Counted from the first letter of the stretch, positions 1 through 41,852 are shown. The stretch: 41,852 nucleotides of DNA from Candidatus Saccharimonadota bacterium (GCA_013316435.1 WSMR01000002.1:1-41852); one strand, 5' to 3'. Notes: a model not told the origin generated them from the sequence alone. Made by a program: numbers and translations.

Positions 1-34
1 ACGCTAAATATAATATATATAAATTGGAGAAAAC

Positions 35-574
35 ATGGATATACTTGCCGCGACATATACATATCGCACAACAACTTATACTTCGCCGTATGCTACCTCG
101 TCGGTAGATGCTACTCAGCTAGGCGCGTTCTTTGCCGGCTTTGCAATTTTCTTTATCACCATGATAATTATCGGCCTGCTAGTCAATATGGCGTTGACTT
201 GGGGCGTATACAAAAAAGGTGGATATAAAGGCTGGGAAGGGATTGTTCCTTTCTACAATAATTATTGCCTCTATAAGATGGCGGGTGTGAGCGTGGGACT
301 GTTTGTGGTAAGTATCTTTATCCCAGTAGTTAATATTTATATGTACTTTGAATTGGCGAAGAAGTTTGGTAAGGATCCAATTTATGGTCTTGGACTATTC
401 TTCCTCGGTATTATCTTTATGCCAATTCTAGGCTATGGTTCAGCAGAGTATCAGGGTGAAGTTGCCGAGAACACGACTTCAACTACTGACGCTGCAACAA
501 CTACCGCAACTACGGAAGCAAAACCAGCCGCAGAAACTTCTACCAAAAAGAGCGACGCTGAAGAAACGAAGTAA
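35..574 (+). CDS. Small multi-TM membrane protein (DUF5684-like) with Thr/Ala-rich C-terminal tail
   Basis: ORF with hydrophobic segments and GWEGIVPFYNNYCLYKMAG / F.LAKKFGK motif typical of DUF5684-like proteins; followed by a terminator hairpin. Confidence 0.65.
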   Translation: MDILAATYTYRTTTYTSPYATSSVDATQLGAFFAGFAIFFITMIIIGLLVNMALTWGVYKKGGYKGWEGIVPFYNNYCLYKMAGVSVGLFVVSIFIPVVNIYMYFELAKKFGKDPIYGLGLFFLGIIFMPILGYGSAEYQGEVAENTTSTTDAATTTATTEAKPAAETSTKKSDAEETK

Positions 575-600
575 TAAGGTATAAGAGCCAATATTATAAG

Positions 601-627
601 AAATCCACCTGGGAACGGGTGGATTTT
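601..627 (+). terminator. Intrinsic terminator-like hairpin
   Basis: AAATCCACC-tgggaac-GGTGGATTTT inverted repeat followed by T-rich DNA. Confidence 0.6.
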
Positions 628-650
628 GGCGTGTTTGGTATGATTTAGGC

Positions 651-1592
651 TTATTTTTTAGCCGGTTTCTTGGACGATTGCCGTTTTGAAGCATGTACTT
701 TCGAAGTCGAGTTTTTCTGAGCATGATTTTTTGAGACGGGTGTTCGGTAGAAATGCGCTAACACGAGGGCAATAATCAAACAGGTAAATATATAAATAAT
801 TACTATAATAAATAGCACTGTTTGACCTAAGCGGTAAGATCCAGCAATATCAAGTGCATCACCAATGAAATTGCGGCCGCGCGGGATTTGCTCGCTACCA
901 AAGACTTCGCCAAGCGTAATCGCCTCGTAATTCAATACATCCTTTGGATTATCGAATTTGGCAACAGCGTACTCCTCTAGGCGATATGGGCGATCAACGT
1001 CAACCCATTGATCGTCTTGGTGGTTAAGGTTATTTTGCCAATTTTTGGCTAAATTAGAGATATAGTCGCCGATTTTGCTAGAACCGTCGTCAACTAAAAT
1101 TGGTTGCCCAAGACTCGCGCTGATCGGTGCAACGCCGACAATGTAATATCTGTCAGTAAATTCCTTCTCTAGCCAATTGGATTGCCGACGGCTGTCAGAA
1201 AAATCCCAACTATTCGTCGAGGCAATAATTGGGATTTTGTCAGCTGGAACTTTAGTAAGATCAATATCTAGGAAATCTTGGACTGCATCAACATCTGCAA
1301 CATAGAATGGCATGTACGAGAAGGCGACGTCGGAAGAATTATTAAAGGTGTATATCCTAAGTTTGCCAATGTTGTCTTCGCCACGCTTGGCGGGATAGTT
1401 CTCGTCAGAATTGATGATATAGGCTTGGTTATGGGTGCTTTCCATCGATGTCTGGATCGAATTTAGTTTGGTCTGCCTAAAAACTAGCCATGCCCCAAGA
1501 ATCACCAGCCCAAATGTGACCAGGAGTGCGATTGTAATGTTAATAGTTCTTTGCTTCAGGTCAGTTGACCGCATTGTTTTTGAACTTACCAT
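651..1592 (-). CDS. Predicted membrane-anchored protein of unknown function (N- and C-terminal TM segments)
   Basis: ORF track gives 651..1718, but a TATAAT box lies exactly 6 nt upstream of the internal ATG at 1592 (MVSSKTMRSTDLKQR), so the start is re-called. Confidence 0.6.
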   Translation of the reverse strand: MVSSKTMRSTDLKQRTINITIALLVTFGLVILGAWLVFRQTKLNSIQTSMESTHNQAYIINSDENYPAKRGEDNIGKLRIYTFNNSSDVAFSYMPFYVADVDAVQDFLDIDLTKVPADKIPIIASTNSWDFSDSRRQSNWLEKEFTDRYYIVGVAPISASLGQPILVDDGSSKIGDYISNLAKNWQNNLNHQDDQWVDVDRPYRLEEYAVAKFDNPKDVLNYEAITLGEVFGSEQIPRGRNFIGDALDIAGSYRLGQTVLFIIVIIYIFTCLIIALVLAHFYRTPVSKNHAQKNSTSKVHASKRQSSKKPAKK

Positions 1593-1750
1593 GAGTTGAT
1601 TATAACATATTATATTCATAGAACATGGGATAAGCGGGTACAATGTTAAGACCCCGGCTAGAATTAACGCCGGGGTGGATAGCTTGATATTCTTCGGATA
1701 AATTAATTTAGGCGCCATTGGTTAGCATGTAACAAGAGATTCTCAGTGGT

Positions 1751-2212
1751 TTACCAACTTACGTTAACTGCGAACACTCTAGTTGACGTCGACCCCCTAG
1801 GGACAATACGAAGGCTAATACGCGTAACGTCTCTTCCGCACTGGAAGCCCCTACCTATTGAATATCCGAGGCAATCTTCTTCTTGCCATAGCAGACCGTT
1901 GCGCCCCCACATCATAATGTCCATTCGGTAGCTGCCAGGTATAAAGTGCGGTACTGACACGGCAAATACGCCGCCGGCTGCGCCGAATGAGACCGGAACA
2001 CTGGTAAAAGCGTTACTACCACCTAAATAGAGTGTGTTACTGCCCAATGGCATGATCCCGTTATTAGATTGCGTTTCAGCGCTCGGCACAGGCAGTTTGC
2101 CTTCTTTTGTGTCGGTTGTTGCAGCACACACTGATGCGGATGTGGAAAACAGTACCGTAATTGACATAATCAGTGCAACTGCTGTCATCTTGGTTTTATT
2201 AAAGAGCTTCAT
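1751..2212 (-). CDS. Secreted small protein with signal peptide, unknown function
   Basis: MKLFNKTKMTAVALIMSITVLFSTSASVCAA signal-peptide-like N-terminus. Confidence 0.55.
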   Translation of the reverse strand: MKLFNKTKMTAVALIMSITVLFSTSASVCAATTDTKEGKLPVPSAETQSNNGIMPLGSNTLYLGGSNAFTSVPVSFGAAGGVFAVSVPHFIPGSYRMDIMMWGRNGLLWQEEDCLGYSIGRGFQCGRDVTRISLRIVPRGSTSTRVFAVNVSW

Positions 2213-2434
2213 GGTTTTACCTCACTTTCGAAAAGCTGGCGCAGAATATCAAGCTAATTTATAGTATCATGGATTGCGCCTTTTTGTGTACTATTTTAAA
2301 CAATATAAGGCGAAATCTTTGCAGTGATTAGGTAATCCCATTTTATGACATCATTTCGCTATTGCTTTTTCTAACGACGTGTGCTAGTATAGAGATAATT
2401 AAGTTTATAAACAAAAACTAAAACATATTATAAT

Positions 2435-4117
2435 ATGCAAGATCAAAATTTAACTGATACAATGACTGCAAGTTCGCCAATTGGAAATGGTGCGGGCGTG
2501 ACTGGTGTGGAAATGGGTATACCAAATTTTACTCCGCCAACTAGCCTGGATGCTGCTGGGACTCCAGCTGCAAATGTTACAGTTCCGGGTGCGCCCGCAG
2601 TAGCACCGACGCCAGCTGCGCCAGGAGCAGATATTAGTACGATGGGGATTCCCGCTGTGCAGCCACCGACTAGCGATGCAACTACGAAGCCAGCACAAAA
2701 CGTGGCGGATAATTCTAAGACTCAGCCAGCAGATAAACCTGCTGACAAGCCCAAAGAAGCCAAAGCCCCGAGTAAAGTTGCGCAGACTGATATGGTCAAA
2801 AAGATTATCGAGAAAATTCGCTCGTCCGAAAATATTTTAATTGCGCTTTCGAACAATCCTTCGGTTGATGATATTGCAGCGGCAATTGGCTTAACTCTGT
2901 ATCTTGATAGTATTCAACGCCACGTCACCGCGATTTATTCGGGTCGGATTACTGAAGGTTTGGAGTTTTTGCAACCGGAAGCAACTTTTGAGACTAATAC
3001 CGATAGTCTGCAGGATTTTATTATTGCTCTGAGCAAAGACAAGGCCGACCATTTGCGCTACAAACTTGAAGGTGATTATGTCAAAGTCTTTATCACGCCA
3101 TACCGTGCCAAGATTACTGAAGAGGATCTTAAATTCTCGCACGGTGAATACAACGTTGATTTTGTGATTGCACTTGATGTGGCTAGCCCGGATGAACTTG
3201 ATGCAGCGCTTGAGGAGCATGGTCGAATTATGCATAGCGCTTCGACCGTGAATATTACTACGAGTGCACCGGGGAAGTTTGGTGAGATTGATTGGAGCAA
3301 TCCAACTGCTAGCTCGGTTTGCGAAATGGTGACGCAGCTAATTCTCGAAATGCAAGGCGACGATAAGCCACTGGATAAGGACGTTGCGACGGCGCTGCTT
3401 ACTGGTATTGTTGCTTCGACGGATCGGTTCTCGAATAGCCGTACAAATTCGGACACGCTTGGTCTTGCCTCGAAATTGATGGGGATGGGAGCGGATCAGC
3501 AATTGATTTCGGCAAATATTTCTGGCAATGAGATTTCGCAAGAAGAGCCGGAAGCCCCGAATGATAATTTGACGGTTGAACACGCTTCGGAGGAGCTGCC
3601 CGATAATACTCCAACGATTGTGATGCCGACCGTAAATACCGATATTTCTGCGGTTGACCCAGCGGTGAATCCTACTTCAGTGCCTGATATGCCGATTATG
3701 CGACCGATCGATCAGCCGGGAACTACGATGCCAGCTCAGCCAACTATGTCGCAGCCAGGGAACCTTGGTAATACTGCGCCTAGTAGCGAGCAATTTGGGA
3801 TGAATAGTACAGCGCCTGCAATGCCGATGCAAAATCCAGCTGCTAATTTGGCTGGTGATATGGGAGCAGAGCTTGGACCGGAGCCGGCCCAAATGTCGAT
3901 TCCGAGTATGGTACCACAAGAAAATATGGTGTCACCAATGCCACCAACAGATGATAGGCTAGCAATGTCAGAAGCGCCAGGCACGGAAGTACCGATGCCG
4001 GATGCAAGTTTGATGCCACCACCGGTGAATGGTGAACTTGCGGATCGACCGGATAGCGTTTTGCCGCCACCACCGGTGCCACCGGTTGATGATGCCTCAA
4101 TGGCGCCACCAGCCTAG
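2435..4117 (+). CDS. DHH-family phosphoesterase-like protein with Pro/Ala-rich N-terminal and Met/Pro-rich C-terminal low-complexity tails
   Basis: Core IIEKIRSSENILIALSNNPSVDDIAAAIGLTLYL...VDFVIALDVASPDEL...LTGIVASTDRFSNSRTNSDTL resembles DHH/NrnA-type folds. Confidence 0.55.
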   Translation: MQDQNLTDTMTASSPIGNGAGVTGVEMGIPNFTPPTSLDAAGTPAANVTVPGAPAVAPTPAAPGADISTMGIPAVQPPTSDATTKPAQNVADNSKTQPADKPADKPKEAKAPSKVAQTDMVKKIIEKIRSSENILIALSNNPSVDDIAAAIGLTLYLDSIQRHVTAIYSGRITEGLEFLQPEATFETNTDSLQDFIIALSKDKADHLRYKLEGDYVKVFITPYRAKITEEDLKFSHGEYNVDFVIALDVASPDELDAALEEHGRIMHSASTVNITTSAPGKFGEIDWSNPTASSVCEMVTQLILEMQGDDKPLDKDVATALLTGIVASTDRFSNSRTNSDTLGLASKLMGMGADQQLISANISGNEISQEEPEAPNDNLTVEHASEELPDNTPTIVMPTVNTDISAVDPAVNPTSVPDMPIMRPIDQPGTTMPAQPTMSQPGNLGNTAPSSEQFGMNSTAPAMPMQNPAANLAGDMGAELGPEPAQMSIPSMVPQENMVSPMPPTDDRLAMSEAPGTEVPMPDASLMPPPVNGELADRPDSVLPPPPVPPVDDASMAPPA

Positions 4118-4136
4118 ATAGTGATATAATTACTAC

Positions 4137-4928
4137 ATGAAAGACGAAATAATTCTAGTTGACAAGCCGCCCGAGATGTCGTCTTTTGGGGTGGTAGCGC
4201 GAGTACGTCGCAAATTGACCGAGGAGGAGAATCAGCGCCGCCTAAAAGAAGCTGAACGGGCTAGGCAGCCTTATCAACGAGTTAAGCGGGTTAAAGTTGG
4301 GCATACTGGTACTTTGGATCCCTTTGCGACTGGACTACTGATTTTGTTAACCGGAAAAAATACCAAGCGGGCGGGAGAATTTCTGAAACTTGATAAGGAG
4401 TATATTGCCACGCTTCATCTAGGTGCGACTTCAAGTACTGGGGACCCGGAGGGGGAAATTACAGAACTTTGGCGAGCGCAAGACGGAGAGCTACGACCAG
4501 TAGAACAAGGGGGGAGCGCGGGAGATTATCAAAAAACCGAACAAAAAATTCGTAAAATCCCGAACAAAACTACTGTGGAAAACTGTGTGGAAAAATTTGT
4601 TGGGGAAAACTTGCAGAAAGTTCCGGAATTCTCGGCGGTAAAAATTAATGGTCAGCGGGCTTATAAATTAGCTCGTGCAGGGCAAAAGCTAGAAATGCCA
4701 ACGCGTAAAGTCACGATTTACGAACTGGAGATTTTGGAGTATGATTGGCCGAAGTTGGTTCTGCGGGCGAAAGTCTCGAGCGGAACTTATATCCGCGCGC
4801 TGGCCGAAGATATCGGGAGGGAATTGGGCGTTGGAGCGTATTTGACTGCACTTAGGCGTACTGAGGTGGGACAATGGCGGGTCGCAGATGCAATGTCTCT
4901 AGGAAAATGGCTAGAAAATAGGGGTTGA
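4137..4928 (+). CDS. truB: tRNA pseudouridine(55) synthase TruB
   Basis: VDKPPEMSSFGVV, GHTGTLDPFATGLL, SSGTYIRALAEDIG motifs. Confidence 0.95.
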   Translation: MKDEIILVDKPPEMSSFGVVARVRRKLTEEENQRRLKEAERARQPYQRVKRVKVGHTGTLDPFATGLLILLTGKNTKRAGEFLKLDKEYIATLHLGATSSTGDPEGEITELWRAQDGELRPVEQGGSAGDYQKTEQKIRKIPNKTTVENCVEKFVGENLQKVPEFSAVKINGQRAYKLARAGQKLEMPTRKVTIYELEILEYDWPKLVLRAKVSSGTYIRALAEDIGRELGVGAYLTALRRTEVGQWRVADAMSLGKWLENRG

Positions 4929-4962
4929 AGCTAGCGATAATCTGTGCTATAATTGGCTACAT

Positions 4963-5229
4963 ATGATTACTAGAGAGAAAAAGGCTGAGGCAATGGCAAA
5001 GCTTGCTCGCAACAAGTCAGATGTTGGGTCGCCGGAGGTGCAGGTGTCGATTTTGACTGAGCGGATCAAAGAGGTGACCGAGCACGTCAAGGAGAACAAG
5101 CACGATTATATGGCGAAGCGTGGTCTGATGCAGATGGTTGGTCAGCGCAAAAAGTTGCTCAAGTATCTCGAGAAGAACGATTTCGAGACCTACAAAAAGA
5201 CAATTTCGGCCCTCGGGCTCAGAAAATAG
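4963..5229 (+). CDS. rpsO: 30S ribosomal protein S15
   Basis: DVGSPEVQVSILTERIKEVTEHVKENKHDYMAKRGLMQMVGQRKKLLKYL is canonical S15. Confidence 0.97.
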   Translation: MITREKKAEAMAKLARNKSDVGSPEVQVSILTERIKEVTEHVKENKHDYMAKRGLMQMVGQRKKLLKYLEKNDFETYKKTISALGLRK

Positions 5230-5250
5230 CTGGCAAGCGCCAAATAGTAC

Positions 5251-5279
5251 AAAAAGGCCGTCTCTAGACGTGCTTTTTT
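5251..5279 (+). terminator. rpsO terminator
   Basis: AAAAAGgcCGTCTctAGACGtGCTTTTTT hairpin plus T tract. Confidence 0.7.
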
Positions 5280-5446
5280 GATGCTGGCGGGGGATCTTTG
5301 ATGGTTTTTGGGTCGATTTTGACTAAAACGTTCGACAGAAACCAAAAATAAGCAGAAAAGTATTGACTTTTTCTAGCAAGTGTGCTACAATAGAGAGGTA
5401 GGGCTGCTTTTTGCAGCTACTAAGCATTATTAAAGGAGCGACGAAA

Positions 5447-5941
5447 ATGTCAAATGTTGAAACGAAGGACGGAACTGAAGTATTGGATGGCGTGGTGGCA
5501 AGCATACTCACTGCGTCAATGATGAGAGAGTTCTTACCAGCGGGAAAAATCCCGCAGGTAGTTGCAATTAATACGTCGGGGCACGATGGAGTAGTTTATA
5601 GCGGACGAATTGTTGTTGACCCTGGCACCATATCCGAGAAAGGAGAAATAGAGGGAATCCTCCACCAACTAAAACATTGTTTTATGGGCGATTACGAAAA
5701 AGCCCAAAGTTGGATGGTAGAGGAATTCCGCGCGAACTCCGGCAAGCACAGTCGGATAAGTATTGCCTATTATGTGTGGCAAAATCGGGAAGGACAGTTG
5801 GTAACCGATTTTTACCGCAGTATGGCTGAAGGCGCCTCAGGTGCCCATCAGCTGCGCAAGATTACCTCTCCATATGATATGGGGGGGGTCAATATGAGAA
5901 AACTACTTACAAAGGCAATAAGTATTATGCAGTGCCGATGA
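5447..5941 (+). CDS. Hypothetical protein, upstream part; reading frame broken at a G8 tract (5881-5888)
   Basis: Good promoter (TTGACT...TACAAT) and SD (AAAGGAG) before ATG 5447; frame ends 17 codons after the G8 run. Confidence 0.6.
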   Translation: MSNVETKDGTEVLDGVVASILTASMMREFLPAGKIPQVVAINTSGHDGVVYSGRIVVDPGTISEKGEIEGILHQLKHCFMGDYEKAQSWMVEEFRANSGKHSRISIAYYVWQNREGQLVTDFYRSMAEGASGAHQLRKITSPYDMGGVNMRKLLTKAISIMQCR

Positions 5942-6123
5942 CGACGGGTGAGGCGAATCGCCTCATGAACCTATTTGCGACGATGGTGGTCGAGGCTTTT
6001 GAAGATTATTGGTTTGAGCTTGCAGTACGCTCAAAGCCTGCAGCAGGAGGAATGCCGAGAAAGACCGCAACCGAAGTTTTGTCGGGACCGTGCCGTATTA
6101 TGATGCCGGCAGTGGTATTTTGA
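5932..6123 (+). CDS. Downstream frame of the same hypothetical gene; in frame with 5447 if the G tract had 9 (or 6) Gs
   Basis: With 9 Gs the translation reads ...YDMGGGQYEKTTYKGNKYYAVPMTTGEANRLMNLFATMVVEAF..., no stop until 6123. Confidence 0.6.
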   Translation: MPMTTGEANRLMNLFATMVVEAFEDYWFELAVRSKPAAGGMPRKTATEVLSGPCRIMMPAVVF

Positions 6124-6192
6124 TTTTGGTTACAAGTTAGTTTAGAGGGGGCGTTTCGACTGACACCCCTTTTCGCCCCCCGAATATATTGT

Positions 6193-6220
6193 AAAAGCAG
6201 CCTGCTAGTAAGGCTGCTTT
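6193..6220 (+). terminator. Terminator-like hairpin upstream of pnp
   Basis: AAAGCAGCC-tgctagta-aGGCTGCTTT. Confidence 0.65.
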
Positions 6221-6319
6221 ATTCGTGTTACAATAAGATTGTATACTTAACAAGGGAAGACTGTAGAGAGAAATGCTGGGCGGAGCGTTGCTCTCTGGAG
6301 TTTTCCTAGAAAGGATCAA

Positions 6320-8494
6320 ATGGACATTATTAACCCTAGTGGTAAACAGACTTTGGCTGTCTCGACGGAACTTTTCGGGCGCAAATTAACTTTGGAAGTG
6401 AATCGGGTTGGATTCCGCTCGACAGCTTCGGTATTAGTAACTTATGGCGATACGATCGTGCTGGGTTCAGTGGTAGTTGGTAAAAAGCCTGTCGTGCAGG
6501 ATTTCTTCCCGCTGACCATCGATTATGAAGAGAAATTTTATGCTGCGGGGAAAATTAGTGGTTCGAAATTTATCAAGCGTGAAGGCAAGCCAGCGGATGA
6601 AGCAGTGCTAGTCGGACGTCTGATCGATCGACCAATTCGCCCGCTCTTTCCGAAAGGCTATCGTCAGGAAGTACAAGTTGTTACGACGGTGCTGAGTATG
6701 GATCCGGGCTTCCGACCGGATGTAATTGCGATGCTAGCGGCGTCGAGCACCTTGATGCTATCGGGTACACCGTTTGATGGTCCGATCGCGGGGCTAAGGA
6801 TTGGGCGAATTAATGGCGAGTTCAAGGCTTTTTTGACACCAGAGGAGAGAGGAAAATCCACGCTCGACCTAGTGGTTGCCTGTAAAGATGGCAAAGTGAT
6901 GATGGTTGAAGCGGGGGCTGATGAAGTTCCGGAAGCGATGATTATCGAGGCGATGCACTGGGCGGTGAAGAACGTCCAACCGATGTTGGATTTGCAGCGA
7001 GAATTAGTTGAAAAAGTTCAGCCTGAGGCGCAGGAATATAAGTTAGTGTTGCCGGATGAAGAAATTCAGACAAGAGTTGATGCTTGGACGAACGGAAAAC
7101 TTGGCGACGTGCGCGGCAATGTGATTGACCGACAGAACAAAGTTACAGAACTTAAGGATCAGATGAACGCAGAGCTTGCGCTCGAGCTAGGCGAAGGCGA
7201 AACTGAAGAAGAAAAGATCGCCGATTACACCGAGCGACTGCAGGGTGAATATGAGCAGGCGTTTGATCTCGCCGTACATCATGAAGTGCGACGTGGGATT
7301 ATCGAGGAAGGTGTGCGCCCGGATGGCAGGAGGCTGACTGAAGTACGGCCGTTATCAAGCCAGGTTGGAATCTTGCCAAGAGTCCATGGTTCAAGTCTAT
7401 TCACGCGTGGTTTGACCCAGGCAATGAATATTGTGACTTTGGCACCTTTGTCGTTTGCGCAGATTGTTGATACGATGGAGGTGACTGATGGCAAACGTCG
7501 TTATATGCATCACTACAATGCTCCGAGCTATACTGTGGGCGAGACTGGGCGAATGGGTAGCCCAGGACGGCGAGAAATTGGCCATGGTTATTTGGCAGAG
7601 CGGGCGCTGACACCGGTACTACCGAGTGAAGAAGATTTTCCGTATGCGATTCGTAGCGTCACCGAAATTATGAGCCAAAATGGTTCAACTTCGATGGCGG
7701 CAACTTGTTCGAGTTGTATGGCATTGATGGATGCAGGTGTGCCGTTGAAGCGACCCGTAAGTGGCGTTGCGATGGGGTTGATGATGGATGTACCGGCAGG
7801 GACAGAAATCACTGCGGACGATGTTGAGAAGTCGTATGTACTGACCGATCTGATGGATGCAGAAGATTTTGCTGGTGATATGGACTTTAAGGTGACGGGT
7901 ACTACCGAGGGTGTGACAGCTTTGCAGATGGATATGAAGGTTCATGGGCTGCCGGTCGAGATTCTTGAGAAAGCCATTGCGCAGTCACATGAGGGGCGAA
8001 TGTTTATTTTGGAGCATATGCTAAGTGTCATTCCGGAGCCTAGGGCTGAGCTTTCGCCGTATGCACCACGGATTGAGAAAATTATGGTTGAGGTCGACAA
8101 AATTGGCACAATCATCGGTAAGGGCGGCGAAACTATCAATAAAATTACGGCCGAGACTGGTGCGCAGGTTGATATTGATGATTCCGGATTAGTGACGGTT
8201 TCGGGCACTAAAGCAGGGGCAATTGATCGCGCAGTTGAGTGGATCAAGGGCCTCATTGAGGAGCCGGAAGTTGGTAAAGTTTACGATGGTACGGTTGCGG
8301 CGCTGAAAGATTTTGGAGCGTTTGTGACGATTTTACCGGGAATTGATGGGATGCTGCATATTAGTCAAATTTCTGATAAGCGCATTGATAAAATTGGTGA
8401 TGTTTTGAAGGAAGGTCAAAAAGTTAAGGTAAAGCTGACGGCGATTGATGATCGGGGAAGACTAAGCCTCACGATGCGTGGCATCGAACAATAA
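6320..8494 (+). CDS. pnp: Polyribonucleotide nucleotidyltransferase (PNPase)
   Basis: Two RNase PH domains, KH (IGKGGETINKITAETGAQVDIDD) and S1 (VGKVYDGTVAALKDFGAFV) domains. Confidence 0.97.
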   Translation: MDIINPSGKQTLAVSTELFGRKLTLEVNRVGFRSTASVLVTYGDTIVLGSVVVGKKPVVQDFFPLTIDYEEKFYAAGKISGSKFIKREGKPADEAVLVGRLIDRPIRPLFPKGYRQEVQVVTTVLSMDPGFRPDVIAMLAASSTLMLSGTPFDGPIAGLRIGRINGEFKAFLTPEERGKSTLDLVVACKDGKVMMVEAGADEVPEAMIIEAMHWAVKNVQPMLDLQRELVEKVQPEAQEYKLVLPDEEIQTRVDAWTNGKLGDVRGNVIDRQNKVTELKDQMNAELALELGEGETEEEKIADYTERLQGEYEQAFDLAVHHEVRRGIIEEGVRPDGRRLTEVRPLSSQVGILPRVHGSSLFTRGLTQAMNIVTLAPLSFAQIVDTMEVTDGKRRYMHHYNAPSYTVGETGRMGSPGRREIGHGYLAERALTPVLPSEEDFPYAIRSVTEIMSQNGSTSMAATCSSCMALMDAGVPLKRPVSGVAMGLMMDVPAGTEITADDVEKSYVLTDLMDAEDFAGDMDFKVTGTTEGVTALQMDMKVHGLPVEILEKAIAQSHEGRMFILEHMLSVIPEPRAELSPYAPRIEKIMVEVDKIGTIIGKGGETINKITAETGAQVDIDDSGLVTVSGTKAGAIDRAVEWIKGLIEEPEVGKVYDGTVAALKDFGAFVTILPGIDGMLHISQISDKRIDKIGDVLKEGQKVKVKLTAIDDRGRLSLTMRGIEQ

Positions 8495-8513
8495 AGCATG
8501 CTATAATATATAT

Positions 8514-10898
8514 ATGGCAAAAGCGAGGTCAAAAGGTACAGCAAAGCGTGGGCGTCCGGCAGGAAGTCGGTCGTCTACGCGTGGACGCAAAAAATCTACC
8601 CCGGCGCACGAGCTGCCCGGTGGTTTTTGGCGACAAATTGTGGCAATTTTGTTGGCACTTGTTGGCGTATTTTTGATTTTAACTTGGATGGGTGATGGTG
8701 GGAATTTGCTGAATTCGGTTGACGATGCTTTGACTTCGGTGATTGGTAACGCAAAATTCTTGGTGCCGGTTTTGCTATTTTGGATGGCATATAAGATTTT
8801 CCAGGACAAGAACAATCAATTAGCGCCGGTGGTATGGATTGCTTCAATTTTGTTGATCGTTTGGGTGGCGGGAGCCTTTGGACTAAGCTCAATGGGCAGC
8901 ACGGAACAGAATGGTGGCGTGGCCGGAGATTGGTTAAATGGTTTTATTACGGAACTACTTGATGCTAGTGTAGCAATTATTATTTATGTGATTTTGATAT
9001 TTGTAACTACACTGTTTATTATGCAGACTAATCCATCAGCAGTTGTAGAAAAAGTTGGCGATATGTTTCGTACCAAAGAAGTTGAGGATACTCCCAAGAG
9101 GAGGACTGCCGAGAAGCCTACTAAAACTGCAAAGAAAGATGACATAGAAATTAAGGTAAATAAGGCAACCCCAGCGGAAGAGCCGCTAAAGGTACAACCA
9201 AAGATCGGCATGCTTGGAAAACTTGGGCTCGGCAAGAAAGCTGACAAGAATCATGAACTTAAAGTCTCTGAGCCCGAAAAAACCGAAGAGAAAAAACCGG
9301 CAGCTATGGAGAATTCTGATCGGGCGCTTACGCAGGTGAACGATCCAAACTGGAAGATGCCGACTTTAAGTTTGCTGGAAAAGAAGCAAAATTCGGCCGA
9401 CTCGGGAGATATTCATCAGAATGCAAAGATTATTCAGTCGACTTTGGCGGAGTTTGGGATTGACGTTGAGATGGAAGGTGCAAACGTTGGTCCGCGCGTG
9501 ACACAGTATACGATGCGCCCTCCGCAAGGTGTCAACCTGTCAAAAATTGTTGCGCGTGACAAAGAGTTGGCGCTGAATCTTGCAATGGATAAAATTAGGA
9601 TTGAGGCGCCGATCCCAGGCACGAGGCTGGTCGGTGTGGAGCTTCCGAATCGTAAATCAACTGAGGTGAGGTTGCGCGGTGTGCTGGATAGTGATGAATG
9701 GAAAAAGACCGATGAGCCGCTAACTTTTGCGGTTGGTAAAGATATTTCCGGCAAAGCCGTGGTAGGGAATCTTGGTAAAATGCCGCACCTGCTGATTGCT
9801 GGTACTACCGGTTCGGGTAAGTCGGTCATGACTAATACGCTGATCTCGTCGCTGTTATATCGTAATGCCCCAAGCGACCTAAAATTGATTATTGTCGATC
9901 CGAAGCAGGTTGAGATGGCGCAGTATGAGGATATTCCACATCTTTTGACACCAATTATCACTTCAACCGAAAAGGCGCTTTCGGCGCTCAAGTGGGCGGT
10001 CAACGAAATGGAAAAGCGCTATACTTTGATGGCAGAAGAAAAAGTTAAAAATATCGGTGATTACAACGCAAAGATGGCGAAGAATGCCGCAGGGCAGAGG
10101 AAGAAAAAAGGCGTTGAGAAGATTGAGGTGATTGATGCAGATGACGTTGATACTAAATCAGAAGCCAAAGAAATGGCGCACGATGGCGAACGGATGCCGT
10201 ATATCGTAATCTTGATTGATGAGATGGCGGATTTGATGATGACGGCGGGTAAAGACCTAGAGATGCCAATCGTGCGGATTGCACAGAAAGGTCGTGCCGC
10301 GGGTATTCACTTGGTACTGGCAACTCAGCGTCCAGAGGTAAAAGTGATTACTGGTCTAATTAAGGCTAATGTCCCAGGAAGAATTGCCTTTGCGGTTGGT
10401 AGTCAGATTGATTCGCGCGTGATGCTCGATATGACCGGGGCGGAAAAATTGCTTGGTAAGGGCGATATGTTAATGCTGACAACTGAGATGATGGGCAAAC
10501 CAAAGCGTATTCAGGGCGCGTGGGCGAGTGATGAAGACGTGGCGAAACTGACGGCATTTCTGCGTGCGCAGCGTGGACCTAATTATAACGACGACGTAGT
10601 TTCTCAACCGGTGCAAATTAAGGGTATGGAGCCAATGGGCGGTCTTGAAGGCGGGCTTGGGCGTCGCTTCGATCCGAATGACCCAATCGTGCGTAAGGCG
10701 ATTGAAATTACGCTCAAGAATGGTAAATTCTCTACTTCGTCTTTGCAGACTTGGCTTGGTAAGGGGCACGGATTTGTATCGGGTTTGGCAATTTGGCTAG
10801 AGCAGATTGGCGTAATTGGTCCGGCGGAAGGGCACAAACCGCGAGCAGTGTTGATCTCTTCGATGGAAGAATTCGACGAAAAAGCCAACGCGCATTAG
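8514..10898 (+). CDS. ftsK: DNA translocase FtsK/SpoIIIE
   Basis: N-terminal TM segments, GTTGSGKSV Walker A, LATQRPEVKVITGLIKANVPGRIAFAV, C-terminal gamma domain; ATG 8514 follows TATAAT by 6 nt. Confidence 0.95.
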   Translation: MAKARSKGTAKRGRPAGSRSSTRGRKKSTPAHELPGGFWRQIVAILLALVGVFLILTWMGDGGNLLNSVDDALTSVIGNAKFLVPVLLFWMAYKIFQDKNNQLAPVVWIASILLIVWVAGAFGLSSMGSTEQNGGVAGDWLNGFITELLDASVAIIIYVILIFVTTLFIMQTNPSAVVEKVGDMFRTKEVEDTPKRRTAEKPTKTAKKDDIEIKVNKATPAEEPLKVQPKIGMLGKLGLGKKADKNHELKVSEPEKTEEKKPAAMENSDRALTQVNDPNWKMPTLSLLEKKQNSADSGDIHQNAKIIQSTLAEFGIDVEMEGANVGPRVTQYTMRPPQGVNLSKIVARDKELALNLAMDKIRIEAPIPGTRLVGVELPNRKSTEVRLRGVLDSDEWKKTDEPLTFAVGKDISGKAVVGNLGKMPHLLIAGTTGSGKSVMTNTLISSLLYRNAPSDLKLIIVDPKQVEMAQYEDIPHLLTPIITSTEKALSALKWAVNEMEKRYTLMAEEKVKNIGDYNAKMAKNAAGQRKKKGVEKIEVIDADDVDTKSEAKEMAHDGERMPYIVILIDEMADLMMTAGKDLEMPIVRIAQKGRAAGIHLVLATQRPEVKVITGLIKANVPGRIAFAVGSQIDSRVMLDMTGAEKLLGKGDMLMLTTEMMGKPKRIQGAWASDEDVAKLTAFLRAQRGPNYNDDVVSQPVQIKGMEPMGGLEGGLGRRFDPNDPIVRKAIEITLKNGKFSTSSLQTWLGKGHGFVSGLAIWLEQIGVIGPAEGHKPRAVLISSMEEFDEKANAH

Positions 10899-10940
10899 TG
10901 CTTATGGTATAATAAGTACAAGAATAAAATAGGAGGCAAA

Positions 10941-11603
10941 ATGGCAACAAAAAAGTCGGGTGCCAAAAAAACGACGTCGCAGTCCACGAAAACTGCTCGT
11001 CCGAAGAAATCCGCAAGTACCAGCAACGCTAAAAGTAACAAAGCCACAGAGGAGATATTGATTCGTCGCGCGAAGAGCACGAACTGGCTGTCGATTTTGG
11101 AATCGGTAGTAATTGGCGTTTTGGGCGTGTTTTTGATTACCAATCCGACCTGGATTACGCAGATTATTTTTTATATCATCGGTATCTTCTTGATGGTCAA
11201 AGGTGTTTACAAAATTGTTAATTATTTTGTGGTACACGGAAAGAGCGATTTTTATAATAACGATTTGCTCTACGGTGTAATTGCGCTGATTTTTGGGATT
11301 CTGATTGTGATCCTATGGGAGAAGTTGAGTGATGCGATCGGGATTGTTGTCGGTGCATGGATGATTTATGGTGCGCTGGTACGCTTGAACGCGGCTATCA
11401 AGCTTCACGCTGCAGAGGCGAAGAATTGGTTCTATGTACTACTGCTTTCGCTATTAATGCTTGCGCTTGGTATTTATCTAATTATTTATGCCGGAGCTGG
11501 ATTTATCGTTCAAATCGTCGGTATAGTGATGATTATTGCGGCCATTGTTGGGGTGATTGACGACGCAGTTTATATGAAGGAGCTAAGCGAACTTTCTAAA
11601 TAA
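10941..11603 (+). CDS. DUF308-like multi-TM membrane protein with Lys/Ser-rich N-terminus
   Basis: HdeD/DUF308-like hydrophobic repeat; SD AGGAGG upstream. Confidence 0.6.
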   Translation: MATKKSGAKKTTSQSTKTARPKKSASTSNAKSNKATEEILIRRAKSTNWLSILESVVIGVLGVFLITNPTWITQIIFYIIGIFLMVKGVYKIVNYFVVHGKSDFYNNDLLYGVIALIFGILIVILWEKLSDAIGIVVGAWMIYGALVRLNAAIKLHAAEAKNWFYVLLLSLLMLALGIYLIIYAGAGFIVQIVGIVMIIAAIVGVIDDAVYMKELSELSK

Positions 11604-11660
11604 GAAAATCCCCACATCGCCCTTGCTAAAAAAGGCGATGTGGGTTATAATGAGCCTAGT

Positions 11661-11737
11661 GGAATCGTAGCTCAGTTGGTTAGAGCGCTGCCCTGTCACG
11701 GCAGAGGTCGCGAGTTCGAGTCTCGTCGGTTCCGCCA
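11661..11737 (+). tRNA. tRNA-Asp (GTC)
   Basis: Cloverleaf; GGAATCG/CGGTTCC acceptor, anticodon loop CTGTCAC, encoded CCA. Confidence 0.95.
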
Positions 11738-11750
11738 TTAATGGAATAGG

Positions 11751-11772
11751 GAAGACCGTGATGGTCTTTTTT
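11751..11772 (+). terminator. tRNA-Asp terminator
   Basis: GAAGACCgtgatGGTCTTTTTT. Confidence 0.7.
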
Positions 11773-11814
11773 GTTGCACATTCTAACGTAATTGTTGCGG
11801 TTTACTACCTCTCT

Positions 11815-12021
11815 TCACCCCTCCCGTACCACACAGCGAACGGCAAAACCGTACCCGCGGTAATTGTTATTTTGAGGGCGGACAGCCGTCTGGTACGTAC
11901 CCAAGTAGTGACCGTAGGTAGCAGAGCCAGCAGTAGTAGACCACCAGTAGCCAGACGTGACGCGTGCGTAGACGCCGCCATACGAGCGATAGTAGTAGCC
12001 CGTACGGAGAAAGTTGAGAGG
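11815..12021 (-). repeat. Cassette R1: orphan C-terminal domain fragment, PLNFLRTGYYYRSYGGVYARVTSGYWWSTTAGSATYGHYLGTYQTAVRPQNNNYRGYGFAVRCVVREG*
   Basis: Translation of minus strand; shares conserved ends with R2-R4; no credible start codon in frame. Confidence 0.85.
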
Positions 12022-12065
12022 ATTGCTCTCTATTGGCGTGATAAAGTATGATATAATGTTTTTAT

Positions 12066-12141
12066 GCCGTTGTAGCTCAGTTGGTAGAGCAGCTCATTCG
12101 TAACGAGCAGGTCGCTGGTTCAAGCCCAGTCAACGGCTCCA
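12066..12141 (+). tRNA. tRNA-Thr (CGT)
   Basis: GCCGTTG/CAACGGC acceptor, anticodon loop TTCGTAA, encoded CCA. Confidence 0.95.
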
Positions 12142-12151
12142 GGCATTATCA

Positions 12152-12181
12152 AATAGAGACAGTCTATGGGCTGTCTCTATT
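12152..12181 (+). terminator. tRNA-Thr terminator
   Basis: AATAGAGACAG-tctatggg-CTGTCTCTATT perfect inverted repeat. Confidence 0.75.
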
Positions 12182-12281
12182 GTGTTTGTTTTTACTCCTC
12201 TCTCGTAAAACCTACGGTTTTACTCTCCTCGGGCGTCGACTCAAAAGAAAAAGTTTTTTCTTCACCCGTCTCCTACGAGGT

Positions 12282-12481
12282 TCACCCCTCCCGTACCACA
12301 CAGCGAACGGCAAAACCGTACCCGCGGTAACCGTTACTCTGAGGGAAGACAATCGTCGGATACGTGCCCAAGTAGTGACCATGAGTAGCAGAATCAGCAG
12401 CAGTAGACCACCAGTGGCCAAACGTGACGCGTTCGTTGATGAGACCATTCGAGCGATCGTAGTAGCCCGTACGGAGAAAGT
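12282..12481 (-). repeat. Cassette R2: FLRTGYYDRSNGLINERVTFGHWWSTAADSATHGHYLGTYPTIVFPQSNGYRGYGFAVRCVVREG*
   Basis: Translation of minus strand, frame missed by the ORF track; same conserved ends as R1. Confidence 0.85.
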
Positions 12482-12583
12482 AACAAACTCCACAAATGTT
12501 GGATTTTTTCGAGTTTGTGGAGTTTAAACAATCTATCGATCCCTGTTGCTGTTTTTATTTTCTTTTTGACGAGAGAGTTAAGC

Positions 12584-13594
12584 TTAAATATGCCGGATGC
12601 GGTTTTTGGTCTGATAATTAATTTGTTCAGTCTCAATCATTGGATAACTGATTAATTTTTTGCTATCTATTTTAGTTTTATGCATTTCTACGGCCGAAAT
12701 TTGATGGTTGTCATAAGTTGTATAGTAGCAAATACCTTTATCGAGGTTATAACCGGACGAATAAACTGTGATTTCGTAGGAATCGGATTTTACTTCATTA
12801 GACCCGCGTGACTGATCGCAAGAATGGAGAATATGGAAATATTGGCTGATACTGCTTTGCTCGTCATCGGCAGACTGAGCGTGCGACTTATGGAAGCAGG
12901 CGCGCACAAAACGCGACTGTGAGTCTAACCCGCCAGGCAAATTACGAGTGCCAATTCCGCGACCATAATACGACAAGTTCAGCTTGGGCGCAAAGGAGTT
13001 TTTGGGATCTTTGGGAGAAATTGTCATGTAATTATTAAGTTGGAAAAGTTGTGCAGGGAAGGGTGGGTTATTGGTTAAAACACCGATAGGGTTATCATAA
13101 ATCATCAAGCCCGCGGCGGTTGATTCGACTGTGATTGACCGCTTGGCGTCGGCAATAATCCAGTGCAGCTCAGCAACCGGCAATTTATCGCTAAAATTAT
13201 TGTTGTAGAAGCTCATTTTTTGAACCAAACGCTCGGCTTCGTCGACATTGGCACATTGCGAAAGTACCCACGGAATAAATTCCCATGGAGCAATATTGTC
13301 TTTTGTTTGATCAAGAGGGAAGAATTTTGCATTACCGACAAAGTTAAGTCCAGCGACCCCGAGACCTTTTTCGTTGATGGCATCATAATAGAGAGGATAG
13401 TTACTGCCGTTATCATCTTTTACCACGTAAGCAACGCCAATAATAGCATGGTGATTGTCGAGCGTGCCTGCTTCACGGAAGTTTAGCGGGAATTTGCGCG
13501 GGGTAATCGTGATAGTCTCATCATAAGAGTATTCCAGATCAAGATTTCTGCCAAAATAAGTATTTCGAGTTTTATAAACAATAGACGTGCACAT
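12584..13594 (-). CDS. Choloylglycine hydrolase/linear amide C-N hydrolase family (bile salt hydrolase/penicillin V acylase-like)
   Basis: MCTSIVYKTRNTYFGRNLDLEYSYDE N-terminus with Cys2 nucleophile, GRNLD, GVLTNNPPF, LDSQSRFVRA motifs; SD GGGAGG upstream. Confidence 0.9.
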   Translation of the reverse strand: MCTSIVYKTRNTYFGRNLDLEYSYDETITITPRKFPLNFREAGTLDNHHAIIGVAYVVKDDNGSNYPLYYDAINEKGLGVAGLNFVGNAKFFPLDQTKDNIAPWEFIPWVLSQCANVDEAERLVQKMSFYNNNFSDKLPVAELHWIIADAKRSITVESTAAGLMIYDNPIGVLTNNPPFPAQLFQLNNYMTISPKDPKNSFAPKLNLSYYGRGIGTRNLPGGLDSQSRFVRACFHKSHAQSADDEQSSISQYFHILHSCDQSRGSNEVKSDSYEITVYSSGYNLDKGICYYTTYDNHQISAVEMHKTKIDSKKLISYPMIETEQINYQTKNRIRHI

Positions 13595-13671
13595 TCTTAC
13601 CTCCCTTTTCGTTAATTATAGCATAATCATTATAGCGCATAGAAAAACCTCCAGTATTGGAGGGCTTTCTA

Positions 13672-13747
13672 TGGTGGTTCCGGTCGGACTTGAACCAACG
13701 ACACAAGGCTCTTCAGGCCTCTGCTCTACCAACTGAGCTACAGAACC
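13672..13747 (-). tRNA. tRNA-Phe (GAA)
   Basis: Reverse complement GGTTCTGTAGCTCAG...anticodon loop CTGAAGA...CGGAACCACCA. Confidence 0.95.
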
Positions 13748-13922
13748 ATAAAGACATTATAACATAAAAATTCTAGAATGTGTAGAACTTCAGCAAAAAC
13801 CTCTTAAAAATACACAAAAATAACCCCAGTTTTTCTTAACACACCGTAAAGTTTTGGGAAAAGTCTAGAATTTGTGCGGGCGGGGATTATCTATAATTAC
13901 AGTGGGCGGGAGAAGGGAAGAA

Positions 13923-14816
13923 ATGCTAAAAGTTGCGGTATTTGGTATTGGACGGGGTGGAGAAGCCGTAGCTCAATATCTATCGACGGAATTAGGCACC
14001 GTAGAAATAATCGAAGTAATTGATTGGTCGAGTTCGAAAAATGTTTATCGTGACCCGAAAGTAATGCGTCAAATTGCTTGCCATTTTATATCGCCATACA
14101 TCGGAAAAGTAGATTTAGTAGTTTTGGCGGATTATGCATTGTCATTGGTGACAAACTCTCTCAAAAAACAGTGGCCTGAACAAAAGATCATTAGCATGGA
14201 AGTTGACTTTCGTCATGCGCCAAAATCTTGTCAAAATGCAAATGTTGTCACCTTGATCGCCAATGGGATCTTATTCCAATCGAAACTCGGAAGAGAAATC
14301 TGCAGACAGTTGTCTAGTACTAAGGTTATTCTTCCGGATTGCTCGGGATGGGAAGGTTTAATTGATAGCGGTGATATGTCGAAAGATATTTTGGAAATTG
14401 AGCTTAGCAAAACCTTCACCTTGGCTAGTAGTCGCAACCCTATCTCTCGCCATCAAAAGAAATTTTTGGACGGAAATCTTAGTTTACGATCAGAAGTAAT
14501 CAAATTTTTGTTGCGCACTACGCCAGCTGCGCGACCTAGTTTGGCGCTAGCTGGAGTGGGCGAGACGGGTATGAGGACGGAGGATACTAGCTCTAGCTGC
14601 AACGTCTCGCTGAGTGGTTTTACTTCCCGTTCTAGGCGACGATTGCCATCTCCGCAGGTGGCGTACCTACTCGGTACACATTTTTGGAACGTCGAAGATG
14701 ATTTGCAAGAGATATTTGGTTACGGAACTTTAGTAGTGGACTTTCGTAGGAAGTTGCTACACGATGTCTGTTTAGCGTTGAGGTTGAGGGGACTTGATGG
14801 GCGTCTAGGTGAATGA
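13923..14816 (+). CDS. Hypothetical protein, possibly Asp/Glu racemase-like in its N-terminal half
   Basis: MLKVAVFGIGRGGEAVAQYL...KVDLVVLADYALSL; start re-called to ATG 13923 with purine-rich SD; family assignment weak. Confidence 0.45.
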   Translation: MLKVAVFGIGRGGEAVAQYLSTELGTVEIIEVIDWSSSKNVYRDPKVMRQIACHFISPYIGKVDLVVLADYALSLVTNSLKKQWPEQKIISMEVDFRHAPKSCQNANVVTLIANGILFQSKLGREICRQLSSTKVILPDCSGWEGLIDSGDMSKDILEIELSKTFTLASSRNPISRHQKKFLDGNLSLRSEVIKFLLRTTPAARPSLALAGVGETGMRTEDTSSSCNVSLSGFTSRSRRRLPSPQVAYLLGTHFWNVEDDLQEIFGYGTLVVDFRRKLLHDVCLALRLRGLDGRLGE

Positions 14817-14860
14817 GCCGTACTTGTGGCAACAGGGGAGAAGTGCTATAATTTAGACAA

Positions 14861-14945
14861 CCCCGGATGGCGGAATTGGTATACGCGTTCGACTTAAAAT
14901 CGAATGAGGAAACTCATATGGGTTCAAGTCCCATTCCGGGGACCA
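14861..14945 (+). tRNA. tRNA-Leu (TAA)
   Basis: CCCCGGA/TCCGGGG acceptor, long variable arm, anticodon loop CTTAAAA, CCA. Confidence 0.95.
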
Positions 14946-14953
14946 AGGATTAG

Positions 14954-14978
14954 GAGTTCCGTAGGTGGAACTTTTTTG
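14954..14978 (+). terminator. tRNA-Leu terminator
   Basis: AGTTCCgtaggtGGAACTTTTTT. Confidence 0.65.
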
Positions 14979-14985
14979 TTTTTTC

Positions 14986-15219
14986 TCACCCCTCCCGTAC
15001 CACACAGCGAACGGCAAAACCGTGCCCGCGGTAGGTCCTAGGCTGAGAACCGACTACACCAGGATATACATATAGATAGTAACCCTGTGAGTCCACACCA
15101 CTTATCCTAGACCACCAATATCCGCCCAGTATGCGTGCCCCGATATTACCTTCAGATTGGCTATTGTAGACGCCCGTACGGAGAAAGTTGAGAGGAAGTA
15201 GTAAATAATGTATACTCAT
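14986..15219 (-). repeat. Cassette R3 (ORF with an upstream ATG): MSIHYLLLPLNFLRTGVYNSQSEGNIGARILGGYWWSRISGVDSQGYYLYVYPGVVGSQPRTYRGHGFAVRCVVREG*
   Basis: In ORF track; conserved PLNFLRTG, YWWS and GFAVRCVVREG blocks; interior strongly diverged from R1/R2/R4. Confidence 0.85.
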
Positions 15220-15423
15220 TTCTCCAATCTGTAAATTCTATCACTTTTACAGTATTCTTGTCATTTTTATCGATTTTTAGCAACTTTTTGAACATAATTT
15301 GCCGTATTCTAGTACTTAGAGTCTATACAGACGATTTTAGCTTTTTCGCGTGGTGGGGTAGCCATAAGAAGTTTGTAGCGATCCTAGGGCTTCCTAAGCA
15401 TGGCCAAGAATTTAATAAATTAT

Positions 15424-15643
15424 CCCTCTTCTCCGTACGGGCTTCTACGATCGCTCGTATGGCGGCATCGTCGTACGCGTCACGTATGGCTTCTGGTGGT
15501 CTACTACTGCTGGCTCTGCTACGCACGGTCACTTCTTGGTTACGTCCCCGACGAATGTCACTCCCCACGATAACTATTACCGCGGGTACGGTTTTGCCGT
15601 TCGCTGTGTGGTACGGGAGGTGAAGAATTGCAAGGTTCAATGA
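15424..15643 (+). repeat. Cassette R4 (inverted): LLRTGFYDRSYGGIVVRVTYGFWWSTTAGSATHGHFLVTSPTNVTPHDNYYRGYGFAVRCVVREVKNCKVQ*
   Basis: Plus-strand frame missed by ORF track; TAA immediately upstream; 2-nt loss near the usual stop shifts the terminus. Confidence 0.85.
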
Positions 15644-15706
15644 CAAACGGCGAAACACGACCTGGACTATTTGTATAAGAGATACGTCTGTGTTATAATG
15701 GGACAT

Positions 15707-15792
15707 GGAAGGGTGGCCGAGTGGTTTAAGGCACCGGTCTTGAAAACCGGCAGGTTAACGCCTCGCAGGTTCGAATCCTGTCCCTTCCGCCA
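15707..15792 (+). tRNA. tRNA-Ser (TGA)
   Basis: GGAAGGG acceptor, long variable arm, anticodon loop CTTGAAA, CCA. Confidence 0.95.
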
Positions 15793-15801
15793 GAAGAGCA
15801 T

Positions 15802-15878
15802 GGCATCGTAGCTCAGTTGGTTAGAGCGTGGGACTCATAAGCCCAAGGTCACTGGTTCGATCCCAGTCGATGCTACCA
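15802..15878 (+). tRNA. tRNA with CAT anticodon (Met, or Ile2)
   Basis: GGCATCG/CGATGCT acceptor with G-U first pair, anticodon loop CTCATAA, CCA; Met versus lysidine-modified Ile not resolved. Confidence 0.9.
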
Positions 15879-15881
15879 AAG

Positions 15882-15912
15882 AAAATAGTTGAACGTCGGT
15901 TCAACTATTTTC
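15882..15912 (+). terminator. tRNA Ser/Met terminator
   Basis: AAAATAGTTGAAC-gtcg-GTTCAACTATTTT perfect inverted repeat. Confidence 0.8.
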
Positions 15913-15954
15913 TTTTAGGCTCTCCCGTCATACCAAGAGAGCCTATTCCACCAA

Positions 15955-16563
15955 TTAGTAAAGCTTAAAGCTGGCTTCACCGTAAGAATAATCGTCGTAA
16001 TGCAGAGTCAAACGGGTATCCTTGGCTGGTACTTCAAATACGAGCGAACCAGTTTTTCTGCCGTCGGCAGCAAGGCTGCCACTACCAAGATGATCGTCCT
16101 GCAGGGAAGTAGCATAGTCATGAATATCACCGTCGCCATTTTCTAACTCAAAATCAAACGGACTGTAATCGGCTCGATTCTTCGAATTATTAGCAATCGT
16201 GAGGTTTACCTTGACGTATTCCATTCCGTCGTCCGGAGTATCAAAGCGGTTACCGGTGCTAAAGTTGCGCGTGATCGAGTTAACGGTAATCGACAAATCA
16301 CCTACGCGAGCCGTCTCGCCAATACTATAAATAGTCGAATTATATTTGTCGTCTTCATCATCGTCTTCGTCGTCATAATAATCATCGATCGTAAAACCGC
16401 TATCAATTGTTTTGTCCGGTATCTCATCAATAGCGAGAAGGGCTTTGAACATTAATACGAAGCCAATAATACTAAATACGAATGAAATGCCGATTGTGAC
16501 CCAAAACCAAACACGCTTAAACGGTGGTCGATCACTTTTTGCAGTAGGGTTATTGTTTGTCAT
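15955..16563 (-). CDS. Membrane-anchored DUF4352-like protein
   Basis: N-terminal TM, Asp/Glu linker, ARVGDLSITVNSI...EYVKVNLTIANNSKNRADYSPFDFEL pattern. Confidence 0.65.
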   Translation of the reverse strand: MTNNNPTAKSDRPPFKRVWFWVTIGISFVFSIIGFVLMFKALLAIDEIPDKTIDSGFTIDDYYDDEDDDEDDKYNSTIYSIGETARVGDLSITVNSITRNFSTGNRFDTPDDGMEYVKVNLTIANNSKNRADYSPFDFELENGDGDIHDYATSLQDDHLGSGSLAADGRKTGSLVFEVPAKDTRLTLHYDDYSYGEASFKLY

Positions 16564-16629
16564 AAATCTTCCTTTGATTAGTTATATATATTATAATACA
16601 CTTTAGGGTCTTCGTGCTATAATATACAT

Positions 16630-17022
16630 ATGAACGTAAAGAAAGGTTTTACGATTATAGAGGTGACGATTGTGGGGGCATTTGCGGCGCTTCTAGTGAT
16701 TATTTTCTTTTTGCAGAAGGCGAATGTTGATGCGATGAATCGTGATGATGATCGCAAGACGGCAATCAACGCCATGTACTATGCTTTGGAGGAATATTAT
16801 TATCCCAAATATGGTTATTACCCATCCGAGATTAATGAAGATGTTTTGCCGGTAATCGACCCGCAGCTTTTCACTGATCCGTTTGGTGCTAATGTCGGCA
16901 CAGAAACGAGTACTTATAGCTATGAGCCGGCTAATTGTAATACTGCAAATGAATGCCAAGATTTTATCTTGCGGGCTAACCTAGAGAAGGAAGATACTTA
17001 TATTAAACGGGGTCGCAAATGA
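16630..17022 (+). CDS. Type IV pilin-like protein (prepilin N-terminal methylation motif)
   Basis: KKGFTIIEVTIVGAFAALLVIIFFLQ prepilin signature. Confidence 0.75.
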   Translation: MNVKKGFTIIEVTIVGAFAALLVIIFFLQKANVDAMNRDDDRKTAINAMYYALEEYYYPKYGYYPSEINEDVLPVIDPQLFTDPFGANVGTETSTYSYEPANCNTANECQDFILRANLEKEDTYIKRGRK

Positions 17023-18257
17023 TTCGTTTTGAATCTGAGCAGCCGGTTGCGGTAAATGTAGCAACAATAGAAGAGCTGCTTTCGGAAATTAGAAATGACA
17101 AGATGGGCGGTTGGTATGATTTGCCGAAAAAAATTGATTCGGCTGAGGTTGAGAAAATTAAATCTGCCGCGGAGAAGATTCAATTAGATTCAGAATACCT
17201 AGTTTGTGTTGGTATTGGCGGGTCGTATTTGGGTCACAAAGCCGTGATTGATGCACTTGGCGGCAGCGGCGAGACGAAGGTTTTTTACGCCGGCAACAGC
17301 CTTAGTGCGCGCGAGCTAAAAAAGGTATTTGACGAAATTGGCGACGCAGATTTTTCGGTTAATATAATCTCAAAGTCCGGTACAACGACCGAGCCGGCGA
17401 TTGCTTTTCGATTTTTGAAAGAAAAGTTAAAACAGAAGTATGATGACAAGGCGAGCGAACGTATCTACGTGACAACCGATGCGGCGCGTGGTGCTCTCTA
17501 TGGGGAAGCTACCCAAGAGAAATATACACGGTTTGTGATTCCGGATAATATTGGCGGTCGATATTCAGTTTTGACGCCGGTAGGATTGCTACCAATTGCT
17601 GCTGCGGGAATTGATATTGATCGGTTGATTGCAGGGGCATTTATTGAACACCGTGAAATCAAGGAAAAACACGTGAGCGATCTCGCGGCAGTGAAATATG
17701 CCTGTTCGCGCGCAAAGCTTTTGAAAGACGGCTTTGATGTGGAAGTTTTGGCAAGTTTTGAGCCGAGTATGAACACTTTTGAGGAGTGGTGGAAACAGCT
17801 TTTTGGCGAATCCGAAGGGAAACAAAATCAAGGGATTTTCCCGGCTGCAACTGTATATACGACTGATTTACATTCGTTAGGTCAGTATTTGCAGGAGGGG
17901 CGGCGTAATATCTTTGAGACTATGCTTAGCTTCGCGAAACCACCGGAGGTTGATTTTGAAATTCCCGAGCTAAAGCAAGACCTTGATCAGCTGAATTATC
18001 TTGCGGGCAAGAAGCTGAGTTTTGTGAATGAACAAGCTCGACTTGCAACGATTGAGGCACACCGAGCAGGGGGAATTCCGGTTTTTGAAGTAATCGCGCC
18101 GGATTATTCGGTTGAATCACTTGGGGCCTTGATTTATTTCTTTGAGCTAGCTTGTGCGCTTTCGGCAAAGCTCGCGGGTGTAAATCCATTTGACCAGCCG
18201 GGCGTTGAAGCTTATAAAACTGCGATGTTTCATTTGCTGGGCAAGGCGGGGTTCTAG
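17019..18257 (+). CDS. pgi: Glucose-6-phosphate isomerase
   Basis: VGIGGSYLGHKAV, SKSGTTTEPAIAFR, GGRYSVLTPVGLLP, QLFGESEGK motifs. Confidence 0.95.
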   Translation: MIRFESEQPVAVNVATIEELLSEIRNDKMGGWYDLPKKIDSAEVEKIKSAAEKIQLDSEYLVCVGIGGSYLGHKAVIDALGGSGETKVFYAGNSLSARELKKVFDEIGDADFSVNIISKSGTTTEPAIAFRFLKEKLKQKYDDKASERIYVTTDAARGALYGEATQEKYTRFVIPDNIGGRYSVLTPVGLLPIAAAGIDIDRLIAGAFIEHREIKEKHVSDLAAVKYACSRAKLLKDGFDVEVLASFEPSMNTFEEWWKQLFGESEGKQNQGIFPAATVYTTDLHSLGQYLQEGRRNIFETMLSFAKPPEVDFEIPELKQDLDQLNYLAGKKLSFVNEQARLATIEAHRAGGIPVFEVIAPDYSVESLGALIYFFELACALSAKLAGVNPFDQPGVEAYKTAMFHLLGKAGF

Positions 18258-19196
18258 ATGAAGCAGAGGGTGGTGATTGCTCTAGGCGGTAATGCTTTGC
18301 AGCAAAACGGTGAGGTTTCTGCAGAGGCGCAAAAAGCGGTTGCTGAGCAAGTTGGACGCGATATCGTGAAATTGGCAAGCAAATACGAATTGATCATTGC
18401 GCACGGTAACGGTCCGCAGGTAGGTAATATTTTGTTACACGAAGAATCTGCGGCAAGTGAAGGTGCTCCAGCGATGCCGCTCGATACGGCGGTCGCGATG
18501 AGTCAAGGGCAGATTGGGTATTGGCTGACTCAGGCGATATCAAATGCTTTTAAACGCGAGAAGAAGCAACGCAAAGTTGCCACAATTGTGACGCAAGTCG
18601 TAGTGGATCGTAAGGATCCAGCTTTTCGTCATCCAACTAAACCAATTGGACAATTCTATAACGCCAGGGAAGCCGTAAAACTCTCAAAGAGTAAAGGTTG
18701 GGAAATGATGGAGGATTCGGGTCGCGGTTATCGAAGAGTGGTTGCTTCGCCAAAACCTATTGACATTGTTGAGAACCGTGAGATTGTCACATTAGTAGAG
18801 TCGGGTGCTATTGTAGTTGCAGTGGGGGGTGGTGGAATTCCTGTGGTGCGCACCAAAGTTTTGAAATTATTAAAAGGGGTTGACGCAGTAGTGGATAAGG
18901 ATTTTGCGGCGGAAAAGTTGGCTGAGCTAGTTAAGGCGGATATTTTTGTTTCGGTGACTGCGGTTCCGAATGCGTTTTTGAACTTTGGCAAGTCCGATCA
19001 AATTGCGCTAGGAGTTTTGACTACAAAGGAAGCTAAGCGATATATTCATGCCGGGCAATTCGGTACCGGTTCAATGCTGCCAAAGATGGAGGCGGTTACC
19101 AAGTTTGCCGCTCGAGGAAAGATTGGAATTATCACGACGCCAGCAAATCTTGAACTAGCTTTGAAACGTAGAGCCGGAACAATTATTCAAGATTAG
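18258..19196 (+). CDS. arcC: Carbamate kinase
   Basis: VVIALGGNALQ, AHGNGPQVGN, AVGGGGIPVV, DKDFAAEKLA motifs. Confidence 0.93.
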   Translation: MKQRVVIALGGNALQQNGEVSAEAQKAVAEQVGRDIVKLASKYELIIAHGNGPQVGNILLHEESAASEGAPAMPLDTAVAMSQGQIGYWLTQAISNAFKREKKQRKVATIVTQVVVDRKDPAFRHPTKPIGQFYNAREAVKLSKSKGWEMMEDSGRGYRRVVASPKPIDIVENREIVTLVESGAIVVAVGGGGIPVVRTKVLKLLKGVDAVVDKDFAAEKLAELVKADIFVSVTAVPNAFLNFGKSDQIALGVLTTKEAKRYIHAGQFGTGSMLPKMEAVTKFAARGKIGIITTPANLELALKRRAGTIIQD

Positions 19197-20557
19197 ACTA
19201 GTTGTCTTGCTGCTAGCCGTACTGCTTCGCTCCAGCTAGTTGCTACGTGTGGCGTGCTGGCAATTTCGTCGATTTTGAGGCAATTTCGTACTGCTAGGGC
19301 AATTTCTTGCACTACGAGATCAGCCTCCGGACAGACTACAGTTCCACCCATTACTTGTCCGCGCGCATCGACTAACAACTTAACAAAACCATCACGAAAA
19401 TCATTCGTATTGGCGGCGCTAATCGTGTCAATCGGTACTAGGGCAGATCGACATTTGATATTTAGTTTTTTACAATCAGAATCATTCAAACCGACCTTCG
19501 CAACTTTTGGCAAAGTATCGGTCATGCGGGCAAAGCCGGCATAGTTGATGGAGCCGCCGGATTTTTTGAGGGCATTTGTGGTAGCGAGTTTAGCTTCGTA
19601 GGTTGCTCGTTCGGTCGAGCTTTCGCCGCCAATCACATCGCCAGCAGCCCAAATATGTGGGCAAGTTGTGCGCAGAGTTTCGTTGACCGCGATGCCTTTG
19701 CTGGTATATTTGACACCGGCGTTTTCGAGTCCGCAATCGGTGCTTGGTTCGGGGGTTGTAGCAAGCACAATCGCTTCAACACGGACGGATTTTTCTTGGC
19801 CGTCGCGCACAAATACCACTTGTTTGTTTTTACCGTCTTGCGCGACGGCCACCACGCGCGAGGAGGTAAGGACTGTCACTTGGAAACGCTTATGGAGATT
19901 ATAGGCGATAATTTCTCCGGCCTCGAGATCTTCTTTCGGCAGCAACCGGTCAGCGGCTTCGGCGATCAATACCTTAACTCCGAGTGCGGCAAAATATTCG
20001 GCGATCTCACAACCGGTAGATCCGCCACCAACCACCATTACAGCTTTAGGTAATTTTGACATGCGAAGTGCCGTATCTGGGGACCAGCAATTGACCGCTT
20101 CTACGCCAGCAATACCGCTAATTACGAGATTTGATCCAGTTGCAATGAGGAATTTTTCACTACTGATTTGTTGACCGTTCACGGTGACTTCATAAGGGCT
20201 GACAAACTGTGCAAAACCTTTATAGCAATCAATCCCCGCTTCTTCAAAAATTTTGCGCTTGCCACCACCGGCACGTCGCACTGCGGTTGCTTGCCAATTT
20301 AAAACCGTTGGATAGTTATAACGCAGTGTTGCGCTCGAAATACCAAATTTACCAGCTTCTAGAGCTTCAGCGTAACATTGAGAAAGTTTCAAGGCGGCGC
20401 CATAAGGCACATCACGATAGTTCAGCGTTGTTCCACCCCAACGATCGGCTTCAACGATGGCAGTTTTTGCGCCAAGACTTTTTGCTAACAAGGCCGCTGC
20501 ACTACCAGCTGCACCACTTCCCAAAACTACATATTGATAGTCAAATTTTCTTGCCAT
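19193..20557 (-). CDS. FAD/NAD-linked pyridine nucleotide-disulfide oxidoreductase homologue lacking the redox cysteine pair
   Basis: YVVLGSGAAGSAAALLAKSLGAKTAIVE, VVGGGSTGCEIAEYFAALG, WAAGDV motifs; GGTTLNYRDVPYGAAL where GGTCLNxGCxPSKAL is expected. Confidence 0.85.
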   Translation of the reverse strand: MARKFDYQYVVLGSGAAGSAAALLAKSLGAKTAIVEADRWGGTTLNYRDVPYGAALKLSQCYAEALEAGKFGISSATLRYNYPTVLNWQATAVRRAGGGKRKIFEEAGIDCYKGFAQFVSPYEVTVNGQQISSEKFLIATGSNLVISGIAGVEAVNCWSPDTALRMSKLPKAVMVVGGGSTGCEIAEYFAALGVKVLIAEAADRLLPKEDLEAGEIIAYNLHKRFQVTVLTSSRVVAVAQDGKNKQVVFVRDGQEKSVRVEAIVLATTPEPSTDCGLENAGVKYTSKGIAVNETLRTTCPHIWAAGDVIGGESSTERATYEAKLATTNALKKSGGSINYAGFARMTDTLPKVAKVGLNDSDCKKLNIKCRSALVPIDTISAANTNDFRDGFVKLLVDARGQVMGGTVVCPEADLVVQEIALAVRNCLKIDEIASTPHVATSWSEAVRLAARQLV

Positions 20558-20566
20558 TTCCCACCT

Positions 20567-20866
20567 TTATATAATTTTACCACGATTTTGGTAAACATAA
20601 GATAAATCAGCACTGTATCTTTTTGATTCAAGAGCGATTTTACGGTTTAGGTCGTCATTTGTAATGGCTGGGCGAGCAATCACCCAAATTCGGACCTTCT
20701 CGGTTACTTTATCAGCAATCGTTTCAGCTGCGCCATCGGGGATACCGATAACTTTTGCATCGTAAAGTAAGGTTTGACGGATTTTTTCGGCGTCAAAAGT
20801 TTCGGCAGTCACCATTTTCGCCATGCGCCGTGAAATCTTTGCGGTTTTCTTTTTGCCAAGATTCAT
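20567..20866 (-). CDS. Small basic protein, ATP-cone-like
   Basis: TFDAEKIRQTLLYDAKVIGIPDGAAETIADKVTEKV resembles an ATP-cone fold. Confidence 0.5.
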   Translation of the reverse strand: MNLGKKKTAKISRRMAKMVTAETFDAEKIRQTLLYDAKVIGIPDGAAETIADKVTEKVRIWVIARPAITNDDLNRKIALESKRYSADLSYVYQNRGKII

Positions 20867-21558
20867 ATGCTTATTACCTCAAAAGCAAAGATAAAAATTG
20901 CTAGCACCAAGAATCCGGCTCCGGTCAGTGCGCGTAGAAACGTTTTGTATTTGACTCGCCAGCGCTGAATATCGACCACGGTATGACCTTTACGAATTGC
21001 TAGTCTCAAGATGATAGGTGGAGTGATTGAGATTACAGTATATAAGACCAGTGCAATGAGTTGTTGCAGCGGCTCGAGGCGCATAAGACTATTGCTGGCA
21101 ACAACGACCAGCACGAGCGTAAAAGGCATCTCAGCAAGACTCGTGAGCATACCGAGTGAAAAAGCCTCGGTATTGCTATTTGTATCTTTGGCACGTCGAT
21201 CGACGAAGCGCGCAACCGTGCGCGGCAACCATAGCTCGGTGCTACGACCACGTCGATAATAGATTGCCCAAACCGCAATTGCGAGCGCAATCAACATTCC
21301 CACGACAATCATTAACTCTTCGGGGTAGAGCGCTTCACTGAAATAACGATCCATAATAAAAGCGACTGCGCCTAGACCTAGAAAGACCAAAGTGCCAATA
21401 CCGGCGATATAGCTATCAACAAGATTGCGTGTCTTTTTCTTGATATGCTTACCGAGACTTGCATGATATAGCAAAAGTAAAGCTCCTAAACCCAGCTGCA
21501 TTGAAGCGTGAATCAGAGCCGCTAAGAAAACCTCCGCGAATGGAATTAACATATCCAT
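20863..21558 (-). CDS. Multi-TM membrane protein of unknown function
   Basis: Multiple hydrophobic segments; TATAAT 6 nt upstream of ATG. Confidence 0.6.
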   Translation of the reverse strand: MDMLIPFAEVFLAALIHASMQLGLGALLLLYHASLGKHIKKKTRNLVDSYIAGIGTLVFLGLGAVAFIMDRYFSEALYPEELMIVVGMLIALAIAVWAIYYRRGRSTELWLPRTVARFVDRRAKDTNSNTEAFSLGMLTSLAEMPFTLVLVVVASNSLMRLEPLQQLIALVLYTVISITPPIILRLAIRKGHTVVDIQRWRVKYKTFLRALTGAGFLVLAIFIFAFEVISI

Positions 21559-21771
21559 AATATAATTATAGCATAAGTTCGATTGATATGAAACAGATGA
21601 GGTGCGGGTAGTCGCGGATAATTATTACGCTTGGAGGTTTTCGCTAGCTTCGTGTATAATGGGGAGGGGCCTCGTGCTACCTTGCTGTAACAAGGGTGAA
21701 AAGTACGAAAAAATGCTTGATTTTTGGTTGTCGCTGCATTAAAATAGGAACATAAAGAAAGTGGAGGAAAA

Positions 21772-23391
21772 ATGCAGAAGCGACGGAGATACCTTAGAAA
21801 CCTGTTTGCAGCAGTAATAATTATTACGGCACCTATTTTTACGCTGCGGAGTGTAAGTTTGCGCCAAACCGTGAGTAGAGCACAAAGTTCTCAGCAGCTT
21901 GCGCAAAATTATGATCTGAAAGATTCATTAATATCGAGTACAATTATTAATTCGCGTACGCCAGACGAGATTACCTCACCGGTTGAGCCTCCGGGAGGTG
22001 ATGACCCACCATCAGTTGAAAATAAATTTGAGCATCAAAGTGAAGTAGTCTTGTGGGCGATTAATCCCGGCTATCGAGTTAATAATCAGGCGGAAACTGG
22101 GGAATTAATTGAGCTTCGAAATCTATCCGGTGAGATGGTTGACTTAACAGGATTTTCTTTGCGTTATACTAATAGCAGTGGCAATATGGTGACGTTGATT
22201 GAGTTTCAGGATGGCAGTAAAATGCAAGGAGATACAATTTTGCTGCGTTTTAGTAAATCTCCCGATAGGGATGCTGCAGATTTGGTATACACGACCAGTC
22301 TAGCAATGTCGGCGGGTCCGCTTGAACTTTGGCAAGATAATGAGTTGGTTGACACGGTTTGCTGGACCGGGAAGAATGGTTGCGTACGCGCGTTTAAGAG
22401 CGCGATCCCTACTACGTTAGTGCGAAATCTCGAAACTGGGGAATTTATCCATCAAGAAGAATATTTATCGATATTCGACCATGAAAACCCAGGTCTTCTA
22501 CTACCTAATATTCCGGGTGATAGCGACGAAACCGCGGACGATAAACCCACTTCTCGTTGCCACGAATTGGAGTTCTCGGAAGTTTATACATATTATATAG
22601 ATAATAAAATCGAGCAATTTATTGAACTTTATAATCCGAGCGCTCAGGTAGTAAGTATGGACGGATGCCAGCTGCGTTACAAAAAGAAACTTTATGCACT
22701 AAGTGGGGTAATTGACTCAGGTGGTTACCACGCTTATTATCCAAATGGGAAGTTTAGCTTGACGAAGAATCCGAACACTTCAAATGTAATTGAGCTAATC
22801 GATATAGACGAGCGAGTGGTTGACGAACTCACTTATCTGCATGGGCAGAAAAAGGGAACTAGTTACGCTAAATTTTATGATGCTACTGGTGCGGAGGCCT
22901 GGTCTCATACTTATGCTCGTACACCGGGTCGAGCAAATGTCTATCAAGAATTTCGGACCTGTGAGGCAGGCAAAGTTATTAACCCGGAAACTGGGAATTG
23001 CGTGAAGGCGGACACTGTGACGGATGCGAACGGAGTTTGCCCGGCTGGAAAATATCGTAATCCTTTGACAGGGCGTTGTAAAAAGATTGAAACAGAAAAA
23101 ACTAAGGAATGTGCGCCCGGCTATGAGCGTAATCCGGAGACGAAACGTTGTCGAAAGATCAAGAGTGCGAATACTGGCGCAGATTATACCCTCGTTCCTA
23201 CGACAAGTGGCGGCAAGAATGTATTTATTGCGGCGGGGATAGTTATCACAATAATTGCGTTAGGCGTTCTATATGTCGTCTGGCAATTCCGGCGCGAAAT
23301 CGTACGCACGTTTAGAAAAGCTCACCAGCGCGTTCACGACGTTCGTAAAGACTTCCTCTCGCGGCGCAGCGGCCGGCACCGAGACAAGTAG
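21772..23391 (+). CDS. Secreted, C-terminally anchored surface protein with two lamin-tail-like domains and Cys repeats
   Basis: N-terminal signal; two ELIELRNLSGEMVDLTGFSLRY / EQFIELYNPSAQVVSMDGCQLRY blocks; three CxxGxxxNPxTxxCxK repeats; C-terminal TM. Confidence 0.7.
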   Translation: MQKRRRYLRNLFAAVIIITAPIFTLRSVSLRQTVSRAQSSQQLAQNYDLKDSLISSTIINSRTPDEITSPVEPPGGDDPPSVENKFEHQSEVVLWAINPGYRVNNQAETGELIELRNLSGEMVDLTGFSLRYTNSSGNMVTLIEFQDGSKMQGDTILLRFSKSPDRDAADLVYTTSLAMSAGPLELWQDNELVDTVCWTGKNGCVRAFKSAIPTTLVRNLETGEFIHQEEYLSIFDHENPGLLLPNIPGDSDETADDKPTSRCHELEFSEVYTYYIDNKIEQFIELYNPSAQVVSMDGCQLRYKKKLYALSGVIDSGGYHAYYPNGKFSLTKNPNTSNVIELIDIDERVVDELTYLHGQKKGTSYAKFYDATGAEAWSHTYARTPGRANVYQEFRTCEAGKVINPETGNCVKADTVTDANGVCPAGKYRNPLTGRCKKIETEKTKECAPGYERNPETKRCRKIKSANTGADYTLVPTTSGGKNVFIAAGIVITIIALGVLYVVWQFRREIVRTFRKAHQRVHDVRKDFLSRRSGRHRDK

Positions 23392-23919
23392 TCCGAGCTC
23401 TTGGTAGTGTCTAAGTACTGGTAAGGTTTTTTCACGATATTCCTGGATTCGGGTTTGGAAAACTTCTGGTTTGGCATCGTCGGGGCGCAAACCGCGATCG
23501 CCGAGAATCTTTGCTGCTTCCCAGCGCTCAATTACATCCTGTTCGGTAAGTTGTAGCTCTACGACCGTTCGAATAGTATGCCCCGTCTTCTTGGCGACGC
23601 TCATAACTTCGTTTTCTTCACCGTTCCAGCGCCCAATAGAAGATAGAATTAGGGGGTACTTCCATAGATCTTCGCGTTCAAAGTAAGGAAGAATCCATTC
23701 AAAGAACACATTTTGGGGGATTAGCTTGCCCTCATGCGACAAATTTTCTCCTTTTTCCTGCTCGATCGCACGGATGATCATCCCCGAGGAAAGGAATTTT
23801 GCACCAAGATTTTCTGCAAGACGCACCCCAATTGTGTCTTTACCACTCATCGGCAAGCCGAAAATATTAATGCTACCAATACCAAGCCAGTTTTTGATTT
23901 GCTGAAATTGTTCTTCCAT
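23269..23919 (-). CDS. Adenylate-kinase-like nucleoside monophosphate kinase
   Basis: INIFGLPMSGKDTIGVRLAENLGAKFLSSGMIIR P-loop; LTEQDVIERWEAAKILGDRGLRPDD. Confidence 0.75.
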   Translation of the reverse strand: MEEQFQQIKNWLGIGSINIFGLPMSGKDTIGVRLAENLGAKFLSSGMIIRAIEQEKGENLSHEGKLIPQNVFFEWILPYFEREDLWKYPLILSSIGRWNGEENEVMSVAKKTGHTIRTVVELQLTEQDVIERWEAAKILGDRGLRPDDAKPEVFQTRIQEYREKTLPVLRHYQELGLLVSVPAAAPREEVFTNVVNALVSFSKRAYDFAPELPDDI

Positions 23920-23940
23920 AATACGACAATTATAGCATTA

Positions 23941-25719
23941 TTACTTACGACTGGCGATAATAGCTTCGTATTCTTGTAGTAGCGGGACTTTACTTAGGTA
24001 GTTTTCCCACATGCCGAGGTGATTGTTGGCGCGGCTATCACTCGTGTCGCCATAACCGTCGGCGAGTCGAGCAATTTCGTAAAGTGGAGTAGAAATGTCA
24101 GTAGCAAGTAGCCACTCTTGGCGACAACCGGTACTAGTAACATGGGTATTGAGCTCGATATTTGCTACCCAGCAGCGCCCGCGGTAATCGCTAAAGAACA
24201 GCCAAGCAGTTTGCGTATCTACTGATTCATAGCCTTCGCCCATAATTTGCCCAGCAAAAGCCGAATACACTGAATAACGCACCATCAGATTCTCAAAATC
24301 TGGTCCGGATTCGCGATTAATTGATAGCAGCTGTGGAGCAATTTTTTTGCGGCCAGCGGCGATAATTGAATTTGAGTCGGCGTTAAATGGTTGCGGAGAA
24401 ACTTCACGATAGAAGTCTCCACGAAGTTGGCTGCGCGTATAAGCATCGCGAAACTCCTGGCGGGTAGCATAAGCTGGAGCAGTCCCCGCAAACAAGAAAT
24501 CAGGGTTTGTGCTCGAAAGGTCAATAATTCCTCCGCGGCGCTCAATTTGGTTTAGTCCGGACTGGAGCAGAATCGGTAAAATCGTTGAACGGCTATCAAA
24601 CCCAAGACCAAAAACATCAATACCCTCGCCGCTAATATCTCGAACATAATCTGGCAGATAGCGCCAAATGGCATTGTCTTTGTCGCGGTAGTAACTACGA
24701 ATTTTGACACCGTTATTCGTTGGCACAAAAGCAATTGCCGCCATTTGATCGCTGGTTAGTTCAAAGAGATTCGACAGATAAACTACCTGATTATCAACGG
24801 TGATTTCGTAAGTCGGATAAAGTCCGGCCGTGACGAGATTTGGAACGCTGAGTTGATAAGATTGCCCGCCCTGAATCCAGGGGTCGCCCTCTACCACGGC
24901 GCGATTAAGCAGTTGATTGCGCAGTTCGTCTTCCACTAACGTGAGGTTTACGGAGCCAATTGGGGTCTCGACGAGCGTAGAAACTTGGTCAATCGGAGCG
25001 GTAGCATTAGGATTGGTTTCGTCGGCTAGGGTTGCGCTAAGGTCTTGCCCAATCGCTTGCGCGTCTTTACGCATAAGCTCAAATTGGCGATAATAATCAA
25101 ATCGATCGCCATAAAGTTTTTGCTCGAGCCGATCCATAGCTTTGATATAATCATCAAATTGATCCGGAGAAGCCATATTCTGAATCTCGGATAAGAATCG
25201 CCGTCTTAGATCAGAAAAACCCACTGGAGTTCGGTAATCCGGTTGATGATGACGCGGCGCACTGATAAAAGCCTTCAAATCGTCACTAGTGACATCCTGC
25301 CAGTTTTGCGAATTATAACCGCAAACCACTGCGAGAATTTGCTTTTCGTGCAGGTCGGAGGAAACTTGGTCAAAAACTTGAGCAGCTTCGTCGACTTTGG
25401 AAGGGAAGGTTAGAAGAAATTTATTTTCCTCTTCGGTTGGGATACGATCTTCACGCAAGGTCTGGATAAAAGCTTCGCGACTAGCCTTCGGGTCAGTCTC
25501 AGGAATTTTGCGCCCCATTGGTAGACTGTGATTCAAATAAGGAATGAAGTAGGCAATAATTGCTTCCTGGGCTTGTTCGACTGGCGTAGCAGTGGTGATT
25601 AGAGAAAGTTTGGCTTGCTCCGGCGCAAGTTTTTGCTCGATATTTTTGCTGTCAGCCCTAATACTGCTTTTTGCCGTAGCTTGGTCGCCCTGAGGCCCAT
25701 CCCTTAATTCCTCAAACAT
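23941..25719 (-). CDS. Large hypothetical protein, unknown family
   Basis: 592-aa ORF with TATAAT 6 nt upstream of ATG. Confidence 0.65.
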   Translation of the reverse strand: MFEELRDGPQGDQATAKSSIRADSKNIEQKLAPEQAKLSLITTATPVEQAQEAIIAYFIPYLNHSLPMGRKIPETDPKASREAFIQTLREDRIPTEEENKFLLTFPSKVDEAAQVFDQVSSDLHEKQILAVVCGYNSQNWQDVTSDDLKAFISAPRHHQPDYRTPVGFSDLRRRFLSEIQNMASPDQFDDYIKAMDRLEQKLYGDRFDYYRQFELMRKDAQAIGQDLSATLADETNPNATAPIDQVSTLVETPIGSVNLTLVEDELRNQLLNRAVVEGDPWIQGGQSYQLSVPNLVTAGLYPTYEITVDNQVVYLSNLFELTSDQMAAIAFVPTNNGVKIRSYYRDKDNAIWRYLPDYVRDISGEGIDVFGLGFDSRSTILPILLQSGLNQIERRGGIIDLSSTNPDFLFAGTAPAYATRQEFRDAYTRSQLRGDFYREVSPQPFNADSNSIIAAGRKKIAPQLLSINRESGPDFENLMVRYSVYSAFAGQIMGEGYESVDTQTAWLFFSDYRGRCWVANIELNTHVTSTGCRQEWLLATDISTPLYEIARLADGYGDTSDSRANNHLGMWENYLSKVPLLQEYEAIIASRK

Positions 25720-25930
25720 AGAATCATTATAACAAAAGAATCTAAACCGGTAAAGCCTTCTTTTGGGGCATTGTTATTTATGCGAAGTTACTCTTCATTC
25801 AAATTAGAAGGTTTTATTCTAGTAGAATCTAGAAAAATGTGCTATAATGAAGACGTTGCGATCCGTCGCAATGCTCATTTTCATTGTCAAGTGGATGTCG
25901 TAGTGCGTTAGCGCGAAAATATCCACGTAT

Positions 25931-26007
25931 GTACCCGTAGCTCAGCTGGATAGAGCGTTGGCTTGCGGAGCCAAAGGTCGCAGGTTCGAATCCTACCGGG
26001 TATACCA
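25931..26007 (+). tRNA. tRNA-Arg (GCG)
   Basis: GTACCCG/CGGGTAT acceptor, anticodon loop TTGCGGA, CCA. Confidence 0.88.
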
Positions 26008-26010
26008 GGG

Positions 26011-26040
26011 AAAATCACTCACTATTTTGTGGGTGATTTT
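26011..26040 (+). terminator. tRNA-Arg terminator
   Basis: AAAATCACtCAC-tattttGTGgGTGATTTT. Confidence 0.7.
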
Positions 26041-26078
26041 CTTTGGTATTTCCCTTGAACTTGTGCTACAATAAAGAT

Positions 26079-26819
26079 ATGAAAAATACTGCGAAACTTT
26101 CGGGAGGTAAACAGCGGTTGTCACTTCAACGCGCGAAAGTGAAACTTCTAGCCTCGTACTATGGACATCCGGCGCGTGATTTGAAGATTATCTGTATCAC
26201 CGGTTCAACGGGGAAGGTTGCAGTAGCGCATCTTGTACACGAAATTCTAACGGCTGCTAGTCAGCCTGCAGCAATTTTGGCTTCGGAGAGCCCAATCAAG
26301 GCAACCGTACTACACAAATTTCTAAATGATGCCTGGAAAGCAAAAGTTACTTACGCCGTTGTTACGGCGGCACCGGACGCTTTGGCAACCGAAACATTCT
26401 ATGGCTTACCAATTCACGTTGCAGCATTGACCGATTTTGTCCCATCCGGTTTGACTGACACCGATTTGCAACACTATCTTGACGCTGAGGGAATACTTTT
26501 CCGTATGAATCCGGATATCGTGGTACTGAATCGCGACGATACACACTATCCGGAGTTTGCGCAGTTTCGTGGCAAGAATGGCACAATCACCTACGGCGCT
26601 TCTTCAGATTCGGAACTAAGAATTGATCGTTCAAAACTGTACAAAAAAGGCGTAGAGGCCAGTTTGGCAGTAGCAAATCGTTACTTTACGGTTGCTAGCT
26701 TCCTGACCGGTGAGCCGGCAGTTTCCTATATGGCTTGTGCGGCTGCAATCGCCTCCGGGCTTAATATCGCTCCGGATACTATTATTGACGGCATCGCAAA
26801 TTACGATCCGGATAAGTAA
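26079..26819 (+). CDS. Truncated Mur-ligase-like protein (central ATP-binding region)
   Basis: IICITGSTGKVAVAHLVHEIL resembles the Mur ligase P-loop; PDIVVLNRDDTHYPEF; no C-terminal ligase domain. Confidence 0.55.
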   Translation: MKNTAKLSGGKQRLSLQRAKVKLLASYYGHPARDLKIICITGSTGKVAVAHLVHEILTAASQPAAILASESPIKATVLHKFLNDAWKAKVTYAVVTAAPDALATETFYGLPIHVAALTDFVPSGLTDTDLQHYLDAEGILFRMNPDIVVLNRDDTHYPEFAQFRGKNGTITYGASSDSELRIDRSKLYKKGVEASLAVANRYFTVASFLTGEPAVSYMACAAAIASGLNIAPDTIIDGIANYDPDK

Positions 26820-26871
26820 TCGTTCAGCTAGCGCTCTTGCGAATTGACTGCTAATTTGGTATAATTGATTT

Positions 26872-27636
26872 ATGAAATTGACTGAGCGCCAAGAAGGAAT
26901 TTTGTTTGCAATTATTGAGGAGTATTCGGAGACGGCTACTCCGGTTGGCAGTGTAATTTTGGCGAAAGTCTTCAATGTTTCTTCAGCCACAGTGCGCGCG
27001 GAAATGGCTCATCTTGAATCGCTAGGTCTGATTATCCAGCCACATACCTCGGCAGGGCGAATGCCGACTGATGCGGGCTATCGTTATTACGTAAATGCTT
27101 TGTCGGAGCGCCCCGAGACTCTAGCTGATAAACCTCATGCAAAGCCCGAAACGTATAATCCCAAGACTGCCGAGCGCAATAGTCGCGTTCTTGAGGTGCG
27201 CGTAAATGCGCAAACTCGAGCCGATTCAGCAATTCGTGGCGCAGTGGATTCACTGGTCGAACTAACGGGGAATCTTGGACTGGCAACGATTGGTGATCAG
27301 CTCTACATCGCGGGGGTTTCGCGGCTTTTTGCGCAGCCGGAATTCTTGGATAACCGTCGCGTGCAGGCGGTTGCAGAATTACTAGACAATTTGGAGCCGT
27401 GGCTTAGGGAAGCTTCGCCAGGTCAGCCATTAAATATCTTCATTGGTCAAGAAAATCCGATTGGCAAATCTTCCGGTGCGTCGTTGGTGGTAAGTCGTTT
27501 TCGCTCACCTTATTCTGACAAGAGTTATATCGGTGTTCTTGGCCCAACTCGTCAAAACTATCTACGCGTAATGTCATTAGTGCGCCATGCCGGTGATATT
27601 TTGGAACGAACATTAATGATAAAAGGAGATGATTGA
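26872..27636 (+). CDS. hrcA: HrcA-like heat-shock transcriptional repressor
   Basis: [29 protein letters not shown]...[38 protein letters not shown]; directly upstream of grpE. Confidence 0.9.
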
Positions 27637-28208
27637 TGAAGAAAACACAACCAGTGGAAGGCGCACAAGATCAGCCGGTCGAAGGCGTAATTAATGCCGA
27701 TGAGAACGAAATTGTAGAAAATGAGCCGGCGCCGGAACAAGAAGCGCTAGATGCAGAAAATGTAGAGGAAACGGCTGCGGAAGAGCCGGAAGAATCTAGT
27801 ATGGAGAGCGAAAATGCTGAGCTAAAAGATTTATTGCAGCACACTCGCGCGGATTTTGAAAATTTTCGCAAACAGACCGACAAGCAGCGCGTACAGGCTA
27901 TGGAGTCGGCCAAGTATGCTACTGTTCTAAAATTTTTGCCCCTAGTAGATGACTTTAGTCGAGCTTTAGCTACTTATCCGGAAGAGTTGGCGCCGTTGCA
28001 GAAGAATTTTGATAAAACACTTGAAAAGCTCGGTCTCGAGCAGATTAACTCAAACGTTGATACGGAATTTGATCCGGATTATCACGAAGCGGTTTCGATT
28101 GAAGATGCTGATGGTGATAAAGAAGTAATCTTAGAGACTTTGCGCCCTGGATATTTGTATGAAGGTGTGGTTTTGCGCCCGGCGATGGTCAAGGTCACTC
28201 ACAAATAA
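27633..28208 (+). CDS. grpE: Nucleotide exchange factor GrpE
   Basis: [13 protein letters not shown]...[14 protein letters not shown]...[16 protein letters not shown] overlap with hrcA. Confidence 0.92.
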
Positions 28209-28236
28209 TCCGCTCTAGAGGTGGTATAATATATGT

Positions 28237-29850
28237 ATGGAAGATGCCAAGGAGGAAATTCGGGCACGGTTGCCGATCGAAGATGTGGTTGGGCAGTATA
28301 TTGAGTTGAAGCGGGCAGGGCGCAGCCTAAAGGGGCGTTCGCCGTGGGGCGTAGACAAGACCCCTAGTTTCATGGTCTCTCCGGAAAAGGGTATTTGGCA
28401 TGATTTTTCGGCAAACAAGGGTGGAGACATTTTCGCTTTCATTATGGAGGTGGAGGGAATTTCTTTTCTAGAAGCCCTAGAGAAGCTAGCCGGTCAGGCT
28501 GGCGTAGAACTTGCAAAATACCGCGGGAGCAACAACGCTGTAACCCAGCGCAAACGCCGGGCGCGCGAAGCGATTGAACTAGCTTGTAAATATTATCAAT
28601 TTTGTTTAACCAAAAATCAAAAAGTCATTCAATATGTCTTTGAAAAACGCGGTGTGAATAAGGGTACAGTGACGGATTTTCGGATTGGCTATTCGCCAAA
28701 TACTGGCAGGGTGCTGACTGATTTTCTAAAAAAGCGCGGCTTCAAAAAGTCCGAACTGGAAGCGGCAGGGCTGCTCAACCGATTTGGTAGCGATATGTTT
28801 CGGGGACGAATGATGGTGCCGTTTATCGATACGAATGGTGTGATTGGTTTTACGGCGCGGATTTTGACAAAGGGTGAGCCGAAATATTTGAATACGCCGG
28901 AAACGCTTTTATTTAACAAAAGCCGATTTGTTTTTGGCTTGGCGCAGGCGAAAGAATCGATCCGCCAAAATAATTATGTGGTGATTGTCGAAGGAAATAT
29001 GGATGTGATTTCGAGCCATCAAGCCGGCGTGCGCGAGGCGGTTGCAACTAGTGGTACGGCGATGACTGAACTGCATCTCAAGACTCTTTCTCGGCTGACG
29101 CCTGACGTGCGTTTGGCCTACGATGGTGACGAGGCCGGTATGAAGGCGACCGAGCGAGCCATTATGATGGCGGGAGATCTTGGAGTGAATCTTTCGGTGA
29201 TTTCGGATTATCATGGCGTCAAGGATCCGGACGAGCTGATTCAAAAAGATCCAAGATTATGGAAGGATGCCGTCAAACATTGTCGCCCGGCAGTGGATTA
29301 TTTGCTGGATAAATTTGAAGATAAAATTGACATTTCGACTGGAGTTGGTAAGCGCGAATATTCGGACAAGGCGGTAGGTTTGATTAAATATATTCACGAT
29401 GCGGTAGAAAAGAAGCATTACGAACAGTTGATTGCACGGAAGCTGGATTGTTCGGTTGAAGACCTTAGAGCCAAGAAGGTGAATCAGCCCAGTACGAAGC
29501 ACTTCAAAAAGGTTAAAGCCGCTCCAAAAACCGATCAACTAAAAGGCATCGAAGACAATCTGCATGCATTAGTACTATGTGGTAAAGTATCGGGAATTGA
29601 AGGATTGGAACTGCCAAGCGATAAGCAAAAGCAAGCGGAGCTGAGCTTGATTTTTGAACAAAAATATAAGGGCTGGGATCAGGGGAGGCTGACGGAGGAA
29701 GCGCACGGGCTATTCCGAAGGTATCAAGTAGAGAAGAATAGGCAGAGGCGAGCAGAATTGAACGAAGAGATGGCCGCGGCGGAGGCAGCCGGGGATGAGA
29801 AGAGGGCGGATGAGCTAGCGAAGCAAATTGCCGCGATCAAGATCAATTAG
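28237..29850 (+). CDS. dnaG: DNA primase DnaG with degenerate N-terminal zinc-binding site
   Basis: LPIEDVVGQYIELKRAGRSLKG...KTPSFMVSPEKGIWHDF, TOPRIM VIVEGNMDVISSHQAG, LAYDGDEAGMKA. Confidence 0.93.
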   Translation: MEDAKEEIRARLPIEDVVGQYIELKRAGRSLKGRSPWGVDKTPSFMVSPEKGIWHDFSANKGGDIFAFIMEVEGISFLEALEKLAGQAGVELAKYRGSNNAVTQRKRRAREAIELACKYYQFCLTKNQKVIQYVFEKRGVNKGTVTDFRIGYSPNTGRVLTDFLKKRGFKKSELEAAGLLNRFGSDMFRGRMMVPFIDTNGVIGFTARILTKGEPKYLNTPETLLFNKSRFVFGLAQAKESIRQNNYVVIVEGNMDVISSHQAGVREAVATSGTAMTELHLKTLSRLTPDVRLAYDGDEAGMKATERAIMMAGDLGVNLSVISDYHGVKDPDELIQKDPRLWKDAVKHCRPAVDYLLDKFEDKIDISTGVGKREYSDKAVGLIKYIHDAVEKKHYEQLIARKLDCSVEDLRAKKVNQPSTKHFKKVKAAPKTDQLKGIEDNLHALVLCGKVSGIEGLELPSDKQKQAELSLIFEQKYKGWDQGRLTEEAHGLFRRYQVEKNRQRRAELNEEMAAAEAAGDEKRADELAKQIAAIKIN

Positions 29851-29965
29851 CAAACGCTAAGGGGTTCTATTGACTTATGCGCTAATCTATGATATAATAG
29901 AAAGACGGGGGCATTTTGCCCAAAACCATTGATTTATTTAAGAATTTTAGCTAGAATATAAGATA

Positions 29966-30946
29966 ATGGTAGATGATGAGATCTTAAAGACTGATGCTCC
30001 AGCAGAGAATCCTTTGCTGGATATTGGTGAACCAATGTCGGATGAGCTGGCAGTAGAAGACGATTTTTCTGATGAAGAGCTAGCGATTACGGCGGACAAT
30101 GTTGACGCTTTTGCTGATGATTCAGTTCGCATGTATCTGCGCGAAATTGGCAAAATTCCACTTTTGACTCAGGAGGAAGAACAAGACTTGGCCCATCGTG
30201 CGATTGCTGGCGACAAAAAGGCTAAGGACAAACTAGCCGAGGCCAATATGCGTCTTGTGGTTAGTATTGCGAAGCGTTATGGTGGGCGCGGTCTTGATTT
30301 TTTGGATCTGATTCAAGAGGGGAATACCGGTTTGTTGCGTGCCGTGGATAAATTTGACCCGGACAAAGGCTTCAAGTTCTCGACTTATGCTACTTGGTGG
30401 ATTCGCCAAGCGATTACGCGGGCGATTGCTGATCAAGCGCGTACAATCCGGATTCCGGTACATATGGTCGAGACAATTAATAAGGTGCTGAGGACAACGC
30501 GTCGGCTGACCCAAGAGCTCAACCGTGAGCCGACTAACGAAGAAATCGCGAAGGCGATGGATATGGAAGTCGACAAGATTGAATATGTTATGCGTATCAA
30601 GCAGGACATCGCCAGTCTTGACGCTAGTGTCGGTCGTGATGGCGATGACGAAGAATCGGTGCTGGGCGACTTTGTAGAGGATATGGAACGGGACTCGCCG
30701 GAAGATGCTACTGCTACGCAGATTCTGAAGGAGCAGATTGCAGAAATTCTGACAACGTTAAGTGAGCGTGAGCAGAAGATTATTCGCCTGCGGTTTGGGA
30801 TTGGCGGTGGTCGGCCGCATACACTGGAGGAAGTTGGAAATGAATTTTCGGTCACGCGCGAGCGGATTCGTCAGATTGAGGCTAAAGCCCTCTCGAAACT
30901 ACGCAAGAATAAGCAAACTAAGAAGTTGCACGAGTATTTGAAGTAG
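29966..30946 (+). CDS. rpoD: Primary RNA polymerase sigma factor (RpoD/SigA)
   Basis: [68 protein letters not shown], region 4 [18 protein letters not shown]. Confidence 0.96.
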
Positions 30947-30951
30947 GAGGA

Positions 30952-31245
30952 ATGATGAATTGGTTAGCACTTAGAGTTCTAGCAGTTGAGACGAATATTT
31001 TACCGAAAAATCTAGATATTGACGGAATTTTAAAGTTGATTTTGAATATCTTGGTCTACGGTATTGGCGTAGCGGCAGTAGTTGGCGTGGTAGTTGCGGG
31101 GATTATGTATTTGACCGCGCGTGATAGCGAGGCTCAGGTTGCCGCAGCCAAGAAACGCCTTTATGAAGTTGTGATTGGACTAGTTTTGTGGGTGGCAATG
31201 TGGTCGCTCCTTAACTGGCTAATTCCAGGTGGTCTAAAGCCTTAG
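30952..31245 (+). CDS. Small 2-TM protein, VirB2/pilin-like
   Basis: Two hydrophobic helices with charged loop, short length; SD AGGAGG. Confidence 0.5.
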   Translation: MMNWLALRVLAVETNILPKNLDIDGILKLILNILVYGIGVAAVVGVVVAGIMYLTARDSEAQVAAAKKRLYEVVIGLVLWVAMWSLLNWLIPGGLKP

Positions 31246-31248
31246 GTT

Positions 31249-32178
31249 ATGAAGAAGCTCGTCTTAGTCTATAATCCACGCTCGGCTCATCATGAGCTAA
31301 TCAAAAAAGAGGTGCTTGGGACAACGAGGACTTTGCCGGGGTGGATGATTGCGAAGTTCGAGGTGAAGCCACTGAGTTTGGTGCAGAACGTTGAGCGCCT
31401 GGCGCGGATTCTTGATGATGGGGATCTTGTAATCGTAGCTGGCGGTGATGGTACCGCAGCAATGGCGTTAAATGGTATTTTGGCCTCAAAGAAGCGGGCG
31501 ACTTTGGGGGTGTTTGGCTACGGACACTTTAATGATTTTGCGCATACGCTTGGAACGATGCATCCGGTCGAGTACGGCGATGACTATCTTGGCGGAGTCG
31601 CGGAGTTAGTGCGCAAGTTTAATGCTGGCGAAACCCGGGATTTTTATCCACTGGAGGTGAAAATTGATGGTAAGTTTTGGCGCTTCGCAGCCTGCTATGT
31701 AACTTTGGGTATGGCGGCTAAGGCAACAGAGATGTTTGAAGAGCGCGAAATTCGCAAAAATATGCCACGCACTAGTCATCTGCGCTCGTATTTTCGGGTC
31801 GGGTTGTGGTATTACAAAAATCGCAAAAAGCATCAGTTCTTGCCGGCGCTGAAGTTAAATGATCAGGAAATGTCACGGGCAACCGATGTAATTGCTCTTA
31901 ACGCCCCTTATATGGCGAAGGTTATGCATGGGGATAAATGGTACGAGCAGCCGGATAAATTTGCCGCGGGTGGCTTTTGGCTACAGAAATCTTGGACGTT
32001 GTTTAAATTTATGATGCGAAGCATGTTCAAAAAAGTCCCGCTCAGAGAAATGTCGCAACTTGAGGTAGAATTTGAAGAGCCGGCGCGACTGATGATTCAG
32101 TCTGAAGGTGAATACGAGATGCTGGAAGGTGCGCAGAAGATTGAGATCAAAAAAGGCCCAAAAGTTACGGTTATCTGA
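31249..32178 (+). CDS. Diacylglycerol kinase-family lipid kinase
   Basis: LVYNPRSAHHE, DLVIVAGGDGTAAMALNGI, LGVFGYGHFNDFAHTLG. Confidence 0.85.
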   Translation: MKKLVLVYNPRSAHHELIKKEVLGTTRTLPGWMIAKFEVKPLSLVQNVERLARILDDGDLVIVAGGDGTAAMALNGILASKKRATLGVFGYGHFNDFAHTLGTMHPVEYGDDYLGGVAELVRKFNAGETRDFYPLEVKIDGKFWRFAACYVTLGMAAKATEMFEEREIRKNMPRTSHLRSYFRVGLWYYKNRKKHQFLPALKLNDQEMSRATDVIALNAPYMAKVMHGDKWYEQPDKFAAGGFWLQKSWTLFKFMMRSMFKKVPLREMSQLEVEFEEPARLMIQSEGEYEMLEGAQKIEIKKGPKVTVI

Positions 32179-32262
32179 TATCTATACAGGTGATATACGA
32201 TGTATATAAATATAACATACCCTGTATGGCATTTGTATATACTGGGCTACTTTAGGCCTAGC

Positions 32263-32832
32263 TCAGAAATCAATTTCTTTTAGCAGTGCAGAGAATTTAG
32301 TTTGAAGATTATCAAGCGAGCCGTCATTCAGGATATAATAATCGGCGATTGCAATTGGACCGCCTTTTTCGGCGTCTTCGATTTCGGCATAGTCACGAGT
32401 CTGTGCATCGTGCGGAGTAAACGGTCTCTCGGGGCGTTTCGCCAAACGCTCATAGCGCAAAGCGCGCGGAGCCACTACTGCGATAGTCGTAAGCATACCG
32501 GGAAATTCATGTTTAAAGAGACGGTATTCGGTCCATGAGTAGAGTCCATCAAGCACAATGCGTTTTTGGCCAGCAGCGATGAGATCTTTGACTTCGGCGA
32601 CGGCTTGGCGGCCAACCCAGTCTTTACCCTCAGTTTCGCGGATTTCTTTGCGAAAAGCATTCTCCGAAGCGCCATCTAAAGTGCGCTCAATCCCGCGCTT
32701 TTCCATTTCTTTGTAGAGCATACCACCGAAGTAGACCTTTGGTACGCCCCGCTCTGTCAGCGCCTCGACGAGGGCGGATTTGCCGCTACCAGTCATGCCG
32801 AGAATAGCAAGAAGTTTGATCCCTTTGTCCAT
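32263..32832 (-). CDS. Dephospho-CoA kinase-like P-loop kinase
   Basis: LLAILGMTGSGKSALVEALTERG, RIVLDGLYSWTEYRLFK. Confidence 0.65.
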   Translation of the reverse strand: MDKGIKLLAILGMTGSGKSALVEALTERGVPKVYFGGMLYKEMEKRGIERTLDGASENAFRKEIRETEGKDWVGRQAVAEVKDLIAAGQKRIVLDGLYSWTEYRLFKHEFPGMLTTIAVVAPRALRYERLAKRPERPFTPHDAQTRDYAEIEDAEKGGPIAIADYYILNDGSLDNLQTKFSALLKEIDF

Positions 32833-32979
32833 AGGATAAATTATACTATATTAGGAAAGACTTGTTAAATTTTGCCTCGGTAGGGGTATAATTGATTAGG
32901 ATAACGATATACAAAGTACAAAAATGTAATACAAAGCGCCTTATCGGGGACGGTGGGCGCTTTGTGTTATACTAAAGAT

Positions 32980-35529
32980 ATGAAGCGCTTAGTAATTATT
33001 GATGGCAAATCGGTTTTTTATCGCGGATACTATGCGATGGGGGCTTTATCAACTAGTGACGGCACGCCAACTGGTGGGATTTATGGTTTTGCAGCGATTG
33101 CGATGGAAATCGTTCGCAAACTCGACCCAACCAAGGTAATTGTGGCGTGGGATTCTAAAAGTTCGACCAAAAAACGCAAAGAGCTTTACGCTGATTATAA
33201 AGCCGGGCGTACTAAGCCGGGTGATGATTTTTATGCGCAGATTCCGCTATTGAAAGAACTGGTTTTGGCGCTGGGCTGGAGTTTTGTGGAATGTGATGGG
33301 TATGAGGCGGATGATATAATTGGCGCGCTTTCTTTGCAGGCTGACGAGGAGACTTTCTTAGCGCGCTCTTCATCAATAGAAAAAGCAAGCGAGTGGGAGA
33401 CCTACATTGTTTCGTCTGATCTCGATATGCTGCAAATTGTCGATGAGAATACGCGCATGTATCGGATACTAAAAGGCTTCTCGCGTCTCGAAGAATTAGA
33501 TGTCCCGGCGGTTGAGCAAAAATACGGCATCAAAAAATCCCAGTTTCTTGATCTCAAAGCCTTGAAGGGTGATACCTCGGATAATATTCCCGGAGTGGCT
33601 GGAATTGGTGAAAAAACCGCGGTGAAGCTTCTAGGCGAATACGAAACTTTGGACGGAGTGTATGCGGCTCTAGGTGGCGGGCAGATTAAAGGTAAAGTCG
33701 CAGAGAAGCTGGCGGCAGGCAAGCAGAGTGCCTATATGTCGCGCGAGCTAGCGCAAATTATGACCGATGCGCCGGTCCGACTGCAGGATTACCCGGACTT
33801 AGTGATTGATAAACCGCGAATTATTGCGGCGCTCGAAAAGCTGGAGTTTCGGTCTCTAATTCGGAGATTTAGTAGTTTAGGAAAAAAGAATACCAACGAC
33901 AATAAGGTGCCGCTTGGTGAGACCTTGAGCGAAACTATGGATGATGATTCTAGTGTTAGGTCAGACGATAACCTTGCTGTAACAAGGGTGAAAAATACTA
34001 GAAAATCTAATGCTGGTGCAAAACCGGTACCACGTAAAACCGCCGGTGCGACATCAGGGTCAGATTCGATTTCTATGCAGCAAACTTTGGAAGTTCCAAG
34101 CTATGCTACGGATGGGACTTTGATTAGCTGGGGCGTAAAGGATTTGATGCACAAAAAACCGGCAATTGCGGATGAAATTTTGACCAAGGGGCTAAAATAT
34201 TGGGATTTGGCGCAGGGAGCATTTTTGCTCAATCCGTTGGTGCGGAAAATTGACCGCGTTGAGGAAGCGCTTGAATATCAGCGCCAGCAAGCCGAATTTG
34301 CTGAGAAGCCGGATCTATACAAAATCCTCACGCAATTTGATTTACCATTAATTCCGGTGCTATACAAGATGGAAGAGTATGGAATGCTGGTCGATCGACA
34401 GTATTTTGAGACTTTGCGCAGGGAATTTAGTAGTGAGGTGGCGGCAATTGAGAGTGAGGTGTGGGAGCTTGCGGGGCGTGAATTTAATATTAATTCGCCG
34501 ATGCAACTCTCGGAAGTCTTGTTTAATGACCTTAGTCTACCGACTAAAGGCATTAAAAAGACGGCTCGAGGGTATTCGACTGGTGTGAAAGAACTCGATA
34601 AGCTAGAAAAATTGCATCCGATTATCGCGAAGATTAAGGCTTACCGCGAAGCGACGAAATTACTTTCGACTTATATTGAGCCTCTGCCAGAGTTAGCTGA
34701 CGCGGTGGGGCGAGTGCATACGACTTTTAATCAAAATGTGACTGCTACGGGTCGGCTTAGCTCGACCAATCCGAATTTGCAGAATATTCCAGTGCGCACG
34801 GAGGTCGGTCGCAGGATTCGGACTGGTTTTATTGCGCCGGAGGGGAAAGTTTTAGTTAGCGCGGATTATTCGCAGTTCGAACTGCGGTTGGCAGCAGTGC
34901 TAGCAAATGATGAGCAATTGATCGCAGATTTCAATCAAGATATCGATATTCATACCAAGACTGCGGCGGAGGCTTTTGGGGTACCGATGTCAGAAGTGAC
35001 CAAAATTCAGCGCCGTGCTGCGAAAGTGATTAATTTTGGCATACTCTATGGCATGAGCGTGCGGGGTTTGGCGGACGCAGCGAAGATGAGCTATGAAGAA
35101 GCGAAGAAATTTATTGAACACTATTTTGAGCTCAGAAAGCCGATTAAAACTTATCTTGAGCAAATTTTGACGCAGGCGCGTGAGCTTGGCTATGTTGAGA
35201 CTTATTATGGACGTCGGCGACCAACTCCGGATGTACTATCGAGTAATTTTATTGTTCGCACTGGGGCAGAGCGGGCAGCACAAAATATGCCAATTCAGGG
35301 TACGGAAGCTGATTTGATGAAGCGGGCAATGCAAAAAATTGATCAGGCACTGCCGGAAGGTTCGCGCATGATTATGCAAGTGCATGATTCGGTGATTGTG
35401 GAATGTTCCGAGGAAGATGCGAAGCAAATTAGTGGAATTTTGCAGCAGGAAATGGAAAATGTCGCTCCGGAACTTGCGGTACGTTTGGTGGTGGACGTGA
35501 GCGTGGGCAAGAATTGGGGTGAGTTATAA
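32980..35529 (+). CDS. polA: DNA polymerase I
   Basis: 5' nuclease domain (LVIIDGKSVFYRGYYAM, DEADDI-type YEADDIIGAL, LKGDTSDNIPGV) and polymerase motifs (DYSQFELRLAA, RRAAKVINFGILYGMS, MQVHDSVIVE). Confidence 0.97.
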   Translation: MKRLVIIDGKSVFYRGYYAMGALSTSDGTPTGGIYGFAAIAMEIVRKLDPTKVIVAWDSKSSTKKRKELYADYKAGRTKPGDDFYAQIPLLKELVLALGWSFVECDGYEADDIIGALSLQADEETFLARSSSIEKASEWETYIVSSDLDMLQIVDENTRMYRILKGFSRLEELDVPAVEQKYGIKKSQFLDLKALKGDTSDNIPGVAGIGEKTAVKLLGEYETLDGVYAALGGGQIKGKVAEKLAAGKQSAYMSRELAQIMTDAPVRLQDYPDLVIDKPRIIAALEKLEFRSLIRRFSSLGKKNTNDNKVPLGETLSETMDDDSSVRSDDNLAVTRVKNTRKSNAGAKPVPRKTAGATSGSDSISMQQTLEVPSYATDGTLISWGVKDLMHKKPAIADEILTKGLKYWDLAQGAFLLNPLVRKIDRVEEALEYQRQQAEFAEKPDLYKILTQFDLPLIPVLYKMEEYGMLVDRQYFETLRREFSSEVAAIESEVWELAGREFNINSPMQLSEVLFNDLSLPTKGIKKTARGYSTGVKELDKLEKLHPIIAKIKAYREATKLLSTYIEPLPELADAVGRVHTTFNQNVTATGRLSSTNPNLQNIPVRTEVGRRIRTGFIAPEGKVLVSADYSQFELRLAAVLANDEQLIADFNQDIDIHTKTAAEAFGVPMSEVTKIQRRAAKVINFGILYGMSVRGLADAAKMSYEEAKKFIEHYFELRKPIKTYLEQILTQARELGYVETYYGRRRPTPDVLSSNFIVRTGAERAAQNMPIQGTEADLMKRAMQKIDQALPEGSRMIMQVHDSVIVECSEEDAKQISGILQQEMENVAPELAVRLVVDVSVGKNWGEL

Positions 35530-35572
35530 GCCTGAGATGGGTGCTAGCAGCCTAGGTGTAGGCGATCTTGAA

Positions 35573-36505
35573 TTAGGGAATTAGAAAGTCGGTATAGATG
35601 ATGTTTACGCCACTTTCGCGCAGTTGGTTGGCGTAAGGAAGGTTATTGATAGTGTGGGCGGCGGTATAAATGCCGGAATCTTTCCATTTTTTGACGAGCT
35701 CAGGCTTTAGTGCTGAGCCCCAATAGGTAATGAAGCGAACACCGGACTTTTTGGAAAAATCGATGATGCTTTCCGGAGTCCAACTTGGAGCTTGGTAGAG
35801 GGTGTAAATGACAGATTTCCAGGGGTAAATTGGCATAATATAGTCAAGCATTTCCGAGTTATAGATCTGAACGATGAAACGATCGAGTAGGGAGCGGTCG
35901 AATCTATCTGCGGTTTGGACAAAAGCAGAGAACTGCTTTTTGACGTTAGCTTCATCATAATACTTTGTATCCGTGACGATATAGACGTCGGGATAATCTT
36001 GCAAAATTTGGAAGAGATGGTCGAGATCGACGGGATGATATTTATCAAACCAAAGCGAAGACATAAAATTTCCGTAGGTGAAATTTTGGTCAGTTGAGGG
36101 CTCAACCCAATCAGCTTTACCATGGATGGTTGAATTATCTTGCCAATGGGTGGCATCGTGGGCAGCAACCGTTTGGCCGTCGTCGGTAATCGAAAAATCT
36201 ACTTCAAAGACCCGGTGACCGAGTTGATAATTAAGCAGAAAAGCTTCATAGGAATTAGTATAAGAATCTTCAAGAATTCCACCAAAAGCGTGCGCGACGT
36301 AAGGAGATTTATTCATCCAAGAGTAGTCGAAATTATATGGTTGGGAATCACCGGGAGTTGGTGTAGCCATCGATTCATCCAAGTGGGGGGGGGTGTTATT
36401 TCGGTTGGCATTCACAAAAACAAAGAAACAGACTCCGCTAACCGCAGCTACGATAAAAATAATGATACTAGTGATAATGATGCCGACTTTTGTTGAAGAC
36501 TTCAT
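35573..36505 (-). CDS. Membrane-anchored glycerophosphodiester phosphodiesterase-like protein
   Basis: YVAHAFGGILEDSYTNSYEAF, VFEVDFSITDDGQTVAAHD, N-terminal TM; contains a C9 tract in coding strand. Confidence 0.75.
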   Translation of the reverse strand: MKSSTKVGIIITSIIIFIVAAVSGVCFFVFVNANRNNTPPHLDESMATPTPGDSQPYNFDYSWMNKSPYVAHAFGGILEDSYTNSYEAFLLNYQLGHRVFEVDFSITDDGQTVAAHDATHWQDNSTIHGKADWVEPSTDQNFTYGNFMSSLWFDKYHPVDLDHLFQILQDYPDVYIVTDTKYYDEANVKKQFSAFVQTADRFDRSLLDRFIVQIYNSEMLDYIMPIYPWKSVIYTLYQAPSWTPESIIDFSKKSGVRFITYWGSALKPELVKKWKDSGIYTAAHTINNLPYANQLRESGVNIIYTDFLIP

Positions 36506-36592
36506 GGCTATATCATATCACGAAAGTCTAGTGGGGTGTGGAGGCTGGGGCTACCAGCTGTGTAATTTCGTTAGAGGTGGTATAATGAAGGT

Positions 36593-37585
36593 ATGCCGGA
36601 GTTGCCAGAAGTTGAGTCAGTGCGGCGGGGTTTGGAGCCGCTGATTTTGAAGAAGAAAATTATTCGCGCTAAGCCGGAACCAGGTAAGTGCTTCCAGGGT
36701 GAGGCTCGGGACATTGATGGCGCTACTGTTGTGGGTTTGCGTCGGCGCGGGAAAGCATTGATCGTCGATCTTGATAATAGGAAGTCGATGTTGATACATT
36801 TAAGGATGACCGGTCAACTGATATGGAGGGGAGACCATAGCAATTTTGCGGCTGGGCATCCGAGTAAAAATTTTACTGCGGAATTGCCAAATTCGCAGAC
36901 GCGAGTGGAATTTGATTTTGAAGACGGCAAGCTGTTTTTTAACGACCAGCGCAAGTTTGGCTTTGTCAAAGTTTTGCCAACCGAAGAAGTTGAGCAGGAT
37001 AGTTTTATCGCAAGTCTTGGAAAAGAGCCGTGGGATATGCAAGCGGATGAGCTATATCAAAAATGTCAGCGCCATGCGCGTGCGCCGATCAAGGCGGTTT
37101 TGCTGGATCAAAAGGTTATCGCTGGGATTGGTAATATTTATGCGGACGAGTCGCTATTTTATGCTAGCGTGCACCCCGAGACGCGTGCGGGCGAACTATC
37201 TGCGCTGCAGGTTGCGAAAATTCTTGAGGGGGCTTGCAAAGTTATGCAAGCGTCGATTGACTCGGGCGGTTCGACCATGGCGACTTATATCAAGCCGGAT
37301 GGCAGCACCGGGAATTATTTGGAACTTTTTGCGCAGGTTTTTCGACGTGATGGGGAGACTTGCAAACGGTGCGGGACAGAGATTATCAAGCTGCGGGTTG
37401 CGGGACGCGGGACGCATATTTGCCCAGCCTGCCAGAAGCAGGGTAGCGTTAATAAACCGCTAAACCAAGAACGAAAAACAGGGATGAAGAGCAATCGAAC
37501 TTGTAACGCGAATACAAGTTCAAAAAACCGTAAACAGCAGCCTGACGGCGGTAATTCGGCTATAAAAGGGGTTAAAAGTGATTAA
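36593..37585 (+). CDS. mutM: Formamidopyrimidine-DNA glycosylase (Fpg)
   Basis: MPELPEVESVRRGLEPL, LLDQKVIAGIGNIYADESLF, zinc finger CKRCGTEIIK...HICPACQ. Confidence 0.95.
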   Translation: MPELPEVESVRRGLEPLILKKKIIRAKPEPGKCFQGEARDIDGATVVGLRRRGKALIVDLDNRKSMLIHLRMTGQLIWRGDHSNFAAGHPSKNFTAELPNSQTRVEFDFEDGKLFFNDQRKFGFVKVLPTEEVEQDSFIASLGKEPWDMQADELYQKCQRHARAPIKAVLLDQKVIAGIGNIYADESLFYASVHPETRAGELSALQVAKILEGACKVMQASIDSGGSTMATYIKPDGSTGNYLELFAQVFRRDGETCKRCGTEIIKLRVAGRGTHICPACQKQGSVNKPLNQERKTGMKSNRTCNANTSSKNRKQQPDGGNSAIKGVKSD

Positions 37586-38183
37586 GATTTTTTACGGTGA
37601 AAATCGTAAAAAAGCCGAAGAGGCCATCAAGCGCTATATCGGTCAAAAATACGAGGTTTTTGATGGCGAAAAAATTAGCACGGATGATTTGCCAACGATT
37701 TTTCTCGGCGCTAGTTTGTTTGATACTGGTAAGCGGCAAATTTTGATTAAGAATCTGAGCGAGAATAGTGAAGCTTGGGGCAAAGTTTTGGATTATAAAG
37801 ACACCGAGCATGACGTGGCGATTTGGGAGATGAAGCTTGATGCGCGTCTGAGCGGTACGAAGTTGCTGAGAAATGCTGGGATCGCAATGGAAGAATTCAA
37901 AAATCCGAGCACGAAGCCGCTTTTTGGTTTGCTGAATTTGGCGCTCAGGGATGGCGAAGCGGCGGTGAGGGAACTGGAAAAGCGCGAAGACGAGCAGGAC
38001 CCGTATCTAATGGTGGGGCTTTTGGTGAGTGATGCGATTCGAAATTTGCAGAATTCGGGCGGGCGGAGCTGCGACCGAAGGGTGTTGAAACGGCTTGCGG
38101 AACTAGACCGGCACATGAAGACTAGCGCGATTGAGCCTTGGATACTGGTGAAGGGGTTTTTGCTGGAAGTAGGGAAAGAGTAG
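37578..38183 (+). CDS. DNA polymerase III delta (HolA)-like short protein
   Basis: IKIFYGENRKKAEEAIKRY...SLFDTGKRQILIKNL...AFGLLNLALRDGEA pattern of delta subunits. Confidence 0.55.
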   Translation: MIKIFYGENRKKAEEAIKRYIGQKYEVFDGEKISTDDLPTIFLGASLFDTGKRQILIKNLSENSEAWGKVLDYKDTEHDVAIWEMKLDARLSGTKLLRNAGIAMEEFKNPSTKPLFGLLNLALRDGEAAVRELEKREDEQDPYLMVGLLVSDAIRNLQNSGGRSCDRRVLKRLAELDRHMKTSAIEPWILVKGFLLEVGKE

Positions 38184-38312
38184 AGCTTGAGGTCGTGCGG
38201 ATTCGGGTGTGCTGCTGATTTTTGGCTGCCGGGATCTCTAATCTTAGCGGCGCCTCGGGGTTTAACGGGGAAAATCAATTTTTCTAGAGGAAATGTGTTA
38301 TAATGAAAGGAG

Positions 38313-38454
38313 CGGGGCGTGGCGCAGTTGGTAGCGCGCGGCGTTTGGGACGCTGAACCCCGTAGGAACCGAATAAAAAGGAAACTTGTTTACTTTTTTG
38401 AGGTGACGCCCGGGGAGAGGGAATCGCGAAGCGATTTCCGAGGTCGCAGGTTAT
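38313..38454 (+). pseudogene. Truncated and interrupted tRNA-Pro copy
   Basis: First 44 nt identical to tRNA-Pro at 38468, then ~85 nt unrelated DNA, then the 13-mer GAGGTCGCAGGTT, then divergence. Confidence 0.8.
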
Positions 38455-38467
38455 TTACCATTTTTAT

Positions 38468-38543
38468 CGGGGCGTGGCGCAGTTGGTAGCGCGCGGCGTT
38501 TGGGACGCTGAGGTCGCAGGTTCAAGTCCTGTCGCCCCGACCA
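38468..38543 (+). tRNA. tRNA-Pro (TGG)
   Basis: CGGGGCG/CGCCCCG acceptor, anticodon loop TTTGGGA, CCA. Confidence 0.95.
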
Positions 38544-38601
38544 TGATAGTACCGATTTTGTTCCCAGATGCTGTAGTCAGTTCTCTTCCTTAAACATGAT
38601 A

Positions 38602-38657
38602 ACAACTTGACAAAGTTGGGGTACACCAATCGTTGATAAGATACGCCGAAATGTCGT
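38602..38657 (+). repeat. Degenerate repeat copy A
   Basis: ACAACTTGACAAAGTTGGGGTACACCAATCGTTGATAAGATACGCCGAAATGTC. Confidence 0.5.
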
Positions 38658-38714
38658 AATTTTGTTAACCCCACCATTCTATCACGAGCCGAGACATGAG
38701 TTACCTTCAGAGTC

Positions 38715-40691
38715 CTATTTGAAGCTTGAGTCTTCTTCAGTCTCGCCTCTAGTGTAATAGACGCCAATAATTTTACCGCTGACAATTCCGATAGATAGCC
38801 ATTCTTTAGTGGGGCATTCCGATGCATGCTTATGTCCTAATAAAATAGTTGCTCGAGAAATCTTTTCTATATTCGTGCCAGTAACAAAAGTTAGACCACC
38901 AATATATTTCTTACCATCAACTAGCGTCATAGAAAAATCAAAAATCTCATTCTTGGAACGAGAATCGCTAAGATATTGCAATATTTCACCTGCTGTAGTA
39001 GCGTTTAGCCGCCTCAGAAAGAATGATATATCTACTTTGCTAAAATCACACTTTATCGTTTCAATTCTTTGTATTAACTCGAGAAATTCTCTTGGTAATC
39101 TTCGGTTAATTGCAAAATAATTACTTTCCTTGCCCGTGAGATACTTATCTATAATATCTTGGCGAAAGTTACATTCAAAGTCATCTGCTATTAAAGTAAT
39201 ATCAGATTCTTTTTGGAATTCTAAGTCTGCCTCCAGATAATGTCCGAGGATGTTTATTTCATTATTAGTAATAAACTTGCCTCGCGCTATTGATCGCCTA
39301 TGCAGAAAATACAGAAAGTCGTACGGATCGATTAAATACTTAGTAGTAAGCTCTAGATCAAAAATACTCATTTGGTTTAGAGTGAAGTGTTCACTCTGTT
39401 TAGAGAATAGCTTTTCTTGAAACTTGCTCCCCGGATAATAATCACTTGTTATACACAGTACAAAAACCTTATTAATGTCTTTTTCTATGCTAAGGCACTT
39501 TCCATCCTTAAGGGTCAAATGCAAGCCGGATTTGTTCTTTATTGCTTCAGCTATCCTACACCCCTGCTCATATGGATCTTGGATTGCTTTAAGATAGTCA
39601 TTTTTTGCGCTTATCGCATCCCCACTCTTAGATTTAATTGTTAAACGTTTATTCTTACATTGGGCGATTATTATGGCATCGTCGCAAACACACAAAACAT
39701 CGGCATCTGAAATTCTTTTACCCTTCTTTGATTCTATGATTACGTTTCTATAAGTATTATTTTTACCAAAGCTTCTACGCAAAAATTCTTCAGTCGTCTC
39801 TTCCAATGCATCACCAATGTGTTTCGAGAAGATATCTTTATAGTAACTATCCTGTATGCCGATATAGAAAGGCCGACTATAAATAGCTTTTGCGAGCAAT
39901 ATAGTTGAAGCAATAAAGTATCTCGAATCGTCGATTTTTATAATTGGTCTCTCGGTAATAATATTTTGAGATTCTATACCGAAAAAGTCGCCATATTGTT
40001 CTTGCCCGCAATACGAAAAAACATCAAAAAAGACCTGCACATCTTCCGGATTTATTTCTGATCCATTCACTTTACAATACGCATATATTACTTCGGGTGA
40101 CACACATAATATATTAAACGCATTATTCTGATTTGACATGTCTAGCTCGTCAATCGGAATTTTTTCGTTCAAAGCGCAACAGTATACGGCCTCCATCCAA
40201 GAAACAATCGCATTAAAAATATCGACGCATAGCTCGATATCAAAACCGACTTTTGAGTTAATCCACGTTATGTCATGACGATAAATATATTTTATGTGAT
40301 TTAAGAATTGGGAATTATATGCACCAGATTCAGCGTAGAAAGTAGATTCTATTATCGAATCGGTTGTTATAAGGTCATTTTCATTATTTGGAAGTGTTAC
40401 ATATGTAAAATGCAAACTTTGGAGCAGTTCCATAATTCTTTTTTCTCGCCTTTTCAGTAGCGCATTGTCTATCTCCATGATGCTCTTTTCTAGGCTATAT
40501 GGTTCAGAGACCATTAATCCGATAAGGTAGCCTATCTCGCTATACTGGATAGAATCGGGTTCATATTTGAACCGATCGTCGTTCACCATCAAGAAAGCAT
40601 CCTTTCTGGCTATATTAGCCAGAACTCGCAAAAAACCAGCACTGTTAACTATTATTTTAAGTTCTTTTATAATCTCTTCGCGATTGTTCAT
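38715..40691 (-). CDS. Large hypothetical protein with NERD/PD-(D/E)XK-like nuclease segment
   Basis: 658 aa; ISDADVLCVCDDAIIIAQCKNKRL resembles D-x(n)-(E/Q)xK nuclease core; in AT-rich island after tRNA-Pro. Confidence 0.6.
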   Translation of the reverse strand: MNNREEIIKELKIIVNSAGFLRVLANIARKDAFLMVNDDRFKYEPDSIQYSEIGYLIGLMVSEPYSLEKSIMEIDNALLKRREKRIMELLQSLHFTYVTLPNNENDLITTDSIIESTFYAESGAYNSQFLNHIKYIYRHDITWINSKVGFDIELCVDIFNAIVSWMEAVYCCALNEKIPIDELDMSNQNNAFNILCVSPEVIYAYCKVNGSEINPEDVQVFFDVFSYCGQEQYGDFFGIESQNIITERPIIKIDDSRYFIASTILLAKAIYSRPFYIGIQDSYYKDIFSKHIGDALEETTEEFLRRSFGKNNTYRNVIIESKKGKRISDADVLCVCDDAIIIAQCKNKRLTIKSKSGDAISAKNDYLKAIQDPYEQGCRIAEAIKNKSGLHLTLKDGKCLSIEKDINKVFVLCITSDYYPGSKFQEKLFSKQSEHFTLNQMSIFDLELTTKYLIDPYDFLYFLHRRSIARGKFITNNEINILGHYLEADLEFQKESDITLIADDFECNFRQDIIDKYLTGKESNYFAINRRLPREFLELIQRIETIKCDFSKVDISFFLRRLNATTAGEILQYLSDSRSKNEIFDFSMTLVDGKKYIGGLTFVTGTNIEKISRATILLGHKHASECPTKEWLSIGIVSGKIIGVYYTRGETEEDSSFK

Positions 40692-40781
40692 ACTAATTTA
40701 GACTAGTATAGTATCTCCATTACTATTTTAATCTACAAAGGGTAGTATTGGAAGTTTTAACCAGCTTCTTTGGGAGTAGCA

Positions 40782-40855
40782 ACAATCTGACGAAGTCGAG
40801 TACACCCAATTGTCTGAGTAGTAAACATCCTATCCAAAAAACGCCAAAACGTTAA
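40782..40855 (+). repeat. Degenerate repeat copy B
   Basis: ACAATCTGACGAAGTCGAGTACACCCAATTGTCTGAGTAG...ACGCCAAAACGTT aligns with copy A. Confidence 0.5.
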
Positions 40856-40962
40856 AACGGTACTTCTCGCTTATTTTTCTATTTCCGATTCCCAACTCGC
40901 AACCTATATGTTATTATAAGTACAGGTCGCAATCTTCCGAGCTAACACCTTGAAACTCGGTT

Positions 40963-41012
40963 ATAGCTTCGCGAAGTTGGGTCGACCATTGACAAGAGTA
41001 CGGAAATATGTT
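40963..41012 (+). repeat. Degenerate repeat copy C (partial)
   Basis: AGCTTCGCGAAGTTGGGTCGACCATTGACAAGAGTACGGAAATATG aligns with copy A. Confidence 0.4.
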
Positions 41013-41018
41013 TTGATA

Positions 41019-41051
41019 AAAGAAACCGCAAATCATTTTGTGGTTTCTTTT
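41019..41051. terminator. Bidirectional terminator-like hairpin
   Basis: AAAGAAACCGCAAA-tcatt-TTTGTGGTTTCTTTT. Confidence 0.65.
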
Positions 41052-41168
41052 AGCTTGCGACATAGATAGTAGGGAGTATCGAGATGTTTTACTTGGTTAT
41101 AGCACTTACAGACGTTATATTGAGGCAGAGTATGGTACAGTTGATGACTTTATGAGGAAGTTTAGGTT

Positions 41169-41468
41169 ATGAAGTTATTAGATTACGAGTGTCAAACTAC
41201 CTTTTGGGAAGACTTTAGTATAGCGGAAATGTTTGGAGAAGAAGCTATAAGAGATACTTACAAGCGAGCAAAAGCCGAATGGAATAACGATTGTATTTAT
41301 GGAACAGAACTGTCGTTAGTACTTAACCATAAATGTTGGTATTGGTATGAGGAGCAGAATACAAAACTCAGCAGACTTTATGCTGAACTGTGGGAAGAAT
41401 ACCATGACTTGGTGCTTGAGAATTGGAGGGGCGAAGAGTTAACTTACTATTTGAGGGTTACGGATTAG
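41169..41468 (+). CDS. Small acidic hypothetical protein, possibly prophage-type
   Basis: TTFWEDFSIAEMFGEEAIRDTYKRAKAEW...ELSLVLNHKCWYWYE; resemblance to phage-associated proteins is from memory only. Confidence 0.5.
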   Translation: MKLLDYECQTTFWEDFSIAEMFGEEAIRDTYKRAKAEWNNDCIYGTELSLVLNHKCWYWYEEQNTKLSRLYAELWEEYHDLVLENWRGEELTYYLRVTD

Positions 41469-41847
41469 AGATAGGGTCAAAATCTTGGCAAATTACCTTA
41501 TATGAGCCTTCCTGGTATTTAAAAGAAGAAACTATACCTATAGTGCGTAAATATGTAACCATCTGCTTTGTTGCGATTCCGTTGTCTTTGATTGTTGGGC
41601 GAGATTTCGGCACTGAGAGTTTTTTCCATCCAGAGTCTTCATCCATTTTCCTGAATAAACTCAGAACTTGATTCTTTTCTAATTGCGACCATGCCATCAT
41701 AGCAATTAATACACTTACGGGAGCATCATTTATGTTGTCAATTTCTTCAAAGCTAAAAGATATATGATGAGTATTTAAAATACTCCCTATTTTCTCCCAT
41801 AAAATTTTATCGTCTTTTTTTATATCGTAATTAGTGAGGTGGTGCAT
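41458..41847 (-). CDS. Hypothetical protein
   Basis: 129-aa ORF, convergent 11-nt overlap with 41169..41468. Confidence 0.45.
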   Translation of the reverse strand: MHHLTNYDIKKDDKILWEKIGSILNTHHISFSFEEIDNINDAPVSVLIAMMAWSQLEKNQVLSLFRKMDEDSGWKKLSVPKSRPTIKDNGIATKQMVTYLRTIGIVSSFKYQEGSYKVICQDFDPISNP

Positions 41848-41852
41848 AATGT

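Follow-up and report, generated by a model that had tools for sequence, protein, structure and literature searches.

Putative gene-less DGR variable regions dispersed as silent cassettes in a Candidatus Saccharimonadota genome

Silent-cassette gene conversion is known from Borrelia vlsE, Neisseria pilE/pilS and Treponema tprK, systems in which no reverse transcriptase (RT) is known to write the diversity of the donors. The locus described here has the same unexpressed partial copies, constant end blocks and mosaic variants; in contrast to those systems, its donor diversity is RT-written, and donation to the expressed gene is a step that we infer. DGRs of the Bordetella phage BPP-1 type combine a DGR-kind RT, a template repeat and adenine-specific changes with a C-terminal variable region (VR) in a surface-type protein, the 3′ end block being shared and divergence setting in right after it. 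All of these traits recur here. Unlike in BPP-1-type DGRs, however, tens of variable regions lie outside any gene, the template is located about 28 kb from the RT on the other strand, and one relative (G145) has at least 16 template-like copies. Remote DGR variable regions in genes have been described in Nanoarchaeota (PMC4372165) and in Thiohalocapsa PB-PSB1, which has 21 VRs in 15 targets (PMC10907252), and such adenine-biased regions were interpreted there either as fossils or as targets reached in trans. The present system resembles these in its adenine bias and in having variable regions away from the RT, but instead of a few VRs in genes there are about 45 start-less fragments. A large DGR survey states of its own approach that remote targets would escape it (PMC8144416). 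A library of gene-less variable regions was not found described in the literature searched, one main survey lying outside that search. As discussed below, the four repeats that we started from are probably gene-less DGR variable regions, belonging to a system in which the DGR writes variants while dispersed cassettes store and recombine them.

The window is a stretch of 41,852 nucleotides (GCA_013316435.1 WSMR01000002.1:1-41852) from a genome examined as 692,579 bp in 63 contigs (82% complete). An initial annotation, made from the window, had listed the repeats R1 to R4; Table 1 gives the extents used here. Their positions and strands were correct, the 5′ block (TTCTCCGTACGGGC) and the 3′ block are present as claimed, and a recount of R1 against R4 gave 17 differing residues, equal to the earlier figure. 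The proposed common design holds for R1, R2 and R4, which align as one scaffold. R3 has the end blocks alone in common with them, its interior being different and three bases longer, and it can be aligned only weakly with the current template. Since its end blocks are the same and its scaffold is not, R3 presumably derives from a different or older template. R1, R2 and R4 have zero in-frame starts; R3 has an ATG at a distance of 36, with no ribosome site. The annotation was also right that the window holds no RT, template or full-length gene, and all three were found elsewhere in the genome. Between R2 and R3 lies a bile salt hydrolase gene (NF038245, E = 1e-131) with about 61% identity to Clostridium and Bacilli, probably acquired from gut Firmicutes.

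Table 1. Coordinates of the repeats and of the associated DGR features
Feature	Location	Strand	Reading and basis
R1	window 11815..12021	-	DGR variable-region cassette lacking a gene; allele of the current template
R2	window 12282..12481	-	DGR variable-region cassette lacking a gene; T at position 85, an older allele of the template
Bile salt hydrolase gene	window 12584-13594	-	
R3	window 14986..15195	-	end blocks as in the other cassettes, other scaffold (+3 nt); alignment
Spacer of divergent pair R3/R4	window 15196..15428	no strand	flank comparison
R4	window 15429..15620	+	DGR variable-region cassette lacking a gene; duplicate site is C32:4130
Template repeat	C60:8340-8522	+	AAC/AAT at the variable codons
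RT gene	contig C60, ~36.0-37.3 kb	-	RVT_1 above cut-off
452-aa ORF	L032:7326-8684	-	possible DGR accessory protein

The conserved 3′ block is repeated throughout the genome far above chance: its 20-mer core TTTTGCCGTTCGCTGTGTGG occurs 34 times with at most 3 mismatches, against 0 occurrences of the reversed control. For the 5′ block, 37 occurrences were counted at up to 2 mismatches (reversed control, 2), and a second-family cassette used as query at the protein level returned 49 places. When the template, the target gene and short pieces at contig ends are left out, about 45 cassettes remain, located in intergenic DNA, 4 of them in the window. Every copy except one decayed copy lies outside ORFs of at least 90 aa. 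The unit measures approximately 205-225 bp. Beyond the template-like part it gains no more than 10 nt on the upstream side and 25 nt on the downstream side, and no cassette reaches deeper into the 580-codon target. The frame is open to its native end in 34 of 35 cassettes; an in-frame start is wholly absent from 28 of the 35, and none of the 35 has a start with a ribosome site. Judged from the missing start signals alone, the cassettes appear to be silent by anatomy.

The second family (LDFVYTG...GFALRCVGR) comprises about 10 copies on C37, C50, C59, C24, C6 and C32, some of them directly behind first-family cassettes, and no template for it was found in the genome.

Could these copies be debris, that is, useless accidental products of ectopic DGR retrohoming or of repair near the target gene, now being lost? 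The absence of start codons would be expected of debris, as would ends that are ragged in this genome, the few decayed copies (C32:613 and C50:38787) and the failure to identify a mobility enzyme. However, the ends cluster tightly, unlike those of random fragments, the frames are intact in all but one case, and tens of copies have been retained in several small genomes of the genus. Moreover, the unique non-adenine changes number 24 synonymous and 21 not, where 37% synonymous would be expected (p = 0.03), and none of them creates a stop. These observations make debris unlikely as an explanation, and we read the cassettes as DGR variable regions lacking a gene, not as random gene fragments.

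A search of the genome for a DGR-type RT found a single one, on contig C60 (RVT_1, E = 7e-14). Its closest solved structure is 8ub7 (E = 4e-26), which we take to be the Bordetella phage DGR RT. It matches a PHROG RT family with E = 4e-67, and identity to phage RTs, including those of Bordetella and Faecalibacterium phages, is below 40% among the matches listed. Upstream of the RT gene and overlapping its start, a 452-aa ORF has no family match in Pfam, NCBIfam or (beyond E = 0.02) PHROGs; it matches no known accessory family (Avd or HRDC type) and is possibly a new DGR accessory protein. The variable codons had been expected to go back to a template with AAC/AAT at these sites, and such a template was found on the same contig as the RT. 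It reads FLRTGNYNRSNGNINERVTNGNWWSTTAGSATNGHNLNTNPTNVNPQNNNYRGNGFAVRCV and has Asn codons (AAC/AAT) exactly at the variable places of the cassettes, and the sequence after its shared 3′ block is unlike that of every cassette. These features identify this copy as the template repeat.

The target gene on contig C1 encodes a secreted protein (580 codons) whose variable region begins just before the contig ends. The assembly is thus interrupted within the expressed VR, of which 119 nt are present. Here the suspected resemblance to FISUMP / Fib_succ_major proteins (TIGR02145, PF09603) was borne out for the target, which scores 47 bits against TIGR02145 (cut-off 41.65). The cassettes differ from the full FISUMP domain in representing only its last 60-odd residues, and alone they score below the PF09603 cut-off.

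Mismatches to the template fall predominantly on its adenines. In R1, mismatches affect 23/50 adenines and 2/133 other bases; the counts are 22/50 and 6/133 for R2 and 25/50 and 3/133 for R4, corresponding to 44-50% of adenines and 2-5% of other bases. When 27 cassettes are pooled, 601/1350 adenines (44.5%) and 104/3051 others (3.4%) are changed, a 13-fold difference (Fisher p = 4e-243). One cassette, C37:28293, has 24 adenine changes and 0/133 changes at other bases, and the expressed VR on C1 shows 15/35 and 0/84, respectively. Because an RT is present, the template carries AAC/AAT codons and the changes fall on template adenines, a DGR origin is established at sequence level, and most cassettes, R1, R2 and R4 among them, were written from this template by DGR mutagenesis. 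The initial annotation had offered DGR cassettes and a silent repertoire feeding a gene elsewhere as alternatives; the cassettes are in fact DGR-written and silent at once. The absence of starts bears out the silent part, and for the feeding step the comparison between cassettes and expressed gene (see below) is suggestive.

Two positions point to the age of the cassettes. Position 85 is C in both the template and the expressed gene, whereas it is T in 18 of 27 cassettes. Position 157 is G in the template and A, T or C in 13 cassettes, as if an older template had carried A there. These older alleles place the writing of many cassettes before the change in the template. A different kind of event is suggested by R4 and C32:4130. 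Contig C32 has a spacer related to that between R3 and R4, together with a second divergent pair. In the last 70 nt before R4 the left flanks of R4 and C32:4130 differ at 2/70 positions, and their interiors at 30/149. With the flank kept and the content changed, this gene-less site has been rewritten in place; fresh diversification of the cassette by the DGR itself could be another cause of the change.

The R4 site might be taken to mean that each cassette is a live DGR target, re-diversified in place and acting directly, for example as a source of small peptides or RNAs, and the 3′ end block that most cassettes have in common with the template would suit such targets. Most cassettes, however, retain the older template allele and hence have not been rewritten often. 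Translation signals are absent, and in four copies the 3′ block, where priming probably takes place, is no longer complete. We consider live targets improbable as a general account; storage of variants written by the DGR is the reading that we retain. The four copies in question (C15:3443, C5:2750, C24:2937 and C37:27463; L046, L061, L062 and L040) have a near-identical segment of approximately 90 bp in place of GCTGTGTG of the 3′ block, and their variable sites differ. The beginning of the same segment is seen at C17:252.

Comparison of cassettes with one another reveals copying and mosaicism. The interior of R1 is identical to that at C41:607, the flanks of both being unrelated, and also to that at C5:10222 as far as contig C5 reaches. 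The same holds for C37:12355 and C37:26986, with identical interiors and unrelated flanks. C7:15959 and C63:13210 show 4 differences in the first 36 sites and 1 in the other 147. C24:2937 equals C44:50 over the first 50 nt and, except for one base, C20:1120 over sites 70-163. Runs shared between cassette pairs reach 20, 32, 34, 39 and 39 variable sites, where the maximum after column shuffling (300 trials) is 18. Collectively, these data show that segments have been exchanged between cassettes by recombination. The 119 nt of the expressed VR on C1 are identical to R1 over sites 64-118 (p ~0.04 by shuffling), a match that only suggests transfer from a cassette to the expressed gene.

Identical units at unrelated sites might also arise if the cassettes were small mobile elements, spread by an integrase or transposase, with the variable region merely carried along. 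The sharp unit ends in the relative G011 and the closely spaced groups of alternating strand in G121 (see below) are compatible with this. Yet target-site duplication at the cassette ends was not significant (p = 0.08 versus shuffled flanks), no terminal repeat is common to the species compared, and what makes up the unit varies from species to species, although in every case it is the target's C-terminal end. Mobile elements are therefore very improbable, and we return to dispersed cassettes written by the DGR. As to how the unit spreads, no mechanism was found in this genome, where target-site duplications were lacking and the ends are ragged, and no mobility enzyme was identified. Nor could an empty site be shown among the sampled relatives, the closest of which are only about 74% identical in the neighbouring gene and are too distant. 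Targeting to tRNA genes was considered and rejected: 23/56 places have a tRNA gene within 300 bp, compared with 34% of random intergenic places in the same DNA (p = 0.26), and therefore only intergenic placement is supported. Structure on the 3′ side (mean z -1.8, versus -0.7 on the 5′ side) and antisense terminators (7 on the 3′ side versus 2 on the 5′ side, n=33) offer a weak lead.

The design is repeated in relatives of the same genus. A relative of this RT is present in 84 of 147 sampled genomes of the genus, and 143 of the 147 have at least one match to the cassette model, to which full-length genes respond as well. In the class sample outside the genus, only 3 genomes gave matches, with 1-4 each. 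Near-complete genomes of the genus are mostly 0.6-0.9 Mb, a size that fits membership in the Patescibacteria. G121 (8 contigs, 93% complete) has 77 matches, nearly all in short frames, with many cassettes closely spaced on alternating strands and one template adjoining its RT; this genome speaks against an assembly artefact. Its loci L387-L406 are arrays of gene-less cassettes on alternating strands, approximately 200-250 bp apart and with very diverse scaffolds. In G011, one template is accompanied by 13 close cassettes, with 368/715 adenine and 66/1742 other changes. G145 has 82 matches, almost all short, and in the part of the genome examined its 16 template-like copies are dispersed (L337-L356) and have a common 3′ flank (CGGTGCCGATCTTT) distinct from the flank of the cassettes. 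There, differences at 17/48 adenines and 0/132 other bases separate one cassette from one of the templates, and differences at 22/49 and 9/134 another cassette from a second template; apart from one perfect and one good pairing, most cassettes matched none of the templates examined. One RT may serve many templates in this species. G056, by contrast, has about 33 full-length genes. Cassettes of other families are seen in the neighbourhood that holds R1 in two further species of this genus, between tRNA-Asp and tRNA-Thr in G050 (L206, G050:C11:3055-3258) and close before tRNA-Thr in G130 (L216, G130:C9:26849-27049).

The gene-less cassettes are a real and, in the literature searched, new DGR variant, with a library function that we infer. 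In the model that we favor, the RT would copy the RNA of the template, making errors at its adenines, and the variable end of the target gene would be replaced by this cDNA. Variant copies, cut to the cassette unit, would land in intergenic DNA, where they would not be translated and would persist as a silent repertoire. Cassettes would swap segments by homologous recombination via the shared end blocks, and gene conversion could move them into the expressed gene, which the library would serve. Extended to the genus, and put forward here tentatively, the scheme might amount to a two-stage diversification with memory, in which the RT writes from one or many dispersed templates, a gene-less archive holds the variants and recombination reads them back into the expressed gene. 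Some species would then rely on such a silent archive, and others on full-length genes that form a large family.

DGRs and silent-cassette gene conversion have been treated as separate routes to variation of surface proteins, and one genus seems to apply both to the same protein end. It does so in genomes of a size at which spare DNA should be costly. Such cassettes would escape surveys that look only at the surroundings of the RT. The cassettes also form a dated record of earlier template alleles, so that sequence could tell how fast variants are written by the DGR, stored and reused.
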